From NCBI GenBank assembly GCA_027026255.1, contig JALVOT010000003.1:1-64000 (forward strand): DNA of 64,000 nucleotides, given 5' to 3'. Both the position numbers and the translations under genes were made by a program. Shown piece by piece: positions 1 through 64,000 of the stretch (position 1 is the first letter of the stretch; every line of letters begins with the position of its first letter). A model generated the notes under the pieces. It saw nothing but the letters and a program-made list of their open reading frames with translations. It was not told the origin of the DNA and did not search any database. The DNA comes from Caldifarciminota bacterium (GTDB lineage Bacteria; Hydrothermota; Tepidihabitantia; SM23-42).

Positions 1-2830
1 GACTCTGCGAACTGTCAATCGCCACCCAACTGAACACCGGCGACTGCAAATGCGGACCACCCGAATAATAAGCATAATAACGACCCGTATCCGTAGGCAC
101 CAACTGACCAACCGTTAAACGAAAACCCAAAGTATCACAATAAACCCCGGAAACCACCTCAAGCCGAAAATCAACCACCGCACCATAAGGCGTCGAAGCC
201 GCCGCAGTCACCCGATAAACATCCGAATCATTACTCACCGAATCACCCGAAGAAATCACACCATAACGCCCCGAATTATCATTAACCGTAATGTAAGAAC
301 TCGAAGTCATTAAAGTCGATACCACATCACGGGCATCAGCACCACCCGTATTCCTTAAAGTAACCACTAAATCCGCCGCCTCACCAGGATCCAAAATACC
401 ATTGCTGTTATTATCATTAACCACCGCAACACCAACAACCCCCAAAACCGGCGCATAAACCACAAACGAAGAATGCGAAGTCCATATCGAATCATTCCTA
501 TCATGAAACTCAAGAGCAAAACGCACCTCATGACCATCCGGACAATCACCCGCCACCCGAAACCGATAATCAGGATCCGAACGAACAGAATCACCTACCC
601 CAATATCACCATACCAGGCCGAATCAACAGAAACCGTAACATAAGAATCAGACTCCCTTAATAACCCATAAACCGAACGCGCCACCGCCGACCCAATATT
701 CTTCGCCCAACAACCCAACTCAACCCTCTCCCCGGGATTCACCTGACCATTACCACCAGAATCACTCAATACCGTCGAACTCAAAGATACACTGGGGCCT
801 GAAGGAGAATTCACAAGAGCATATCCTTCATAGGGAATATAATTATGTTTTGTTACCGTAACATACATTGTATCCCCTGGCGTGGAGGGATTAACATTCA
901 AAACCGCAGTTCCTGAGGCATTGGTATACCCAGCAACATGCATCTCAGGAGATTGAGCAGGTATCCAGCAGCAAACCAATGCATCTTTAAGTGGCGAACC
1001 GCCGCTCTTTACTGTAACCGTAAAGTCACCATTACCGGGACGGACATAGGCATAATGGGTCACAGTCATATTTGCCGGAACCCCGGTCCACAGGTCAAGC
1101 GATGGGTCACCAAGGACATGATAAGCCTCATAATAATATTGTTTACGATTGGTACTCGCGTTATAAACACCATCATACATACCATCTTCAGTAAATCTTC
1201 CGTGTTCGTATATTGAATCTGCATAGACCGCCTCATACCACTCACGCTGGAGCCAATCATCCTCATCCCAGTATGTAGAAGGGCAGGAACCATAATAAGC
1301 AACTGCACCACCATTCTCTTTTCTAATCCAGGATTCACCACCGCAGGGGTTCGTGCTTGAACCGAAGTTATTGGCGAGGCAGCAGTGTCCCGTAGCAATC
1401 GTCAATAAATCACCATTGGTTAACCGATTTACTTCAGCTACCGTAAATTTGGGTCCATCATGCCAGCCGTCATCATTGCCGTGCCCTGACAGCGTAATCA
1501 AAATACGACCGTCATTCACATTATCAAAAATATCCTGAGTTGTCGCACTGTAGGTTACTTCATAAAGTTTATAAGTAGTATACCCGTTAGGGTTCATAAA
1601 TGTGCTGGTACAGTAGTTATGGGTCCCTTCACTTACAGAATGATTATCATTTCCCGCACAAAATGCATCTTTTTTAAACCAACCACTTGGAAGATCCGCC
1701 TTTTCGTATTTCAGAATTTTATTAACCTCGGTTGTGATATGTGCAGCATTCTCACAGGACAGTCGACCGTGAAAAATATCCGGCAGATATCCGGAACCAT
1801 CCGTCTCTGCATAATAGAGGTCGGTTACCTTTCCTGAAGCACTGCCGGTCGGTGCCGGCATATAACCGCCATTCACATCACCAACAAGTAAAAGATAGGT
1901 GGGTGATGGAGATTGCCTATCAATGTAATTTTCAATCCCGGATGGATTCCAGGAACTAATACTATCCTGGTTAGCAACCTTTACTTTAAAACCCTTCTTT
2001 TTAAGCCAGTATGCAAGATTATTAACCTGAGACTGAAAATTGTTATGGGTAATAATTAAATAATGGATTGGAAGGGGCAGGATACCGCGGGCGAAATCTT
2101 CGTATATATTGTAGTTGAGAATCCTTCTTTTAAGAAAATCTTCGAATACCGGAGAATAATCCTTCAAAAAAACATTACGGGTCTTTTCTAAATCCGAATC
2201 AATAAATCTGACCTCAATTTCAAGCTCTTTATAAACCCTTATCACTCCGGAAACCGGATTATACTGAACCGGCACGACCATAAGTAGATTGAGCCTGTGG
2301 CCGCGCATTATATCATCATTTTCTATTTTTACGATTTCTGAAGGGTAAAATTTATCCGTATTGTATACCTCTTCATCAATCTCAAGCACAGGTCTTTTAC
2401 CCGGCATCTTAATAACCGATGCCAACGCCGGCATAATCCGCTGGGTAATTCCGATATCCTGAAGTGAAATTTCATCATAATCCGCCCTGACGATTCTAAT
2501 TTCAACCCGTGCCCCAAACGGCACACCGATTGTCTGTTTGATTGCCGGCAACTGCGGTTTTCCAATTTCACCGGTATAATATGCATCAGGGATAGAAAAG
2601 CGGACAAAGGTTTCATTCCGGGTATTTATCATCATATCGGTCTTAACCATCTCAGATTCCATACCGAAAACAGAGATGCTGAAATGTGTCGAGCCGGAAG
2701 ATGAGGAAAGCAATCTTATCTCAGCCGGGTTAGAAGACGCTGAATTATCAAAGGCAATCCAGCGTGCCGACAGCACATTAAAAGCCAAAAATATTATAAT
2801 AATGGGTGTTTCTATAACACTCCTTTTCAC
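1..2830 (-). CDS. Secreted gingipain-type C25 cysteine protease (3' end beyond the window)
   Basis: The frame is open from a GTG at 2830 to the left edge, about 943 codons, without a stop; AGGAGG at 2835-2840 decides the start. A hydrophobic signal peptide (residues 1-22, ending near LSA) is followed by a propeptide-like region to about 235, then a C25 peptidase domain at about 240-590. The catalytic pair is visible as SGHG (His450) and GHCC (Cys483/484). After a short beta domain come two CARDB-like repeats of about 110 residues, each with an N-G-x-x-x-P-G-E signature (from about 683 and 797). Family knowledge: such proteases act on the surface or outside the cell, and their C-terminus usually carries a sorting or anchoring domain, here missing beyond position 1. 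The last 790 bases have codon use unlike the rest of the gene. Family call sure; substrate unknown. Confidence 0.85.
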   Translation of the reverse strand, partial: MKRSVIETPIIIIFLAFNVLSARWIAFDNSASSNPAEIRLLSSSSGSTHFSISVFGMESEMVKTDMMINTRNETFVRFSIPDAYYTGEIGKPQLPAIKQTIGVPFGARVEIRIVRADYDEISLQDIGITQRIMPALASVIKMPGKRPVLEIDEEVYNTDKFYPSEIVKIENDDIMRGHRLNLLMVVPVQYNPVSGVIRVYKELEIEVRFIDSDLEKTRNVFLKDYSPVFEDFLKRRILNYNIYEDFARGILPLPIHYLIITHNNFQSQVNNLAYWLKKKGFKVKVANQDSISSWNPSGIENYIDRQSPSPTYLLLVGDVNGGYMPAPTGSASGKVTDLYYAETDGSGYLPDIFHGRLSCENAAHITTEVNKILKYEKADLPSGWFKKDAFCAGNDNHSVSEGTHNYCTSTFMNPNGYTTYKLYEVTYSATTQDIFDNVNDGRILITLSGHGNDDGWHDGPKFTVAEVNRLTNGDLLTIATGHCCLANNFGSSTNPCGGESWIRKENGGAVAYYGSCPSTYWDEDDWLQREWYEAVYADSIYEHGRFTEDGMYDGVYNASTNRKQYYYEAYHVLGDPSLDLWTGVPANMTVTHYAYVRPGNGDFTVTVKSGGSPLKDALVCCWIPAQSPEMHVAGYTNASGTAVLNVNPSTPGDTMYVTVTKHNYIPYEGYALVNSPSGPSVSLSSTVLSDSGGNGQVNPGERVELGCWAKNIGSAVARSVYGLLRESDSYVTVSVDSAWYGDIGVGDSVRSDPDYRFRVAGDCPDGHEVRFALEFHDRNDSIWTSHSSFVVYAPVLGVVGVAVVNDNNSNGILDPGEAADLVVTLRNTGGADARDVVSTLMTSSSYITVNDNSGRYGVISSGDSVSNDSDVYRVTAAASTPYGAVVDFRLEVVSGVYCDTLGFRLTVGQLVPTDTGRYYAYYSGGPHLQSPVFSWVAIDSSQS

Positions 2831-2880
2831 AAAACCTCCTTTCCTGAAGCCTAAGTCAGATAAGGCCATACCGTTTATAT

Positions 2881-2908
2881 ATTATAAACAGATATAACCG
2901 GATGTCAA
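2881..2908 (-). promoter_or_regulatory. Promoter of the C25 protease gene
   Basis: Read on the minus strand: TTGACA (2908-2903), 16-bp spacer, TATAAT (2886-2881). Unlike many promoters here it is followed by a leader of about 45 bases with a strong AGGAGG before the GTG start. Confidence 0.7.
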
Positions 2909-3021
2909 GGTTCGCAACCGCCCCATTATCCGTCTGAACTATAACCCGTTTAACATTTTTTCCAACCCGGAAGACCCTGCCGGCGTGGATACCATATCTT
3001 GCACCTCCGCAATTTGAGCTA

Positions 3022-3049
3022 TTGACTTTGTCGTTTTTTTTCGTAAAAT
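3022..3049 (+). promoter_or_regulatory. Leaderless-type promoter of nnr
   Basis: TTGACT (3022-3027), 16-bp spacer, TAAAAT (3044-3049), then only 6 bases to the ATG at 3056. No Shine-Dalgarno lies in between, so transcription should begin at or next to the start codon. Confidence 0.7.
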
Positions 3050-3055
3050 AAAATT

Positions 3056-4624
3056 ATGCTCATAGTCAAAAACAGCGAGATGCAAAAAATTGACCAATGG
3101 GCGATTGAATCCCTGGGTATCCCGGGTATTGTCTTAATGGAAAATGCCGGGCGGGGCTGTATTGAAGTGCTTAAATATTATTTTCACTTAGATGAAAACT
3201 TACGGGTCTTAATTATCAGCGGTAAAGGGAATAATGGCGGTGATGGTTTTGTCATCGCCCGCCACCTCAATAATCATTCAGTTCAGGTAAAGGTCGTGCT
3301 TCTGGGTAAAGGAGATGCACTAAAAAAGGACAGCCTTACCAATTACCAGATTGCAAAAAAGTCAAAAATTCCTATTATTGAAACAGTAAACCATAAAAGA
3401 GTCAAAAATATCATCCAGGATTTTACTCCTGATATAATCGTTGATGCGATATTCGGTACCGGGTTCAAGGGACGGATTAAAGAACCCTACTATAGTGTCA
3501 TTGAAGCGATGAAGCAGAGTGATGCCTTTATCCTTTCTGTTGATATCCCATCCGGGATTGATGGTGATACCGGAAGTTTTGAAAATACCGCAGTGGTTGC
3601 TGACGCCACGGCAACAATGTGCCTTGCGAAGAGGGGACATTATCTCTATCCGGGCCGTGCCCTGTGTGGGGACCTTTTTATCATAGATATTGGAGTTCCT
3701 TATAATTTAATAGATACTGGATATCCCAGGATTTTAGAGTTTGAAGATATATATAAAATGATGCCCTTCCGTGCACCAGACGGTAATAAAGGAACATTCG
3801 GTCAGGTTCTGGTTATCGCCGGGGCAAGGGGTTTTTCCGGAGCCGCGGCAATGGCCGCAATTTCCGCATTGAAAGTCGGTGCCGGGCTTGTGCGTCTTGC
3901 TGCACCAGAGGGGATAATGAACTCCCTGGAATCAAAATTACTTGAGGTGGTCAAAATCCCTTTAAAACAGACTCCGGAAGAGACAATCACCCATAGTGCA
4001 ATAGACCAGCTCCTGCCTTATTTGGAAAAAACCAATGTCGTTATTATCGGTCCCGGTATTACCACACATCCTGAAACCGCCAGATTTCTCTTTAAATTTC
4101 TGCCCGGGATTAAAAAACCGTTAATAATTGATGCCGACGCCCTCAATATTATAGCCCGGAATATCAGTTTCTTCAAAAAGATTCACAGCCCTTTTATTAT
4201 CACTCCACACCCGGGTGAACTTTCCCGGTTAATAAATCTCACCCCTCAAAAAATAAACAAAGACCGTATCGACCTCGCCGCAAAATATGCACGGTCATTC
4301 AATGGTGTGCTTGTGCTGAAAGGTGCACCGACCATAATCGCCTCACCCGAAGGTGAAGTTTATATCAATCCTACCGGCAATTCCGGCCTTGCCTCAGCCG
4401 GTTCTGGTGATGTCCTGGTTGGTATGATCGGTGGATTTTTGGCCCAGGATGCAACACCAACCAACGCCGCAAATCTGAGTGTCTTTCTCCACGGCCTTTG
4501 TGCCGAACTGGCGATGAAGGACAATAATCAATATTCATTGAACGCCGGTGATTTAATCGATTATATCCCCGAGGCGATAAATTTCATCATAAGGAGAGAA
4601 TTTGTAAAAGAAGATAATGAGTAA
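3056..4624 (+). CDS. nnr: Bifunctional NAD(P)HX epimerase/dehydratase
   Basis: Repairs hydrated NADH and NADPH in the cytoplasm: the N-terminal domain epimerises NAD(P)HX and the C-terminal domain dehydrates the S form using ADP or ATP. Residues 1-220 show the YjeF_N signature (GKGNNGGDG at 56-64, DAIFGTG at 130-136, VDIPSGIDGDTG around 162-173). Residues 230-522 show the kinase-like domain (PDGNKGTFG near 241, IIDADALN near 357, TPHPGE near 383, AGSGDV at 448-453). The 522 residues are normal for the fused two-domain form. The start follows a leaderless promoter. It overlaps the next gene by 8 bases, so the two are probably co-transcribed. Confidence 0.95.
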   Translation: MLIVKNSEMQKIDQWAIESLGIPGIVLMENAGRGCIEVLKYYFHLDENLRVLIISGKGNNGGDGFVIARHLNNHSVQVKVVLLGKGDALKKDSLTNYQIAKKSKIPIIETVNHKRVKNIIQDFTPDIIVDAIFGTGFKGRIKEPYYSVIEAMKQSDAFILSVDIPSGIDGDTGSFENTAVVADATATMCLAKRGHYLYPGRALCGDLFIIDIGVPYNLIDTGYPRILEFEDIYKMMPFRAPDGNKGTFGQVLVIAGARGFSGAAAMAAISALKVGAGLVRLAAPEGIMNSLESKLLEVVKIPLKQTPEETITHSAIDQLLPYLEKTNVVIIGPGITTHPETARFLFKFLPGIKKPLIIDADALNIIARNISFFKKIHSPFIITPHPGELSRLINLTPQKINKDRIDLAAKYARSFNGVLVLKGAPTIIASPEGEVYINPTGNSGLASAGSGDVLVGMIGGFLAQDATPTNAANLSVFLHGLCAELAMKDNNQYSLNAGDLIDYIPEAINFIIRREFVKEDNE

Positions 4625-6062
4625 TCTGCTCTTCTGCTATGCAATTTTTTCAATCAGTGTCTCACCCCCGAATATCTATAGAGAATATTATAATCTTATC
4701 CCCCCGCTGGGGAAAATTCGTTCGATAGCGGCTTCACCGCGCTATATATTTGTTGCCAGTGACAACTACCTCATATTTTTTAATAAACCAGACTTCACAT
4801 TTGAAAAGGCAGTTATGTTTGACCGTAATATAGAAATGCTCGGATACGACCGATGGACCAATGACCTCTGGGTTATCAGTCGGCCTGAAGTTGTAAGGTT
4901 CACACCATTCACATATACCACACGTTCATTCCCCTTTACCCGGGTTGTCTCCAGATTTGCCATCGATGATAAAAATCTCTATCTTGATACCGGTACAAAA
5001 TATCGTCTTGAAAAAAGAAGCGGCAGGATTGAAGCGATCTCTTCATTTCCTGCCGGTCTGCACTGGATTCAAAAATTTACTGCCGGGATACTAAAAAAGT
5101 ATCCGTTCCTCACCCCATACTACTACTTTGATAACGAGCAAGAATCACAAATGCCTTTTCAACGCTATCCCATAACCACAATCTATGATGATGGAATGGA
5201 CCTTTATGTAGGCACCGACCATTTTGGACTCCTGAAGTATAATAAAGTCTCCGGGCAGCATCAGAGAATCATCTACGGTCCATTGGACCCACAAATCGAC
5301 CGGGTATATCAGATTGACTCGACAATCCATTTTCTCTGCGCCGGCGGCATATCATATTTTCAACCCCGGAATAGAAAATGGCATTATCTCCGTCTGCGCC
5401 AGAAGCCGGTTGATATAATCCGGTGCAATCAGGGATTTATTTTCGGCATTGAAAACCGCCTCTTAAAACTGAGCGGCACATTTACATATCCGATAAGCGA
5501 TTTCAAAGGTCGGTTACTCTGCCTTGCCCGCGATACCCGGTATATCTACATCGGCACCGGCCAGGGACTGTTCAGACTCCCCCGTTCCGGGAACGAACCC
5601 ACATTATTTGGACCAGCAGGTCGTGCAATCTATGCAATCTTCATAACAGAAAACAGGATATATGCCGGCGGAGAAAATGGCTTCTATTGTTATGATAAAA
5701 AAAATACCACCTGGTCGATACCATTCAATTTTGGAGTAAAGGACATCGTATCGATCGGTAAGGACCTTTATCTTTTAAGTCTAAATAATCAAATCATAAA
5801 ATACCTACCGGAACAATCTCATTCCGATACCACCTGGTTTTTACTACCCTATTTTAATATCTATGACATTACAACCGACCAGCAGATGCTGTACTGTGCC
5901 TCATATGCCGGAGTCTATTATTATAATCCAGAAACGATGACCTATCAGATTATCTATCATCTCCCCCGTATCAAGTATGACTATCTATTCTTTATTCAGG
6001 AAAAACTTATTGCAGTCGGGGATAACAAAATCTTTTCCCTGTCAAAAGAATACCTCCGATAA
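4617..6062 (+). CDS. Secreted beta-propeller-like protein of unknown function
   Basis: 481 residues; I do not recognise a named family with certainty. A short hydrophobic N-terminus (about residues 3-17) looks like a signal peptide. The remainder is rich in aromatic, Tyr and Gly residues and has recurring short blades of the type 'I-Y-I-G-T-G-x-G-L-F-R' and 'I-Y-A-G-G-E-N-G-F-Y', typical of a two-component-regulator or WD-type beta-propeller with six or seven blades. There is no catalytic motif, no membrane segment after the signal and no C-terminal sorting domain. It sits between nnr (8-base overlap) and tatC (22-base gap). Expected location is periplasm or cell surface, by inference only. 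Confidence 0.75.
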   Translation: MSNLLFCYAIFSISVSPPNIYREYYNLIPPLGKIRSIAASPRYIFVASDNYLIFFNKPDFTFEKAVMFDRNIEMLGYDRWTNDLWVISRPEVVRFTPFTYTTRSFPFTRVVSRFAIDDKNLYLDTGTKYRLEKRSGRIEAISSFPAGLHWIQKFTAGILKKYPFLTPYYYFDNEQESQMPFQRYPITTIYDDGMDLYVGTDHFGLLKYNKVSGQHQRIIYGPLDPQIDRVYQIDSTIHFLCAGGISYFQPRNRKWHYLRLRQKPVDIIRCNQGFIFGIENRLLKLSGTFTYPISDFKGRLLCLARDTRYIYIGTGQGLFRLPRSGNEPTLFGPAGRAIYAIFITENRIYAGGENGFYCYDKKNTTWSIPFNFGVKDIVSIGKDLYLLSLNNQIIKYLPEQSHSDTTWFLLPYFNIYDITTDQQMLYCASYAGVYYYNPETMTYQIIYHLPRIKYDYLFFIQEKLIAVGDNKIFSLSKEYLR

Positions 6063-6084
6063 TTTCCAAAAATAAAATAATCTT

Positions 6085-6795
6085 ATGAACGAAAGGCAGC
6101 TCAGCTTTATTGAACATTTAGAGGAACTGCGCAGGAGAATTCTCTACTCCCTGGGTTGTACCGCTACACTCACAATCGTTACATTCTTCTTCAGCAAACG
6201 GGTGCTCAATTTTGTCATCAGACATTCAAACCTTCAAACTGTATATTTCTTCTCCCCCACCGAGGCGTTCTTTGCCCGGATAAAGATTGCGATATTTCTT
6301 GCCATATTCTTCAGTTTTCCCTTTATCCTATATCAAACCTGGGCATTCATCGGTCCCGGTCTTACCCGCACAGAACGCAGGGTCTCAATCACCTATTTAA
6401 CTTCAGGAATATTACTATTTCTTATTGGAAATATGTTCGGTTATTTTATCCTGATCCCTCTGGGCCTAAAATTCCTCTTATCATTCGGCAATGAAACTCT
6501 TCAGCCGATAATGAATATCAGCCGCTATCTCAATTTCATATTCTGGTGTCTTTTGGGATCTGGATTCCTTTTTCAGCTTCCCCTGCTTCTCTTCTTTTTG
6601 ATGAAACTCGGTATCATCGATATTGATACCGTTGCCCGACATCGGGCTGAGGCAGTCATAATAATATTAACCATCTGTGCAATAATCACACCGACCGGCG
6701 ATTTCTTCACCCTTTCGTTGATTTCTATTCCTCTGCTGTTATTATTTGAATTAAGTATCCAGGCCGCCCGGCTTACCGGGAAAAAAAAGGATTAA
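6085..6795 (+). CDS. tatC: Sec-independent protein translocase TatC
   Basis: Core membrane receptor of the twin-arginine translocase, which exports folded proteins bearing an RR signal. 236 residues with six hydrophobic segments. Family signatures are present: FIEHLEELRRR near residue 8, PTEAF near 58, YQTWAFIGPGL near 87 and TPTGDFF near the end. No tatA or tatB is visible in this window. The only clear Tat-like signal here belongs to the radical SAM protein at 61074. The start has no evident Shine-Dalgarno; a TAAAAT lies 6 bases upstream but lacks a convincing -35, so transcription is more likely continued from nnr. Confidence 0.95.
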   Translation: MNERQLSFIEHLEELRRRILYSLGCTATLTIVTFFFSKRVLNFVIRHSNLQTVYFFSPTEAFFARIKIAIFLAIFFSFPFILYQTWAFIGPGLTRTERRVSITYLTSGILLFLIGNMFGYFILIPLGLKFLLSFGNETLQPIMNISRYLNFIFWCLLGSGFLFQLPLLLFFLMKLGIIDIDTVARHRAEAVIIILTICAIITPTGDFFTLSLISIPLLLLFELSIQAARLTGKKKD

Positions 6796-6979
6796 AGCAT
6801 TCCAAACCGCCAGGGGGTTTAAAAATCCTGCACTGTCCGGCTGCGCCTTTTTTTGAACAGTCCAGGATTTCAAAATCATCGAATGTCTTCTGAACTTCAG
6901 TCACCACATCAATCCCTGAAAAACCTTCAAAATATCTATTATGCCCAGCCGGAACCTCACGACAACCGGGCTTAAGCAT
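6773..6979 (-). CDS. Doubtful small cysteine-containing ORF
   Basis: 68 codons downstream of apt on the same strand, with Cys at 6, 41, 50 and 61. The C-terminal codons overlap the 3' end of tatC on the other strand. There is no good Shine-Dalgarno and no family I recognise. Much of the reading is dictated by an inverted repeat (6823-6870). It may be a chance frame over a transcription-end region, and is listed only because it fills the apt-tatC gap. Confidence 0.2.
   Translation of the reverse strand: MLKPGCREVPAGHNRYFEGFSGIDVVTEVQKTFDDFEILDCSKKGAAGQCRIFKPPGGLECFNPFFSR
6823..6870. terminator. Inverted repeat between convergent tatC and apt
   Basis: Arms 6823-6836 and 6857-6870 are complementary over 14 bases with one C.C mismatch; the 20-base loop contains a T-run (6848-6854). 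It lies between two convergent transcription units. It could act as a bidirectional 3'-end hairpin, although neither side has a classic U-tract directly after the stem. Confidence 0.4.
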
Positions 6980-6999
6980 TTTCTGAAATCAAATACTGC

Positions 7000-7512
7000 T
7001 CAGTATTCAATTAATGTATAAAGGTCATAATCCTTTAATCGTTTTCTACCTTCAAGATAGGTAAGGTCTATAACAAATGCACAACCCACCACCTTACCGC
7101 CGAGTTTCTCAACCAACTTACAGGTTGCCTGAACCGTTCCCCCGGTTGCCAGCAGATCATCGAAGACAAGCACCTTTTCTCCTGGATTGACTGCATCGTA
7201 ATGCATTTCAATTGTATTTTTACCATACTCCAGTGTATATTCCATTGATATTGTTTTCGCCGGCAATTTACCGGGTTTACGCACCGGGACAAATCCACAA
7301 CCAAGTTGAAGAGCAAGGGCGCCGCCAAATATATAACCCCGGGCCTCAACCGAGACAACCTTATCAATATTGCTGGAACGGTATTTTTCAACCGTCTTAT
7401 TGATAACATAGGCAAATGGTTCAGCTTCCTTTAGTAATGGTGTAATATCCCTGAATATTATGCCCTTCTTGGGAAAATCAGGGATATTGCGGATATATTT
7501 TTTTAAATCCAC
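7000..7512 (-). CDS. apt: Adenine phosphoribosyltransferase
   Basis: Cytoplasmic purine salvage: adenine plus PRPP gives AMP and pyrophosphate. 170 residues, the usual family length. It begins with the typical IPDFPKKGIIFRDITPLL stretch. VEARGYIFG is near residue 55 and the PRPP-binding loop VLVFDDLLATGGT is at about 114-126. The start is GTG at 7512 with a clear AAGGAGG upstream. It is last in the pcm to apt operon, 9 bases after acyP. A purine nucleoside phosphorylase (20821-21633) and a deoxynucleoside kinase (27507-28142) elsewhere in the window point to an active purine salvage network. Confidence 0.95.
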   Translation of the reverse strand: MDLKKYIRNIPDFPKKGIIFRDITPLLKEAEPFAYVINKTVEKYRSSNIDKVVSVEARGYIFGGALALQLGCGFVPVRKPGKLPAKTISMEYTLEYGKNTIEMHYDAVNPGEKVLVFDDLLATGGTVQATCKLVEKLGGKVVGCAFVIDLTYLEGRKRLKDYDLYTLIEY

Positions 7513-7521
7513 GATACCTCC

Positions 7522-7791
7522 TTAAAATTTTATATTAAAATCTTCAAAACCCATTTCGTCATCAAACCACTGAACATCCATTCCGGTTATTTGTGCCGAG
7601 ACCGGACCAATCCTGAGCTGCTTGATAAAATCCTGCAGCATCCCCTTATCACCCTCAGCCATAACCTCAACCGTACCATCGGGTATATTTCTTACATAAC
7701 CGCGAATCTGATATTCCCTCGCCTTCTTTACAGTAAAAAAACGATAACCCACCCCCTGGACAATACCCCTGACAATAATCAATGCCCTCAT
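7522..7791 (-). CDS. acyP: Acylphosphatase
   Basis: Small cytoplasmic enzyme hydrolysing acyl phosphates. At 89 residues it is the standard single ferredoxin-like domain. The catalytic Arg17 lies in the motif QGVGYRFF and the catalytic Asn35 in GYVRNIPDGTVEV. It overlaps the upstream LOG-like gene by 4 bases (ATGA), indicating translational coupling. Confidence 0.93.
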   Translation of the reverse strand: MRALIIVRGIVQGVGYRFFTVKKAREYQIRGYVRNIPDGTVEVMAEGDKGMLQDFIKQLRIGPVSAQITGMDVQWFDDEMGFEDFNIKF

Positions 7792-8246
7792 TTCAACCTC
7801 TCCCTGAATGCCCGCTCCACCGCATCCTCCGGTCCTTCGGCTTCAACTATTGGAAGATTTATCTTCCAGGTCTGAATCCCGATCACCGGTGTATTATACA
7901 TCAAACAGAAAGCAATTTCGCTCAGGGTTCCATAACCGCCATCGATCGCAATCGCACAATCACAGGACCGGGCGACAATGAAATTCCTCGCCTGATTCAT
8001 TCCGGTAACAATAGGGATATCAACATAGGGATTGGCATCTTCTTTATGTAAAGTGGGAAGGATTCCAATAACCAGACCGCCTGATTCCTTTGCCCCTTTT
8101 GATGCGGCAGCCATTACTCCACCCATACCACCGGTCAGCAGAATCGCCCCCTTTCTGGCAATCAAACTACCGACCTCTTCGGCAATCCTTAAGATTTTCG
8201 GGTTAGCCTGTGAACCACCGATTACCGCGATAACCTTTTTTTGCAT
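7788..8246 (-). CDS. LOG-like Rossmann protein (TIGR00725 type)
   Basis: 152 residues with a Rossmann-like start (VIAVIGGS, residues 5-12), LLTGGMGGVM near 36 and the family signature GGYGTLSE at 103-110, equivalent to PGGxGTxxE of LOG/'lysine decarboxylase-like' proteins. Some relatives release free bases from nucleoside monophosphates (cytokinin-activating phosphoribohydrolases). This short form is of unproven activity, so only nucleotide binding is inferred. The start ATG at 8246 has GGAG upstream, placed in the 14 bases after the tRNA 3' end. The neighbours acyP and apt are fitting for a nucleotide-related role. Confidence 0.8.
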   Translation of the reverse strand: MQKKVIAVIGGSQANPKILRIAEEVGSLIARKGAILLTGGMGGVMAAASKGAKESGGLVIGILPTLHKEDANPYVDIPIVTGMNQARNFIVARSCDCAIAIDGGYGTLSEIAFCLMYNTPVIGIQTWKINLPIVEAEGPEDAVERAFRERLK

Positions 8247-8260
8247 TCTCCAATCCAGAT

Positions 8261-8333
8261 CGGGGCGGTGGGATTTGAACCCACGACCTCATGGTCCCGA
8301 ACCATGCGCGCTAAACCACTGCGCCACGCCCCG
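8261..8333 (-). tRNA. tRNA-Pro (anticodon CGG)
   Basis: 73 bases fold as a full cloverleaf on the minus strand. The acceptor stem is CGGGGCG/CGCCCCG, the anticodon arm CATGG-loop-CCATG has loop TTCGGGA (anticodon CGG), and the T arm GTGGG/CCCAC has loop TTCAAAT. CCA is not encoded. The 5' end follows directly after the pcm stop codon and the LOG-like gene starts 14 bases after the 3' end, so the tRNA should be cut out of a protein-coding operon transcript. Confidence 0.96.
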
Positions 8334-8990
8334 TCAATCTTTATGCCATCCTTCTTTACCGAGCAAAGGAACAAATGTGCACTCAAAAAGTTCCTTGCGA
8401 TAAATCCTGCCCTTATATTTTTCCACCAGATTCAGGGTCTGGTAAAATTCGGTTCCGACCGGGATCACCAACCGGCCGTTATCTGCCAACTGTTTAATCA
8501 GTGCATCAGGTATTTTTGGAGCACCTGCGGTCACAATGATTCTATCATAAGGCGCAAACTGGGGCCAGCCCAGACTGCCGTCCCCAACCATAAAACCGAT
8601 ATTACGAAAACCAAGTCTATTCAATCTCTGCACCGCCTTTTCTTTCAATCCCGCAATCCGCTCAATCGTATAAACCTTTGCACATAAAAGGGCAAGGATC
8701 GCCGTCTGATACCCAGAACCGGTTCCCACCTCAAGGACAGTATGTTCTGGTTTTAACTCTAAAAGCTCAGTCATTACCGCAACCATATAGGGCTGGGATA
8801 TAGTCTGCCCCTTGCCTACCGGAAGGGGATAATCCTTATATGCCTGATGCTGATAAACCTTATCAATAAACAGATGTCTGGGCACCTTCTTCATCGCCTC
8901 AATCACTCTCTTATCCTTTATTCCCCTTTTAACAATCTGTTGTTCCACCATCTGTTCACGGTCATAACTGTAATCCTTAAGTTCAATCAT
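8334..8990 (-). CDS. pcm: Protein-L-isoaspartate O-methyltransferase
   Basis: Repairs damaged proteins by methylating L-isoaspartyl residues with S-adenosylmethionine in the cytoplasm. 218 residues: the substrate-side motif TISQPYMVA at 63-71, SAM-binding motif I EVGTGSGY at 87-94, and the post-I acid in YTIER. First gene of a minus-strand operon leading into tRNA-Pro, the LOG-like gene, acyP and apt. Its ATG at 8990 lies 9 bases after a -10 box, so the mRNA has almost no leader. Its TGA stop directly abuts the tRNA. Confidence 0.95.
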   Translation of the reverse strand: MIELKDYSYDREQMVEQQIVKRGIKDKRVIEAMKKVPRHLFIDKVYQHQAYKDYPLPVGKGQTISQPYMVAVMTELLELKPEHTVLEVGTGSGYQTAILALLCAKVYTIERIAGLKEKAVQRLNRLGFRNIGFMVGDGSLGWPQFAPYDRIIVTAGAPKIPDALIKQLADNGRLVIPVGTEFYQTLNLVEKYKGRIYRKELFECTFVPLLGKEGWHKD

Positions 8991-8999
8991 CTATGAATG

Positions 9000-9027
9000 A
9001 TAATAATAAAAAAAAGAAGAAAGTCAA
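9000..9027 (-). promoter_or_regulatory. Near-leaderless promoter of pcm
   Basis: Minus strand: TTGACT (9027-9022), 16-bp spacer, TATTAT (9005-9000), 9 bases to the ATG at 8990. Confidence 0.55.
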
Positions 9028-9190
9028 TACATTTGCCTTCATTGCGGATATTTTTGCGTCTTTTAAACTAAATAAACATCACTGTAAGTTGTTGGACCGC
9101 GCGGCCCGTCTCGTCCTACAGTCTCGGCTCCATTACAATCTGTATATCACAAAAATCAAACCGCTGAAGAAGACCCGGACAAGTTTTATC

Positions 9191-9218
9191 TTGACATTTA
9201 ATAAATGTTAGATATTAT
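9191..9218 (+). promoter_or_regulatory. Leaderless-type promoter of the M50/enolase fusion gene
   Basis: TTGACA (9191-9196), 16-bp spacer, TATTAT (9213-9218), 8 bases to the ATG at 9227. Divergent from the pcm promoter. The stretch between them holds no gene I can support. Confidence 0.7.
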
Positions 9219-9226
9219 AGTGCACT

Positions 9227-11782
9227 ATGAAATTAAGAGAACAGATTAAACATCATCTCCATTCTGGTTGGGTGATTGCCAACCATATATTGGTCTCATT
9301 TCATATCGCCTTTATCTCAAGTCTCCTTTCGATTCCACCTGCACTCTTTGGAACCAAGGTATTAAAATTTGTTTTTTTCAGCCACGATACAATCATCTCG
9401 ACGATTTTCTGGTTTATCAGCTTTCATACCGGAGTGGCGATACATGAAATGGGACATTATCTGCGTGCTGTTAAGATAAACGCCCTCAAAGAAAACCTGC
9501 TTCCTGAGGCGAAAAAGAAGATGACCGCCCCGCTCTTCGTTCGTATTGTCTGGATTATCAAGATGTACTTAACCATTCCCTACGGTAAATTCTCCGGTGT
9601 AAAAAAAGAAGGACTCACCTACTATCCTGAAGCACCATTCAATCTCAGTGTTGCTGCAGCCGGACCATTAATCAGCAGAAAACTGGCGACTGTAATGCTT
9701 CCCATTGCATTTTTCCTCCTTACGATTGGTTTAACCAGTCACCTCTCCATACTCGTCTATTTGGGCCGACTAAGCCTGGGTATCGGCACGGTCGGATTAC
9801 TCGATTTCTTCCTTGCCGACCCCGGTAAATATCGCGAGTACATAAAACGAGAAAGAGAGGCAAAAAAGAAGGCACAGAAGATTGAGGTGAAAGAAGAGGG
9901 CTGGATTGATCGAATGAAACAGGTGAAAGAAACAATGATTAAAAAGCGGATGCAGGAAATCACCCTGCCCAATGGCGAAAAATTACGGGCACCCTGGCAG
10001 TTTAGAAACTGCGGTATGGGCGGCAGGCATACAGAAAAGGAGTATCCAGAAAGTAATATCAGTATGCAGGAGATGATGTTCTTACCCATCTGCGCACGGA
10101 ACTATGAAGAGGCACAGATGATTACCGTCAGCCTTCAAACCCGATTAAAACAGATTATTGAAAAGGCAGAAGGTGCAAGGGTAATGGGCATCGGCCTGGA
10201 AGGTGGACTTGCCCCATATATTGCCAAGGAAACACAGGACCGTATCCCTGAACAGAGGATGTGGCGGATGGCGGTTCAGGCAATCAAGGATATCGGATAT
10301 ACACCGGGTAAGGATGTCGTAATCGGACTTGACCCGGCATTAAGTGAATTGAGCAATGCCTACCGTGAAGAATTCAAACAGAAAGACAGTATCGGAATGT
10401 ATTATTTCTGGAGAGGAGAAGAAAAGGTCGTGATGTCCCGGGACGAACTTGTGGAACTCTACAAAAAGGCCGTGAAGGAAATCCCGATCGTTTCATTAGA
10501 AGACCCATTTGGAGAAGACGATGAGGAAGGCTGGCGCCTTTTAATGGCGGAATTATCTGATAAGATTTTCATAATCGGGGATGATAACATCACCACCAAG
10601 GATTCAGCGATTGAGGAATCCGCCGATAAGAAATTAATCAACACCGCCCTGATAAAGGCAAATCAGATCGGCACCCTATCCGAGACCATACTTGCCGTGC
10701 TTGTTGCTCTGGGTAAGGGACTGGATATCGTAGTATCCCATCGTTCAAAATCACCCAATGATGATATGGAAGCCCAGATTGCACTCTCTGCAAATGCCCT
10801 GGGTCTCAAGGCAGGGGGTGGCGCCAATACTGAAAGGTTATTCAAATATGGTGCAGTAACAAAGATAATGAAGGATATGGAGAAGGTAATCGCCGGAAAA
10901 TTTGAAAAGGCTGACCTCACCCATACAAAAACACTCTTAAATAACCTGGTAATAACCGACATCATCGCCTATGAAGAACCGACCAATGCCGGAATTCCTA
11001 CAGTGGGAATTGAAGTCTATGCCGGTATCCCGGGTTCAAAGGAATACCGTAAACTACTGAGATTCAGTGGTTCAACTCCCCTTGGGACATCAGCTGGCAC
11101 CGGAGAGGCGATTCACTTAATCGACAGTATTATTGAAGCATCGTCCATAACCAAAACCTATCCTGACCTGTTTACTGCCCAGCCTGACAAAACCTACCGA
11201 TTCAAAAAGGGAATCACCGAAAAAGAAATAAAAGAAAAGAATGACCCGCAGTTGAATGAACTATGGAATAAGGTCCAGCGTTATGACGGTAAGGGATGTC
11301 AGAATGCAATCCAGAATGTTCTGAAAATAATTGCACCCCGGTTTATCGGCAAAAAAGTGATAGAATTTAAGAACATATCAGATATCGACCAGAGACTACT
11401 CAGTCTGGAAAGGGAAACCGCAATACAAAGGGGTAAGATTACTCAGCATGCAGATATGGAAAAGATGATTGATATTATGCAGCGCAAGGGAAATCTGGGA
11501 ATGAATGCAATACTCGCGGTCTCATTGGCAATGGCACGTCTCATTGCCCATATCCAGGGTAAGGACCTATGGCAACTCTTAAGAGACGAGATGAAGACAA
11601 TTATTGCAAGACTGATTGTCGCTGAGAATGGAAAGGGTAGTGAACAGGAACTGAAACAACTTACCTTTGAAAAATTGATCGCCGAATTCCGGATGACTGC
11701 GGATAAGCTGAAAAAAGAAGAGAAAAAACTCTATGTCGCATTGCGTGGTCAGACTCCAATCTATTCAAAAAAAGATAAATAA
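9227..11782 (+). CDS. Membrane M50-like domain fused to a circularly permuted enolase
   Basis: 851 residues. Residues 1-200 have several hydrophobic segments, HEMGH at 73-77 and AAGPL at 143-147, as in site-2-protease (M50) proteins; an Asp near 193-198 could be the third zinc ligand. A charged linker (200-245) follows. Residues 247-553 match the enolase TIM barrel with every key residue recognisable: H268, E282, E325, D369, E425, D452/453, K477, the SHRS of 504-507 and K528. Residues 578-800 then match the normally N-terminal enolase capping domain (PTVGIEV near 591, TSAGTGEA at 621-628, LGMNAILAVSLA near 757). Ordinary enolase is cap then barrel, so the order here is reversed. Inferred: a membrane-anchored 2-phosphoglycerate/PEP enzyme or sensor; activity untested. 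GDEGG is changed to GLEGG at 323-327. Confidence 0.85.
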   Translation: MKLREQIKHHLHSGWVIANHILVSFHIAFISSLLSIPPALFGTKVLKFVFFSHDTIISTIFWFISFHTGVAIHEMGHYLRAVKINALKENLLPEAKKKMTAPLFVRIVWIIKMYLTIPYGKFSGVKKEGLTYYPEAPFNLSVAAAGPLISRKLATVMLPIAFFLLTIGLTSHLSILVYLGRLSLGIGTVGLLDFFLADPGKYREYIKREREAKKKAQKIEVKEEGWIDRMKQVKETMIKKRMQEITLPNGEKLRAPWQFRNCGMGGRHTEKEYPESNISMQEMMFLPICARNYEEAQMITVSLQTRLKQIIEKAEGARVMGIGLEGGLAPYIAKETQDRIPEQRMWRMAVQAIKDIGYTPGKDVVIGLDPALSELSNAYREEFKQKDSIGMYYFWRGEEKVVMSRDELVELYKKAVKEIPIVSLEDPFGEDDEEGWRLLMAELSDKIFIIGDDNITTKDSAIEESADKKLINTALIKANQIGTLSETILAVLVALGKGLDIVVSHRSKSPNDDMEAQIALSANALGLKAGGGANTERLFKYGAVTKIMKDMEKVIAGKFEKADLTHTKTLLNNLVITDIIAYEEPTNAGIPTVGIEVYAGIPGSKEYRKLLRFSGSTPLGTSAGTGEAIHLIDSIIEASSITKTYPDLFTAQPDKTYRFKKGITEKEIKEKNDPQLNELWNKVQRYDGKGCQNAIQNVLKIIAPRFIGKKVIEFKNISDIDQRLLSLERETAIQRGKITQHADMEKMIDIMQRKGNLGMNAILAVSLAMARLIAHIQGKDLWQLLRDEMKTIIARLIVAENGKGSEQELKQLTFEKLIAEFRMTADKLKKEEKKLYVALRGQTPIYSKKDK

Positions 11783-11796
11783 ATCAGGAGTAAATT

Positions 11797-12357
11797 ATGG
11801 TCTTTGATGATATGGAAGATACAGAGCGGGGACCATTTTGCAAACCCTATGGCCAGCTCTTTTTTGAAAACTTAGAAAAGATGCCGTCTTTTCAGGTCAT
11901 CGAGGCATACCTTTTCTGCCTTCTGCAAGCCCGAGATCAAATCCAGAAGGCAATCGCAATACTTGAAGGCATTATGAAAAAAGGTTCAGATAAGATAAAA
12001 GAAATAAAGAATCCGATGGACCTTCAGCATCTCTTCGGCAAAGCAACAAACTCACGCGGTGCAATTGAAAAAGAAATTGAACACCTCGCCCAAAACCGAC
12101 GCGAGATCGATAGACTCATTTCCCAGTATTCAGAAAAAGGGATATTTAATATGCCGATTCAGGAATTTATGAGCGCTTTTGACAGCGAATATAAGGTAAA
12201 AGTGGAAAAAAGACATCACGATTCGGATGAATTATATATTACTGAAATTAAAGGTAAGGACCTTGCGGGCTGTGCCGGATTTGAACACCTCAACAAAGTA
12301 ATGACCGGTTATCTGCTCAAAAAATTGATAAAAAAGCAGGACGAGAAAAAGGTCTAA
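11797..12357 (+). CDS. Unrecognised helical protein linked to the permuted enolase gene
   Basis: 186 residues, no family recognised. It starts 14 bases after the fusion gene with AGGAG upstream, so the two are very probably one operon. Predicted mostly alpha-helical with heptad-like charged stretches (about 45-120). There is a C-terminal block containing KRHHD near 148 and a Cys-Ala-Gly near 167, and a lysine-rich tail. No signal peptide or membrane segment. A cytoplasmic partner or regulator of the preceding protein is a guess from position only. Its stop codon interlocks with that of the convergent dehydrogenase gene. Confidence 0.65.
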   Translation: MVFDDMEDTERGPFCKPYGQLFFENLEKMPSFQVIEAYLFCLLQARDQIQKAIAILEGIMKKGSDKIKEIKNPMDLQHLFGKATNSRGAIEKEIEHLAQNRREIDRLISQYSEKGIFNMPIQEFMSAFDSEYKVKVEKRHHDSDELYITEIKGKDLAGCAGFEHLNKVMTGYLLKKLIKKQDEKKV

Positions 12358-13379
12358 TCGTTCGGGAAGATAATCACCTTTAGTGATTGCTCCGCCCGGG
12401 CGACAAGTTCAAATCCCTTTTGAATATCTGTAAGTCCAAACCGATGAGTAATCATTTTATGTACCTGAATCTTTTTTTCACTAATCAGTTTTATCGACTC
12501 ATCAATATCCTGTTTCACCGCCGCATAAGAAAAGACGATTGCTACATTCTTAAAATAGAGTTCAAAAAGGGGTAAAGGAATCCGAACATCCGGCGCGGTC
12601 GGTGCAAAAAGAAGCAGGGTTCCAGCCCGGTCAACGGATTTAAAGGTCTGTTCAAATGCTGATAGTGCGGTTGTGCAGAGGATAACTACATCGGCGAGCC
12701 GATTATCATTAACCTTTTTTATTAAAGCCGGCACATCATCCCGGGCATCAAATACATAATCAGCACCAAATTTTTTTGCAAGTTCCCGACGATATGGATT
12801 GATATCAGTAGCGATAATCCTTGCAGCCCCCTTTGCCCGGGCAGCCTGGATATGGAGGATACCTGAAATCCCGGAGCCGATAATAACCACCGTATCTTCA
12901 GGTTTTATATGGGCGAACCGCTGCCCCCTTACCACACAACCCAGGGGTTCAATAAATGTTCCCTCTTCATAGGAAACCTCATCCGGTAAAAGATATGTCC
13001 CTTTTTTTACATTAATCTCAGGAACCCTGATAAACTGGGCAAAACCACCCGGATCAAAATTTGTTGAATGGAGGGTATCACAGACTGTTTGATAACCCTT
13101 TTTACAGTAATAACATTCATCACAGGGAACATGATGGGAGACAAATACCCGATCCCCAATCTTATAGTCGGTTATATCTTCCCCTTTTTCCACAATCTCC
13201 CCGGCAATCTCATGACCCAATACCCTTGGCGCCCGTTTAATCCGATACCACTCCATAACATCACTTCCACAGATACCGCTTGCCCAAACCTTGACAAGCA
13301 ACTCATTCGGACCTATTTTGGGTTTTGGAACCTCCTCAACCCTTACATCCTTATTATTGTAGTATACCCCGGCGAGCAA
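12354..13379 (-). CDS. Zinc-dependent medium-chain alcohol/polyol dehydrogenase
   Basis: 341 residues of the MDR family (sorbitol/threonine dehydrogenase-like). Catalytic zinc ligands are Cys37 (GICGSD) and His56-Glu57 (LGHEI); structural zinc is held by Cys86, 89, 92 and 100. The NAD(P)-binding motif GSGISG is at 168-173, with Asp192 at the end of the second strand favouring NAD. The probable start is TTG at 13379, two bases after the stop of the lsrF-like gene, with AAGG upstream. Co-transcription with that gene suggests it handles a sugar or polyol phosphate linked to the thiolase/aldolase step. Exact substrate unknown. Confidence 0.88.
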   Translation of the reverse strand: MLAGVYYNNKDVRVEEVPKPKIGPNELLVKVWASGICGSDVMEWYRIKRAPRVLGHEIAGEIVEKGEDITDYKIGDRVFVSHHVPCDECYYCKKGYQTVCDTLHSTNFDPGGFAQFIRVPEINVKKGTYLLPDEVSYEEGTFIEPLGCVVRGQRFAHIKPEDTVVIIGSGISGILHIQAARAKGAARIIATDINPYRRELAKKFGADYVFDARDDVPALIKKVNDNRLADVVILCTTALSAFEQTFKSVDRAGTLLLFAPTAPDVRIPLPLFELYFKNVAIVFSYAAVKQDIDESIKLISEKKIQVHKMITHRFGLTDIQKGFELVARAEQSLKVIIFPND

Positions 13380-13381
13380 TT

Positions 13382-14173
13382 TTATACCTTACCCTGTTTT
13401 TCTGCCTCATATATCCTGTAGGCCTCATCCACAGATGCCTGATTATGGACAATGGCACGCACCGCCTTTATCATCCCGACCGGCGAATCGGATTGAAAGA
13501 TATTTCTACCCATATCCACACCTGAGGCACCATTAGAAACTGCATTATATGCCAGCTGCAGTGCATCTTTTTCAGCAATCTTCTTTCCTCCGGCAATTAC
13601 GACCGGTACCGGACAGGTATCAACAACCCTTTTAAAATCCTCACAATAATAAGTTTTGACAAAATGGGCACCCAGTTCGGCAGCAATCCGACAGCAGAGT
13701 GACAGATACTTGGCATCCCGTGCCATATCTCTGCCCACTGCAGTCACCGCAAGGACAGCGATGCCGTATTCATTTGCCTGATTAACCAGTTCGGAAAGTG
13801 CAAGCAGGGTCTGCTGTTCATAGGGCGAACCGACAAAGATCGAAAGTGCCACTGCACAGACATTAAGCCTTATCGCCTCTTTGATACTTGTAGTAATACC
13901 CTCATTGGAAAGCTCCGGACTGAGGATACTTGTCCCTCCAGATACACGCAGGACAATCGGAATAGCGAATTTTGCAGAAACCGAATTCCTCAATACACCG
14001 CGCGTCAGCATCAATGAATCTGCATAAGGCAATAAAGGTTCAATAGTCTTTTTTGGATTTTCCAGACCCGTAGTAGGACCAAGAAAATAGCCATGGTCAA
14101 CCGCAAGCATCACGGTCCGACCGGTATCCGGCTTAATAATTCTTGAAAGCCGATTTTCCAATCCCCAATCCAT
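13382..14173 (-). CDS. lsrF: LsrF-like class I aldolase/thiolase
   Basis: 263 residues from the ATG at 14173, chosen because AAAGGAG lies 5 bases upstream. It closely follows the LsrF pattern: DWGLENRLSRI at the N-terminus, LAVDHGYFLGPTTGLE at 23-38, the Schiff-base lysine in VKTYY (Lys173), and GASGVDMGRNIFQS at 215-228. LsrF transfers an acetyl group from the phosphorylated AI-2 product to CoA; near relatives act as fructose-bisphosphate or ADH-synthase aldolases. No lsrK, lsrG or AI-2 transporter is present, so the real substrate may be another keto-sugar phosphate. It is followed by a zinc dehydrogenase in the same operon. Confidence 0.85.
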   Translation of the reverse strand: MDWGLENRLSRIIKPDTGRTVMLAVDHGYFLGPTTGLENPKKTIEPLLPYADSLMLTRGVLRNSVSAKFAIPIVLRVSGGTSILSPELSNEGITTSIKEAIRLNVCAVALSIFVGSPYEQQTLLALSELVNQANEYGIAVLAVTAVGRDMARDAKYLSLCCRIAAELGAHFVKTYYCEDFKRVVDTCPVPVVIAGGKKIAEKDALQLAYNAVSNGASGVDMGRNIFQSDSPVGMIKAVRAIVHNQASVDEAYRIYEAEKQGKV

Positions 14174-14203
14174 AATCGCTCCTTTCATTATTAAATTTTT
14201 ATA

Positions 14204-14231
14204 AGAATATTCAAAATTCAAACAATGTCAA
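14204..14231 (-). promoter_or_regulatory. Promoter of the lsrF-like operon
   Basis: Minus strand: TTGACA (14231-14226), 16-bp spacer, TATTCT (14209-14204), then about 30 bases of leader carrying AAAGGAG before the start at 14173. Confidence 0.65.
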
Positions 14232-14248
14232 CAAACCATTTACGAGTA

Positions 14249-14276
14249 TTGACAATAGTAATAATTTCATTATGCT
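14249..14276 (+). promoter_or_regulatory. Leaderless-type promoter of the M48 protease gene
   Basis: TTGACA (14249-14254), 16-bp spacer, TATGCT (14271-14276), 5 bases to the ATG at 14282. It lies inside the longest possible frame (from 14225) and thereby rules out that upstream start. Confidence 0.65.
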
Positions 14277-14281
14277 TGAAT

Positions 14282-15946
14282 ATGCCGGAATCGCCGAAGA
14301 CCTTCTGGGAGATAAAAAAAGAAAAGACAATAAATATTTATATCCTGTTCTTTTTTCTGATAATCCTGTACTTCCTGCCGATATTTTTAATCTGGAATCT
14401 GCTAAAAATTATTTTTTATTTCAATCTCTTTTTACGCAACTCTCAGCCAAGTTTCAAAATTTTTGACACAAGTCTTATCTATATCTTTATTATCGCCGGA
14501 ATATTTGCAATAATCCACTGGTATAAATCCAACCGGAATGTTGTAGGAAAGGTTCTCCAGCTTCTGAGTGCAAGGCTGCCCGATAAAAATGATGAGTACC
14601 ATTATCAATTTCAGAACATTGTGGACGAGATTGAAACCGCAGCAGGTGGGATTAAGGTTGAACGGTATATCATTCCAACCGGGGCGATGAATGCCTTTGC
14701 CTTAGCCGATATCGGTAAACGCCGGGTAATCGGCATCACCGAAGGACTGCTCTCACGCTTGAACCGTGCTGAGGTCCAGTCGGTTGTTGCCCATGAAATG
14801 GCGCATATCATCTCCAATGATTCTGTGGTGACAACTACCGCCTGTTCTCTATTCAGTCTGTATAATGAATCTATGTATCAATTGAGCAAAGGGTTGGTTA
14901 AAAAATCATCAATGCGTCAGGACCGCTATTTGCCGATCCGGTCTCCGATGATTTCCAACCCCGGATTAATCGGCATACCGGTTATTATCATTCTATTTAT
15001 TACGAATATACTGAGCCAATTATTAAATATGTTTATCTCCAGAGAACGTGAATACCGTGCTGATGCAGCAGCAGTAGAACTGACCCGGGAACCGCTAAGT
15101 CTGGCAAGCGCCCTCTACAAAATGGGCATACACTGGCGCGGCACCGGACTGGTCGGCGACCGACTCGCCCCGATCTTTATTATCAATCCGAAATTCAGTC
15201 AGCTGGATGAGACCGAGGGCATCATCCCCACCCTGTTTTCAACCCATCCACCGTTAATCAAAAGACTTCAGGTTCTTCTCAATATGGGACATACCGATAT
15301 CTCTGAAATCGCCCACAGGATAAAGGAGAAGATAAAGATTGAGCCGGAAACCAGGACGGAAGGTCCTTTATTCTTTATAAAAAAGGCAGAAGAATGGCTC
15401 GGCCCATATACCATACTACAATTACAGACCATCGACGACCTGAATTTAGAAACTGAATTGAAAGCGGCGCAAAATGGAAATATCATAAAGGCAAAAAATA
15501 TGCCTGAGCTTGCCCATTTCTTTGAACTCAAACAGAAACCGCTCGGTCAAATCAGGCGCATCTGCCCGGATTGTCGACAATGGCTAATACCACAAAGTTA
15601 TGAAGGGCTTTATGTCTGGCGTTGTGCGTATTGCAATGGCATTGCGGTTGAAGAAGAAAAACTGCCCAGGATTATCGTCCGTAAGGAAAAGGGATTTACT
15701 GAAGATGTTGTAAGACTTGCAAAACTGCTGCGGGCTGATGCAAAGAAAAAGTATCCCCATTTCAATCTGCTTCTTGATATGTCTCATCCCCGCGCCTGTC
15801 CAAAATGTGGTAAACCAATGATACACAAATTCTACAGTTATGCCTATCATATTGAGATTGACGAATGCAGGGCCTGTAAGATAATCTGGTTTGATGCAAA
15901 AGAGCTGGAACTACTGCAGTGTTTGATTGAAATAGAAGGTGAATAA
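14282..15946 (+). CDS. HtpX-like M48 membrane metalloprotease with C-terminal zinc ribbons
   Basis: 554 residues from the ATG 5 bases after the -10 box. Two hydrophobic segments (about 20-45 and 60-80) precede an M48 peptidase domain. The zinc/catalytic motif HEMAH is at 171-175, the downstream Glu ligand lies in REREYRAD, and STHPP is near 320. A further hydrophobic stretch lies between. The C-terminal 120 residues add something unusual: CPDC...CAYC and CPKCG...CRAC-IWFD, the last resembling the zf-TFIIB/'IWFDAGEL' ribbon. HtpX-type proteases degrade misfolded membrane proteins. The ribbons may recognise substrates or partners, which is inference. It ends 10 bases from the convergent polA. 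Confidence 0.88.
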   Translation: MPESPKTFWEIKKEKTINIYILFFFLIILYFLPIFLIWNLLKIIFYFNLFLRNSQPSFKIFDTSLIYIFIIAGIFAIIHWYKSNRNVVGKVLQLLSARLPDKNDEYHYQFQNIVDEIETAAGGIKVERYIIPTGAMNAFALADIGKRRVIGITEGLLSRLNRAEVQSVVAHEMAHIISNDSVVTTTACSLFSLYNESMYQLSKGLVKKSSMRQDRYLPIRSPMISNPGLIGIPVIIILFITNILSQLLNMFISREREYRADAAAVELTREPLSLASALYKMGIHWRGTGLVGDRLAPIFIINPKFSQLDETEGIIPTLFSTHPPLIKRLQVLLNMGHTDISEIAHRIKEKIKIEPETRTEGPLFFIKKAEEWLGPYTILQLQTIDDLNLETELKAAQNGNIIKAKNMPELAHFFELKQKPLGQIRRICPDCRQWLIPQSYEGLYVWRCAYCNGIAVEEEKLPRIIVRKEKGFTEDVVRLAKLLRADAKKKYPHFNLLLDMSHPRACPKCGKPMIHKFYSYAYHIEIDECRACKIIWFDAKELELLQCLIEIEGE

Positions 15947-15956
15947 GAGATAAATT

Positions 15957-18401
15957 TTAATGCGCCTCATCCCAGTTCTTTCCAATCCCGATACTCACCC
16001 GAATCGGGACACGGAAATCACCCACACCCTCCATCGCCTCAGTAATTATCTCTCTTGCCTCGTCAATCCTTTCTTCTTCAATCTCAAAGACAAGTTCATC
16101 ATGAATCGAAAGAAGAAGTCCCCGGGTAAAATTATGACGCTGTAATTTATCCTCAACATTTATCATCGCAATCTTTATCAAATCTGCTGCAGTGCCCTGA
16201 ATCGGTGTATTTATTGCCGCCCTTTCAGAAGATTCACGATACCGATGATTCCGGGAATTGATATCCGAAAACTGTCTTCGCCTGCCGAACAGAGTTTCGG
16301 TATACCCATTCTTTTGCACCAGGGAAATCGCATTGCGACGCCAGCGTTCTACATCCGGATATAAAATATAATAAGATTCAATAAACTGCTGCGCCTCTTC
16401 CGGAGATATATCAAGGCTTTGAGCAAGACCATAATCACTCATTCCATAAATAAGACCGTAATTCACAACCTTCGCCACCCTCCGCTGGTTATCATCCACC
16501 TCATCCTCAGCAACCTTAAATATCAGAGATGCGGTATAGCGATGGATATCTTTATTATTTTTAAAGGATTCAATAAGATTTTTATCACCACTGATATGGG
16601 CGAGTATTCTCAATTCAATCTGTGAATAATCTGCCGAGACCAGAACAAACCCCGGTTCGGCGATAAAACCCTTTCTTATCCTTCTGCCCCAGGCCGACCT
16701 TATCGGGATATTCTGGAGATTGGGATTTGATGAAGAGAGCCGACCGGTTGCGGTTGCAGTCTGATTGAATGTAGTATGAATCCTGCCCTTCTGGGCCAAC
16801 TGTATCATAGGCGTAATATAGGTTGACCTTATCTTTGCCAGTTCACGATATTGTAAAAGATACTCAGGAAGCGGATGCTCTTTACTCAACTGTTTAAGCG
16901 TTTCAAAATCTGTAGCATAATGGGTCTTCCTTTTTTTACCCGGTTTCAACTTCAGCTCATCAAATAAAATATGGGAAAGTTGTTTGGGTGAATTTATATT
17001 AAAATTATGTCCGGCAAGTTCGAATATCTTTTTCTCAAATTTTATCATCTCTTTCTTGAACTCTTTATTGAGTTCTTCAAAATAGGCAAGGTCAACCCTT
17101 ATCCCCCGATTCTCCATCCGGGCAAGCACCGGAATGAGTGGCGCCTCAATCTTCTGGTAAAGTTCAGCCATCCCGGTATCACTTAACGCCTTATTCAATT
17201 CAGGATAAACCAGCACTGAAAGCTGCGCAATATCCACAGGGTTATTCTTAAAAACCCTGTTTAAATAGTGAAGGCCGATATCCTGAGCCGAATAAGAACG
17301 GCGGTTCGGCTCCAACAACCAGGCAACAATAAGGATATCAAAAAGATTATCTTTGATTTCGATATTTTTTAGAATCTCTTTTATATGATACCCAACCTTT
17401 ATGTGGTTTTTGTCAAACAGGATATTCTTCACATCATCTATCCGGGCTTTATAGACGGTATCCTCACCTTCGGCAAGATAGATAAAATCTCCTTCCTGGG
17501 CGATGCCAAAAACCGAACCCAATGTTTGTCCTGGTGAATAATCGACAATCCTTAATTGCCTATTACCCGGAGTTCCCTTTTTCAATTCCCGGACATAGGA
17601 ATGGAACTCAAGGTCAAGTAGAATCGGTATAAGACGCTCTAAGTTCGGTTCTCTTATCCGCATATCTTCTAAATTCAGTTGTAAGGGAACATCGGTCTTT
17701 AAAAAAACCAGATTCTTTGCCAGGGCAATTTGTTTCTTATAAGGGGTGAGCCTATTATCCTCAGCGATTGCGCTTTCAAAATCCGGATATTTTTTTAATA
17801 TTGCGCTCGCCCTTTTCGGTCCAATCCCCGGGACCCCGGGCACATTATCAATGGAATCACCAACCAGCACCAGATATTCTGCAATTCGCCGGGGAGGAAC
17901 TCCATACTTCTTCATAACCGCATTTTGATCATAAACAGATTCTCGATATGCATCATAGACAAAAACATTATTCCCCACCAGTTGTAATAAATCCTTATCT
18001 GAGGAGACAATATATACCTCGCCTTTTTGCTGCAGTCGCCGGGCAAGGGTTGCCAGGATATCATCTGCCTCATAACCTTCAACCTCAAAACTCGGGATAC
18101 CCAGATACTTAGCAATCTCCTTCACCTTCTCCACCTGAAAGGGAATATCGGCTGGTGCCGGAGGACGGGTTGCCTTATATTCTTCATAGAGTTCATCCCG
18201 AAATGTCTTACCCGGGGCATCAAATGCCAGGCAGATATATTCTGAAGGAATCTGTTTTTTTATCTTTTTCAGGGTGTTTAAAAAACCATAAATCCCTGAG
18301 GTATTCTCCCCCTTTGAATTTCTTAAAGGATTTTTTATAAAGGCAAAATAAGACCGAAAGATTATCGAATGGGCATCGATAAGCACAAACCGTTTCTTCA
18401 T
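15957..18401 (-). CDS. polA: DNA polymerase I
   Basis: 814 residues. The N-terminal 5'-3' exonuclease domain (LIDAHSIIFRSYFA, DKDLLQLV, GDSIDNVPGVPGIGPKRA) is intact. The C-terminal polymerase has motif A (SADYSQIELRILAHISGD), motif B (NYGLIYGM) and motif C (IHDELVFE). The middle domain lacks the D-x-E of the proofreading exonuclease, so it probably does not proofread, like Taq polymerase; its length also fits that type. Role: Okazaki-fragment processing and repair. It is alone in its unit and starts 6 bases after a -10 box. Confidence 0.96.
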   Translation of the reverse strand: MKKRFVLIDAHSIIFRSYFAFIKNPLRNSKGENTSGIYGFLNTLKKIKKQIPSEYICLAFDAPGKTFRDELYEEYKATRPPAPADIPFQVEKVKEIAKYLGIPSFEVEGYEADDILATLARRLQQKGEVYIVSSDKDLLQLVGNNVFVYDAYRESVYDQNAVMKKYGVPPRRIAEYLVLVGDSIDNVPGVPGIGPKRASAILKKYPDFESAIAEDNRLTPYKKQIALAKNLVFLKTDVPLQLNLEDMRIREPNLERLIPILLDLEFHSYVRELKKGTPGNRQLRIVDYSPGQTLGSVFGIAQEGDFIYLAEGEDTVYKARIDDVKNILFDKNHIKVGYHIKEILKNIEIKDNLFDILIVAWLLEPNRRSYSAQDIGLHYLNRVFKNNPVDIAQLSVLVYPELNKALSDTGMAELYQKIEAPLIPVLARMENRGIRVDLAYFEELNKEFKKEMIKFEKKIFELAGHNFNINSPKQLSHILFDELKLKPGKKRKTHYATDFETLKQLSKEHPLPEYLLQYRELAKIRSTYITPMIQLAQKGRIHTTFNQTATATGRLSSSNPNLQNIPIRSAWGRRIRKGFIAEPGFVLVSADYSQIELRILAHISGDKNLIESFKNNKDIHRYTASLIFKVAEDEVDDNQRRVAKVVNYGLIYGMSDYGLAQSLDISPEEAQQFIESYYILYPDVERWRRNAISLVQKNGYTETLFGRRRQFSDINSRNHRYRESSERAAINTPIQGTAADLIKIAMINVEDKLQRHNFTRGLLLSIHDELVFEIEEERIDEAREIITEAMEGVGDFRVPIRVSIGIGKNWDEAH

Positions 18402-18407
18402 AAATTT

Positions 18408-18435
18408 ATTATATATAATATTCTATTCAGGGCAA
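18408..18435 (-). promoter_or_regulatory. Leaderless-type promoter of polA
   Basis: Minus strand: TTGCCC (18435-18430), 16-bp spacer, TATAAT (18413-18408), 6 bases to the ATG at 18401. The rest of the AT-rich gap up to 18658 shows no gene or structure I can support. Confidence 0.6.
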
Positions 18436-18658
18436 GCCCTATTCAATCTGAATGCTCCTCATTTGTATCTTTGTATTAGAATGACAAAAATAAAAAGAAC
18501 CCTCAGTCAGAACTCATAACCCATACTCCCCATTCTGTCATTCGCTTTATCTATCAATGTGTATGTCGGATTCAGGGGACGAATAATCTCGAATATTTAG
18601 ATGTAAAAAAGTGAAAAATAAATCAGGCAAAATGGAATATTTATCAGAATTGAAGGGC

Positions 18659-19228
18659 TTACCGATATAATTTTTTGTGTCTGATGTATTTATAAACAGA
18701 TTGGGGAACCAGATATTGTATATCACTCCCTTTTTTTACGATTTCTCTCAGACGCGTAGAAGAGATATCGATTAATGGGGTGTGGCTTACCAGGAGCCTT
18801 TTTTTGAGCAATGCGTTTTTATTTAATCGATATCCCGGTCTGGGCACAATAATAAGTTGACATTCTCTTATTAATTGCTGAGGAGACCTCCAGGTCTTTA
18901 TCTCCAACCACTGATCCGCACCGATAATAAGATACATTTTCCCCTTAATCTCTCTTTTCAACCTCCTGACAACCTCAATTGTATATGTCTTACCCTTCAT
19001 CCCCTTCTCAATTGTGCTCAATTCAAAATTTCGATTGCCCTTTATCCCGATCGCAACCATATGGCACCGCACCCTGTAACTTGAATAATAATGCTTATGG
19101 GGTGGATTATATGCCGGGACAAAGATGATCTTTTTTAATCTGAACTCCTCCAGAACACCCTGGGCAATAATTAGATGACCAAGATGAAGGGGGTCAAACA
19201 GGCCTCCGAAGATGCCGTATCTATTCAT
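18659..19228 (-). CDS. nadD: Nicotinate-nucleotide adenylyltransferase
   Basis: NAD synthesis: nicotinate mononucleotide plus ATP gives deamido-NAD. 189 residues. The nucleotidyltransferase motif GGLFDPLHLGH is at 8-18, and the second motif ISSTRLRE lies near 155. Last gene of the nine-gene slipin-to-nadD run, overlapping bamD by 8 bases. Confidence 0.95.
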   Translation of the reverse strand: MNRYGIFGGLFDPLHLGHLIIAQGVLEEFRLKKIIFVPAYNPPHKHYYSSYRVRCHMVAIGIKGNRNFELSTIEKGMKGKTYTIEVVRRLKREIKGKMYLIIGADQWLEIKTWRSPQQLIRECQLIIVPRPGYRLNKNALLKKRLLVSHTPLIDISSTRLREIVKKGSDIQYLVPQSVYKYIRHKKLYR

Positions 19229-19952
19229 TCTCTTTCAATACCTTAATCCTTTTTGCCACCCTCTCCTTCCAGTTGTCATCCTCGGAAAGTTCCTGATATA
19301 ACTTCACGGCATTTTCTTTATCGCCCATCTTTTCATAAATCTGTGCCGCCTCAAACCTTGCCTGATTACTTACCGCGGTTTCAGGATAATTTTTGATTAC
19401 ATAATTGAAATATAAAAGCGCCGATTTTGATTTGCCCAGTTTTATATATAACCGACCATTTTCAAACTCCTTCCGGGCAAGCCGGGTTCTCGCCTTAAGA
19501 ATCAAATCCTTCACCTCTTCTATATATTTCGAATTGGGAAACCTCCTGATAAATTCATCAAACTGTTCAATTGCCCGCTTCACCTCGGTAATATCTCTAT
19601 CATATCCTGGAGCCTTAAGAAAATATGCCTTTGCCTGATAAAGCAATGCCGGCTCTAAAAATTTGGTATTGGGAAAATTATTTATTAAATAGTTAAATTC
19701 TACAATTGCCTGTTCATAATTCTTCTTTTCAAAGTAGCATCGGCCCAGCCAGAACTGGGCATCATCAACATATTCAGATGATGGATGATAAAATATAATT
19801 CTTTCAAACGCCTTAATCGCATCGTCGTATTTCTTATTATCAAAATATGAGACTGCCCTTTCAAATTCATCAACCGGGGCTAATGGTGCAAGCGTATTTT
19901 TTGTTCCACAAACAACAAAAAAAAGGGATAATAAAATAATTGCATATTTCAT
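19221..19952 (-). CDS. bamD: BamD-like outer-membrane assembly lipoprotein
   Basis: 243 residues with a lipoprotein signal (lipobox VVCG, Cys15). Five TPR-like repeats of the BamD/YfiO type follow (AVSYFDNKKYDDAIKAFE, QFWLGRCYFEKKNYEQAI, and so on). BamD is the essential lipoprotein of the beta-barrel assembly machine on the inner face of the outer membrane, so this implies a didermic cell. It overlaps both neighbours. A second TPR lipoprotein precedes it, and either could have auxiliary functions. Confidence 0.85.
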   Translation of the reverse strand: MKYAIILLSLFFVVCGTKNTLAPLAPVDEFERAVSYFDNKKYDDAIKAFERIIFYHPSSEYVDDAQFWLGRCYFEKKNYEQAIVEFNYLINNFPNTKFLEPALLYQAKAYFLKAPGYDRDITEVKRAIEQFDEFIRRFPNSKYIEEVKDLILKARTRLARKEFENGRLYIKLGKSKSALLYFNYVIKNYPETAVSNQARFEAAQIYEKMGDKENAVKLYQELSEDDNWKERVAKRIKVLKENE

Positions 19953-20824
19953 AATTTCTCCTTAATTTCTTTTAAACATTCCTTTGCCTTACGCGTGAAA
20001 ATTCCTTTCTGATAGGGATCCAAACGCAAAACCTTCTTATATGCAGCAATCGCCTTTTTTAGTCGATCGGTCTTCTGATATATCTCTCCAAGATAAAAAT
20101 AGGCATCATCGAGCAGGGACTTTGGCTCCTGATTATCAACAATCGATTGAAAGAAAACCTCTGCACTATCATAGCGGGCCGCAGCAAGATATCTCTTTCC
20201 CAGAGCAAATTTAATTTCACTGAGTTGTAATAGATTTCCCGCCGTCTTCAGTTTCTTATACTCCTTCTGGGCAATTTCCAGGGCTGGATATAAACTATCT
20301 GCCCCAATCAAGGCCTTGATTAAATTATGCTTGACCCTTCTCGCCGACTTTGAAGTTGAATCGATCTTCAATGCCTGCCTGTAGGCATTAATCGCCGACA
20401 GATAATTCTTCTCTTCAAGGCTGATATCACCAACCAGGGAAAGGTTGGATGCCTGCTTAAATTCAGGCACCAATCTGCCAATCGCCTGATAGAATTTTAG
20501 CGCCCGTTCTGGTTCATCAATCTTTATCGCATTGCGGGCAAGTCGGTTATAGAGCCTTACAATGCTGTCCTTGAATGTTTCATTAATATTTAATGAATGC
20601 TTAAAATACTTCTCCGCCTCGACAAATTCATTTTTCTTCAGATAACACAAACCCAATAGATATTGCACCTCGGGATCATTCTCCTTACGCAGGGATATGA
20701 GTTCAGTCAGGGCGCGCTCATAATCCCAGACGCGAATAAAATTGCGCGCATTTTTTATCCGTGCCTCCTTATTGGTACAGCCGATAAGAAGTAGCAGTGC
20801 GAGTAATACAGTAAATCGCTTCAT
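19949..20824 (-). CDS. TPR-repeat lipoprotein
   Basis: 291 residues with a lipobox (LLIGC, Cys16) and about six degenerate TPR units. The pairs VQYLLGLCYLKKNEFVEAEKYF and FYLGEIYQKTDRLKKAIAAY are typical. No catalytic motif. Expected to be a scaffold in the periplasmic face of an envelope membrane. It overlaps bamD by 4 bases and the phosphorylase gene by 4 bases. Function unknown; a role in envelope assembly is inferred from the company of bamD. Confidence 0.8.
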   Translation of the reverse strand: MKRFTVLLALLLLIGCTNKEARIKNARNFIRVWDYERALTELISLRKENDPEVQYLLGLCYLKKNEFVEAEKYFKHSLNINETFKDSIVRLYNRLARNAIKIDEPERALKFYQAIGRLVPEFKQASNLSLVGDISLEEKNYLSAINAYRQALKIDSTSKSARRVKHNLIKALIGADSLYPALEIAQKEYKKLKTAGNLLQLSEIKFALGKRYLAAARYDSAEVFFQSIVDNQEPKSLLDDAYFYLGEIYQKTDRLKKAIAAYKKVLRLDPYQKGIFTRKAKECLKEIKEKL

Positions 20825-21633
20825 AATGAAGAAACGACACCGATAATGACACGGTTCAAATCAGGTTCGGCTGAGGCTGCGGCCTTTAAAATTTTTACGA
20901 GACTCGCCGGTTTCAGGGCATCGGCAATCCCCATATCTGTAATAACCGAAATCCCCAGAACCCGTAATTTCAGATAACGAGCCATAATCACTTCAGGCAC
21001 TGTAGACATCCCGACCGCATCGGCACCGATTATTCTCAAAAAACGGTATTCAGCAGCGGTTTCAAGATTGGGCCCGGGCACTGCCACATAAACACCCTCT
21101 CTTATAACTATCTTATTCTCTAAAGCGACCCTCCGGGCAATCTTCAAAAGTTTCGGATCATAACAATGATACATATCAGGAAATCTCGGACCGAGTCGTG
21201 CATCATTCTTACCGCGTAAGGGATTATCCGGAATCAAATTTATATGATCCCGAATCAGCATTATATCCCCGGGGGAAAACGCCGGATTGAGCCCACCGCT
21301 TGCATTTGAGATAATCAGATACTTCACCCCGAGCAATTTCATCACGACAACCGGCAGGGTTATCTCCCGGGCGCTGTATCCTTCATAATAATGAAACCTT
21401 CCCTGCATTGCAACAATCTGTTTGCCCTTCAATTCACCAAATATCAAACTGCCTTTATGGAATGATACGGTGGATTCTGGGAAATGAGGAATTTCGCGAT
21501 AATCGAAGATTTGCTCAGTCTTTATTACATTTACGAGCCTACCCAACCCTGAACCGAGGATTATCCCGATTGACGGTTTCTTTTTGACCTTTTTCCTGAT
21601 GTAGTTTACCGCCTCAACAGCACTACTTCTCAT
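20821..21633 (-). CDS. punA: Purine nucleoside phosphorylase (trimeric type)
   Basis: 270 residues. Cleaves purine (deoxy)nucleosides with phosphate to the base and (deoxy)ribose-1-phosphate. Motifs: phosphate-binding GSGLG near 27-31, GRFHYYEGY near 77 and NASGGLNP near 108. The purine site has the PGPNLETAAEYRF segment and the late STVPEV motif. It overlaps the divIVA gene by 4 bases. Works with apt in purine salvage. Confidence 0.94.
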   Translation of the reverse strand: MRSSAVEAVNYIRKKVKKKPSIGIILGSGLGRLVNVIKTEQIFDYREIPHFPESTVSFHKGSLIFGELKGKQIVAMQGRFHYYEGYSAREITLPVVVMKLLGVKYLIISNASGGLNPAFSPGDIMLIRDHINLIPDNPLRGKNDARLGPRFPDMYHCYDPKLLKIARRVALENKIVIREGVYVAVPGPNLETAAEYRFLRIIGADAVGMSTVPEVIMARYLKLRVLGISVITDMGIADALKPASLVKILKAAASAEPDLNRVIIGVVSSL

Positions 21634-22079
21634 CTCTTTTCCAGACGTTCAAGCAGACGCAGATAAGACTCCAGAAGACCACGAAATTCTGAGACAAGAA
21701 GGAGTCTTTGATGTTCAACCAGTTTTGTCTCTTCCTTGATCCGGGAGAGTTCAGCCTGGGCATTCTTCAGAAATCTCTGGGCCTCGACCTTGGCATTGGC
21801 AATTATTGTCTCGGCCTCTTTACGTGCACCATCCTTTAATTCATCTGCTGCCTTCTGGGTTGTCGTAAGGGTATCCTGAAGAATCTTCTCCATCCTGCGG
21901 TAATCTTCAATCTTGGCATCAAGGTCCTTCACCCGTTCGGAAAGACTGGCATTATTTCTTAATAGTTCTTCAATCTCATTAGAAACCATCTCCAGAAATT
22001 CCCTCACCTCACGCGGATCATAACCACGAAGTGCTTTGCGAAATTCCTGCTTTCTAACCTCCAGCGGCGTTATCGCCAT
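21630..22079 (-). CDS. divIVA: DivIVA-domain coiled-coil protein
   Basis: 149 residues. The N-terminal DivIVA domain (ITPLEVRKQEFRKALRGYDPREVREFLE) is followed by an uninterrupted coiled coil to about residue 145. DivIVA-type proteins bind curved or polar membrane and recruit partners in division or polar growth. The start ATG at 22079 has AGGAGG-like bases upstream, 15 bases after the GGDEF gene. Confidence 0.88.
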   Translation of the reverse strand: MAITPLEVRKQEFRKALRGYDPREVREFLEMVSNEIEELLRNNASLSERVKDLDAKIEDYRRMEKILQDTLTTTQKAADELKDGARKEAETIIANAKVEAQRFLKNAQAELSRIKEETKLVEHQRLLLVSEFRGLLESYLRLLERLEKR

Positions 22080-22094
22080 ATGACCTCCTTGATA

Positions 22095-23099
22095 TTATGA
22101 ACAGACAACAACCCGAACACCACCCTCACGCTTTGCCTGATAAAGAGCGGTGTCGGCTTTTTTAATTATCTCATAGGTACCACCTGCATCCTCAGGGAAC
22201 CCTGCAACACCGATTGAAATGCTCAATTCTTTAACCTTCAAATCATTGCAGAAAAAGTCGTGGTTTTTAATACGCTTTAAGATTCTCTGTGCAGTCTTTG
22301 TGGCATGTTTCTTCTTTGTCTCCGGCAAAAGGACGATGAACTCATCACCGCCGTATCGTGCTACAACATCAACACTCCTCAAACTCCGTTCCAGAATCTG
22401 GGACAACTCCTGAAGCACCTGGTCTCCAACCTGATGGCCAAATTCGTCGTTTATCTTTTTAAACTGGTCGATATCAAGAAAAAGAATCGATAAACTATGT
22501 TCATATCTCGATGCCCTTTGCAGTTCCTTGCTCAACTGGTTCTCAAAGTATCTTCGGTTAAAGATTCCGGTTAGAGGATCAAGCCAGACCCGGTGTTTTA
22601 CCCGGGAATAGAAGCAGTTCGGCTTGAGAAGATGCTCAACAAATACATAGGGATGGGTTTTCAAAACATCAAGCAGTTGGCCTGACTCAAGTTTATCAAT
22701 CGGATATTGACAGAGCAAGAAGAGTCTCAAATCAGTCTGGGTATTAAAATCATCCAGGATATCCTCATATCCTAAAAACTCTTTATCGCTTTCCATAAAT
22801 ACCCTTAATCCACGATAGTTCTTGGGAAGTTTGTCATACTCACTCTTCAACCAGGGAAGAAAAGCCGCTGCATTAATCTTTTTATTGATTATAATGAGAC
22901 CCTCTTTAAAATGTTTTTTCAAAACCTTGCAATCCTTCTCCTCTCCGATAAAGATACACCTCTCCTGCCTCTCGATACCCTCACTAATCAAAGGCGTTAT
23001 ATTCTTCAGCAACTGCTCACTATTACGATAGACATAAAGGGCATGAACCGGCAGTTCAAGCTCAATACCCTCATACCCCAATTTTATGTATCTATTCAT
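22095..23099 (-). CDS. MEDS-domain diguanylate cyclase
   Basis: 334 residues from the ATG at 23099, preceded by GGAG, one base after the upstream stop. Residues about 5-165 resemble the MEDS (methanogen/methylotroph DcmR sensory) domain. Residues about 170-334 are a GGDEF domain beginning DPLTGIFNRRYFE. The active site is RYGGDEF, with an RxxD inhibitory site (RSVD) five residues before it. It should synthesise c-di-GMP from GTP under product inhibition. Neither signal peptide nor membrane segment, so a soluble cytoplasmic sensor. A c-di-GMP phosphodiesterase-type protein lies at 28923-31679. Confidence 0.88.
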   Translation of the reverse strand: MNRYIKLGYEGIELELPVHALYVYRNSEQLLKNITPLISEGIERQERCIFIGEEKDCKVLKKHFKEGLIIINKKINAAAFLPWLKSEYDKLPKNYRGLRVFMESDKEFLGYEDILDDFNTQTDLRLFLLCQYPIDKLESGQLLDVLKTHPYVFVEHLLKPNCFYSRVKHRVWLDPLTGIFNRRYFENQLSKELQRASRYEHSLSILFLDIDQFKKINDEFGHQVGDQVLQELSQILERSLRSVDVVARYGGDEFIVLLPETKKKHATKTAQRILKRIKNHDFFCNDLKVKELSISIGVAGFPEDAGGTYEIIKKADTALYQAKREGGVRVVVCS

Positions 23100-23100
23100 A

Positions 23101-24189
23101 TTATCTTCTCCAATCCTTAAGAACCTCGGACAATGCATCAAAGGCCCTTTTTAATTTTTTCTTATCAGAATTGCCCATATGTCCAATCCTGATTATCTTA
23201 CCCTTCAAATCCTTCTGTCCATTGGCAAGGAGAATTCTGTAGCGATTCTTGACCTTCAATATAACATCTGAACTATCAATATTATTCTGCATCCTGATAA
23301 CAGTCAGTGCATTGGAAGGCCTCAGGGGCAGAATATCAAGACCCATCTCTTTGACGCAATTACGGGCATATTCAGCAATCTCAGTATGATATTTAATATT
23401 CTCCCTCACTCCCCTTTTAAGAATTATATCAATGCCTTTATTTAAACCAAAAAGGGTGCAGATTGCAGGCGTAAATGGAGTCTGACCGCGCCGGGAAAAA
23501 TCATCATACATCTTCAAATTAAAGTAGTATTTTGGCAGCTCAGATTGCATCACCCTTTTATAAGCCCTCTCATTAACTGATAAGAATGATACACCGGGTG
23601 GTGCCATAAGTGCCTTTTGCGATGCACCGACCAGCACATCAATATTCCATTCATCTACAGGACAATAATCAGCACTGATTCCGGCGACACCATCAACCAC
23701 AAGATATCCTCCATAACTATGTGTGATTTCGGAGTAGGCCTTTATATCATTCACCACCCCGGTCGATGTCTCGGTCAGGGTCGTAAATACTACCTTTGTC
23801 CCGGATAATTTTTTTAATGCCCGATCAAGCCTCGCCGGGTTCAGTGTATCACCATATGCTGCCTCAAGCACTATCGGTTCAATGTTATAGACCCGGGCCA
23901 ATTCCACCCATCTTTCGCCAAATTTTCCCGTAACCGCAATGATCGGTTTATCATCTTTTTGCAGCATATTACAGAATGCCGCCTCCATCGCCCCGGTTCC
24001 TGAAGACGAGAAAAAGTAGATGTGCGCCTTTTTCGTAAAGAGTATTTTTCTCAATTTCTCCGCCAGGAGAAAAAGAAAATCAGAAAATTCACTGCTGCGG
24101 TGATGGATAAGGGGCTCGACGGTGGCATTGAATACCTCATCCGGGATATCAACCGGGCCCGGGGTAAAAAGTGTATAACTATCCTTCAA
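23101..24189 (-). CDS. Class V aminotransferase (serine/alanine-glyoxylate type)
   Basis: 362 residues if started at TTG 24189, which has GGAG 5 bases upstream and gives the family-typical N-terminus YTLFTPGPV; longer starts would overlap the archaemetzincin gene further and lack such a site. It is a PLP enzyme of the serine-pyruvate/alanine-glyoxylate/phosphonate group: SGTGAMEAAF near 65, the TSTGVVND segment, VDGVAG near 165 with the PLP-binding Asp, and the Schiff-base lysine in ASQKALMAPPG. The substrate cannot be fixed; serine-pyruvate or alanine-glyoxylate transamination, or the phosphoserine route, are options. Confidence 0.87.
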   Translation of the reverse strand: MKDSYTLFTPGPVDIPDEVFNATVEPLIHHRSSEFSDFLFLLAEKLRKILFTKKAHIYFFSSSGTGAMEAAFCNMLQKDDKPIIAVTGKFGERWVELARVYNIEPIVLEAAYGDTLNPARLDRALKKLSGTKVVFTTLTETSTGVVNDIKAYSEITHSYGGYLVVDGVAGISADYCPVDEWNIDVLVGASQKALMAPPGVSFLSVNERAYKRVMQSELPKYYFNLKMYDDFSRRGQTPFTPAICTLFGLNKGIDIILKRGVRENIKYHTEIAEYARNCVKEMGLDILPLRPSNALTVIRMQNNIDSSDVILKVKNRYRILLANGQKDLKGKIIRIGHMGNSDKKKLKRAFDALSEVLKDWRR

Positions 24190-24664
24190 GTCTACTCCGA
24201 CAGTCATCACAGAATTGACAATGTTTGACATCTGTATCATCAATGGTATTTGAAAAATGCATTACACATTCTGCATCAGCACAGTGGGCGAGACCGAGTA
24301 GATGACCCATCTCATGGATAACTTCTTTATGTAAACGCTCAATCAATTTTTCACCATAAAGCCTTTTTATTGAAACGATTGCCGACCTCCATAAAGGATG
24401 GGCAAGTCCAAAGATAAAATTCATCCCGGTTGCATATAAATCAACATCAACAACTGCCAATCGGTAATCATAGCCCTTCTTGTCGGCCTCGGTTATAGAC
24501 TTCAAGACCAGATATGAATCGTACTGCTGTCGCACAGGATTATAGGCAGTTTTGACCGGAGTAAAAAAACCACCGAACTCAGTTTCCATATTGAGATATT
24601 GTTTCAGAACCGATTTCACCGTATCAAAGAAGTCCAGTTTCGGCTGTTGATAAAACCTGATCAC
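24179..24664 (-). CDS. amzA: Archaemetzincin-type zinc metalloprotease
   Basis: 161 residues. The extended zinc motif [12 protein letters not shown] covers 117-128 (His117, Glu118, His121, His127). It is followed by Cys133, Met135 and a cluster Cys149, Cys152, Cys155 that forms the second zinc site of archaemetzincins. A cytoplasmic aminopeptidase-like activity is reported for family members; substrate unknown. The family is common in archaea and patchy in bacteria. It overlaps the slipin gene by 4 bases and the aminotransferase by about 11. Confidence 0.9.
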
Positions 24665-25413
24665 TCTTTTCTGGATAATCCTTTGATGAATGGTGCAAAC
24701 AGGTCAATCGGAACCGGAAATATTGTCGTGGAATTCTTCTCTGTCGCCACCTCAGTCAGGGTCTGGAGAAAACGCAATTGAATTCCCACCGGAGTTTCAC
24801 TGATAATCTTTGCCGCACTGTTCAACTTCTCTGCTGCCTGCAGCTCGCCATCCGCATGGATTATCTTCGCCCTTCGTTCCCTTTCCGCCTCAGCCTGTCG
24901 GGCGATTGCCCTCTGCATCTCCTGGGGTATATCAACATGTTTAATCTCCACGGTTGAAACCTTGATCCCCCAGGGGTCGGTCTGCTGATCGATAATTTTT
25001 TGCAGCCTCATATTTATCTTATCCCGATGCATAAGGATTTCATCCAGCTCATATTCACCAAGCACACTTCTTAAGGTAGTCTGGGCAAGTTGACTGGTCG
25101 CATAGAGATAATCTTCAACCTCCAATATCGCCTTTGCCGGTTCAAAAACCCTGAAATAGGCAACGGCATTTACCTTAATTGAGATATTGTCCTTTGTTAT
25201 CACATCCTGCGGCGGAACATCCATCGTAATCACCCGCAGCGAAACCTTTGCCATCTTATCAATACCCGGCCAGAGGATAAATATTCCTGGACCCTTTACA
25301 CTTACAAATCTGCCCAACCGAAATACTACTGCCCTCTCATATTCTTTTAAGACCTTAATTGCACTCAAAACCAAAAGTATAAGAATAATTGTCAGAATTG
25401 TTGGTAACCCCAT
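24661..25413 (-). CDS. Slipin (stomatin/SPFH family) membrane protein
   Basis: 250 residues. An N-terminal membrane segment (5-22) is followed by an SPFH domain: [13 protein letters not shown] near 25, [13 protein letters not shown] near 42, and [17 protein letters not shown] near 65. The C-terminal coiled coil has [13 protein letters not shown]. Slipins build oligomeric membrane microdomains and are often encoded with an NfeD-type membrane serine protease; none is here, and an archaemetzincin gene follows instead. First gene of the long run ending at nadD, with its own promoter and AAGGAGG. Confidence 0.93.
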
Positions 25414-25433
25414 AATTCCTCCTTATCATAATT

Positions 25434-25461
25434 ATTTTATGTAAATATTTATGAAAGTCAA
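25434..25461 (-). promoter_or_regulatory. Promoter of the slipin-to-nadD operon
   Basis: Minus strand: TTGACT (25461-25456), 16-bp spacer, TAAAAT (25439-25434), then a 20-base leader containing AAGGAGG. Confidence 0.65.
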
Positions 25462-25487
25462 TAACTGTTTTTACTCGTGCTGCACAA

Positions 25488-25515
25488 TTGACTTATTAAT
25501 TTTTTTGGGTAAATT
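25488..25515 (+). promoter_or_regulatory. Leaderless-type promoter of the GHL10-like gene
   Basis: TTGACT (25488-25493), 16-bp spacer, TAAATT (25510-25515), 5 bases to the ATG at 25521. Confidence 0.65.
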
Positions 25516-25520
25516 AAGAT

Positions 25521-26579
25521 ATGCTGTTTCTGGGAATACTGCTCATTGCCCATCTCAATATTAAGGCAATCTGGATCCCCCGCTGGTGGATAAAGGACCA
25601 CCCTGCGATAATCTCAACCCTGAACAATCGATTTAATCATATCTATCTTCAGATATTTGCCCTGGGTCAGGCATATTACGGCTCGGAATACACCCCGAAT
25701 AAGATTGTAAATGACCAATGGCTTAAAAATCTTATCAGACAGGCACATCAGCACAGAATAAAGGTCTCGGCCTGGATTAATGTCTTCTACTCCTGGGGTT
25801 ATGCATCCAGAACCACAGACCCATTCCATCCCCTCAATCGTAACCCCAACTGGTATGTAACCGATGTCCGGGGTCGAACAATCCTCAATTATCAACCTGA
25901 AGAATTGAGAAGGATGGGTATTGAAGGCTATTTCCTTGCCCCGGCCAATCCCCGGGTTCAGGCATATATTATAAATATTATTAAAGAAATTATAAAAAAG
26001 TATGATTTTGATGGAATCCATCTCGACTATATCCGATATCCTGATGAAAAATTTATATACGACTACTCCTTGAGAAGTAAATTCCTTCGTAAATATTATA
26101 TTGATCCGGCTAACCTGACTGGATTAAAAGAGCGGCTTGGACCCTGGGGATATGAAGACTTAAGATACAAATATAATGTTTTTGTCAATAATGACCTCAC
26201 CCGGTTTATTGCCCGGATAAGAAAAACAATAAACCGAATAAGACCCGGTCTGGAACTCTCGGTTGCAGTGAAACCGAATATCCTGGATGCAAGAACAAGA
26301 TTCTATCAGGACTGGCCGGAATGGCTGAATCAGGGACTGGTTGACTATGTCTGTCTGATGTCATATACCCCTTATATCAGAAGGATTCTCAATAAAACAA
26401 GAAAATCAATAAAGAATCCCCGTGGAGTGATCATTGGTCTGGGGGCATACTACCTCAGCCCGGAAAGGATTAAAAATCAGATTGAGATTGTAAGACAATC
26501 ACCATTTTCAGGAATTTCATTCTTCTCTTACGAAACCCTGAAAAAAAATCCTGAATATCTCAGACTCCTGCCGTATTAG
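25521..26579 (+). CDS. Secreted glycosyl-hydrolase-like protein (GHL10/DUF187)
   Basis: 352 residues with a short signal peptide (1-15). Family features are AIWIPRWW at the N-terminus, the HRIKVSAWINVFYSWG segment near 75, FDGIHLDYIRYP near 165 (acidic residue of the barrel) and GLVDYVCLMSYTPY near 270. These match the family-10-like glycosidase/DUF187 TIM barrel. The full length is one domain without carbohydrate-binding modules. A polysaccharide- or peptidoglycan-directed hydrolase at the cell surface is inferred; substrate unknown. Confidence 0.85.
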   Translation: MLFLGILLIAHLNIKAIWIPRWWIKDHPAIISTLNNRFNHIYLQIFALGQAYYGSEYTPNKIVNDQWLKNLIRQAHQHRIKVSAWINVFYSWGYASRTTDPFHPLNRNPNWYVTDVRGRTILNYQPEELRRMGIEGYFLAPANPRVQAYIINIIKEIIKKYDFDGIHLDYIRYPDEKFIYDYSLRSKFLRKYYIDPANLTGLKERLGPWGYEDLRYKYNVFVNNDLTRFIARIRKTINRIRPGLELSVAVKPNILDARTRFYQDWPEWLNQGLVDYVCLMSYTPYIRRILNKTRKSIKNPRGVIIGLGAYYLSPERIKNQIEIVRQSPFSGISFFSYETLKKNPEYLRLLPY

Positions 26580-26698
26580 AGCAAAACGAGTGTGATTGTA
26601 TAACGGTTATTTATACACTTTTATTCTGCAAAATCTTTGTGGCAAATCGATTTTAACCAACCGCGCGAATATAAAGAGTTGCGCCTTTTAATAAAAGG

Positions 26699-26902
26699 TC
26701 AGTCTTTATTTTTCTTCTTTTCCTGAACATTAATCCAGGTTAAAACTATACCTAAAATTATTGCGAAGCGGAATGCGGTTTCCCAGTCTACTACACCCAT
26801 TTTGTGAACAACCAGGCTGTAAAGAAAAGTTACAATTGCACTAACCACAAAAATCAGAACAAATATACGCAGAAAATAGACAACCGCCTGTTTAACATCC
26901 AT
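26699..26902 (-). CDS. Small two-helix membrane protein
   Basis: 67 residues with two hydrophobic segments (about 8-30 and 42-57) and a lysine-rich C-terminus. No family recognised. It has its own promoter (26950-26923) and a good AGGAGG 5 bases from the ATG, which supports a real gene despite the size. It is convergent to the GHL10-like gene across a 119-base gap. Confidence 0.7.
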   Translation of the reverse strand: MDVKQAVVYFLRIFVLIFVVSAIVTFLYSLVVHKMGVVDWETAFRFAIILGIVLTWINVQEKKKNKD

Positions 26903-26922
26903 TTTGTTCCTCCTTATGCTTT

Positions 26923-26950
26923 ATAATATGCAAAATTTTGCCTGAGTCAA
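26923..26950 (-). promoter_or_regulatory. Promoter of the small membrane protein gene
   Basis: Minus strand: TTGACT (26950-26945), 16-bp spacer, TATTAT (26928-26923), 20-base leader with AGGAGG. Confidence 0.6.
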
Positions 26951-27016
26951 CGCAATTGTTGATTAACTCAAATCAGATATCCAGCAAAAATCTTAAACAG
27001 TGAGAAAATTAACATC

Positions 27017-27044
27017 TTGACATTCTCCCTCTTTCAGGTAAAAT
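27017..27044 (+). promoter_or_regulatory. Leaderless-type promoter of folK
   Basis: TTGACA (27017-27022), 16-bp spacer, TAAAAT (27039-27044), 8 bases to the ATG at 27053. Confidence 0.68.
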
Positions 27045-27052
27045 GAATAAGT

Positions 27053-27535
27053 ATGGAAAAAATATTCCTGCTCTTAGGAACAAACCTCGGTAACAGTAAA
27101 ATGAATCTTGACAAAGCACTTAATGAAATAAAAAAATGCCGGATCACAATCCTGCGTCAATCCAAAATCTATAAAACAAAACCCTGGGGCTATTCTGACC
27201 AGCCGGATTTTTTAAATCTCGGTATTGAAGTCAGTTGTCATTACACTCCAGTCCAACTTCTTGATATCTTAAAGCAGATTGAAAAGAAGATGGGCAGAGA
27301 TAAAGGACCCCGGTGGGGGCCGAGGCTTATCGACATTGATATCATATTCTACGGTAAAAAAATCATCAAAACAGAAAGACTTACAATACCCCACCCCCAA
27401 TTTTTCAATCGGCCCTTTGCCCTCCATATTATTGCCGAGCTTGCGCCAGATTTTATCCCCCCGGGTTCAGACCTGAAAATGCGTGAAATAACAAGGGAAA
27501 TACCCGATGAAGAAATTCAGATTTATTGCGATTGA
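27053..27535 (+). CDS. folK: Hydroxymethyldihydropterin pyrophosphokinase
   Basis: Folate synthesis: transfers pyrophosphate from ATP to 6-hydroxymethyl-7,8-dihydropterin. 160 residues: LLLGTNLGN at 6-14, the DFLNLGIEV strand near 45 and the signature RWGPRLIDIDIIFYG near 83-97. First of four tightly packed genes; it overlaps the kinase gene by 29 bases. No other folate genes are in the window. Confidence 0.95.
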   Translation: MEKIFLLLGTNLGNSKMNLDKALNEIKKCRITILRQSKIYKTKPWGYSDQPDFLNLGIEVSCHYTPVQLLDILKQIEKKMGRDKGPRWGPRLIDIDIIFYGKKIIKTERLTIPHPQFFNRPFALHIIAELAPDFIPPGSDLKMREITREIPDEEIQIYCD

Positions 27536-28142
27536 GGGAGTAATCGGAGCCGGGAAGACATCCCTGGCTAAGACCCTCGCCCAGAAATTTCATGCCGGAG
27601 TTATCCTGGAAGAATTTGAAGAAAATCCATTTTTGGAAAAATTTTATTCGAATCGCGGAAAATATGCATTTCATACCCAGATATATTTTCTTTTATCAAG
27701 GTATCGCCAGCAGAGGGATATCGCCCAGATCGACCTCTTTCACTCCCGGGTGATTACCGATTATCTCTTTGCCAAAGATCGAATCTTTGCTGAGATAAAT
27801 CTTAATGAAGCTGAATTTTCTCTGTACGACAAGATATACGCCCTTTTGGAACCGGAGATTCCTGGGCCTGATTTGACCATCTATCTCCAGGCCGAACCCC
27901 AACTTCTTTATCACCGGATTAAAGAGAGAAATAGAAGTTTTGAGCAGGAAATTGAATTTGAATATATTAAACAATTATGCGATGCCTACAATTCATTCTT
28001 TATACATTATAACAACTCTCCTCTTTTAATTATCGATATCAAGGGGTTCGATTTCATTTCAACATCCAATGACCTTGAGCTCCTCTATAATGAAATCATA
28101 AATTTAAAAGAACCGCGGAGGATTCTATCAAAACAATGGTGA
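27507..28142 (+). CDS. Deoxynucleoside kinase
   Basis: 211 residues. P-loop GVIGAGKTSL (10-19), the EEFEENPFLEKFY substrate segment, HSRVITDYLFAKD (an E/DRS-like motif) and a lid KERNRSFEQ near 143. It belongs to the dGK/dAK/dCK family that phosphorylates deoxyribonucleosides with ATP; the exact base is not readable. The start at 27507 overlaps folK by 29 bases, and the 3' end overlaps panB by 7. Confidence 0.9.
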   Translation: MKKFRFIAIEGVIGAGKTSLAKTLAQKFHAGVILEEFEENPFLEKFYSNRGKYAFHTQIYFLLSRYRQQRDIAQIDLFHSRVITDYLFAKDRIFAEINLNEAEFSLYDKIYALLEPEIPGPDLTIYLQAEPQLLYHRIKERNRSFEQEIEFEYIKQLCDAYNSFFIHYNNSPLLIIDIKGFDFISTSNDLELLYNEIINLKEPRRILSKQW

Positions 28143-28921
28143 CGATAAATAAAATCATTTCAATGAAACAGAAAGAGAAGATTGTCTGTCTCACTGCATA
28201 TGATTATCCAACCGCAAAAATCCTCGATGAATCCGGTATTGATATCATTCTGGTCGGTGATTCTGCCGCCAATGTATTCGCCGGGGAAAAGACCACCCTG
28301 CCGATTACAATGACCGAGATGCTCTACCATACCAGGGTGGTTACCCGTGCAGTCCGGCACAGTCTGGTTATCTCAGATATGCCTTTCCTTTCATACCAGG
28401 TTTCAATCAGTCAGGCGGTGTATAATGCCGGAAGATTTTTAAAAGCCGGTGCCCGGGCGGTAAAGATTGAAGGCGGTAAATCGGTAGTTGAAATAATCAA
28501 AAGGTTGGTGGAACTGGGGATTCCCGTAATGGGCCATCTTGGTCTTACCCCACAATCAATCCACAAATTTGGTGGTTATAAACTTCAGGGCACGGATGAG
28601 GCATCGGCGAGAAATATGATTACCGACGCCAAACTGCTTGAATCGGCAGGATGTTTTGCAATCGTATTGGAAAAAATTCCCAGCCGGCTCGCAGAGAAAA
28701 TCACCACGGAACTCACCATTCCGACAATCGGTATCGGTGCCGGACCACATTGTGATGGTCAGATTCTGGTGTTCCATGATATTGTCGGGCTGTTTGAAGA
28801 ATTTCAGCCAAAATTTGTCAAACAGTATGCTCAGGTCGGAGCAGAAATTCGCCGCGCCGTACTTCAGTACAAAGATGAAGTAAAAAAAGGAGTCTTCCCG
28901 GATCAAGAGCATTCATATTAA
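28136..28921 (+). CDS. panB: 3-methyl-2-oxobutanoate hydroxymethyltransferase
   Basis: First committed step of pantothenate (CoA) synthesis: transfers a one-carbon unit from methylene-tetrahydrofolate to alpha-ketoisovalerate. 261 residues, the normal length, with VCLTAYDYPTAK near 17, LVGDSAANV at 39-47, VKIEGG near 112, GHLGLTPQS near 133 and the late TIGIGAGPHCDGQILV. Placement after folK fits the folate-derived cofactor. Overlaps the kinase gene by 7 bases. coaE lies at 57873. Confidence 0.96.
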   Translation: MVTINKIISMKQKEKIVCLTAYDYPTAKILDESGIDIILVGDSAANVFAGEKTTLPITMTEMLYHTRVVTRAVRHSLVISDMPFLSYQVSISQAVYNAGRFLKAGARAVKIEGGKSVVEIIKRLVELGIPVMGHLGLTPQSIHKFGGYKLQGTDEASARNMITDAKLLESAGCFAIVLEKIPSRLAEKITTELTIPTIGIGAGPHCDGQILVFHDIVGLFEEFQPKFVKQYAQVGAEIRRAVLQYKDEVKKGVFPDQEHSY

Positions 28922-28922
28922 A

Positions 28923-31679
28923 ATGGAAAAGACCGCAGCAAAACAGGACCTCCTGAACGAACTTTTTGAACTGAGAAAGCGAATTGCCGAACTTGAAACT
29001 GAATATCAGAGAAGAATAACCCCTGCGTTTATCTTTCAGGACCCGAACAGTGGTGATGGTATTGCAATCCTTATTGATAACAAAGAGGGTAAATTCCGAT
29101 ACTACAATCGGGCGTTTGCCCGGCTCTTTGGTTACCAATATGATGAGATGAAAAATCAATCGATAAAGACCCTGGTCCATCCTGAAGATATAACAAAGGT
29201 AATGGCATATCATAAAAAACGACTTCAAGGAGAAGATATACCAACCCGCTATGAATTTCGCGGTGTCAAAAAGAACGGCGCAATCGTCTATCTTGAAGTT
29301 GATGCGGTTCCTTATAAAGAAAACAATGTAATTACCGGAACCTACTATTATATCTGGGAAGCAGCAGAAAGGAAAAGACTTGAAAAGCAGCTGGAAAAGC
29401 TCATCGATGAGAAGACCGAACTTTTGCAGAAAGAGATAATCGCACACCAAAAATCAGAGATTGCATTACGCGATATCGAAGCCCGTTATCGTACCCTATA
29501 TGAACAACGTATCCTGGCGGTGTTTATGCTGGACCTGCAGGGTAGATTTATCGACGCCAATGATGCAGCACTAAGGGTTATTGGTTACAAAAAAGAAGAT
29601 ATAAAAAAGATAAGTCTGGTGACAATTCTGAGTGGTGACCAGTTATTAAGGGCATACCAGATTATTGAAGAAATAAAAGAAAAGGGATACCAGTCTGAGG
29701 TTCAGGAATATCAGTTAAAAAGGAATGACGGAAGTTGTGTATGGATCGAAACCGATGCATTCCTGGTGCATCAGGATGGAAAACCCTATGGAATATTGGG
29801 TATTGCCCGTGATACAACCAAGCGAAAAAGGGCTGAAGAAGCCCTGAAAAAATCAGAAGCTGAGATGGCTCTGATTCTTGATAGTATGTCGGAATATGTT
29901 GTCTATCATAATAAAAACCTCCAGGTTATCCGGGCAAATAATGCAGTATACAAAACTACAGGTCTGAAACCGGATGAATTGAAGGGACGTGCCTGCTATG
30001 AGATTGGTATAAAGAGAACATCACCCTGTGCTAACTGTCCGGTGGTAAAGGCATTGAAGACCGGCAATCCGGAAATGGGTGAAGTAGTAACTGCAGAAAA
30101 CAGGCAATGGTTTATCCGCGCCTATCCGGTTAAGGATGCACAGGGGAATATCCAGGGTGTGGTTGAAATCAGCTTTGATATTACTGTTTTAAAAAAGGCA
30201 GAAGAGGCACTGCGCGAGAGTGAAGAAAAATATAAGACCCTTACCGATAATATTAATGTTGGTATCTATCGCAATACAATCGGTGAAAAAGGACGCTTTA
30301 TTGAGGTAAACCCTGCGTTGGTAAAGATGTTTGGATTTAAAAACCGCAGTGAGCTGCTGAATATAAATGTTTCTGATTTATATAAAAACCCCGGGGACCG
30401 TAAAATATTTAATCAGAAGATTCTAAAGAACGGCTTTGTAAAAAATGAGATAGTGCATTTAAAGAAAAAGGATAATACACCGTTCATCGGTTCGGTATCT
30501 GCGGTAGTTGTAAAGGATAAAGATGGAAAACCAAGATTTTGTGATGGTATCATTGAAGATATTACAGAAAGAATACAGGCGGAAAAACTCAAAAATTCCC
30601 TCTATCAAATATCAGAGTCTGCACAGTCAGCCCGCACCCTTGAAGAACTTTACAGCTCCATTCATAAAATAATTATTGAACTCATTCCAACCAAAAATTT
30701 TTATATTGCAGCCTATGATGAAAATACAAAGACGATTCACTTCCCATATTTCGTCGACAGATATGACAAAACCCCGGCTCCGCGTAAACCGATGAAGGGT
30801 CTGACCGAATATGTATTAGAACACGGTAATTTACTCCATGTATCACAGGAAACCGTAGCAGCGATGGCAAGAAAAGGTGAGATCGAGATTATCGGCAAGA
30901 TGTCGGTTGACTGGCTTGGTGTGCCCTTAAAATTAAAGGAAAAAGTGATTGGTGTCCTTGCCGTTCAGAGTTATGAAGAAAATGTCCGCTTCGAAAAGAA
31001 AGATGAAGATATCCTGAAATTTGTCTCCGGTCAGATTGCCTCGGTGATCGAAAGAAAGCGTGCTGAATCAGATTTGAAAAAGAGTTATGAAAAACTCCAG
31101 AAGATCATTGAAGAAACGGTCAACGCCCTCGCCTCAACAGCAGAAAAGAGAGACCCCTATACTGCCGGTCATCAATATCGGGTAACCAAACTTGCCTGCA
31201 CCATCGCCCGGCAGATGGGGATGGAAAAGATTCGCATCGAGGGACTCAGGGTTGCCGGTATTGTCCATGACATCGGTAAGATATATGTTGCTGCTGAGAT
31301 ACTGAATAAACCGGTAAGGCTTCAGGATATCGAAATGAACCTGATAAAGACGCATTGCCAGGCCGGGTATGATATTCTAAAGACCATCGATTTTCCCTGG
31401 CCGGTAGCCGAGATCGTATTTCAGCATCACGAAAGGATTGATGGCTCAGGATATCCCCGCGGTCTCAGGGGAGATGAGATTCTGCCTGAGGCGCGAATCC
31501 TGGCAGTCGCTGATGTAGTTGATGCAATGTGTTCACACCGACCATACCGCTCTGCCCTTGATATATCCGATGCCATGATTGAGATTGAAAAGAACAAAGG
31601 AAAACTCTATGACCCTGCGGTTGTTGATGTCTGCCTGGAACTTTTTCAAAAAACAAACTTCCAGTGGCCGGTTCGATAA
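28923..31679 (+). CDS. Multi-PAS/GAF sensor with HD-GYP output
   Basis: 918 residues, no membrane segment. After a short coiled coil there are four PAS domains (about 45-155, 190-300, 305-425, 430-550). The third has SPCANCPV, a cysteine pair that could bind a metal or sense redox. A GAF domain (about 560-695) is followed by an HD-GYP domain (about 715-915): GHQYRVTKLA, the HD pair in VHDIGK, and HHERIDGSGYPRGL. HD-GYP proteins normally hydrolyse c-di-GMP. It starts one base after the panB stop. A soluble cytoplasmic sensor is expected; ligands unknown. Confidence 0.92.
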   Translation: MEKTAAKQDLLNELFELRKRIAELETEYQRRITPAFIFQDPNSGDGIAILIDNKEGKFRYYNRAFARLFGYQYDEMKNQSIKTLVHPEDITKVMAYHKKRLQGEDIPTRYEFRGVKKNGAIVYLEVDAVPYKENNVITGTYYYIWEAAERKRLEKQLEKLIDEKTELLQKEIIAHQKSEIALRDIEARYRTLYEQRILAVFMLDLQGRFIDANDAALRVIGYKKEDIKKISLVTILSGDQLLRAYQIIEEIKEKGYQSEVQEYQLKRNDGSCVWIETDAFLVHQDGKPYGILGIARDTTKRKRAEEALKKSEAEMALILDSMSEYVVYHNKNLQVIRANNAVYKTTGLKPDELKGRACYEIGIKRTSPCANCPVVKALKTGNPEMGEVVTAENRQWFIRAYPVKDAQGNIQGVVEISFDITVLKKAEEALRESEEKYKTLTDNINVGIYRNTIGEKGRFIEVNPALVKMFGFKNRSELLNINVSDLYKNPGDRKIFNQKILKNGFVKNEIVHLKKKDNTPFIGSVSAVVVKDKDGKPRFCDGIIEDITERIQAEKLKNSLYQISESAQSARTLEELYSSIHKIIIELIPTKNFYIAAYDENTKTIHFPYFVDRYDKTPAPRKPMKGLTEYVLEHGNLLHVSQETVAAMARKGEIEIIGKMSVDWLGVPLKLKEKVIGVLAVQSYEENVRFEKKDEDILKFVSGQIASVIERKRAESDLKKSYEKLQKIIEETVNALASTAEKRDPYTAGHQYRVTKLACTIARQMGMEKIRIEGLRVAGIVHDIGKIYVAAEILNKPVRLQDIEMNLIKTHCQAGYDILKTIDFPWPVAEIVFQHHERIDGSGYPRGLRGDEILPEARILAVADVVDAMCSHRPYRSALDISDAMIEIEKNKGKLYDPAVVDVCLELFQKTNFQWPVR

Positions 31680-31692
31680 ACTTTATCGAACC
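31670..31692. terminator. Palindrome spanning the stop codons of two convergent genes
   Basis: Perfect 11-base arms (31670-31680 and 31682-31692) around one central base. The plus-strand TAA (31677-31679) and the minus-strand TAA (31685-31683) both lie inside. RNA from either side could form an 8-bp stem with a 7-base loop; no U-tract follows on either strand. Confidence 0.5.
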
Positions 31693-32426
31693 TTCACCAT
31701 TTTAAAATAATCCTTTTTTATATTCTCCAACCACTGTCTTTGCCTTGCTTCATTCCATTCCTTCGCCGACTTTCCGGCGTGATATACTGAAGCCGGGTAG
31801 AAACGTTGAACCAGAAATACAAAGATAAGCCCAGCATCAACATACATTTTCCGGTGTAGTGCATTATACAGAAGAAGACCGGAACCGAGATTCACCAAAA
31901 AATCAATTACCGCCTGTCTGGAATTACCTGCATAAAATTCACCGGCCCCGGGTAAGACCATAGAAAGCGCCATCGCCGTCCGCATCGATTTCCCGGGCAC
32001 CCTTAAATATTCGTTAATCTCTCGCACTAATTGAGTATCACCACTTGTCCGGAACATCCTTAATGCCTCAAGAGGCTGACCATCAAAAAGATAGCCGAAT
32101 CCCTTTAATCGTGTTTTATCAGTAAATCGTAAAATATTACCGGCAAGGTAATACCTTTTTTTCTCAAGGTAGTATTCAGCAAGTGTAATTCGTGCCTCGG
32201 TCTTATGTTCAGGAAAATCGTCGATAAGACTTTCAAATGCCTGAACTCCATCTGCCTCATTCTCTTTTATCATTGCCCGTGCATATTGAAATCTACTCTG
32301 CCATTCCCGACCTAATTCCGGGTAGAAAAAGAAGACCCTTTCATATTCAATGCGCGCCAGGCCGTAATACCCATTCTCATAGAGCGAATCTGCAAGGCTG
32401 AGTTGTGTAATAAGAAAGAAGATCAT
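31683..32426 (-). CDS. TPR-like membrane protein with PGxGxFYxG domain
   Basis: 247 residues from the ATG at 32426, which overlaps the stop of the upstream gene (ATGA) and gives a signal peptide. The N-terminal half has TPR-like helices (YENGYYGLARIEYERVFF). The C-terminal half has the hydrophobic DUF5683-like signature VLPGAGEFYAG near 170 plus two or three membrane segments. It is a diverged relative of the next upstream gene (32423-33139). The cluster with yidD suggests an envelope or membrane-insertion function, by context only. Confidence 0.72.
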   Translation of the reverse strand: MIFFLITQLSLADSLYENGYYGLARIEYERVFFFYPELGREWQSRFQYARAMIKENEADGVQAFESLIDDFPEHKTEARITLAEYYLEKKRYYLAGNILRFTDKTRLKGFGYLFDGQPLEALRMFRTSGDTQLVREINEYLRVPGKSMRTAMALSMVLPGAGEFYAGNSRQAVIDFLVNLGSGLLLYNALHRKMYVDAGLIFVFLVQRFYPASVYHAGKSAKEWNEARQRQWLENIKKDYFKMVKVR

Positions 32427-33139
32427 CGATTTAACCTTAAAATCTCCTGTAGATACCTTTCTTTCTGGCAAAAGTTATAATTACGCACTCCGTTGATTGT
32501 CCCGTAAATATTCCCGGCATAAAACAGAATCCCGGCACCTGCAGCAATACCGAACTTCATATCTTCATTATGGCTGTAATAATAATAAGATAAAATAGTG
32601 CATAGTCCAACCGTCAAAAATGAATATATACCATCACCAATCCGGCCACAATAAAAATGTCCGCCACCCGGGAATAAACTCAGCAGGACACCAATAATAA
32701 CCTTCTTCTCTTCCGGGAAATTATCAGGCAGTTTCAGATATCGACCCGCACTCAAAAATTTATACTCCATTGCATAGCCGAGACCGATCAATTGCCGGGC
32801 ATCCCTTTTATATGGAACATCGATTTCTGCAAGATAACTACGCGATGAATCATAATCGCCCTTTAAAAAATAGAGCCAGCCAAGTAGATAATTCTTCTTT
32901 GCCGGATTATTAATTTTTGATGCCTCATCAATACCTTCATCATATCTTTTAAGATTTACCAGACAATCGATAATTTTTTCGTTAATATCCTGAGAAACTG
33001 AATCGGCCAGGAATTCATAGCGTCGGTATTCGTTCAACGCTGCGGAAAAATCCTTATTTTTATAAAGATAATCAGCAAATTGCAGTATCTTTTCTGGAAC
33101 AAAAAGTTCGGTCTGCATACAGAGAAGAAAAATCAGCAT
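32423..33139 (-). CDS. TPR-like membrane protein with PGGGxFYxG domain
   Basis: 238 residues. N-terminal signal-like segment, helical TPR-type repeats (ADYLYKNKDFSAALNEY, LLGWLYFLKGDYDSSRSYL), then SLFPGGGHFYCGRIGDG near 155 and two or three membrane segments. Same architecture as its downstream neighbour, so probably an old duplication. It lies 6 bases after yidD. No catalytic motif and no known function. Confidence 0.72.
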   Translation of the reverse strand: MLIFLLCMQTELFVPEKILQFADYLYKNKDFSAALNEYRRYEFLADSVSQDINEKIIDCLVNLKRYDEGIDEASKINNPAKKNYLLGWLYFLKGDYDSSRSYLAEIDVPYKRDARQLIGLGYAMEYKFLSAGRYLKLPDNFPEEKKVIIGVLLSLFPGGGHFYCGRIGDGIYSFLTVGLCTILSYYYYSHNEDMKFGIAAGAGILFYAGNIYGTINGVRNYNFCQKERYLQEILRLNR

Positions 33140-33145
33140 TATCCC

Positions 33146-33526
33146 TTAGTGGTGGTGGTTCCAGATCTCAATCAATATCTTTTCCTGTTCTTCAGGTTCT
33201 GATATCCTGCCAAATATAAAATTATTTTCAATCGGGTCAAACAACTTGCCATCTTTAATATCGTAATAATAGAGTCTATAATTTTTATAAGCCCAGGGAT
33301 TACACCGCATCAATCGGTCCAGAGCCATAAGTAAACCCCAGATTATACCATATCTCTTTATTGCGAAGCGGGAAAAATGAGAACAGGATGGAGAGAAATT
33401 ACAGACATCTGCCTGAGCCGGTGAGATAAATTTCTGATAAAGATCAAAACCGGTGCCAATAACAATCTTCACCGGATTGGTCTCACCGGGTTGATAAAGC
33501 ATCAGCCCGAGAACAATTACTAACAT
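33146..33526 (-). CDS. yidD: Membrane protein insertion efficiency factor YidD
   Basis: 126 residues. Signature YQKFISPAQADVCNFSPSCSHFSRFAIKRYG (about 30-60) with the conserved cysteines, then LMRCNPW near 72. YidD assists YidC-dependent membrane insertion at the inner membrane. It is usually next to rnpA and yidC; here it lies after rny and before two membrane TPR genes. The C-terminal 40 residues are longer than in short YidD proteins and end in HHH. Confidence 0.9.
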   Translation of the reverse strand: MLVIVLGLMLYQPGETNPVKIVIGTGFDLYQKFISPAQADVCNFSPSCSHFSRFAIKRYGIIWGLLMALDRLMRCNPWAYKNYRLYYYDIKDGKLFDPIENNFIFGRISEPEEQEKILIEIWNHHH

Positions 33527-33544
33527 AAATTTTTAAGCACCTTC

Positions 33545-35098
33545 TCAGCGCGCCGTCTCGACCACCCTCTTTTCCCGAATCACCGTCACCTTAATCTGAC
33601 CTGGATACTGGGTCTCCTTTTCTATACGCCTTGCCAGTTCTCGTGCCAGAGATTCAGCCGCTGCATCACTCACCTTTTCCGGCTGGACCATAACCCGAAT
33701 CTCCCTACCTGCCTGAATTGCAAATACCCTTTCCACCCCATCAAATGAAGATGCCACCTCTTCTAAGGTATTCAATCTCTTGATATATGCCTCAATCGTT
33801 TCACGCCTTGCCCCGGGTCGAGAGCCGGATATCGAATCGGCAATCTCCACAATCACCGCATAGGGTGAAATCGGTTTTACTTCTTCATGATGTGCAGCAA
33901 TGGCATTGATGATTATTTCGGTTTCACCAAACTTCTGGGCAATCTGTGCACCAACCAGGGCATGGGAACCTTCAAATGTGCCGTCAGCGACCTTGCCAAT
34001 GTCATGCAACAGGCCCGCCCGCTTTGCAATATTGGGGTCAAGACCAAGTTCCTGAGCTAAGGATGCTGAAAGATAAGAGACCTCGCGTGAATGTTGAAGC
34101 AGGTTCTGACCATAACTGGTGCGATATTTCATCCTGCCGATATATTTTGCAATATCTGAGTCAATACCGATAATCCCCAGTTCTAAAATCACCTCTTCCC
34201 CGGTATTTTTGATGATACTCTCAATATCAGCCTGGGCCGATTTAACCACCTCTTCAATCCGGGTAGGATGAATACGTCCGTCGGAAATCAACCGTTCCAT
34301 TGCAAGACGGGCGATTTCCCTTCTTAAAGGGTCAAAACAGGAAAGTGCAATCATCTCCGGGGTATCATCAATGATGACCTCAACCCCGGTCAAATTTTCA
34401 AAGGCACGGATATTTCTACCCTCCCTGCCGATAATCCTTCCCTTCATCTCATCCGAGGGAATCGGCACCACGGAAATTGTTGTCTCGGCAGTATGGCGGG
34501 CCGCACAGCGCTGGATAACCTGAAGCACAATTTCCCGTGCGGTCTCCTCGACCTTTAATCGTGCCTGCTCTTTTATCTGATTGAGCATCGCAGCCGCCTC
34601 ATGCCTTGCCTCGGCCTCAAGGTTCTTCATCAATGCCCGCTTTGCTTCATCCTTGGAAAGATTGGCAATCCTCTGAAGAATTTCATTCTGTTCCCTTATC
34701 ATCTGATCAAGCCGTTCAGATTTTGCGTGAACAATCCGCTCTTTATTCTGGATATTGTGCTGAAGGGTTAAAAGTTCTTTTTCCTTATCAACAATGAGAT
34801 GCTCGCGCCTCTCTAATACCATCTCCTTTTCCGCCAGTCTTTTTTCTGCCCGCTCAATCTCCTTCCGTCTCGCCGCAGTTTCCTTTTCAAACTTCAGCTT
34901 TTCCTGATACCATTGCTCCTTGGATGCAATCTCAGCCGAACGTCGGTAACTCTCTGCCTCCTTTTTTGCCTCTTCTATTATCTTCTCTGCCTCGGCTGAA
35001 GCATTGGATAATTTTGTCCTTCCGAATCGGAGATAAATATAAGTCGCAAAAGCAATTGCCCCGACAAGCACGGCAATGCTGATTATTATTATAATCAT
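33545..35098 (-). CDS. rny: Ribonuclease Y
   Basis: 517 residues from the ATG at 35098 (AAGGGG upstream). N-terminal membrane anchor (1-22), long coiled coil (about 25-190), KH RNA-binding domain (GRIIGREGRNIRAFENLTG) and HD domain (LLHDIGKV, then HHEE). This endoribonuclease starts mRNA decay at the membrane. The gene lies directly downstream of the 6S RNA gene on the same strand. Confidence 0.96.
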   Translation of the reverse strand: MIIIIISIAVLVGAIAFATYIYLRFGRTKLSNASAEAEKIIEEAKKEAESYRRSAEIASKEQWYQEKLKFEKETAARRKEIERAEKRLAEKEMVLERREHLIVDKEKELLTLQHNIQNKERIVHAKSERLDQMIREQNEILQRIANLSKDEAKRALMKNLEAEARHEAAAMLNQIKEQARLKVEETAREIVLQVIQRCAARHTAETTISVVPIPSDEMKGRIIGREGRNIRAFENLTGVEVIIDDTPEMIALSCFDPLRREIARLAMERLISDGRIHPTRIEEVVKSAQADIESIIKNTGEEVILELGIIGIDSDIAKYIGRMKYRTSYGQNLLQHSREVSYLSASLAQELGLDPNIAKRAGLLHDIGKVADGTFEGSHALVGAQIAQKFGETEIIINAIAAHHEEVKPISPYAVIVEIADSISGSRPGARRETIEAYIKRLNTLEEVASSFDGVERVFAIQAGREIRVMVQPEKVSDAAAESLARELARRIEKETQYPGQIKVTVIREKRVVETAR

Positions 35099-35124
35099 AT
35101 CCACCCCTTTTAAATTCACAAAAA

Positions 35125-35274
35125 TTCCCTGCGTGTGCCGTGTGGGAAAAAGTCTCTGAACCCAGGATTAAGGTGGGCGCCTGTCGACTACCGGTAGAAG
35201 CCGATAGCCGAACCTGGCTCCCTAAGCATGGGTGTTGGCTCAAGACTTAATACCCATCACGAGCACCGCAGAGA
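35125..35274 (-). ncRNA. ssrS: 6S RNA
   Basis: On the minus strand this about 150-base stretch forms the 6S layout. The closing stem pairs CTGCGGTGC near the 5' end with GCACACGCAG near the 3' end. Further stems flank a central bubble. The apical hairpin GGCTATCGG/CCGGTAGTC is near 35190. The position directly after zapA is the classical one in many bacteria. 6S RNA binds the housekeeping RNA polymerase and mimics an open promoter. A CATAAT about 7 bases upstream of the 5' end could be the -10. Ends are good to a few bases only. Confidence 0.85.
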
Positions 35275-35279
35275 ACAAA

Positions 35280-35564
35280 TTATGGCACCGTCTCATCAAT
35301 TTTCTGGACCAGATTTCTGATCCTCTCTTCCATCTCAGAAATTTTCTTATTAAGTTGAATCTCCCGCTGTTGATACTCCTCCACAAGGTTTAAACAGGCA
35401 AGCACCGCTATCTTGGTCATCGAAGGCAGCGGAAATTCCTTGTGGATCTCCCGCATCTTGGTATCAACAATTCGGGCGATATCTTTAATCTTTTCCGGAT
35501 TTAAATCTTCTGAAACGACACGATAATCGTTCCCAAAAATGGTAACAATTATCTCATTCTTCAA
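35280..35564 (-). CDS. zapA: Cell division protein ZapA
   Basis: 94 residues from a TTG start at 35564, chosen because AGGAG lies 7 bases upstream and the protein then begins MKNEIIVTIFG as usual for ZapA. Features: TIFGNDYRV, an IVDTKMREI helix, VLACLNLVEEYQ and a C-terminal coiled coil. ZapA cross-links FtsZ filaments at the division ring. It sits 10 bases after the ZapB-like gene and directly upstream of 6S RNA. Confidence 0.88.
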   Translation of the reverse strand: MKNEIIVTIFGNDYRVVSEDLNPEKIKDIARIVDTKMREIHKEFPLPSMTKIAVLACLNLVEEYQQREIQLNKKISEMEERIRNLVQKIDETVP

Positions 35565-35574
35565 TTTTCTTCTC

Positions 35575-35751
35575 CTATATAAATAGGTTATCGACCCTTT
35601 CAATCAGTCCGTCCACCCTTTTCTTCACCTCTTCCTGCCGATTCTTTAATCTTTCATTCTCCTGCCTGAAATCTTCAACCTTCTGCCTTAATTCATCAAT
35701 TAATGAAATTAACCGGTTGACCCTTTCTTCAAGTTTTGTTAATTCTTCCAA
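35575..35751 (-). CDS. Small ZapB-like coiled-coil protein
   Basis: 58 codons from TTG 35751 to TAG 35575, too short for many gene finders. AAGGAG inside the pheT 3' end lies 7 bases before the TTG. The product is one continuous coiled coil with heptads (EELTKLEERVNRL, ISLIDELRQKVEDF). Its stop is part of the zapA ribosome site. Size, coiled coil and zapA linkage point to a ZapB-type division protein; the assignment rests on context and composition. Confidence 0.7.
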   Translation of the reverse strand: MEELTKLEERVNRLISLIDELRQKVEDFRQENERLKNRQEEVKKRVDGLIERVDNLFI

Positions 35752-35754
35752 ACC

Positions 35755-38070
35755 TTACTCCTTTTTCCTCAAGACCGCCTTAAACCTTTTTGTTATTTCC
35801 CGGGCAATCTTGGTAACGAAGACATTAACTTCAGTATCCGTAAGGGTTCGATCCGATGCCCGGAACCAGAGTCGAAATCCCAGGTTCTTCTTTCCTGCAG
35901 GAATGTGTTTACCCTTATAATAGTCAAATAAATTGACCCGCTCCAAGATCGGACCACCGACCGTAGAAATCACCTCAATAATATCAGGCACCTCAACTGT
36001 ATCATCAACCAGAAAACTTAAATCCCGAATACCTGGTGGATACTTTGGAGTCGGAATATAAAATGTTTCAGGCACAAATGACCAGAGGTTTTCAATGGCA
36101 ATTTCAAAATAGAAGAACGGCTCCTTACAGAGGTCCTTTTCAATCGCCCCGAGACAACCTAAGGATTTACCTGAAACAACAATATCCACCACCGGGTTGA
36201 GTCCGAATTTTTCAATAATCTGAAACTTCACCCCGGGAACATGGAAATACTCAAATATCGCCTCACATACCCCCTTGGCATCATAATAATCAAACCGTTG
36301 GTTTACCTGATTCCAGAAATAGGGATATTTAGGTCCCCCCATAATCACACCAAGCCTGGTTTCCTGATATGGAGAATCCGGGAAAAACACATTTCCAATT
36401 TCAAATAATTTAAGGCCATTATTACCTTTGGCAAGATTAAAATTGACACAATCAATCATCCCGAAAAACAGCGTTGGTCTAAGCACATCAAATCGTTCAT
36501 TTAAGGGATTTTTGATACGCACAAAATTTTTATAACCGGCTTCCTCAAGGCGCCGGCTTGAAATCAGAGAAAGGTTATAGGTCTCGCTAAAACCCTGGCC
36601 AAGTAAAAAGTTTTTCAGCTTCTCCTCATATTCAACAACCGGATTCCTCTCCACCTGGGCTGACCAGCGTCGGGGTGGAGTCTCAGGAATCCTCATATAT
36701 CCATAGACCCGGGCAACCTCTTCATAAATATCCTCTTCAATCTTAAGGTCATTACGATAACCCGGGATCTCGGCGATAAATCTGTGTTTATCAGCCTTCA
36801 CCCCAATATTGAGTCGGCTCAAAAATGATCTGACCTCGTTCTTCTTGAGTTTAAGACTGAGAATCTCATTCATCCTCTCCAGAGAGAAACTGATTGTCCG
36901 TTTCTTCGCCCTCTTACCCGCACCGATAAACTGAACCTCCTTTGCCCCGGCATATTTCTTGAACAGGGCAGCACAAAGTTTTGATGCACCATCAACCATT
37001 GATAGGTCTACCCCACGCTCAAATCTCATCGATGCCTCGGTAATAAGATTGAGTCGTCTTGATGTCTTACCAATCAACCGGGGGTCAAAATATGCACTCT
37101 CCAATAATACCTTCTTTGTCGAAGCAGAAATCTGAGAACACCGAGCACCGATTATTCCAGCTAAGGCGATCACACCCTCTTTATCCGTAATCACAAGGTC
37201 TTCTTCTTTTAATTCCAGCCTCGAACCTTCAAGAGTCATAAAGCATTCACCATCCCGGGCACGACGAATCCAGATTCCGGTATTAATAAGTTCAAGGTCA
37301 AAAGGATGAAGCGGCTGTCCGGTCAACAACATTACATAATTGGTGATATCAACAACATTATTTATCGACTTCATCCCCAAACAGTTAATCCGCCATTTAA
37401 GCCAGAACGGCGACGGTTTAACCTTCACATTATCAAAAACCCTTGCGGTATATCTGGGACAACCTTGAATATCCTTTATCTGAATTCGGTATGTCCCGGT
37501 CCTGTTCATCTGATTATGATCAGCATAAACCTTCGGTTTCATCTTCAGACCAACTGCCAACTCCCGGGCAATACCCTGAACCGAAAGCCAGTCGCCCCGA
37601 TTTGGAAAAGCACTGAAATCGACAACTATATCATCAAACAGTTCCGAAAATAAAATTCCTGGTGTTCCCTTTTCTAAAACGATTACTCCGGTTGACTTCT
37701 CCTCCAATCCCAGCTCCTGTTCACTGATTAAGATACCATAGGATTTGGTCCCGGAAAAATCCCGTTCCTTAATTATTTCGCCATTAAATTTTTCGCCGGC
37801 AAGACCAACCAAAACCAGATCACCCTTTTTGACATTTTTTGCTGCAGTAACAATCTGAATTTTTTTATCGGTATACACCTCAAGCACACTGAGGTCCTTC
37901 AGGGTCTTATGCGGAACCATATCGGTAATCTGACCAACCACAATGTGCTCCGGCGCCTTATGCACAACATCTTCAACCTCCAGGCCCAAACTCAAGGCGA
38001 CCTCTTTCAGGGTCTCGAGATTCAATCGATTCCGAAATATCTCTTCCAGCCATTTAATTGAAATCAACAT
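35755..38070 (-). CDS. pheT: Phenylalanyl-tRNA synthetase beta chain
   Basis: 771 residues. N-terminal tRNA-binding (EMAP-like) domain (about 40-150), B3/B4 editing domain, B5 domain, catalytic-like core, and C-terminal anticodon-binding FDX-ACB domain (PKYPPGIRDLSFLVDD near 675; KNLGFRLWFRASDRTLTDTEVN near the end). It forms the alpha2-beta2 enzyme with PheS and hydrolyses mischarged Tyr-tRNA. One base separates it from pheS. Confidence 0.97.
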   Translation of the reverse strand: MLISIKWLEEIFRNRLNLETLKEVALSLGLEVEDVVHKAPEHIVVGQITDMVPHKTLKDLSVLEVYTDKKIQIVTAAKNVKKGDLVLVGLAGEKFNGEIIKERDFSGTKSYGILISEQELGLEEKSTGVIVLEKGTPGILFSELFDDIVVDFSAFPNRGDWLSVQGIARELAVGLKMKPKVYADHNQMNRTGTYRIQIKDIQGCPRYTARVFDNVKVKPSPFWLKWRINCLGMKSINNVVDITNYVMLLTGQPLHPFDLELINTGIWIRRARDGECFMTLEGSRLELKEEDLVITDKEGVIALAGIIGARCSQISASTKKVLLESAYFDPRLIGKTSRRLNLITEASMRFERGVDLSMVDGASKLCAALFKKYAGAKEVQFIGAGKRAKKRTISFSLERMNEILSLKLKKNEVRSFLSRLNIGVKADKHRFIAEIPGYRNDLKIEEDIYEEVARVYGYMRIPETPPRRWSAQVERNPVVEYEEKLKNFLLGQGFSETYNLSLISSRRLEEAGYKNFVRIKNPLNERFDVLRPTLFFGMIDCVNFNLAKGNNGLKLFEIGNVFFPDSPYQETRLGVIMGGPKYPYFWNQVNQRFDYYDAKGVCEAIFEYFHVPGVKFQIIEKFGLNPVVDIVVSGKSLGCLGAIEKDLCKEPFFYFEIAIENLWSFVPETFYIPTPKYPPGIRDLSFLVDDTVEVPDIIEVISTVGGPILERVNLFDYYKGKHIPAGKKNLGFRLWFRASDRTLTDTEVNVFVTKIAREITKRFKAVLRKKE

Positions 38071-38071
38071 C

Positions 38072-39073
38072 TTAAAATTGCTCCAGAAATCTTAAATCAT
38101 TATTATAAAAAATCCTGATATCATCAATCACATATTTAATCATCGCCACCCGTTCTACACCCATACCAAGCGCATAGCCGGAATATTTACGGGGTGAAAT
38201 CTTTACATTCTTCAACACCTGGGGATGAACCATACCACATCCCAGCATCTCTAACCAGCCGGTATTTCCACAAACCGTGCATCCATCACCGCCACAAACC
38301 GGACAGCTTACTGCCAGTTCACCGGAAGGTTCGGTAAAAGGAAAATATGACGGCCTCAATTCGTATCTTGTTTTAGGACCGAACATATAGCACACAAACT
38401 CCTTTAAGAGCCATTTCAACTCACCGAATGAAACCCCCTCATCAACATAAAGGGCCTCGACCTGATGAAATACAGGAGAATGGCTGGCATCAAAAGGGTC
38501 ATAACGATAACACCGACCGGGACAGATGATTTTAATCGGAGGCTTCTGTTTTTCCATTACTCTAATCTGAATCGGTGAAGTATGGCTGCGCAGCATCAAA
38601 TCCTTTCTGATATAGAGACTGGAAAACATATCCCGGGCCGGATGGTGCTTTGGGATATTTAATGCCTCAAAATTGTACCAATCAAATTCAATCTCTGGTC
38701 CGGTCTTAAGGGCAAATCCATAATCCTTAAAAAATGCCACGATTTCTTTAAACACCCGTGATAACGGATGTTGATGTCCGACATAAACGGTGCGCCCGGG
38801 CAAAAGGGGTTCATAATCGGCTTTGGGTTTAGACTGCAGTTCAGTGCGAAGTTTTTCAACCCGATTGGTGATCAGCTGCTTAAGCTTATTAATCTCATTA
38901 CCCATAATGCGTTTCTCATCAATACCCAGTTTACTTAATTCCTTAAAAAGTCGATTGATTTCGCCCTTGCGGCCTAAATACCTGACCCTTATCTTCTCCA
39001 AGGTATCAGAGTCCTTTACCTTCTGTAAAATCTTTTCAAATTCCTGCTTCAGCTCTTCAATCTGCCTTTGCAT
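38072..39073 (-). CDS. pheS: Phenylalanyl-tRNA synthetase alpha chain
   Basis: 333 residues: N-terminal coiled coil (1-85), then the class II core. Seen are HPLSRV near 103, the HPARDMFSSLYI motif 2 region near 142, PIQIRVME, HQVEALYVDEG, and GMGVERVAMIKY (motif 3) near the end. Catalyses Phe-AMP formation and tRNA-Phe charging. It overlaps rplT by 17 bases. Confidence 0.97.
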   Translation of the reverse strand: MQRQIEELKQEFEKILQKVKDSDTLEKIRVRYLGRKGEINRLFKELSKLGIDEKRIMGNEINKLKQLITNRVEKLRTELQSKPKADYEPLLPGRTVYVGHQHPLSRVFKEIVAFFKDYGFALKTGPEIEFDWYNFEALNIPKHHPARDMFSSLYIRKDLMLRSHTSPIQIRVMEKQKPPIKIICPGRCYRYDPFDASHSPVFHQVEALYVDEGVSFGELKWLLKEFVCYMFGPKTRYELRPSYFPFTEPSGELAVSCPVCGGDGCTVCGNTGWLEMLGCGMVHPQVLKNVKISPRKYSGYALGMGVERVAMIKYVIDDIRIFYNNDLRFLEQF

Positions 39074-39431
39074 TCACACCTTTCTCCTGTTTATGCAATT
39101 GGATCAGGGTATCAAAGACCTCGGGTTTTTCATAAGCAAGAAATGCCAGGCTCTTCCGATTCAAGCCGATATTATTCCTGCGCAGGGTCGCCATAAATTC
39201 AGAATATTTAAGGCCCTGTGCCCTTAATGCAGCATTAATCCTGGTTATCCATAACGCCCTGAATACCCTTTTCTTACGCCTTCTTTCCCGATAGGCAGAT
39301 GTCAATGCCTTCACAACCGCAATCCGTGCGGTTTTGTAAAGACGGTGTTTTGCTCCCCAATAACCCTTTGCCGACTTCAGCCACTTTTTCCGCCGCTTAC
39401 GGGTGTAGGGTACATTCCTGGTTCTGGGCAT
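39057..39431 (-). CDS. rplT: Large ribosomal subunit protein bL20
   Basis: 124 residues, slightly long at the C-terminus. Typical start with RKRRKKWLKSAKGYWG, then ALRAQGLKYSEFMATL. Early assembly protein of the 50S subunit and, in the classical operon, translational repressor of rpmI-rplT. AAAGGAG precedes the start, and an internal promoter lies in the 60-base gap after rpmI. Confidence 0.97.
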   Translation of the reverse strand: MPRTRNVPYTRKRRKKWLKSAKGYWGAKHRLYKTARIAVVKALTSAYRERRRKKRVFRALWITRINAALRAQGLKYSEFMATLRRNNIGLNRKSLAFLAYEKPEVFDTLIQLHKQEKGVNAKAD

Positions 39432-39455
39432 AATAAAAACTCCTTTCTTAATTTA

Positions 39456-39484
39456 ATTATAAGCGATTTTACCTGAAATGTCAA
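39456..39484 (-). promoter_or_regulatory. Internal promoter before rplT
   Basis: Minus strand: TTGACA (39484-39479), 17-bp spacer, TATAAT (39461-39456), 24-base leader with AAAGGAG. It could uncouple rplT-pheST from thrS-infC. Confidence 0.6.
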
Positions 39485-39491
39485 TAAATAT

Positions 39492-39680
39492 TTATATTAA
39501 CCGCTTGATTCGTTTCCTGTCAGCACTGGACATACTGGTCGTCTGTCTGAGTTTCCGCTTGCGCTTACGCGATTTTCCGGTCAAAAGATGACTCTTACCC
39601 GCCTTTTTTCGGGCAATCAAACCGCTCTTCCTTACTTTAATTCTTTTTAAAAGTCCTCGCTTTGACTTCTGCTTTGCCAT
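39492..39680 (-). CDS. rpmI: Large ribosomal subunit protein bL35
   Basis: 62 residues, very basic. KSKRGLLKRIKVRKSGLI is followed by GKSHLLTGKSRKRKRKLR, the family signature. Located between infC (7 bases) and rplT as in the classical thrS-infC-rpmI-rplT order. Confidence 0.95.
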   Translation of the reverse strand: MAKQKSKRGLLKRIKVRKSGLIARKKAGKSHLLTGKSRKRKRKLRQTTSMSSADRKRIKRLI

Positions 39681-39687
39681 TCAAACC

Positions 39688-40203
39688 TCACTTTTTCTTT
39701 ACCGGAAGAAAGGTTGCATTAATCAGATTATTTTCCTGTTTGGGATCAGATTCAAGTTTTCCCAGACCTTCAAGGTCTGATGCGATACGCTGAATCAGTT
39801 TAATCCCCAAATGGGAATGTAAAACCTCCCTTCCTCTAAGCCTCAGGGTAACCTTAACCCGATCACCATCCTGAAGAAACTCTTTAATCTTATTAAGTTT
39901 TACCTGATAATCATGTTCGCTGATCTTCAACGACAATCTCATACCGCGCGCTGAAGTGCGGTGTTGATGCTTCCTCGATTGTCTCTCCTGCCTCTTCTTT
40001 TCATAAAGATATCGACCAAAATCCATCATCTTACATACCGGAGGTCGGGCTTTGGGTGCAACCTCAACCAGATCCAGACCCCTTTGTCGGGCCATTGTCA
40101 TCGCCTGTCGAATATTAAATTCCCCCAAAACCGTCCCCTTTTCATCCACCAATTTCACATATTGCGATCTTATTTCCCGATTAACCTTGGGTAATTGTTT
40201 AAT
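39688..40203 (-). CDS. infC: Translation initiation factor IF-3, with ATT start
   Basis: 171 residues from an ATT codon at 40203, placed 5 bases after a strong AGGAGG. This gives the normal IF3 N-terminus (PKVNREIRSQYVKLVDEKG). A longer frame upstream exists but has no ribosome site. The N domain includes GLDLVEVAPKARPPVCKMMDFGRYLYE, the linker is basic, and the C domain includes ISEHDYQVKLNKIKEFLQDGDRVKV. IF3 proofreads the start codon and dissociates ribosomes. A rare ATT start allows it to repress its own translation, as known for E. coli infC. The ATT overlaps the thrS stop. Confidence 0.93.
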   Translation of the reverse strand: MKQLPKVNREIRSQYVKLVDEKGTVLGEFNIRQAMTMARQRGLDLVEVAPKARPPVCKMMDFGRYLYEKKRQERQSRKHQHRTSARGMRLSLKISEHDYQVKLNKIKEFLQDGDRVKVTLRLRGREVLHSHLGIKLIQRIASDLEGLGKLESDPKQENNLINATFLPVKKK

Positions 40204-42091
40204 CTTCACCTCCTTTTTCAGCATCAATTAAACTAAAAAATTCCTTCAACTTCATCTCGCCCATATCACCCCGGCCCCGCTTGCGCACAGAAATCGTTTT
40301 ATGCTGCACCTCCCTCGGTCCCAGCACAAGGATATAAGGAATCTTATTCACTTCGGCTTCACGAATCCGATAATTTATCTTATCCGACCGGGCATCCAAT
40401 TTCACCCTCCACTTATGCCTCTGACACCGTTTATAAACCTGTTCTGCATACCGGTTCTGTTTACTGGTGATCGGCATCACTGCAATCTGCACCGGTGCCA
40501 GCCACAATGGAAATGCACCTGCATAATGTTCAATAAGACAACCCATAAACCTTTCAATAGAACCATAGATTGCCCGATGGATAACCGTAACCAGCTTTGC
40601 CTTTCCATCGTTATCAATATATTCAATCTGAAACCTGGCTGGAAGATTGAAATCGAACTGGACAGTGGTTGTCTGCCATTCACGGCCGATCGCATCAAGC
40701 AGTTTTATATCGATCTTGGGCCCATAAAATACCGCCTCACCCTCTTTTCTCTGATAATCCAATCCTACCCTTTTAAGGGCATTAATCAATCCCTGTTCCG
40801 CCCTTTCCCATTCCTCGTCACTACCAAGGTACTTTTCTCTATTTGCCGGGTCGCGCACTGACAGGTCAACACGAAACTTCTCAAAACCAAATCGCCTAAG
40901 TATCTTTTTTGCCAGTTCCAATACCCGGCATAATTCATCTTCAATCTGGTCGGGTCGGCAAAAGATATGGGCGTCATCAATTGTAATTCCCCTCACCCTT
41001 AAAAGGCCATGCAGGGTTCCGGATAATTCATTCCGATAAACCGTTCCCAGTTCGGCAAAACAGAGGGGAAGTTCTTTATAACTTCTCAATTTTGATTTAT
41101 AAAGGAGTATATGGCCCGGACAGTTCATCGGCTTGAGGATATACTCCTCCTTCTCAACATTCAGGGTAAACATATTTTCTTTATAGTAATCATAATGGCC
41201 TGATATATGCCAGAGTTCACTCCGGGCGATATGGGGTGTGGAAACAACCAGGTATCCCGCCTTTATATGTTCATCTATCCAGTACTCTTCAATCAGCCGT
41301 TTAATAATACTTCCCCTGGGCTGCCAGTAAATCAAACCCGGGCCCGCGGGCTCAAAGATTGAAAAGAGTTCCAGTTCCTGGCCCAATTTCCGATGGTCGC
41401 GCAACTTTGCCTGTTCCAGACGCTTAAGATAGATTTTGAGTTCTTTATTCGTAGGAAATGAAATGCCATAAATCCTGGAGAGCATCGGTCTATCAACATC
41501 ACCCTTCCAGTATGCCCCGGCCACACTCAAAAGTTTAAATGCCTTTATCATACCGGTTCTGGGAATATGGGGACCGCGACAGAGGTCGACAAATTCACCA
41601 TTCTTATACAGACTGACCTCTTCACCCTCAATATCCCCTATTAATTCTACTTTATAGGGTTCATCAAGCCGATTAAAAAACTCGCTCACCGCCTCCTTCT
41701 TCATAGTTATCCGTTCAAATGGAATATCCTTATCAATAATCTCTTTCATACGTGCCTCAATCCTGGGAAGGTCCTCGGTTGAGAACTTCCAGTCAAAATC
41801 ATAATAAAACCCCTGATCAATTGCCGGGCCGATTGCCAGTTTCGCCTCAGGAAACAGTGATTTAACCGCCATCGCCATAATATGAGCGGTTGAATGCCAG
41901 AAAATCTTCTTGCCAGGTTCTGAAGAAAAATCCACCGCCTCCACCTTACAGCTTCTTTCAATCTTAGTGGAAAGATCAACCAATACACCATCTACTAAGG
42001 CGGCGAAAACATTACGATTTTCAAAAAACGAACTCAGACTGGTCCCCTTTTTGACCTTCAATTCCTTATTGCCTAATTTAACCCTAACCAT
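40199..42091 (-). CDS. thrS: Threonyl-tRNA synthetase
   Basis: 630 residues from the ATG at 42091, 7 bases after a -10 box; an earlier GTG would fall inside the expected untranscribed region. N-terminal TGS domain (1-60), editing domain (HSTAHIMAMA near 70, YWKGD near 195) and class II catalytic core (ELGTVYRNELSGTLHGLLRVRG). The anticodon-binding domain follows (PVQIAVMPITSKQNRYAEQVY). First gene of the long minus-strand operon. The nearly absent leader leaves no room for a T-box or operator-type leader. Confidence 0.97.
   Translation of the reverse strand: MVRVKLGNKELKVKKGTSLSSFFENRNVFAALVDGVLVDLSTKIERSCKVEAVDFSSEPGKKIFWHSTAHIMAMAVKSLFPEAKLAIGPAIDQGFYYDFDWKFSTEDLPRIEARMKEIIDKDIPFERITMKKEAVSEFFNRLDEPYKVELIGDIEGEEVSLYKNGEFVDLCRGPHIPRTGMIKAFKLLSVAGAYWKGDVDRPMLSRIYGISFPTNKELKIYLKRLEQAKLRDHRKLGQELELFSIFEPAGPGLIYWQPRGSIIKRLIEEYWIDEHIKAGYLVVSTPHIARSELWHISGHYDYYKENMFTLNVEKEEYILKPMNCPGHILLYKSKLRSYKELPLCFAELGTVYRNELSGTLHGLLRVRGITIDDAHIFCRPDQIEDELCRVLELAKKILRRFGFEKFRVDLSVRDPANREKYLGSDEEWERAEQGLINALKRVGLDYQRKEGEAVFYGPKIDIKLLDAIGREWQTTTVQFDFNLPARFQIEYIDNDGKAKLVTVIHRAIYGSIERFMGCLIEHYAGAFPLWLAPVQIAVMPITSKQNRYAEQVYKRCQRHKWRVKLDARSDKINYRIREAEVNKIPYILVLGPREVQHKTISVRKRGRGDMGEMKLKEFFSLIDAEKGGED
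40201..40214 (-). promoter_or_regulatory. infC ribosome site and ATT start codon
   Basis: AGGAGG at 40214-40209, 5 bases, then ATT at 40203-40201. The last two bases of the codon are part of the thrS GAT-TAA end. No ATG or GTG lies at a useful distance from the Shine-Dalgarno. Confidence 0.8.
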
Positions 42092-42098
42092 ACGCACA

Positions 42099-42126
42099 AT
42101 TATAGATTAATTTTTCAATTTGTCAA
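42099..42126 (-). promoter_or_regulatory. Leaderless-type promoter of thrS
   Basis: Minus strand: TTGACA (42126-42121), 16-bp spacer, TATAAT (42104-42099), 7 bases to the ATG at 42091. Confidence 0.7.
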
Positions 42127-42190
42127 TAGAAGTTGAACATAAAACAGCTGATATTCTTCACCCTTCGCAGCAATTAAAAATGATTCCACC

Positions 42191-42218
42191 TTGACTTTAT
42201 AATCTAATTTAATATAAT
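42191..42218 (+). promoter_or_regulatory. Leaderless-type promoter of the EamA-like gene
   Basis: TTGACT (42191-42196), 16-bp spacer, TATAAT (42213-42218), 5 bases to the ATG at 42224. Confidence 0.7.
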
Positions 42219-42223
42219 AGCAT

Positions 42224-42625
42224 ATGGCTTACATAAAATATGCGATTTTTGCCCTGCTTGGCTGGGGGTTATGGGCGATCGGCAGTAAACTACTCACCCG
42301 ACATCTAAATACGGTCAGCACCAGTTTCTGGATTTCATTCTGGACCCTTGTCGGTCTTACAACCATTATATCCTTCAGAAAGGGTCTAATCATTAACCGT
42401 TATGCCATCTTTGCAATACCGGTAGCAATTGTTTCTCTTATCGCCATCCTCTCTTTTTATAAGGCGTTAAAGCTTGGCCCAGCCAGTATTGTAGTTCCTT
42501 TTACCAATATGTATGTTATCCTGCCTGTATTCTTTGGTTTCTTCATACTTAAAGAACCGATTACATTAACCAGGATATCAGGAATCATATTTGCAATACT
42601 CGCCGCAATCCTGCTCTCTTTATGA
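42224..42625 (+). CDS. Half-size EamA-type (DMT) membrane protein
   Basis: 133 residues, four or five hydrophobic helices, with WGLWAIGSKLL at the N-terminus and GPASIVVPFTNMYVILPVFFGFFILKEP near 85-112, the usual EamA ending. Full-size relatives have two such repeats, so this half should dimerise, as SMR proteins do. Substrate unknown. Overlaps the next gene by 4 bases (ATGA). Confidence 0.85.
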   Translation: MAYIKYAIFALLGWGLWAIGSKLLTRHLNTVSTSFWISFWTLVGLTTIISFRKGLIINRYAIFAIPVAIVSLIAILSFYKALKLGPASIVVPFTNMYVILPVFFGFFILKEPITLTRISGIIFAILAAILLSL

Positions 42626-43782
42626 ATCTCATCATTTATGAAGAAGACTGGCACAATTTCTATCCCCTGACAAACCTCATACCCCTGTCCCATCTTTTCA
42701 TTGGCATTCGCACTATTGGTGAAAATAATGGCCGGATTTTAAAGACAAAAACGGTCGACTACATTTATAATCGGAAATTCTTAAAACAGAAGGCAAATCC
42801 TGATTCACCGACAATCTATCTATCCGCGCAATTTTTAATTACAAAAAATTTCAGACTGCCGAAAATGGACTGCAGACTCCTGGCCGGGGATAGAACAGTC
42901 GGCCTGATAAAATATCATCCCCCACTGCCTGAAAATCTAAATGAGATTTTTCAGGCAGTAAAAAATGTTGATAAAGCGATAGAAATCCCCGGGCTAATCC
43001 TGAATCACCCCTGGGATTTTATAAGATATAATGAATCGATACTCCTTTTACATCTTAAAAATATAAGAAAAAAGACAAAGATCCCACCCCGGGCAGAAAT
43101 CATCGGCAAGCCCACGGACCTCTATATTGCACCCGGGGTACGGATTCATCCCTACGCATCCTTTGATCTTTCCCGGGGACCAATCTTCATCGACAGGGAT
43201 GCCGAAATTGGACCGTTCACCTCAATCACCGGGCCCTGTTATATCGGGCAAAAAACAAAAATTGAACATGCAAATATTCAGAAATCTACAATCGGTCCGG
43301 TCTGCCGTATAAGTGGTGAGGTCGAGTCCTGTATATTCGGTGGGTTTTCCAATAAACACCATCAGGGATTTATCGGACATTCATATATCGGCCAGTGGGT
43401 TAATCTCGGCGCCCTGACCACAAATTCAGACCTGAAAAATAACTACAGCGAAGTAAGAGTCCTGATCGGCGAAAAGATCTTTAATACCGGGATGGTTAAA
43501 CTGGGCTGTTTTATTGGCGACCATACAAAACTCGGCATCGGCACCCTGCTCCCGACGGGCGGGATACTGGGCAGTTTTGTAAACTACTTTGGTGGCGGAA
43601 CAACACCAAAATTTATCCCCTGTTTTAAATGGGTGAATCAAAGAAGTATTAAAGACTATGAACTTGAAAAGGCAGTCCAGACCGCAAAAAAAGTTATGGC
43701 ACGGCGCAACATAAAGATGAAAAAAAGTTATGAAAACCTGATAAGAAACTACTATAAATGGCAGACTTCATTGTCGCAATAG
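42622..43782 (+). CDS. GlmU-like putative sugar nucleotidyltransferase
   Basis: 386 residues. Residues 1-150 match the N-terminal 'putative sugar nucleotidyltransferase' domain (NLIIYEEDWHNFYPLTNLIPL). Residues 165-340 form a left-handed beta-helix with hexapeptide repeats (YIAPGVRIHPYASFDLSRGPIFIDRDAEIGPF...). An acyl- or nucleotidyl-sugar role is expected, but the canonical GxGTRM loop is absent, so the true activity is open. Ends overlapping cmk by 25 bases. Confidence 0.82.
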   Translation: MNLIIYEEDWHNFYPLTNLIPLSHLFIGIRTIGENNGRILKTKTVDYIYNRKFLKQKANPDSPTIYLSAQFLITKNFRLPKMDCRLLAGDRTVGLIKYHPPLPENLNEIFQAVKNVDKAIEIPGLILNHPWDFIRYNESILLLHLKNIRKKTKIPPRAEIIGKPTDLYIAPGVRIHPYASFDLSRGPIFIDRDAEIGPFTSITGPCYIGQKTKIEHANIQKSTIGPVCRISGEVESCIFGGFSNKHHQGFIGHSYIGQWVNLGALTTNSDLKNNYSEVRVLIGEKIFNTGMVKLGCFIGDHTKLGIGTLLPTGGILGSFVNYFGGGTTPKFIPCFKWVNQRSIKDYELEKAVQTAKKVMARRNIKMKKSYENLIRNYYKWQTSLSQ

Positions 43783-44435
43783 ACGGAGCCGCCGGTTCCG
43801 GCAAGAGCACGACCGCCCGGGGTGTTGCCCGGCGCTTAAACTTTTTCCATCTTGATACCGGGGCGATGTATCGGGCGTTTACACTAAAATGTTTGAGGAC
43901 GAAAAAAGATGAAATTAATCAAGAACTTGTCAATAAATTAATCAAAAAGACCCGGATCGTTCTGAAAAAAGAAGGTGATGAATACCACACTTATCTTGAT
44001 GAAAAGAATGTAAGCCTTGAAATCAGGGGACCTGAGGTCAACAAATATGTCTCCCAGGTTTCAGCAATCCCCGAGGTCCGGGAATGGATGGTTCATCAAC
44101 AGCGGGCAATTGCAAAAAACAAAAATGTTGTCTGTGAGGGCAGGGATATTGGTACTGTAGTATTCCCTGACGCCCAGGTAAAGATATTTATGAAAGCAGA
44201 TATCAAGGTCAGGGCACGCCGTAGAAAAAAAGAGTTGGCAGAGAAAAATATTAATGTGGATTTAAACGATATATTAAAAAACTTAGAATTCCGCGATCAA
44301 TTCGATTCAACCCGGAAACATTCCCCACTCCGCATTGCCCAGGATGCAATCGTCATTGATACTACAAACCTTACCATTGAACAGGAGATCGACCTCGTAG
44401 AAAAGATTGTCCGGGCGCGGTTAAAAAATCTATAA
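43758..44435 (+). CDS. cmk: Cytidylate kinase
   Basis: Phosphorylates CMP and dCMP with ATP. 225 residues: P-loop GAAGSGKST at 10-18, DTGAMYRAF near 34, CEGRDIGTVVFPDA near 125 and RDQFDSTR with the lid arginines. Normal length for the family. Last gene of the EamA/nucleotidyltransferase/cmk unit; it ends 4 bases from the convergent lipoprotein gene. Confidence 0.96.
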   Translation: MADFIVAIDGAAGSGKSTTARGVARRLNFFHLDTGAMYRAFTLKCLRTKKDEINQELVNKLIKKTRIVLKKEGDEYHTYLDEKNVSLEIRGPEVNKYVSQVSAIPEVREWMVHQQRAIAKNKNVVCEGRDIGTVVFPDAQVKIFMKADIKVRARRRKKELAEKNINVDLNDILKNLEFRDQFDSTRKHSPLRIAQDAIVIDTTNLTIEQEIDLVEKIVRARLKNL

Positions 44436-44439
44436 ATCG

Positions 44440-44880
44440 CTACATTTTTTCCGGCCTGACCTGTGCATCGACATATCTACATTTTCCAGAAATAAAGACA
44501 TCGGAAAGTTTCATCTCAGTCTTCATTGAAAGACCACTTTTATCTATATAGTATATCTCTTTTCGCTGGGTGCCGTCATTAAATAGAAGCAGCACAATTA
44601 CCCGCTCACCGGCAGGAATTTCACTCAATATCTTATAACGGTGTTTGGCAACACTGCCGTCGGGACGGATAATAAAGAATGAACCGATCTGGGTTTCCGG
44701 ATCAACCGCACCATAATATAGATTATCACCCGCCTCATTCTGCCAGTGGCCGATAAGTCTTAAGCAGGGTCTTGATAGGTCCCTTAACGGGTTCACATTA
44801 TTTTTGGAATGTAAACCACCCTGCTGCTCACAGCCCAGGATAAAAGCCAATACCAGAATTCCCGAGCTCAACATCTTCAT
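44440..44880 (-). CDS. Small lipoprotein of unknown function
   Basis: 146 residues with a lipobox (FILGC, Cys17). The rest is a predicted beta-rich domain (LIGHWQNEAGDNLYYG, GERVIVLLLFNDGTQRKEIYY), similar in style to lipocalin-like or DUF-type stress lipoproteins, but no family is claimed. AAGGAGG is upstream. It follows the S9 peptidase gene by 9 bases, so both are probably on one mRNA. Confidence 0.75.
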   Translation of the reverse strand: MKMLSSGILVLAFILGCEQQGGLHSKNNVNPLRDLSRPCLRLIGHWQNEAGDNLYYGAVDPETQIGSFFIIRPDGSVAKHRYKILSEIPAGERVIVLLLFNDGTQRKEIYYIDKSGLSMKTEMKLSDVFISGKCRYVDAQVRPEKM

Positions 44881-44889
44881 ATTACCTCC

Positions 44890-46995
44890 TTATTTATTTA
44901 TACCAAAAAGTTCCAGGATAAAAGCATATTCAAATACGATATCCTTAAGGTATTCATACCTCCCGGAACGGCCCATATGCCCGGCCTGCATATTGGTTTT
45001 AAGGAGCAGGATATTCTGGTCGGTCTTCAGCGACCTCAGTTTTGCAACCCATTTTGCTGCCTCCCAATAACAAACCCGGGTATCATTCCAGTCGGCAAGG
45101 ACCAGCATATTGGGATAGGCCTGTGCGCGGATATTATCATATGGAGAATACGCCCTTATCAGTTCATAATACTCTTTTTTATGGGGGTTGCCCCATTCAT
45201 TATATTCAAGAACCGTTAATGGTAATGAAGGATCGAGCATCGTATTGAGGACATCGACAAACGGCACTTTTAAAACTGCACCATAGAAAAGTTCTGGCCG
45301 CATATTAACGACTGCGCCAATGAGCATTCCACCGGCACTTCCTCCAGTAATTACAAGATGCGCTGAATCGGTATACCCCTGAGCAATCAAATATTCTGCA
45401 CAGTCAATAAAATCGGTAAAGGTATTCATTCTATTCAACAACCTGCCCTGATTATACCACCGCTTTCCCATCTCCCCACCACCCCGAATATGGGCGATCG
45501 CATAACTGAAGCCTCGGTTCAAAAGGCTTAATCGACTGGATGAAAAGTATGGTTCATAGATTGAACCATAGGCACCGTATCCAGTCAATATCATCAGCCC
45601 ATTCTTCTTGAGCATATCTTTTTTAAAAACAATAGAAATCGGTATCCTGGTGCCATCCCGTGCCCGGGCAAGCAAGCGGACTGACTGATATTCTTCAGGA
45701 TTGTAGCCGCGCACTTCATAGCGCTTTTTTAAAATCCTCTTATGGGTCTTCATATTATAATCAAAGACCGAATATGGCGTAATTAATGAGGTGTAATTGA
45801 ATCGTAATGTATCGCTATCAAACTCAGGATTTCTTCCTGGCCAGACCGTATATACCGCTTCAGGAAAATCTATAAGATGTCTCTTATCATTATGGAGGTC
45901 GATAACAAGAATCTCCTTTAACCCATTTATCCGCTCATAGACAACCAAATAATTCTTAAATGCCTCAACACCATCAAGGATAATCGTATCACTTTCCGGG
46001 ATTACTACTGACCAGTTCTCTTTTTTAATATCTGATACAGGCGTTTTTAGAAGTTTAAAATTCTCTGCATCCTCATTGGTCAGAATAAAAAATCTATCCC
46101 CCTGATGGACAATATAATATTCTACCTCAGGAAGGCGCCGGGCGAATATCCGAAGGCTATCCGATGGATTGTCCGCATCCAAAAAATATATCTCGTTCGT
46201 TGTATGGGTGCTTGATTCCAATAATATATACCGCTTATCCCTGGTCTTTGAGACATTAAGATAGTATGCCGGGTCAGTCTCTTCATAGACAGGTTGAGCC
46301 TTACTTAAATCGAAAAGACGATACCGGAACAACCGGGCCGGACGCCGGGTGCTGTCAAGTCCGGTATAGAATATCGTCTGATTATCATTCGCCCAGACAA
46401 CATCTCCTCCAATATTTTCAATCCTATCGGGTAAAAGTTTTTTTTCTTTAAGGTCCTTTATATATAATGTATAAATTTCATTACCTGCAGTATCAACCGT
46501 ATAGGCGAGATAACGATTATCAGGGCTAACCCGGAGGACTCCGATATCAAAATATCTTTTTCCCTTCGCCAATCTGTTCTGATCCAGAATGACCTCCTGA
46601 GGATTACTGAGCCTCCTGTATTTACGGCAGTATATCGGATACTCCTTACCTTTCTCGGTTCGTGTATAATAGTAATAATCCCCCATCTTTACCGGAACGG
46701 TAACATCGGTCTCCTTTATACGTGCCAGCATCTCTTTATACAAGCTGTGCTGAAGGGGCAGGGTATGGGCCATCATCTTTTCGGTATAATCATTCTCGGC
46801 AGAAAGATATTTAACAACCGCTGGATCATCCCTGTTGCGCAGCCAATAATAGTTGTCGACCCTGATCTCTCCAAAGAGTGTATCAACCTTTGCTATCTTC
46901 CCGGCAAGTGGTGGTGCAATTGTGGATTTAAAACCGTATAGGAATAAAAAACCGAATACAATTAAAATGGTAAAGACCCGGCGCTTCATTTTCAT
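44890..46995 (-). CDS. Exported S9 prolyl oligopeptidase/oligopeptidase B-type protease
   Basis: 701 residues from the ATG at 46995, 7 bases after a -10 box. Signal peptide or anchor (1-25), N-terminal seven-blade beta-propeller (about 60-420) and C-terminal alpha/beta-hydrolase. Catalytic Ser is in GGSAGGML, Asp in ADWNDTRV and His in QAGHMGRSG, all present. The enzyme cleaves short peptides; the signal indicates a periplasmic role in peptide use. Family call firm; choice between prolyl and dibasic preference not made. Confidence 0.92.
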   Translation of the reverse strand: MKMKRRVFTILIVFGFLFLYGFKSTIAPPLAGKIAKVDTLFGEIRVDNYYWLRNRDDPAVVKYLSAENDYTEKMMAHTLPLQHSLYKEMLARIKETDVTVPVKMGDYYYYTRTEKGKEYPIYCRKYRRLSNPQEVILDQNRLAKGKRYFDIGVLRVSPDNRYLAYTVDTAGNEIYTLYIKDLKEKKLLPDRIENIGGDVVWANDNQTIFYTGLDSTRRPARLFRYRLFDLSKAQPVYEETDPAYYLNVSKTRDKRYILLESSTHTTNEIYFLDADNPSDSLRIFARRLPEVEYYIVHQGDRFFILTNEDAENFKLLKTPVSDIKKENWSVVIPESDTIILDGVEAFKNYLVVYERINGLKEILVIDLHNDKRHLIDFPEAVYTVWPGRNPEFDSDTLRFNYTSLITPYSVFDYNMKTHKRILKKRYEVRGYNPEEYQSVRLLARARDGTRIPISIVFKKDMLKKNGLMILTGYGAYGSIYEPYFSSSRLSLLNRGFSYAIAHIRGGGEMGKRWYNQGRLLNRMNTFTDFIDCAEYLIAQGYTDSAHLVITGGSAGGMLIGAVVNMRPELFYGAVLKVPFVDVLNTMLDPSLPLTVLEYNEWGNPHKKEYYELIRAYSPYDNIRAQAYPNMLVLADWNDTRVCYWEAAKWVAKLRSLKTDQNILLLKTNMQAGHMGRSGRYEYLKDIVFEYAFILELFGINK

Positions 46996-47002
46996 ATGTG
47001 TT

Positions 47003-47031
47003 ATTTTATATAAAATCCCCACCAATGTCAA
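47003..47031 (-). promoter_or_regulatory. Leaderless-type promoter of the S9 peptidase gene
   Basis: Minus strand: TTGACA (47031-47026), 17-bp spacer, TAAAAT (47008-47003), 7 bases to the ATG at 46995. Confidence 0.6.
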
Positions 47032-47057
47032 GTAAAAAATTATAAAGTAGAATATTG

Positions 47058-47085
47058 TTGACATAAATTAATTTCTGGATATAAT
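47058..47085 (+). promoter_or_regulatory. Leaderless-type promoter of the pdxJ operon
   Basis: TTGACA (47058-47063), 16-bp spacer, TATAAT (47080-47085), 5 bases to the ATG at 47091. It excludes the TTG at 47085, which lies in the -10 box. Confidence 0.72.
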
Positions 47086-47090
47086 TGCCA

Positions 47091-47801
47091 ATGGAACTTT
47101 CGGTAAACATTGATCACATCGCTACCCTGAGAGAAGCAAGAAAAGAATTGTTTCCTGACCCGGTCTATGCTGCGGTAGAGGCAGAACTTGGTGGAGCAGA
47201 TGGAATTACTGTGCATCTGCGCGGTGATCGCAGACATATTAAAGAAAGGGACTTGGAACTTTTAAGACAGATTATAAAAACCGAATTGAATCTTGAAATG
47301 GCGGCGACTCAGGAGATGACTGAGATTGCATTAAAGATTAAACCTGACCGCATCACATTGGTTCCTGAATCACCCGGTGAAGTTACAACCCAGGGCGGAC
47401 TTGACCTTCTGAATATAAAAGAAAATTTAAAACCCTATATTTCAAAATTTCAGGATAATAACATTAAAATAGGCATCTTCCTTGACCCGACTCCTGACCA
47501 GATAAAGGAGGCGGTGCGCATTGGTGCCCGATATATCGAAATCAATACAAATGAATTCTCCAAGAATCCAAAGAGCAAGGATGAATTGATCCGGATTGCC
47601 CGGGTCGCCAAGGCAGCGAGGCGTGAAGGTCTGATAGTTCATGCCGGACACGGCATTGACTACAAAAATATCAAAGCTCTTCTTTCTCTGTCGGAAATAA
47701 CAAGTTATTCTATCGGTTTCGCAATCATCGCCCGGGCCGTATTCGTTGGTTTAAGACAGGCCGTCAGGGAAATGGTAAATATCATTAAGGGTGGAGGATG
47801 A
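47091..47801 (+). CDS. pdxJ: Pyridoxine 5'-phosphate synthase
   Basis: Condenses 1-deoxyxylulose-5-phosphate with 3-amino-2-oxopropyl phosphate to form PNP (vitamin B6). 236 residues from the ATG at 47091: VNIDHIATLREAR at 5-17, GADGITVHLRGDRRHI near 34-49, NLEMAAT near 67, LVPE near 90 and HAGHGIDYKNI near 187. First gene of a nine-gene run to thpR. PLP would serve the aminotransferase at 23101. Confidence 0.96.
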   Translation: MELSVNIDHIATLREARKELFPDPVYAAVEAELGGADGITVHLRGDRRHIKERDLELLRQIIKTELNLEMAATQEMTEIALKIKPDRITLVPESPGEVTTQGGLDLLNIKENLKPYISKFQDNNIKIGIFLDPTPDQIKEAVRIGARYIEINTNEFSKNPKSKDELIRIARVAKAARREGLIVHAGHGIDYKNIKALLSLSEITSYSIGFAIIARAVFVGLRQAVREMVNIIKGGG

Positions 47802-49312
47802 GAAATTTAGGACTCAGGGTGGGAATCGTTATAGTCGCAATAATACTTGCGGTCTATGCAATAATTCCCACGGTGCGGTTATATACCGATAAAAATCTTT
47901 CCGAGAAAGACAAAATTTCACTTTCCAAAAGGGCTATCCATCTGGGTCTTGACCTTAAGGGTGGTATGCATCTTATGCTTGAGGTTGATACAACCGGGAT
48001 TAAAGAAAATCCCCGGGACCTAAGGGATCGGGCATTTGAAGTTATTCATAACCGTATTGACCAGTTTGGTGTCTATGAACCGGTAATTGAAAAACAGTCG
48101 GGAGGCAGAATTCTGGTTCAACTTCCTGGTGTTGACCGGGACCGGGCGATAAATCTCATAAAAAAGGTTGCCCATCTTGAATTTAAACTTGTTGCTGATG
48201 ACCAGTTCCAGACCGTGGTTCAGAAGATGGATAAATTCCTTGCTGGAGAAGATACCCTCGCATTTGAAGAACCATTCTCTTCATATTTAATCAGTGCTGG
48301 CCGACAGGCGGCAATCGATGTGCGGGATGAGGATTCAGTACGCGCCCTTATTGCCAAAGCCCGCCAGGTAATTCCTGAAGGTTTAGAATTCCGGTTTGGA
48401 CCCAGAGAGGAACTAAATAATCGAAATATTAAAAAGATATATCTGCTCAAAAAGAATGCAGAATTGACCGGCGAGGGTATTCGTGATGCCCAGCACCGGC
48501 CAAATCAATCTGGTCAGCTTCAGTATGTCGGCTCATGGGAAGTTGATATTCAGTTTAAAAGAAAGGCAGCGCGAAAATTTGCCTCAATTACGGGTAGAAA
48601 TGTAAATAAACGTCTGGCTATCGTCCTTGACGGAGTGGTTCAATCTGCGCCCTATATCCAGGAGAGAATCCCGCATGGTCGGGCAAGGATTACGGGCAAC
48701 TTCACTGCTGAGCAGGCTCGGGACCTTGCCATTGTGCTGCGTGCCGGTGCCCTGCCTGCACCATTGAAGATTATTGAAGAACGAACCGTGGGTCCGAGTT
48801 TAGGTCGGGATTCAATTCAGAGCGGCATACGGGCGGTTCTAATCGCCAGTGCATTGGTTATTATATTTATGCTCATCTACTATTCACTCGCCGGTGCAGT
48901 TGCCGACTTTACCCTATTTTTAAATCTCTTCTTCTTACTTGCGGTGCTCAGTGCCTTTCACGGAAGTCTTACAATGCCGGGAATCGCCGGCATCGCCTTA
49001 ACCATAGGTATGGCGGTTGACGCCAATGTATTGATATTTGAAAGAATAAGGGAAGAATTAAGGAGCGGCAAGACAACAAGGACCGCTATTGACCAGGGCT
49101 TTGCCCGTGCCTGGATAACAATCTTCGATTCCAATATCACCACGATTATCATCGGTATCATCCTCTTCATCTTTGGAAGCGGGCCGATTAAAGGATTTGC
49201 ATTAACCCTCACTATCGGTCTGCTCAGTAATCTATTCAGTGCGGTTTTCATCGGCAAGGTAATCTTCAACTACTTTACCTATAAATTTGATGTGCACAAA
49301 TTAAAGATTTAA
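47798..49312 (+). CDS. secD: Protein translocase subunit SecD
   Basis: 504 residues. An N-terminal helix, large periplasmic domain with LGLDLKGGMHLMLEV near 52 and DGVVQSAPYI near 280, then five membrane helices with AGALPAPLKIIEE and GMAVDANVLIFERIREEL. Uses the proton motive force to pull preproteins through SecYEG at the late step. Overlaps pdxJ by 4 bases. Confidence 0.96.
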   Translation: MRNLGLRVGIVIVAIILAVYAIIPTVRLYTDKNLSEKDKISLSKRAIHLGLDLKGGMHLMLEVDTTGIKENPRDLRDRAFEVIHNRIDQFGVYEPVIEKQSGGRILVQLPGVDRDRAINLIKKVAHLEFKLVADDQFQTVVQKMDKFLAGEDTLAFEEPFSSYLISAGRQAAIDVRDEDSVRALIAKARQVIPEGLEFRFGPREELNNRNIKKIYLLKKNAELTGEGIRDAQHRPNQSGQLQYVGSWEVDIQFKRKAARKFASITGRNVNKRLAIVLDGVVQSAPYIQERIPHGRARITGNFTAEQARDLAIVLRAGALPAPLKIIEERTVGPSLGRDSIQSGIRAVLIASALVIIFMLIYYSLAGAVADFTLFLNLFFLLAVLSAFHGSLTMPGIAGIALTIGMAVDANVLIFERIREELRSGKTTRTAIDQGFARAWITIFDSNITTIIIGIILFIFGSGPIKGFALTLTIGLLSNLFSAVFIGKVIFNYFTYKFDVHKLKI

Positions 49313-49314
49313 AA

Positions 49315-50214
49315 ATGCTTGAAATCATCAAAAATCCCAATATCGATTTTATTAAATTAAGAAATTATGGGTTTATCTTCTCAGCGGTAATTATCATAAT
49401 CTCGCTCGGCGCCATATTGACAAGGGGACCAAATCTGGGTATCGACTTTACCGGTGGCGCATTATTACAAATTCGCTTTGAAAAACCTATCACCACCAAA
49501 GCGTTAAGGTCTTCCCTCGCCCATATCGGAAGGGGAAGGGCTGTAATACAATCCTTGGGGAGTGAAAACCGCGAATATATAATTCGGGCTCCGGAAAAGG
49601 ACCCGGTGAGCTTTTCTAAGGCTGTAAAAGAAGCCTTGAATAAAGACTTTCCTGATAACAAAAAGGAGTTTCTGCGCGAAGAGACGGTTGAACCGAAGAT
49701 TGGCCGTGAGTTATTAACCAAAACGCTCTGGGCAATCATCATTGCTCTTTTATTAATCCTCATTTATGTATCATTCAGATTTGATTATCGCTTCGGCGTC
49801 GCTGCAGTAATCGCCCTATTCCATGATGCCCTCTTTACCGTAGGTATGCTGGTTATCTTCCAGAAAGAATTTTCTATCGTTGTTGTCGGTGCCCTGCTTA
49901 CAATAATCGGTTATTCGATCAATGATTCAATCGTCATTTCCGACCGTATCCGGGAAAAAATCCGTAAGATGCGCAAAGCACCCTATAATGTAATTTTAAA
50001 TACCGGGGTGAACGAAACCCTCTCCCGGACCCTTTTGACAAGCACCACAACCCTGATGGCGGTTATCGCCCTGCTCCTCTTCGGCGGCTCGGTCATCGCC
50101 GATTTTGCCTTTACCCTGCTTGTCGGATTCATTATCGGAACCTATTCTTCAATCTTTATTGTAACAAATATCGTCTCGGTTTGGGAAGAGAAATTTCCGA
50201 AAAAGAAAAAATAA
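49315..50214 (+). CDS. secF: Protein translocase subunit SecF
   Basis: 299 residues: GPNLGIDFTGGALLQI near 40, GYSINDSIVISDRIREK near 200 and LSRTLLTSTTTLMAVIALLLFGG near 238, with six membrane helices. Forms the SecDF complex with the upstream gene, two bases away. Confidence 0.96.
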   Translation: MLEIIKNPNIDFIKLRNYGFIFSAVIIIISLGAILTRGPNLGIDFTGGALLQIRFEKPITTKALRSSLAHIGRGRAVIQSLGSENREYIIRAPEKDPVSFSKAVKEALNKDFPDNKKEFLREETVEPKIGRELLTKTLWAIIIALLLILIYVSFRFDYRFGVAAVIALFHDALFTVGMLVIFQKEFSIVVVGALLTIIGYSINDSIVISDRIREKIRKMRKAPYNVILNTGVNETLSRTLLTSTTTLMAVIALLLFGGSVIADFAFTLLVGFIIGTYSSIFIVTNIVSVWEEKFPKKKK

Positions 50215-50657
50215 ATTTTTTCAAAAAAATCATTGCCACAGGATTTTACTTGGGCTATCTACCGATTGCCCCGGCAACATTCGCCTGTATAATAAGTATT
50301 GTCATCTGGTATTTTCTCATTCCGTTTAAAATAATTTTTATTACAACTGGAATACTACTGTTCATCATCGGAATTTTAATATCCAACCAGCTCGGTAAGA
50401 CCTGGGGAAAAGACCCGCACCAAATTGTAATTGACGAATACACAACCCTTTTATTGCCTCTATACTTCACCCCACGCCGGATTATACCTTTATTGCTCAC
50501 CTTCATCCTCTTTCGAATTTTTGATATCATAAAACCACCACCGATTCGTTCCTTAGAAAAATTACCCGGTGGCTGGGGGATTATGCTCGATGACCTCTTA
50601 GCCGCATTATATACTACAATAATAATAGTGTTAATCCAGAATTTTTATCCACTATGA
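50181..50657 (+). CDS. pgpA: Phosphatidylglycerophosphatase A
   Basis: 158 residues from the only conventional start in reach (TTG 50181), which overlaps secF by 34 bases; the mature family-like region begins near residue 15. Motifs: LGYLPIAPATF, DPHQIVIDEYT (catalytic acids), FRIFDIIKPPPI and LPGGWGIMLDDLLA. Dephosphorylates PG-phosphate to phosphatidylglycerol in the inner membrane. Four hydrophobic segments. The start is uncertain. Confidence 0.9.
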   Translation: MGREISEKEKINFFKKIIATGFYLGYLPIAPATFACIISIVIWYFLIPFKIIFITTGILLFIIGILISNQLGKTWGKDPHQIVIDEYTTLLLPLYFTPRRIIPLLLTFILFRIFDIIKPPPIRSLEKLPGGWGIMLDDLLAALYTTIIIVLIQNFYPL

Positions 50658-51139
50658 TAAAAGAATTTACCAAAATTGCCAGGGAGCTCGGCCGGTTGAT
50701 GACAAAAAAAGGCTTGACTATCAGTGTCTGTGAATCCTGTACCGGAGGATTGCTGGGCAGTGTCATTACTGCGACACCCGGGAGTTCCCGATATTTCCGG
50801 GGTGGAATCATCGCCTATGATAACAACATAAAAACAAGATTGGTTGGAGTCTCTCCAAAATCATTGAAAAGGTATGGTGCGGTAAGCAGGCCGGTTGCCA
50901 GGGAAATGGCAAGCCATATTGCACATAAATTCAAGACCGATATCGGAATCGGTATCACCGGTATCGCCGGGCCTGGTGGTGGCACGGTAAAAAAGCCTGT
51001 GGGTCTTGTCTATACTGCTGTTTTATACAGGAAAAGAATCGTGATAGAAAAATCCCTGTTCAGGGGAACAAGAAATACCATAAGAAAAAAGGCGGTAAAA
51101 AATGCCCTCTCAATCCTGAAGAATTTGATAAATGGATAA
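50654..51139 (+). CDS. pncC: Nicotinamide-nucleotide amidase (CinA C-terminal domain)
   Basis: 161 residues, a stand-alone CinA-C domain: SVCESCTGGLLGSVITATPGSS at about 24-45, YDNNIKTRLVGV near 56 and GITGIAGPGGGT near 99. Deamidates NMN to nicotinate mononucleotide, which feeds NadD (18659). Overlaps pgpA by 4 bases. Confidence 0.93.
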   Translation: MIKEFTKIARELGRLMTKKGLTISVCESCTGGLLGSVITATPGSSRYFRGGIIAYDNNIKTRLVGVSPKSLKRYGAVSRPVAREMASHIAHKFKTDIGIGITGIAGPGGGTVKKPVGLVYTAVLYRKRIVIEKSLFRGTRNTIRKKAVKNALSILKNLING

Positions 51140-51557
51140 AAAAAGGCTTATTGAAGCGGCATCAAAATCTGCCGGCTCGCTCCTTCGAATCGCACCGATG
51201 ATACTGGGCATTGTGCTTCTGGTTGGTTTAATTTCCATCCTCATCCCTGAATCATTCTACTTTTACCTCTTCAGAAAAAATCCCCTTTTTGATTCATTCA
51301 TCGGCGGTATAATCGGAAGCATATCAGCCGGCAATCCGGTAACAAGTTATATTCTGGGTGGAGAATTTTTAAAACAGGGGATAAGTTTGAGTGCAGTTAC
51401 TGCATTTATTGTTGCCTGGGTGAGTGTCGGACTGATACAGATTCCGGCTGAAGGAGTAATCTTGGGCTGGAAATTTTCTCTTTTGAGAAATATATTCTCT
51501 TTCTTTTCCGCCCTAATAATAGGAATAATCGTCGGTATAATCATCCCGGGATTATAG
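51132..51557 (+). CDS. Permease subunit, N-terminal half (DUF318/ArsP-like)
   Basis: 141 residues, four membrane helices. Matches the first half of YraQ/ArsP-like permeases: IGSISAGNPVTSYILGGEFL near 62 and the VSVGLIQIPAEGVILG segment near 97. The second half is encoded by the next gene with no intergenic base. Substrate unknown (relatives move organoarsenicals or other solutes). Confidence 0.78.
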   Translation: MDKKRLIEAASKSAGSLLRIAPMILGIVLLVGLISILIPESFYFYLFRKNPLFDSFIGGIIGSISAGNPVTSYILGGEFLKQGISLSAVTAFIVAWVSVGLIQIPAEGVILGWKFSLLRNIFSFFSALIIGIIVGIIIPGL

Positions 51558-52070
51558 ATGAAAAAAGAAAAGAAAAAGGGACTTTCAAATTTTGCCTGGT
51601 ATTTTCTGGGAATAATCGTCTTATCCTATCTGATTCTTCTGCTGCTGCATTCTCACCTCTTCCTCCAATGTATCATATTTTCAGCACACCTTTTAATAAA
51701 ACTGGTCGCGGTCTTTATTCTGGTATTTGTCCTTATGACCCTGGCAAATTACTTTATCACAAAACAATTCATAACCAGACATCTCCAGACCCCAGGAATA
51801 AAAAAATGGCTCTTCGCAGTAATCGGAGGCATCATCTCAACCGGTCCAATCTATCTCTGGTATCCCCTGTTAAAAGACCTGAGGGATAAAGGCCTGGGAT
51901 ACGGCTACCTGGCAACCTTTCTATATAACCGGGCAATAAAGATTCCCCTCTTGCCATTGGCAATACTATACTTCGGTCTGAAATATATCGCGCTCTTAAC
52001 CCTGCTTATGATTATCGTCTCAATTATTCAGGGTATCTTAATAAACAAATTTGTTCCCTTAAAACAATGA
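51558..52070 (+). CDS. Permease subunit, C-terminal half (DUF318/ArsP-like)
   Basis: 170 residues with five hydrophobic helices; AVIGGIISTGPIYLWYPLLKDLRDKG near 97 and YNRAIKIPLLP near 132 are the mirror-type motifs of this permease family. It starts immediately after the stop of the previous gene. The two proteins probably assemble as one transporter. Overlaps thpR by 4 bases. Confidence 0.78.
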   Translation: MKKEKKKGLSNFAWYFLGIIVLSYLILLLLHSHLFLQCIIFSAHLLIKLVAVFILVFVLMTLANYFITKQFITRHLQTPGIKKWLFAVIGGIISTGPIYLWYPLLKDLRDKGLGYGYLATFLYNRAIKIPLLPLAILYFGLKYIALLTLLMIIVSIIQGILINKFVPLKQ

Positions 52071-52612
52071 GAACATTTATCGCCATAGAAATTCCTGAAG
52101 GGATAAGAAAAAAGGTTGATGGATTGATAAAAAGTTTTTCTGAGAAGAACCTGCCCATCAAATGGGTGAAATTTGAAAATCTTCATATTACCCTAAAGTT
52201 CTTAGGTGAAATCAAAGAAGAGAAATTATCAGATATTCATACTGTCTTGAAAAACATCGCTGAAAAACACCCTGCCTTTGAGTTGAATCTTGAATCCCTG
52301 GGATGCTTTCCCAACAAGAAAAATCCCCGGGTTTTATGGATTGGTGTAAATCAGGGGAAGAAACTTATAAACCAGCTCGTCCTTAATTTAGAGCAAGAAC
52401 TGCTACCCCTGGGATTCAAAAAGGAAAAGAGATTTCATCCCCATCTTACAATCGGCAGGATAAAAAGGTTTTGTCAGATAGACGATATCCTTGCACAAAA
52501 ATTTGTCTGCGGTCTGTTCTGGGTCGATTCCCTTACCCTTTTTAAATCAACACTTAGACCCGAAGGTCCGATCTACGAAAAAATTATAAAATTACCCCTG
52601 ATAAGAAAATAG
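52067..52612 (+). CDS. thpR: RNA 2',3'-cyclic phosphodiesterase (2H family)
   Basis: 181 residues with the two HxTx motifs, HITL near 41 and HLTI near 125, that define the 2H phosphoesterases. Hydrolyses RNA 2',3'-cyclic phosphate ends to 2'-phosphates in the cytoplasm. Last gene of the pdxJ run, 4 bases from the convergent TtcA-like gene. Confidence 0.93.
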   Translation: MRTFIAIEIPEGIRKKVDGLIKSFSEKNLPIKWVKFENLHITLKFLGEIKEEKLSDIHTVLKNIAEKHPAFELNLESLGCFPNKKNPRVLWIGVNQGKKLINQLVLNLEQELLPLGFKKEKRFHPHLTIGRIKRFCQIDDILAQKFVCGLFWVDSLTLFKSTLRPEGPIYEKIIKLPLIRK

Positions 52613-52616
52613 CCTT

Positions 52617-53339
52617 TCAAGGCATATAAGCCCTGTTTATGTGGAATATACTACGGAAAATATTTTTATAGACATCAGGATTCTCTTTTTTTAACCTTTT
52701 CAAAAAATTTCTGACCAATTCGCGCTTTGATTCTTTATAATACGGGCATTGATTTCTATTACCGGGTAAACCAACCTCCCGGGCGAGTGCCTCAATCCTT
52801 CCCTTTTCAAAATAGTATAAAGGTCGAATAAAATAGAATCTTCCCTGGATAATGGATTGTTTGGGTACAGGAACTGAAATCTCACCATTATAAATCATAT
52901 TCAGTAATAAAGATTCTGCTACATCCTCCTTATGATGGGCGAGGGCGACCCGGAAGACATTCAAATCATCGGCAATCTCAAGAATCCTTTTACGCCGTTG
53001 CCGGGAACAGAAATAGCATCTATTCTTAATATTCTTAATAAGTCCATCAACCGGCGCCTTCACAATTTTACAGGGGATTTTGTGCTCGGAAAAAAATCTT
53101 TCAATATATTCACTGTGCCAGTCTGGAAAATCCGGTACAATATGGCAGCCATAAATCTGCCAGTGCATATTATATTTTTTGTTATACTCGTTCAGAAGAT
53201 AAAGCAGGGATAAACTATCAACCCCACCTGAAACCCCGACCAGGACCGGACTATATTTCTCCAATAATTGATATCTGTTAATCGCCTTTGCCAGAAGTTC
53301 AAGGCAGGCCTTAACTACACCAGGATTATCTTCAGTCAA
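52617..53339 (-). CDS. TtcA-like tRNA thiolation ATPase
   Basis: 240 residues. PP-loop SGGVDS at 37-42; Cys108 and Cys111 (CYFC) and a later single Cys in NQCPYY give the three ligands typical of a 4Fe-4S cluster in TtcA. TtcA thiolates cytidine 32 of tRNAs. The only readable start is TTG 53339, directly after the stop of the upstream gene and without a clear Shine-Dalgarno, so the N-terminus is uncertain. Confidence 0.85.
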   Translation of the reverse strand: MTEDNPGVVKACLELLAKAINRYQLLEKYSPVLVGVSGGVDSLSLLYLLNEYNKKYNMHWQIYGCHIVPDFPDWHSEYIERFFSEHKIPCKIVKAPVDGLIKNIKNRCYFCSRQRRKRILEIADDLNVFRVALAHHKEDVAESLLLNMIYNGEISVPVPKQSIIQGRFYFIRPLYYFEKGRIEALAREVGLPGNRNQCPYYKESKRELVRNFLKRLKKENPDVYKNIFRSIFHINRAYMP

Positions 53340-54425
53340 TTATCTAAGAATCACCAACTGTCGAATTGCAACACCCTTTTCTGATTCCAGACGATAGAAA
53401 TAGACTCCGTTGGGCATAAGGTTACCCTTCTCATCCTCAGCATGCCAGACAATCTTATGCGCACCTTCAGAAAATCTTCCTCGGGCAAGCACCTTGACCG
53501 GTTCCCCGATAAGATTATAAACGGTTAAAGTGATATTGAGGGATTGACCAAGGACAAATTTTATTTCAGTATAATCATCAACCGGGTTGGGATAATTTTT
53601 CTTCAGGACGATCAATTCACCCTGACCGAATTTTGCCCGGGATAAAATTTCTATCACATTATTATTAGACTCATAAAGATATAGATTTCTCGTCTTGGGA
53701 GAAAAAATAATGCGGGAACTCAGACCAATATTTTCCAGGCAAAGTTGTGAAAGCTTTGTGCCTGTAGAATCCAGCACAATCATAGAATCAGAAAACAGCA
53801 TATATAGGTTCTTACCATTATCAACGCAGAAATCGATAATCTGGTCGGTTGAACTGAATAACAGCTGACTTTTGTATAAACCGATATCGCTGATATCGCC
53901 ACCGCTCCATAGTGTAATCTGATTATTATTCAGGGTAAAAAACGGGGTTTTATTATCCGTATAATCTCCATTCGGGATAATTGCAACCCGTTCTGCGCTG
54001 ATTGCCATAGAACCGATAACCTTATCCTCACTCACAAATGTCAATTCACCCGGTTCCAGCACGAAAAATAATGGTTTCTGTTCAACCGTGGTTGCAGTAA
54101 TCTGTATTGGATTGTTGAATAATAAGGAACTCTCTATTTGTGTACCATCAGGTCTAATCTTAACCAATCGGCCTTCCTGATTAAAAAAATCTATATTCCG
54201 ATTTAGCACCGCAAGGCACTTACCCGTCACCTCATCAAATACCGTGGTTATCCTTCTCCCATCAAGTTTTGATATTGATGAGGACGCGAGAATCCATATT
54301 CCGCCAGAATTATCTATTGTTAAATCAGTAACCGATAAGGCCCTGGGCAGTGGAATACTGCCGCTTTGTTGCCAGCCTGCACTGGCAAAGCAAAAAAAGA
54401 AAAACAGCACGATTAATTTTTTCAT
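53340..54425 (-). CDS. Secreted propeller-like protein with FlgD/type IX-like C-terminal domain
   Basis: 361 residues. Signal peptide (1-16), a beta-rich central part (about 20-265) of propeller character, and a C-terminal Ig-like domain of about 90 residues. That domain begins NYPNPVDDYTEIKF and ends YFYRLESEKGVAIRQLVILR, the pattern of FlgD-like/type IX sorting-like domains. Function unknown; expected on the cell surface or secreted. It has its own promoter and AAGGAGG. Confidence 0.8.
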   Translation of the reverse strand: MKKLIVLFFFFCFASAGWQQSGSIPLPRALSVTDLTIDNSGGIWILASSSISKLDGRRITTVFDEVTGKCLAVLNRNIDFFNQEGRLVKIRPDGTQIESSLLFNNPIQITATTVEQKPLFFVLEPGELTFVSEDKVIGSMAISAERVAIIPNGDYTDNKTPFFTLNNNQITLWSGGDISDIGLYKSQLLFSSTDQIIDFCVDNGKNLYMLFSDSMIVLDSTGTKLSQLCLENIGLSSRIIFSPKTRNLYLYESNNNVIEILSRAKFGQGELIVLKKNYPNPVDDYTEIKFVLGQSLNITLTVYNLIGEPVKVLARGRFSEGAHKIVWHAEDEKGNLMPNGVYFYRLESEKGVAIRQLVILR

Positions 54426-54476
54426 AGACCTCCTTGTTGATTAATCGCTCTCGAATCCTATCAAGAATCATATTAA

Positions 54477-54504
54477 ATTATATATAAATTGCCAAAATTG
54501 TCAA
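54477..54504 (-). promoter_or_regulatory. Promoter of the gene at 53340-54425
   Basis: Minus strand: TTGACA (54504-54499), 16-bp spacer, TATAAT (54482-54477), leader of about 50 bases with AAGGAGG. Confidence 0.62.
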
Positions 54505-54755
54505 TACCCCGATTCAAACTACCGGCAGCACAATAAAAAATATGGACTCTGACCGGTTTGATTTTTGCATCCGAAATTCCATCGTTCTGTGATCAGTGAC
54601 CTGATGGTTTTCCGCAATTTCTCAGGTTCTAACACCCACCTTCAACTTTTTCATCCTGCATCGTCTTTTTTAATGATATTTCCCGTTCAATTCCCCAATA
54701 ACGAACCAATCAATTTCTTGTCGGGAAGGTAGTAATAGAATAAACCAAAGCGCCA
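54505..54755. other. Intergenic stretch, nothing recognised
   Basis: Part of the only gap above 300 bases in the window (54426-54799), between two divergent promoters. I see no ORF with a ribosome site, no tRNA, no strong hairpin and no repeat. Confidence 0.6.
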
Positions 54756-54784
54756 TTGACTTACCACCTTTTTTTCTCTATAAT
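54756..54784 (+). promoter_or_regulatory. Promoter of the GH18-like gene
   Basis: TTGACT (54756-54761), 17-bp spacer, TATAAT (54779-54784), 15 bases to the ATG at 54800; a very short leader without a clear Shine-Dalgarno. Confidence 0.62.
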
Positions 54785-54799
54785 AAGATTGAGTCGATT

Positions 54800-56209
54800 A
54801 TGTTTATTTATCTGACAATTCTTCTTATTCTATTCCAATTTACCTCTATCCATCAAATGGATTATAAGACACATCTTAAAGAGGCGGTATTTCGTCCAAT
54901 CACACAAACAAAAATCTCATCCATCCCTATCCAGACCAGGGTATCAGGGATGTTAAAAAACTATTATGGTTATCTTCCCTACTGGATTGATACCACATAT
55001 TATCAATATTTTCAAATGGAACTCTTAACCCATATCTCATACTTCGGTGTGGATATTGAACCAACAACCGGTAACCCTGGTAATATCCCGAATGTCGAAA
55101 ATTTTTATAAAATCATAGACCAGGCACATCAGAACGGTATAAAAGTTCATATGACATTTATTATCTTCGGTAATTCCAGGGTCGAATCATTTCTGCAGAA
55201 TACCAATGCCCGACGGCATGCGATAGACAATATCTGCAATGTGATCGACAATTACGGCATCGAGGGGGCAAATATCGACTTTGAATTTGTTGCCGGCTCG
55301 GTAAGGGATAGTTTTAATCTCTTCATCAATGAGCTTGCCGATGCATTATGGAATCATCCAGCAGGCAGAAAGGAACTCTATATCGCATCCATTGCCGTGC
55401 CTGAATGGTATCCTGGTTATGATATTGGATATCTTGCAAACCACTGTGACGGCCTCTACATAATGGCATATGATTTTCACTGGCGGGGCTCATCAACTGC
55501 CGGTCCGGTTTCTCCTGCTATCCCTTCATCATTCTGGGGAGATTATTGTGCGGCAAAATCGATCGGCAGTTACAAATCTGCCGGTGCCGATGGCGATAAG
55601 ATAATACTCGGCATCCCCTATTATGGTTATGATTGGCCAACCATAGATTCTGCAATCGGCAGTTCAACCAGCGGCTCAGCAGCCGCAAAAATCTACTACT
55701 ACGCATTTCAGAAGGCGAATAATTACGGACGAATATGGGATGACCACTCCCTTACCCCCTGGTATCGATACAACAATTCCCGGTGGCATCAATGCTGGTA
55801 TGATGATTCAGTATCTTTGGATATAAAATATAGTATGGTCAATGACTCACTGCTTCAGGGAGCGGGTTGCTGGGCATTGGGTTATGACCGTTCCTATAAT
55901 CATCTCTGGAATATAATCAGAAAAAATTTCTGGGACACGACCGGCATCTATGAAGATAAGATTACAATAAAACAGGGTATAAACATTTCCTCTGTTTTTG
56001 ATAGAGAGATTATTCTCAACCAGCTGGATTCTCGTAAAATTTATGATATCTGTATCTATGATATCCAGGGAAGAAAAATAATTTATAAAAAAGTCGTCCA
56101 TCAAAAGAAAATAAAAATAGGTAAACCTCTTACCCCGGGAATCTATTTTGTTTTTATTAAATATGACAGCGGAATCCTCCGATATAAGGTTATTAAGTTG
56201 TTAAATTAA
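54800..56209 (+). CDS. Secreted GH18-type glycosidase with C-terminal sorting-like domain
   Basis: 469 residues. Signal peptide (1-17), then a GH18 barrel: YYGYLPYWID near 54, HISYFGVDIE near 77, and GANIDFEF near 152 carrying the Asp and Glu of the family motif DxxDxDxE. The first Asp is replaced by Glu-Gly-Ala, so activity is plausible but not certain. LYIMAYDFHWRG near 222 and GIPYYGYDWP near 272 follow. The last 75 residues (IYDIQGRK, LTPGIYFVFI, VIKLL end) resemble a type IX sorting domain. Probable target: chitin- or peptidoglycan-like glycans or spore-coat-type polymers. Confidence 0.85.
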   Translation: MFIYLTILLILFQFTSIHQMDYKTHLKEAVFRPITQTKISSIPIQTRVSGMLKNYYGYLPYWIDTTYYQYFQMELLTHISYFGVDIEPTTGNPGNIPNVENFYKIIDQAHQNGIKVHMTFIIFGNSRVESFLQNTNARRHAIDNICNVIDNYGIEGANIDFEFVAGSVRDSFNLFINELADALWNHPAGRKELYIASIAVPEWYPGYDIGYLANHCDGLYIMAYDFHWRGSSTAGPVSPAIPSSFWGDYCAAKSIGSYKSAGADGDKIILGIPYYGYDWPTIDSAIGSSTSGSAAAKIYYYAFQKANNYGRIWDDHSLTPWYRYNNSRWHQCWYDDSVSLDIKYSMVNDSLLQGAGCWALGYDRSYNHLWNIIRKNFWDTTGIYEDKITIKQGINISSVFDREIILNQLDSRKIYDICIYDIQGRKIIYKKVVHQKKIKIGKPLTPGIYFVFIKYDSGILRYKVIKLLN

Positions 56210-56235
56210 ATCATCCGTTGATGTTTTATGGTATA

Positions 56236-57198
56236 ATGAAATTTAAACCTGCAACACTCGATACCCGGGCAACCATCATTACAATTGTGGTGACCATCTT
56301 TTTTATCGGGCTCTCATATATCTTTATAACCAAACCCTTTGGCTGGATATTTGTTCTCCTCTTTTTCTTGATTCTCTTCATCTCTTATCTTCTCAGTCTT
56401 AAGGAATATCAATTTGACCAGGGTAAACTGATTATCAAAAAGGTTTGTGGAAAAAAGATAGTCATCCCCTTAAATACGATTGAAGAATATATATTCATTC
56501 CCGATATTACAAAATTGAATATGCTACGCACCTTTGGCAATGGAGGCCTGTTCGGCTACTATGGCATATTCTCAAGTATGGAATACGGTCCGATAAATCT
56601 TCAATTGACGGCTATGAAAAATGTCTTTATGATAAAGACAAAAAAAGGCAATTATGCGGTGTCCCCTTTAGCAATTAAGGAATTTGAAGAATATCTTAAA
56701 GGTATTGTAACTGCAGAAACAGGTAAAATCGGCAAAATGGAAAAAGAAGCGGTTAAGATAGTTTATGCCCGGCCGAAAATTATAATATTACCCTTGATTA
56801 TTTTTCTGCTAACAATTCTTGTAATTCTCCTCTTCTATCAAAGATTACCCCGGATGATTGCACTCCATTTTGATATTCACGGAAATCCTGACCGCTGGGG
56901 ACCGAAAACAGCATTTCTCAGTTCCAACCTTATCCCGGCAATAATACTATTTATATTTAATATTATTCTCTTCTTTCTCGTGCGCAGAGTAACGCACAAA
57001 CCTTCAATTCCCAATCTATTGGTAATAATTTTCTCAGTTATTCAACTCTTTATTATGTATGTTGCAATTGATATATACTGGTCTACTATGTACCAAAGAC
57101 ATATTGTTTCAATATTCTGGCCGCTGCTCGGACTGGTGATAATTTCAGGAATATTACTCTTTTACTATCACAAAAGAATTGTAAAGAATTCTACTTAA
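56236..57198 (+). CDS. Membrane protein with PH-like and DUF1648 domains
   Basis: 320 residues from the ATG at 56236; an earlier ATG at 56221 is possible, and neither has a Shine-Dalgarno. Two N-terminal helices precede a bacterial PH-like domain (about 60-160), as in stationary-phase transcription-linked membrane proteins. A DUF1648 block follows with the signature IALHFDIHGNPDRWG near 210 and then several helices. Function unknown; DUF1648 proteins can be accessory to signalling or toxin immunity. Its end overlaps the convergent zinc-ribbon gene by 8 bases. Confidence 0.7.
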   Translation: MKFKPATLDTRATIITIVVTIFFIGLSYIFITKPFGWIFVLLFFLILFISYLLSLKEYQFDQGKLIIKKVCGKKIVIPLNTIEEYIFIPDITKLNMLRTFGNGGLFGYYGIFSSMEYGPINLQLTAMKNVFMIKTKKGNYAVSPLAIKEFEEYLKGIVTAETGKIGKMEKEAVKIVYARPKIIILPLIIFLLTILVILLFYQRLPRMIALHFDIHGNPDRWGPKTAFLSSNLIPAIILFIFNIILFFLVRRVTHKPSIPNLLVIIFSVIQLFIMYVAIDIYWSTMYQRHIVSIFWPLLGLVIISGILLFYYHKRIVKNST

Positions 57199-57883
57199 AT
57201 ATCTCCTCACCTCGGCCGACAATCTTATTGAGCTGTTCACGAAAATAATCGGTGCTCTCAACAATATGCCTGGGAATCTGCTGGCAATAATATTCCCAGG
57301 ACCTTCTAATCTCAGCACCAAGGAGTTGGCCAATAGTGCCATCGCGAAGTCCCCTTTCCACCTTATCCTTATTATATAAAACAAGGTCCGAGGCAAGCGC
57401 CTTTGCCAATCTCCGTGCCCGATTATGCCATTTCTTATCTTCTTCACTCATCTGAGATTCAGAAAACGGCTGTGGTTTTGGAGGAGCAGCTGGTGAGTCC
57501 GCCTCCGGTGGGGGTGGTCCATGGGTGATTTCTATCTTTTCTTCCGCAGGGGTCTTAACCGGTGTTTGTTTAGTTTTAACCGCTTCAGATGGTGCTTCAG
57601 GAAACGGTTCTTCAGGTAACCGGGGTTCTGGCGGTTCTTCTGGTCTTGATACTTCAGCCCTTGACTCTACCGCCGGCTTCTTTTCAACCTGTGGAGCAGA
57701 TGTCTCCTGTTTACCTCCTGGACCTGGTGCTGATGGGGTTTCTGGTATACGCGGTTCAGGCGCTGGTCTTTTTATTACAATAATATTGTTGCATTTATGG
57801 CACCTCACCTTCACACCGGCTGCCGGTATCTTTGTTTCATCAACATTATATTTTGCATGACAATACTGGCATTCAACAATCAT
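57191..57883 (-). CDS. MJ0042-type zinc-ribbon protein with proline-rich linker
   Basis: 230 residues. The N-terminal ribbon CQYCHAKYNVDE...CHKC (about 5-32) is of the MJ0042/zinc-ribbon_5 type. Residues 38-150 are low-complexity Pro/Glu/Ala. Residues 150-230 form a compact helical domain (KKWHNRARRLAKALASDLVLYN), as found in MJ0042-type proteins of delta-proteobacteria. Binding to nucleic acid or protein is inferred from the ribbon. AGGAGA precedes the ATG, and it overlaps coaE by 11 bases. Confidence 0.78.
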   Translation of the reverse strand: MIVECQYCHAKYNVDETKIPAAGVKVRCHKCNNIIVIKRPAPEPRIPETPSAPGPGGKQETSAPQVEKKPAVESRAEVSRPEEPPEPRLPEEPFPEAPSEAVKTKQTPVKTPAEEKIEITHGPPPPEADSPAAPPKPQPFSESQMSEEDKKWHNRARRLAKALASDLVLYNKDKVERGLRDGTIGQLLGAEIRRSWEYYCQQIPRHIVESTDYFREQLNKIVGRGEEIFK

Positions 57884-58466
57884 TTTCTATCTCCTCATAA
57901 ATCTTCCGGCACTCCTTTTTCAGTTCATCCAGGGTGCCATTGTTTTCTATGACAAACTTCACCTGCGACGACATCAGGTCTTCCCCCTCCTGTACAGAAA
58001 GTATTTTATTAAAAACCTCTTTACTGATTCCTTTTTTACCGGCCCTTTCCTCCTTAAAATTTTTCTCGGCTTTGATGAGTATGGGATAATCAACCTGCTG
58101 TAGAATCTCGGGCCATTTGAATAGCAAAGCAGCATCAATCACCACAACACCATCTTCAACAGCATCAATCCGTCTTTGAATCTCTTCAATCAATAACGGA
58201 TGGGAAAGTTTGTTAAGATAATTCAGGTCTTCTTTATTTTGAAAAACAATGGCACGCAATTTTTCTCTATCAATCTCATCATTTATGACAATGCGCGGTC
58301 CGAACCTTGCAGATAATGGTCCTTTTATCTTTTGCAATACCTGCCATCCGATCTCGTCTGCTGATATGTAGTGTGCACCCAGCTCTTCAAAAATCTTCGC
58401 CGCCGTGGTCTTACCCGCCCCGATGTTCCCTGCCAGACCAATCACAACCTTACCATTATGAGCCAT
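57873..58466 (-). CDS. coaE: Dephospho-CoA kinase
   Basis: 197 residues: P-loop GLAGNIGAGKTTAAK (10-24), ISADEIGWQVL near 34 and LSHPL near 106. Last step of CoA synthesis, phosphorylating the 3'-OH of dephospho-CoA. Placed one base after fabF in the fatty acid operon, which fits because CoA feeds acyl carrier protein. Confidence 0.95.
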   Translation of the reverse strand: MAHNGKVVIGLAGNIGAGKTTAAKIFEELGAHYISADEIGWQVLQKIKGPLSARFGPRIVINDEIDREKLRAIVFQNKEDLNYLNKLSHPLLIEEIQRRIDAVEDGVVVIDAALLFKWPEILQQVDYPILIKAEKNFKEERAGKKGISKEVFNKILSVQEGEDLMSSQVKFVIENNGTLDELKKECRKIYEEIENDC

Positions 58467-58467
58467 T

Positions 58468-59706
58468 CTATGTAAATTTCCTGAAGCAAAGTGCTACATT
58501 GTGACCACCGAATCCAAGAGAATTCGAAAGTGCGTACTTAATCTTCACCTCCTTTGCCTTACCGGGAACGAGATCAAGCCCCGCACACTCTGGATCAGGT
58601 TCTTCCAGATTAATTGTTGGATGAACCTTCTGGTCTTTCATTGAAAGCAAACATACTACAGATTCAATCGCTCCGGCCGCACCGAGACTGTGTCCAATCA
58701 TTGATTTAGTAGAATTTATTACAAGATTCTTTGCATGAGCTCCAAAGAGATTTTTGATTGCAATCGCCTCCAATTTATCATTCAAAGGGGTTGAAGTTCC
58801 ATGGGCATTAACATAATCAATGTCCTCAACATTACAACCTGCTTCCCTTATTGCCCGATGCATTGCCCTTCTTGCACCTTCACCTTCAGGTGCAGGAGCT
58901 GTAATATGGTAGCCATCTCCTGTCGCCCCGAAACCACAGATTTCCGCATAAATATGGGCATGCCGTTTCCGTGCGAATTCCAATTCTTCAAGTATCAATA
59001 TCCCGGCACCTTCAGCCATAACAAAACCGTCGCGTGATTTATCAAAAGGACGTGATGCCTTCTTGGGGTCATCATTGCGTCGGGACAGCGCCCTCATATT
59101 ACTGAATCCAGCAAGCGCAAATCCGGTGATGGATGCCTCAGACCCTCCGGTTACCATCACATCCGCATCACCATATTTAATCGCCCGAAAGGCATCTCCG
59201 ATCGCATGTGCCCCGGATGCACAGGCTGAGACAGTGGTATAATTTGGACCCTTCAGTCCCCACTGAATCGCCACATAACCGGAAGTCATATCAGGTATCA
59301 TCATCGGAATTAAAAACGGTGAGACCCGGGAAGGCCCCTTATTTATGAATTTTGTATGTTCGGCTTCCCAGGTATGGAGTCCACCGATGCCAATTCCAAT
59401 AATGGTTCCCAGACGGTCTGGGTCATATTTTTCAAATTCGATACCGGCATCTTCGATTGCCTCGCTTGCTGCCCATAGACATAAATGGACACAGCGGTCA
59501 AGCCGCTTCAGGGTTTTCGGGGCAATTCGCTCTTCAGGATGAAAATCATTTATCTCCCCGGCAATTTTAACAGTATGCCGGGATGTATCAAATGATTTAA
59601 TTAAATCGATACCGCTTTCTCCCTTGAGCAGATTCTGCCAGGTGGCAGCAGCATCCTTACCCAGAGGCGTGATCGCACCAATACCAGTTATTACAACTCT
59701 TCTCAT
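58468..59706 (-). CDS. fabF: Beta-ketoacyl-ACP synthase II
   Basis: 412 residues. Elongates acyl chains with malonyl-ACP. The catalytic triad is visible: Cys in SACASGAHAIG near 164, His in NAHGTSTPLND near 303 and His in MIGHSLGAAGAIE near 340. Normal length. Its ATG overlaps the acpP stop by one base. Confidence 0.96.
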   Translation of the reverse strand: MRRVVITGIGAITPLGKDAAATWQNLLKGESGIDLIKSFDTSRHTVKIAGEINDFHPEERIAPKTLKRLDRCVHLCLWAASEAIEDAGIEFEKYDPDRLGTIIGIGIGGLHTWEAEHTKFINKGPSRVSPFLIPMMIPDMTSGYVAIQWGLKGPNYTTVSACASGAHAIGDAFRAIKYGDADVMVTGGSEASITGFALAGFSNMRALSRRNDDPKKASRPFDKSRDGFVMAEGAGILILEELEFARKRHAHIYAEICGFGATGDGYHITAPAPEGEGARRAMHRAIREAGCNVEDIDYVNAHGTSTPLNDKLEAIAIKNLFGAHAKNLVINSTKSMIGHSLGAAGAIESVVCLLSMKDQKVHPTINLEEPDPECAGLDLVPGKAKEVKIKYALSNSLGFGGHNVALCFRKFT

Positions 59707-59942
59707 TACTGCTTTGTCTTCTCCTCAAGATAGGCAACTGCCTTACCAACTGTATCGAGTTTCTGAGCTTCCTCTTCAGATATCTGAAGGTTAAATTTCT
59801 CTTCCAGTGCCATTATAAGCTCCACAGTATCTAATGAATCAGCACCGAGATCCTCAATAAACTTCGCTTCCATGGTAACCTTCTCTGGTGGAACATGAAG
59901 TTGTTCCACAATGATATCCCTGACATCATCAAATAATGGCAT
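59706..59942 (-). CDS. acpP: Acyl carrier protein
   Basis: 78 residues, acidic, with the phosphopantetheine attachment serine in [12 protein letters not shown] (Ser37). AGGAGG precedes the start. Located between fabG and fabF as in the classical fab cluster. Confidence 0.97.
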
Positions 59943-60011
59943 TATTTCCTCCTTTCAATTTTGCCAAACCATAATTTTTCCACCATTGGTGGTTAAATTC
60001 ATTGCAACCAT

Positions 60012-60743
60012 TCACATTACCATCCCACCGTCCACGGTAATCACCTGACCGGTAATATATGATGCCTGATCCGAGGCCAGAAAAAGGGCAAGATTTGCAA
60101 CATCTTCCGGTGTGCCGAATCGATTAAGTGGAACAAGCTTCAGGTAATTACTTTGTATTTCTTCAGGAAGCTTATCGGTCATCCGGGTTTTAATAAACCC
60201 CGGGGCAATTGCATTCACCAAAACATTTCTTCGGGCAAACTCCTTGGCACAGGATTTTGTAAAGGCAATAACCCCTGCTTTACTCGCCGCATAATTTGCC
60301 TGACCCGCATTTCCAATCAGCCCAATCACCGAAGCGATATTTATAATCCTTCCATAATGTTTTTTCAGCATTATCCGAGCCACCGCCCGGGTAACCAAAA
60401 ATGTTCCGGTAAGGTTTACATCAAGCACACGCCTCCAATCATCAGGGGTCATTCTGATAAGCAATTTATCATTGGTGATACCCGCATTATTGACCAAAAT
60501 ATCAATCGTCTGAAACTCCTCAACAATCTTTTTTATTATATTATCAACCTCTTCTTCTGAACTTATATCAAACTTGTAGAATCGCGCCTTTTCACCTATC
60601 GCCTGTGCTGTAGCCCGACCAGTCTCTTCATCAATATCACAAAGCGCAATGCGTGCTCCGGCCCGGGCAAACCGTTTGGCAATGCCCGCCCCGATACCTG
60701 AAGCGCCACCCGTTATGAGTGCAACCTGCTCCTTAATCATCAT
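60012..60743 (-). CDS. fabG: 3-oxoacyl-ACP reductase
   Basis: 243 residues of the SDR family: cofactor motif TGGASGIG at 11-18, NNAG at 86-89, catalytic Ser near 139, YAASK (Tyr-Lys) at 152-156, and the C-terminal SYITGQVITVDGGM. Reduces beta-ketoacyl-ACP with NADPH. First gene of fabG-acpP-fabF-coaE; fabD, fabH and fabZ are not in this window. The ATG is 5 bases after a -10 box. Confidence 0.95.
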   Translation of the reverse strand: MMIKEQVALITGGASGIGAGIAKRFARAGARIALCDIDEETGRATAQAIGEKARFYKFDISSEEEVDNIIKKIVEEFQTIDILVNNAGITNDKLLIRMTPDDWRRVLDVNLTGTFLVTRAVARIMLKKHYGRIINIASVIGLIGNAGQANYAASKAGVIAFTKSCAKEFARRNVLVNAIAPGFIKTRMTDKLPEEIQSNYLKLVPLNRFGTPEDVANLALFLASDQASYITGQVITVDGGMVM

Positions 60744-60748
60744 ACTGA

Positions 60749-60776
60749 ATTCTATTCAATTTTGAATTAATGTCAA
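60749..60776 (-). promoter_or_regulatory. Leaderless-type promoter of the fab operon
   Basis: Minus strand: TTGACA (60776-60771), 16-bp spacer, TAGAAT (60754-60749), 5 bases to the ATG at 60743. Confidence 0.68.
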
Positions 60777-60790
60777 GGGAAAAACAGCAC

Positions 60791-60819
60791 TTGACATCTT
60801 CCCCAAAATTGGTTATTAT
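60791..60819 (+). promoter_or_regulatory. Promoter for the radical SAM unit
   Basis: TTGACA (60791-60796), 17-bp spacer, TATTAT (60814-60819). Transcription would start near 60826, just upstream of AAGGA and the ATG at 60836. Confidence 0.55.
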
Positions 60820-60835
60820 GATGTAAGGAAATTTT

Positions 60836-61090
60836 ATGAAAAAAGCGGTTTCTCTCCCAGCAAGTTCGATATGGATTCGGCACCCGATTCGATTCAATCC
60901 GTTGTTCTCTAATATTATTGATAGCAATATCTACAAGACAGGGCTCAATGGTAATACCCGGAAACTCAATGCGATAAATATCAATACTCAAAGATTCCCG
61001 ACCCGGATCTATCCTATTCGAACCCACCCGGGCAATAATGCAGTTAAAAAACTGCCATCATTAAAGAAAAAATATGGAACTATTCTTTGA
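60836..61090 (+). CDS. Small basic ORF before the radical SAM gene (doubtful)
   Basis: 84 codons with an ATG 6 bases after TAAGGA and a promoter just upstream; the end overlaps the next gene by 17 bases. The product is Asn-, Ile- and Lys/Arg-rich, without signal peptide or any motif I recognise. It may be a true small leader gene, or untranslated leader with a chance frame. Position favours translation; composition does not. Confidence 0.35.
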   Translation: MKKAVSLPASSIWIRHPIRFNPLFSNIIDSNIYKTGLNGNTRKLNAININTQRFPTRIYPIRTHPGNNAVKKLPSLKKKYGTIL

Positions 61091-62219
61091 ACAGCTCCTG
61101 TCACGCCGTGATTTCCTTAAAAAATGCGGGCTGGGTTTGGCTGCCACCCTGTTTTTACCCCGCTTACTAAAATTCTCTTCGGGTCAGGAAGCAAAATTCG
61201 GATTTATAAAAAGAAAAAAGGCGTTATTTTATAAAAAACTTTCTAAAAACAAAATTCAGTGCCTGCTCTGTCCACGCGGTTGCGTTGTCTTTAATGGACA
61301 ACGGGGTTTTTGCCGGGTTCGAGAAAATCGCGATGGTGAATATTATACGCTTTCCCATTCCAACCCCTGTGCCCTTCACATCGATCCAATCGAGAAAAAA
61401 CCGCTTTTCCATTTTCTTCCTGCAACTTCAGCACTCTCCATTGCCACTGCAGGATGCAATTTTACCTGTAAGAATTGTCAGAACTGGGACATCTCACAGG
61501 CCCGGCCTGATGATACAAAAAATTATGAAGTCACTCCTGAGAAACTCGTGGAAATTGCATTACAATATAATACACCAACCATCGCCTACACCTATACCGA
61601 ACCGACGATCTTCTATGAATATATGCTGGACTGCGCCCGTATTGCAAGAAAAAAGGGAATCAATAATATCTACCACTCAAACGGCTATATCAACCAGGCC
61701 CCTCTCCTTAAATTAATTCCCTTTCTTGACGGGGCGAATATTGACCTCAAGGGAATGAGTGAAAAATTTTACAAAAATATTACCGACGGCACACTCAATC
61801 CTGTTTTGAAAACAATCAAGACCTTAAAAGAGAAGGGCATCTGGATTGAAATCACCAACCTTGTCATTCCCACAAAAAATGATTCCCGGAAAATGTTTGA
61901 AAAATTGTGTAAGTGGATAAAAAATGAGTTGGGGACCGAGACCCCGATCCATTTTTCACGATTTTATCCACTGTATAAACTGCCCAACCTCCCCCCTACA
62001 CCCCTTAAAACCTTGAGAACCGCTGCTTCAATCGCCCGTGATACCGGACTGAAATATGTCTACATCGGTAATGTTCCCGGTATCCCCGAAGAAAATACAT
62101 ATTGCCCGGCCTGCGGTAAGACCATTATTGAAAGAAAGGGCTACAACATCAATGCGTTAAATCTTAAAAAAGGCAGATGTAAATTTTGTCGACATAAAAT
62201 CCCCGGTGTCTGGCAGTAA
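61074..62219 (+). CDS. AmmeMemoRadiSam-type radical SAM enzyme with Tat-like signal
   Basis: 381 residues. SRRDFLKK at 10-17 followed by a hydrophobic stretch (19-33) is a textbook twin-arginine signal. Then come CLLCPRGC (63-70), Cys80, and the radical SAM cluster motif CNFTCKNC (Cys128, 132, 135). TEPTIF lies near 176, NIDLKGM near 221, and a C-terminal zinc-binding-like CPAC...CKFC follows. It belongs to the AmrS/PflA-like subgroup often found with AMMECR1 and Memo proteins, which are not in this window. Reaction unknown. Export of an iron-sulfur radical enzyme would be unusual; the signal may instead be a tether. Confidence 0.88.
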   Translation: MELFFEQLLSRRDFLKKCGLGLAATLFLPRLLKFSSGQEAKFGFIKRKKALFYKKLSKNKIQCLLCPRGCVVFNGQRGFCRVRENRDGEYYTLSHSNPCALHIDPIEKKPLFHFLPATSALSIATAGCNFTCKNCQNWDISQARPDDTKNYEVTPEKLVEIALQYNTPTIAYTYTEPTIFYEYMLDCARIARKKGINNIYHSNGYINQAPLLKLIPFLDGANIDLKGMSEKFYKNITDGTLNPVLKTIKTLKEKGIWIEITNLVIPTKNDSRKMFEKLCKWIKNELGTETPIHFSRFYPLYKLPNLPPTPLKTLRTAASIARDTGLKYVYIGNVPGIPEENTYCPACGKTIIERKGYNINALNLKKGRCKFCRHKIPGVWQ

Positions 62220-62248
62220 TTGTAATAAACATTGTAGTTAATTTACCC

Positions 62249-62276
62249 TTGACAGATTATCTAATATGTGTAAAAT
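62249..62276 (+). promoter_or_regulatory. Leaderless-type promoter of holA
   Basis: TTGACA (62249-62254), 16-bp spacer, TAAAAT (62271-62276), 6 bases to the ATG at 62283. Confidence 0.7.
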
Positions 62277-62282
62277 GATATT

Positions 62283-63227
62283 ATGACGGACTACCAGTTA
62301 AAACAGAAATTAAAAGAAGGTAAAATCGATAACCAATACATTCTCATCGGGTCAGAGCTTCTACTTATCAATAATGCGATAGATGCCATCAAGAAGAGAC
62401 TCAAGGTGAATGAAGCATTCGACTTTGACACATTCTCACTTTCCGAAGTGGCTTTTGATACTGTAGCAGAAAAATTATATCTATCACCGTTGGGTTCAAG
62501 CCGCCGCTTGATAATATTGAAAAATCTTGAAGAGGTCGATAAAAATACCCTGACAAAAATTTCTCAAACTGTGAATAAAACCCGGACCAGCAATTGCCTT
62601 ATAATGACATACCTGTTTAATCGAAATACAAAAAGGCAGAAAGAAACCAATGATTTTTTAAAAAAAGCGTTTTCTAACGCCCGACTGGTTGTTTTTACGG
62701 CTCAAAAAAATGATATCCACCGCTGGATTCAATCTAAGGTAAATCGTGATAATCTTGCCCTTTCAAAATCTATGATTCACTATTTAGAGGATGAATTTAG
62801 CGATGACATTACCGGATTAAAGAATGAATTTGAAAAGATCGAAAACTACCTCGCTGAAGCAAAATCGATGAATACCAAACAGCTCAAAGACCTGACAAAG
62901 GGATTATACGAGATGGAGAAATATCAACTGATTGATGCCTTTTTGAAAAGAAATCCTGAGGCGCTCGAACTTTTTGAAAAGTTAACTCCCTACCTCCATT
63001 CATATGCCGAGGTGATTGCTGTAATTGGAAGGGGATTGGTTTACAATCTATTAAGGAATCGAATGGTGATACTCCAGGACAAATCTTACATCAAAGATAT
63101 TATTGAGGGCTTAAGTGCAATTGACCGTCGAATCAAGAAGGGTTCTCATTTCGGGCAAATTTTATTGGAACTCTTCTTATTAAAAAATTTAGGAAAATTT
63201 AGGAAAGGAGCATTCTATGACAGATGA
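62283..63227 (+). CDS. holA: DNA polymerase III delta subunit
   Basis: 314 residues, the usual length. The N-terminal YILIGSELLLINNAID segment, the SPLGSSRRLIILKNLEEV strand near 70, FNRNTKRQKE, and the C-terminal helical collar with LLRNRMV follow the HolA pattern. Delta opens the sliding clamp in the clamp loader. It overlaps the next gene by 11 bases. Confidence 0.88.
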   Translation: MTDYQLKQKLKEGKIDNQYILIGSELLLINNAIDAIKKRLKVNEAFDFDTFSLSEVAFDTVAEKLYLSPLGSSRRLIILKNLEEVDKNTLTKISQTVNKTRTSNCLIMTYLFNRNTKRQKETNDFLKKAFSNARLVVFTAQKNDIHRWIQSKVNRDNLALSKSMIHYLEDEFSDDITGLKNEFEKIENYLAEAKSMNTKQLKDLTKGLYEMEKYQLIDAFLKRNPEALELFEKLTPYLHSYAEVIAVIGRGLVYNLLRNRMVILQDKSYIKDIIEGLSAIDRRIKKGSHFGQILLELFLLKNLGKFRKGAFYDR

Positions 63228-63909
63228 GGATAATACCTTAAAAGAAATTGAGGCACAACGCAGTGACATCTTGAATAAACTGACAAAAATTGAAGAAAAA
63301 AAGACAACGGTTAGTCCAGAGGTTTATGAAAAGGTAAAGAAAGAATATGAAGAAAAACTTGCCGAAGTCGAAAAGAAATTGGCTGAAAATGTAGAACTGA
63401 TCAAAAAAAAATTGGAAGGTCTCAAATCAAAAGAAGAACAAATTTTAAAGAATCAAAAAGAGATCAAATTAAAACTCGAAGAAGTAGAACTCCGTTACTC
63501 CATCGGTGAGTATGATGAAGAAACATACAACCAGGTAAAAGAAGAAAATCAAAAGGTCCTTGACGAAATAAATGGTGAACTGAACACCATCCAGGAAAAG
63601 ATAAAATGGTTCAGTAGTTTCCTCGAAGTGAAGGACATAGAAGAAAATATAGAGCCGACCGAAGAATTCAAGATTGAAGAACACATCCTGGGAGAAGAGA
63701 TACCTGAAGAGGTGAAACTGGATGAAATACTACCTGAAGTTGAGGCGATAAAACCGGAACCGGTGACTGAAGAAAAAGCACAAGAAGAAGAAAAAAAACC
63801 CGCCAGCGAAGAAGGTGTTGCCTGCCCTAAATGTGGCCATATCAATACTCCGGATTCATGGTATTGTGAGAAGTGCGGTGCCGAAATTCTTGGTGCACCA
63901 GGTTCCTGA
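63217..63909 (+). CDS. Coiled-coil protein with C-terminal zinc ribbon
   Basis: 230 residues. Residues 5-135 are highly charged coiled coil, 140-200 are acidic linker, and 203-221 carry a rubredoxin-like ribbon (Cys203, 206, 217, 220; CPKCGH...CEKCG). AAAGGAG lies 6 bases before the ATG. No enzyme motif. A cytoplasmic adaptor role is the most that can be inferred. It lies between holA and leuS. Confidence 0.78.
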   Translation: MTDEDNTLKEIEAQRSDILNKLTKIEEKKTTVSPEVYEKVKKEYEEKLAEVEKKLAENVELIKKKLEGLKSKEEQILKNQKEIKLKLEEVELRYSIGEYDEETYNQVKEENQKVLDEINGELNTIQEKIKWFSSFLEVKDIEENIEPTEEFKIEEHILGEEIPEEVKLDEILPEVEAIKPEPVTEEKAQEEEKKPASEEGVACPKCGHINTPDSWYCEKCGAEILGAPGS

Positions 63910-63928
63910 GGAATTAAAAATTTAATCT

Positions 63929-64000
63929 ATGCATACATATAATAAAAGGGCGATAGAAAAAAAATGGCAGGAATACTGGGAAAAGAACAACCTGTTTAAA
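63929..64000 (+). CDS. leuS: Leucyl-tRNA synthetase, N-terminal fragment (cut by the window edge)
   Basis: Only 24 codons are visible. They read MHTYNKRAIEKKWQEYWEKN and on, the characteristic class I synthetase N-terminus, closest to LeuS. ValS or IleS starts are similar, so the symbol is probable rather than certain. It begins 19 bases after the zinc-ribbon gene, without an obvious Shine-Dalgarno. Confidence 0.75.
   Translation, partial: MHTYNKRAIEKKWQEYWEKNNLFK

Follow-up and report, generated by a model that had tools for sequence, protein, structure and literature searches.

A circularly permuted enolase fused to an M50-like membrane domain in candidate WOR-3/Stahlbacteria genomes

A single uninterrupted reading frame of 851 codons, running from ATG through stop at positions 9227-11782 (+ strand) of the window, the whole stretch of 64,000 nucleotides that was analysed, joins an M50-like membrane domain to an enolase in which the TIM barrel precedes the capping domain. 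Comparison of sequences suggests that the product is probably a working permuted enolase, tethered at the membrane by an M50/S2P-like domain that carries a metal-ligand set, and that it serves as the housekeeping enolase where the ordinary eno gene has been lost. A preliminary description of this DNA had already read the frame as a multi-helix domain with a HEMGH motif joined to an enolase, and the open ATG-to-stop frame was confirmed. The parts of the gene and its downstream neighbour are as follows.

9227..11782, + strand: whole gene, M50-like membrane domain and circularly permuted enolase, 851 aa; one frame in 16 genomes
9227..9826, + strand: membrane domain, residues 1-200, four predicted TM helices; family-alignment hydropathy, AlphaFold2 helices, sub-threshold Pfam M50 match
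9443..9457, + strand: HEMGH, residues 73-77, at the cytosolic end of predicted TM2; H73, E74 and H77 invariant
9815..9826, + strand: ADPG, residues 197-200, at the end of TM4, with candidate third zinc ligand D198; D198 invariant, role inferred from S2P proteases (SpoIVFB D137, PMC11486902)
9827..9961, + strand: linker, residues 201-245, positively charged and largely helical; family hydropathy, AlphaFold2
9962..10891, + strand: enolase TIM barrel, residues 246-555; Pfam Enolase_C, hhalign, residue map, Foldseek matches to enolases
10892..10945, + strand: permutation joint, residues 556-573; alignment with ordinary enolases
10946..11626, + strand: enolase cap, residues 574-800, with the S622 loop and two insertions; Pfam Enolase_N 52.1 bits, hhalign E 3e-18
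11627..11779, + strand: C-terminal tail, residues 801-851, of varying length with a conserved LYxxxR; family alignment
11797..12357, + strand: conserved 186-aa gene of unknown family; 3' of eno in G002, G003, G009 and G012, and 3' of the fusion in G000 (the source genome of the window) and G015

Both parts of the enolase fold can be recognised in this protein. Pfam Enolase_C matches residues 263-552 (E 1.7e-52), and Enolase_N reaches E 1e-13 and 52.1 bits against a cut-off of 35, its best stretch being residues 747-785. In profile-profile alignment (hhalign) with a reference set of 26 ordinary enolases, also used for comparing residues, family residues 245-565 cover the barrel (ordinary-enolase columns 146-419, E 2e-50) and residues 570-812 cover the whole cap (columns 5-141, E 3e-18). 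As barrel and cap are both fully covered, the enolase is, on these alignments, complete and circularly permuted: the barrel (246-555) lies before the cap (574-800), instead of the cap-then-barrel order of the enolase family, and the cut falls within the normal cap-barrel linker. The permutation joint of about 18 residues links the normal C-terminus of the barrel to the normal N-terminus of the cap. This order had been proposed from the sequence alone, with the match of residues 578-800 to the cap named as one of the points on which it hung, and the Pfam and profile alignments agree with it on both counts. The displaced cap retains the serine loop of E. coli S42, here around an invariant S622, and the LGxNA motif, and it carries insertions relative to ordinary caps.

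The enolase is nevertheless a divergent one, with a barrel identity of about 35% to ordinary enolases. Against the equivalog model TIGR01060, for which the cut-off is 300 bits, the protein scores 226.5 bits as it stands and only 229.6 bits after the normal order is restored. Hence the permuted order can be rejected as the sole cause of the low score, which reflects divergence and not order alone. The full-length AlphaFold2 model (11 sequences; mean pLDDT 70, pTM 0.67) contains the expected barrel and cap elements. The best PDB matches listed by Foldseek for this model are all enolases, and their alignments span about 300 columns, as a match to the barrel would; since the program follows the order of the sequence, it cannot report the permuted whole.

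Searches covered 61 genomes, the source and its relatives, and then 147 genomes of the phylum (candidate WOR-3/Stahlbacteria). The membrane domain is present in 19 of the 147, spread over five families, and wherever the gene is complete it is joined to the enolase; among the 147 genomes neither a membrane domain without enolase nor separate M50 relatives hinting at an ancestral role were found. The full fusion occupies a single frame in 16 genomes, the proteins from the others being 54-70% identical to that of the window, while in G026, G011 and G080 it is interrupted by contig ends. This distribution bears on the suspicion that an assembly join or a frameshift has merged two separate genes, possibly derived from a tandem eno duplication. 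The idea was raised by the eno gene that neighbours the fusion in some genomes, and no support for it was found; the same one-frame order recurs in 16 separately assembled genomes of five families at identities down to 54%, with the junction between M50-like domain and barrel, where the preliminary description had looked for a possible merger, always inside the frame. An artefact of this kind is so improbable that it was rejected. The named carrier records belong to candidate division WOR-3 and Candidatus Stahlbacteria, and a scan of genome collections, which reaches close relatives only, likewise returned WOR-3/Stahlbacteria records alone. Internal TGA codons flagged in G023 and G024 proved to be terminal stops only, with no recoding.

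The catalytic and metal-binding residues of enolase are well established, and each has a counterpart in the fusion. Counting E. coli enolase with its start methionine, S42 of the cap loop corresponds to S622, H159 to H268, E168 to E282, E209 to E325, D246 to D369, E290 to E425, D317 to D452, K342 to K477, H370, R371 and S372 to H505, R506 and S507, and K393 to K528. All of these catalytic, metal-binding and phosphate-binding residues are identical to those of E. coli and invariant in the 16 full-length fusions, and the barrel positions assigned earlier without alignment (H268, E282, E325, D369, E425, D452, K477, H505-R506-S507 and K528) were correct. Close to the active site there are also conserved changes: the residue preceding E325 (E. 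coli E209) is Leu or Thr in the fusions against Asp in 26 of 26 ordinary enolases, and the SHRSGETED of ordinary enolases reads SHRSKSP..D throughout the fusions. The gene is under purifying selection, with dN/dS of about 0.03-0.14 for the membrane domain and about 0.04-0.07 for the barrel among pairs without synonymous saturation. The invariant active site and low dN/dS together reject a decayed enolase.

Since the S622 loop is conserved and the catalytic set complete, the C-terminal cap may be envisaged as folding back over the mouth of the barrel, bringing the S622 loop with it and rebuilding the normal active site; the fusion would then catalyse the interconversion of 2-phosphoglycerate and PEP. 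A separate feature appears in two pairs of fusion genes, where the cap has diverged far less than the barrel at synonymous sites (pS 0.08 against 0.38 for G012/G002, and 0.16 against 0.50 for G079/G078), as if the 3' part of the gene had recombined or were constrained at the DNA level.

An association is seen between the fusion and the loss of ordinary eno, which is found above cut-off in 127 of the 147 phylum genomes. The preliminary description had advised looking for a second, ordinary eno, and in the source genome (99.1% complete) neither protein nor family searches detect another enolase or Enolase_C protein. Among the 19 carriers, an ordinary eno occurs in eight, in every case immediately 3' of the fusion (G002, G003, G004, G009, G011, G012, G137 and G138), and in eleven it was not found (G000, G015, G023-G027, G077-G079 and the 77%-complete draft G080). 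With a quality filter of at least 90% completeness and no more than 5% contamination, ordinary eno is absent from 7 of the 13 carriers that pass and from 1 of the 80 non-carriers (Fisher p 1.4e-6, not corrected for kinship). Mapped onto the fusion tree, the presence of eno requires four changes, of which well-supported branches force three, and if both genes were ancestral these changes are losses. The gene order is fusion, eno, 186-aa gene in G002, G003, G009 and G012, and fusion, 186-aa gene in G000 and G015. Upstream of the 186-aa gene in G015 there is a match to the last ~19 residues of eno (68-74% identity), and this remnant, running into the 186-aa gene, has 92% DNA identity to G012 and G002. 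To judge from these matches it is a deletion scar, the 186-aa gene apparently marks the site of eno loss, and ordinary eno looks to have been lost repeatedly among carriers.

The pathway on either side of the missing enzyme is largely retained. The PPDK/PEP synthase family is kept in all nine eno-less carriers tested, and a PF01676 enzyme, of a family to which phosphoglycerate mutases belong, in eight of the nine; pathway completeness in the source genome was judged from family searches. With these enzymes kept and eno gone, the enolase step seems to be needed, and the fusion is the only candidate seen. Furthermore, as it is the only enolase left in several species, it probably does the job of the ordinary enzyme, at the membrane. 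In the eno-less lineages, including the source genome, the fusion would thus serve as the housekeeping enzyme for the step that links phosphoglycerate mutase to PPDK. Of the roles floated in the preliminary description, the membrane-tethered glycolytic enzyme is accordingly the one that the invariant active site, purifying selection and eno replacement support well, and the replacement of eno in several lineages likewise strengthens its view that this is no decayed copy.

The phylogeny does leave room for a change of function. The fusion enolases group in one clade (support 100/100), whose stem measures about 3.6 changes per site and far exceeds every branch in the sample of ordinary enolases, so the activity of the fusion could have shifted. 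The protein might then be an enolase-superfamily enzyme that has taken up another substrate, the eno-less genomes making PEP by another route or with an unrecognised enolase. The very long stem, the conserved changes beside the active site (Asp to Leu or Thr before E325, SGET to SKSP), the score under the TIGR01060 equivalog cut-off and the near-complete genome G098, which lacks the fusion and yet has no detected enolase, would all suit such a shift; it is made unlikely by the invariance of every catalytic, metal- and phosphate-binding residue, the cap serine included, by the concentration of ordinary-eno absence in carriers, and by a source genome with no further Enolase_C protein. As to G098 itself, it belongs to family f22 of the same phylum and is 95% complete, and searches of it yielded no enolase in either the ordinary or the fused form.

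The length of this stem prevents the tree from showing how the permuted enolase arose. An origin by tandem duplication of a neighbouring eno is plausible on grounds of adjacency, since duplication and fusion followed by partial loss would produce the head-to-tail arrangement with eno that is seen in two distant families.

For the membrane domain, a family-averaged hydropathy profile predicts four TM helices, at about residues 14-34, 53-80, 150-171 and 174-196. The TM2-TM3 loop contains 10 K/R residues and the tail after TM4 contains 16, and because both segments are positively charged the enolase is predicted to be cytosolic. HEMGH (73-77) is placed at the inner end of TM2 and D198 at that of TM4, and H73, E74, H77 and D198 are invariant in 18 of 18 membrane-domain sequences. 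The HExxH in a transmembrane helix that characterises M50 is therefore present, at the end of predicted TM2, with an invariant candidate third zinc ligand that lies in ADPG rather than LDG or NPDG. Pfam Peptidase_M50 (PF02163) matches the window protein with E 0.0019 and 18 bits against a cut-off of 27.2, and is weak in all members scanned, the best among the scores reported being 25.6 bits against that cut-off. The AlphaFold2 model of the domain (18 similar sequences) has a pLDDT of 73; a Foldseek search of it against the PDB gave no significant match, a PDB profile search identified no relative, and an NCBIfam search produced no match. The M50 assignment made from the motif rests on motif, topology and a consistent Pfam match; that match stays sub-threshold, and Foldseek offers nothing to confirm it. 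The name 'M50-like' is used here because the Pfam match is sub-threshold, the PDB and Foldseek searches give no relative and there are four helices, not six.

The domain is probably still a metalloprotease or the direct derivative of one, to judge from its conserved residues, and would keep the metal ligands H73, H77 and D198 together with the general base E74. It may instead descend from an M50-like protein and serve as an anchor only, without proteolysis, the enolase doing all the work. The sub-threshold match, the four helices in place of six and the lack of a structural match make this a possibility to be taken seriously, if still a doubtful one, given that H73, E74, H77 and D198 are invariant, that dN/dS of the domain is low and that a mere anchor has no need of an intact metalloprotease motif. 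This alternative is a functional sub-case of the preferred reading, and the likelihoods given to the alternatives overlap.

If the domain does cleave, its activity could be coupled to the enolase in two ways. The preliminary description had suggested a sensor or a protease with an output linked to glycolysis, roles that stay conjectural here. The permuted enolase may be mainly a regulatory domain that binds 2-PG and PEP, comparable to the ligand-binding role that CBS domains may play in other S2P proteases; it would be a metabolic sensor in which occupancy of the site gates intramembrane cleavage of a membrane substrate. Such a sensor would fit the HExxH and D198 invariant in 18 of 18 sequences, the succession of TM domain, linker and cytosolic ligand-binding domain found also in CBS-bearing S2P proteases (PMC11486902), an M48 peptidase gene near the fusion in seven genomes, and the ordinary eno that adjoins the fusion in eight carriers and could supply the metabolic enzyme there. 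Pure binding, on the other hand, would not require the entire catalytic set that is kept, ordinary eno seems to have been lost repeatedly in carriers, and the M50 membership of the domain is sub-threshold; this explanation is regarded as improbable. More speculatively, and in keeping with the S2P layout, one polypeptide might be both glycolytic enolase and intramembrane metalloprotease, the cap-loop cycle on 2-PG and PEP gating the protease, such that glycolytic flux would control proteolysis of a membrane or regulatory protein; this is offered tentatively. The most economical reading remains a housekeeping enolase fixed to the membrane, with the M50/S2P-like N-terminal domain holding it at the cytosolic face of the inner membrane.

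Several genes recur around the locus. An M48 peptidase whose C-terminus bears a TFIIB-type zinc ribbon (window 14225-15946, + strand) lies near the fusion in seven genomes, the others being G002, G012, G015, G023, G024 and G025, and it is directly downstream in the last three. The 186-aa protein (window 11797-12357, + strand) has no Pfam match and is well conserved, 3' of eno or of the fusion in six genomes. Next to the enolase locus, both in the window (12354-14221, - strand) and in G004 (locus L102, 4152-6106), are genes for a zinc alcohol dehydrogenase and a DeoC/LacD-family aldolase.

Enolase is among the most conserved and universal of enzymes. The permuted form appears to have displaced the normal eno repeatedly, which amounts to a natural complementation experiment, and the fusion gives a direct test of whether an enzyme built of TIM barrel and cap can be permuted without loss of function. 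A further question is why a step of glycolysis should be located at the membrane beside an S2P-type metal site. Furthermore, the fusion can mislead pathway annotation: as equivalog models score it below the enolase cut-off, the enolase step may be recorded as absent from genomes like that of the source.

Enolase and M50-like domains are both of known kinds; it is the natural permuted enolase, the membrane-integral enolase and the fusion for which no description was found. The preliminary description knew of no protein with this layout, and a literature search likewise found no paper describing an enolase that is permuted, membrane-integral or fused to a protease-like domain; enolase is absent from the main text of a 2025 survey of 181 WOR-3 genomes (PMC12542636). 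Like ordinary enolase (TIGR01060; PF03952 and PF00113), the fusion has a complete cap and barrel with all catalytic residues; unlike it, the fusion has the barrel before the cap, a membrane domain, insertions in the cap, conserved changes near the active site, a very long branch and a score below the cut-off.

A GAPDH-enolase fusion occurs in dinoflagellates. TPI-GAPDH is another glycolytic fusion protein of eukaryotes (PMC3527533). The present protein resembles these in combining a glycolytic enzyme with another domain and in a possible role of placing a reaction in the cell, but they are soluble enzymes of normal domain order, with neither a protease-like membrane partner nor a permuted enolase.

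Among the M50B or site-2 proteases, SpoIVFB has H43, H47 and D137 as its zinc ligands. Between TM2 and TM3 it has a re-entrant loop, positioned in front of HExxH, and its C-terminal CBS domain is reached through a linker (PMC11486902). The fusion differs from this group in having four predicted TM helices against six, ADPG against NPDG or LDG, a Pfam match below the cut-off, no Foldseek match, and an enolase against CBS. It shares with SpoIVFB and mjS2P the HExxH in TM2, an Asp at TM4, a long TM2-TM3 loop, a GP motif in TM3 and a linker to a C-terminal cytosolic domain, such that the permuted enolase would occupy the position that the cytosolic CBS domain holds in S2P proteases such as SpoIVFB.
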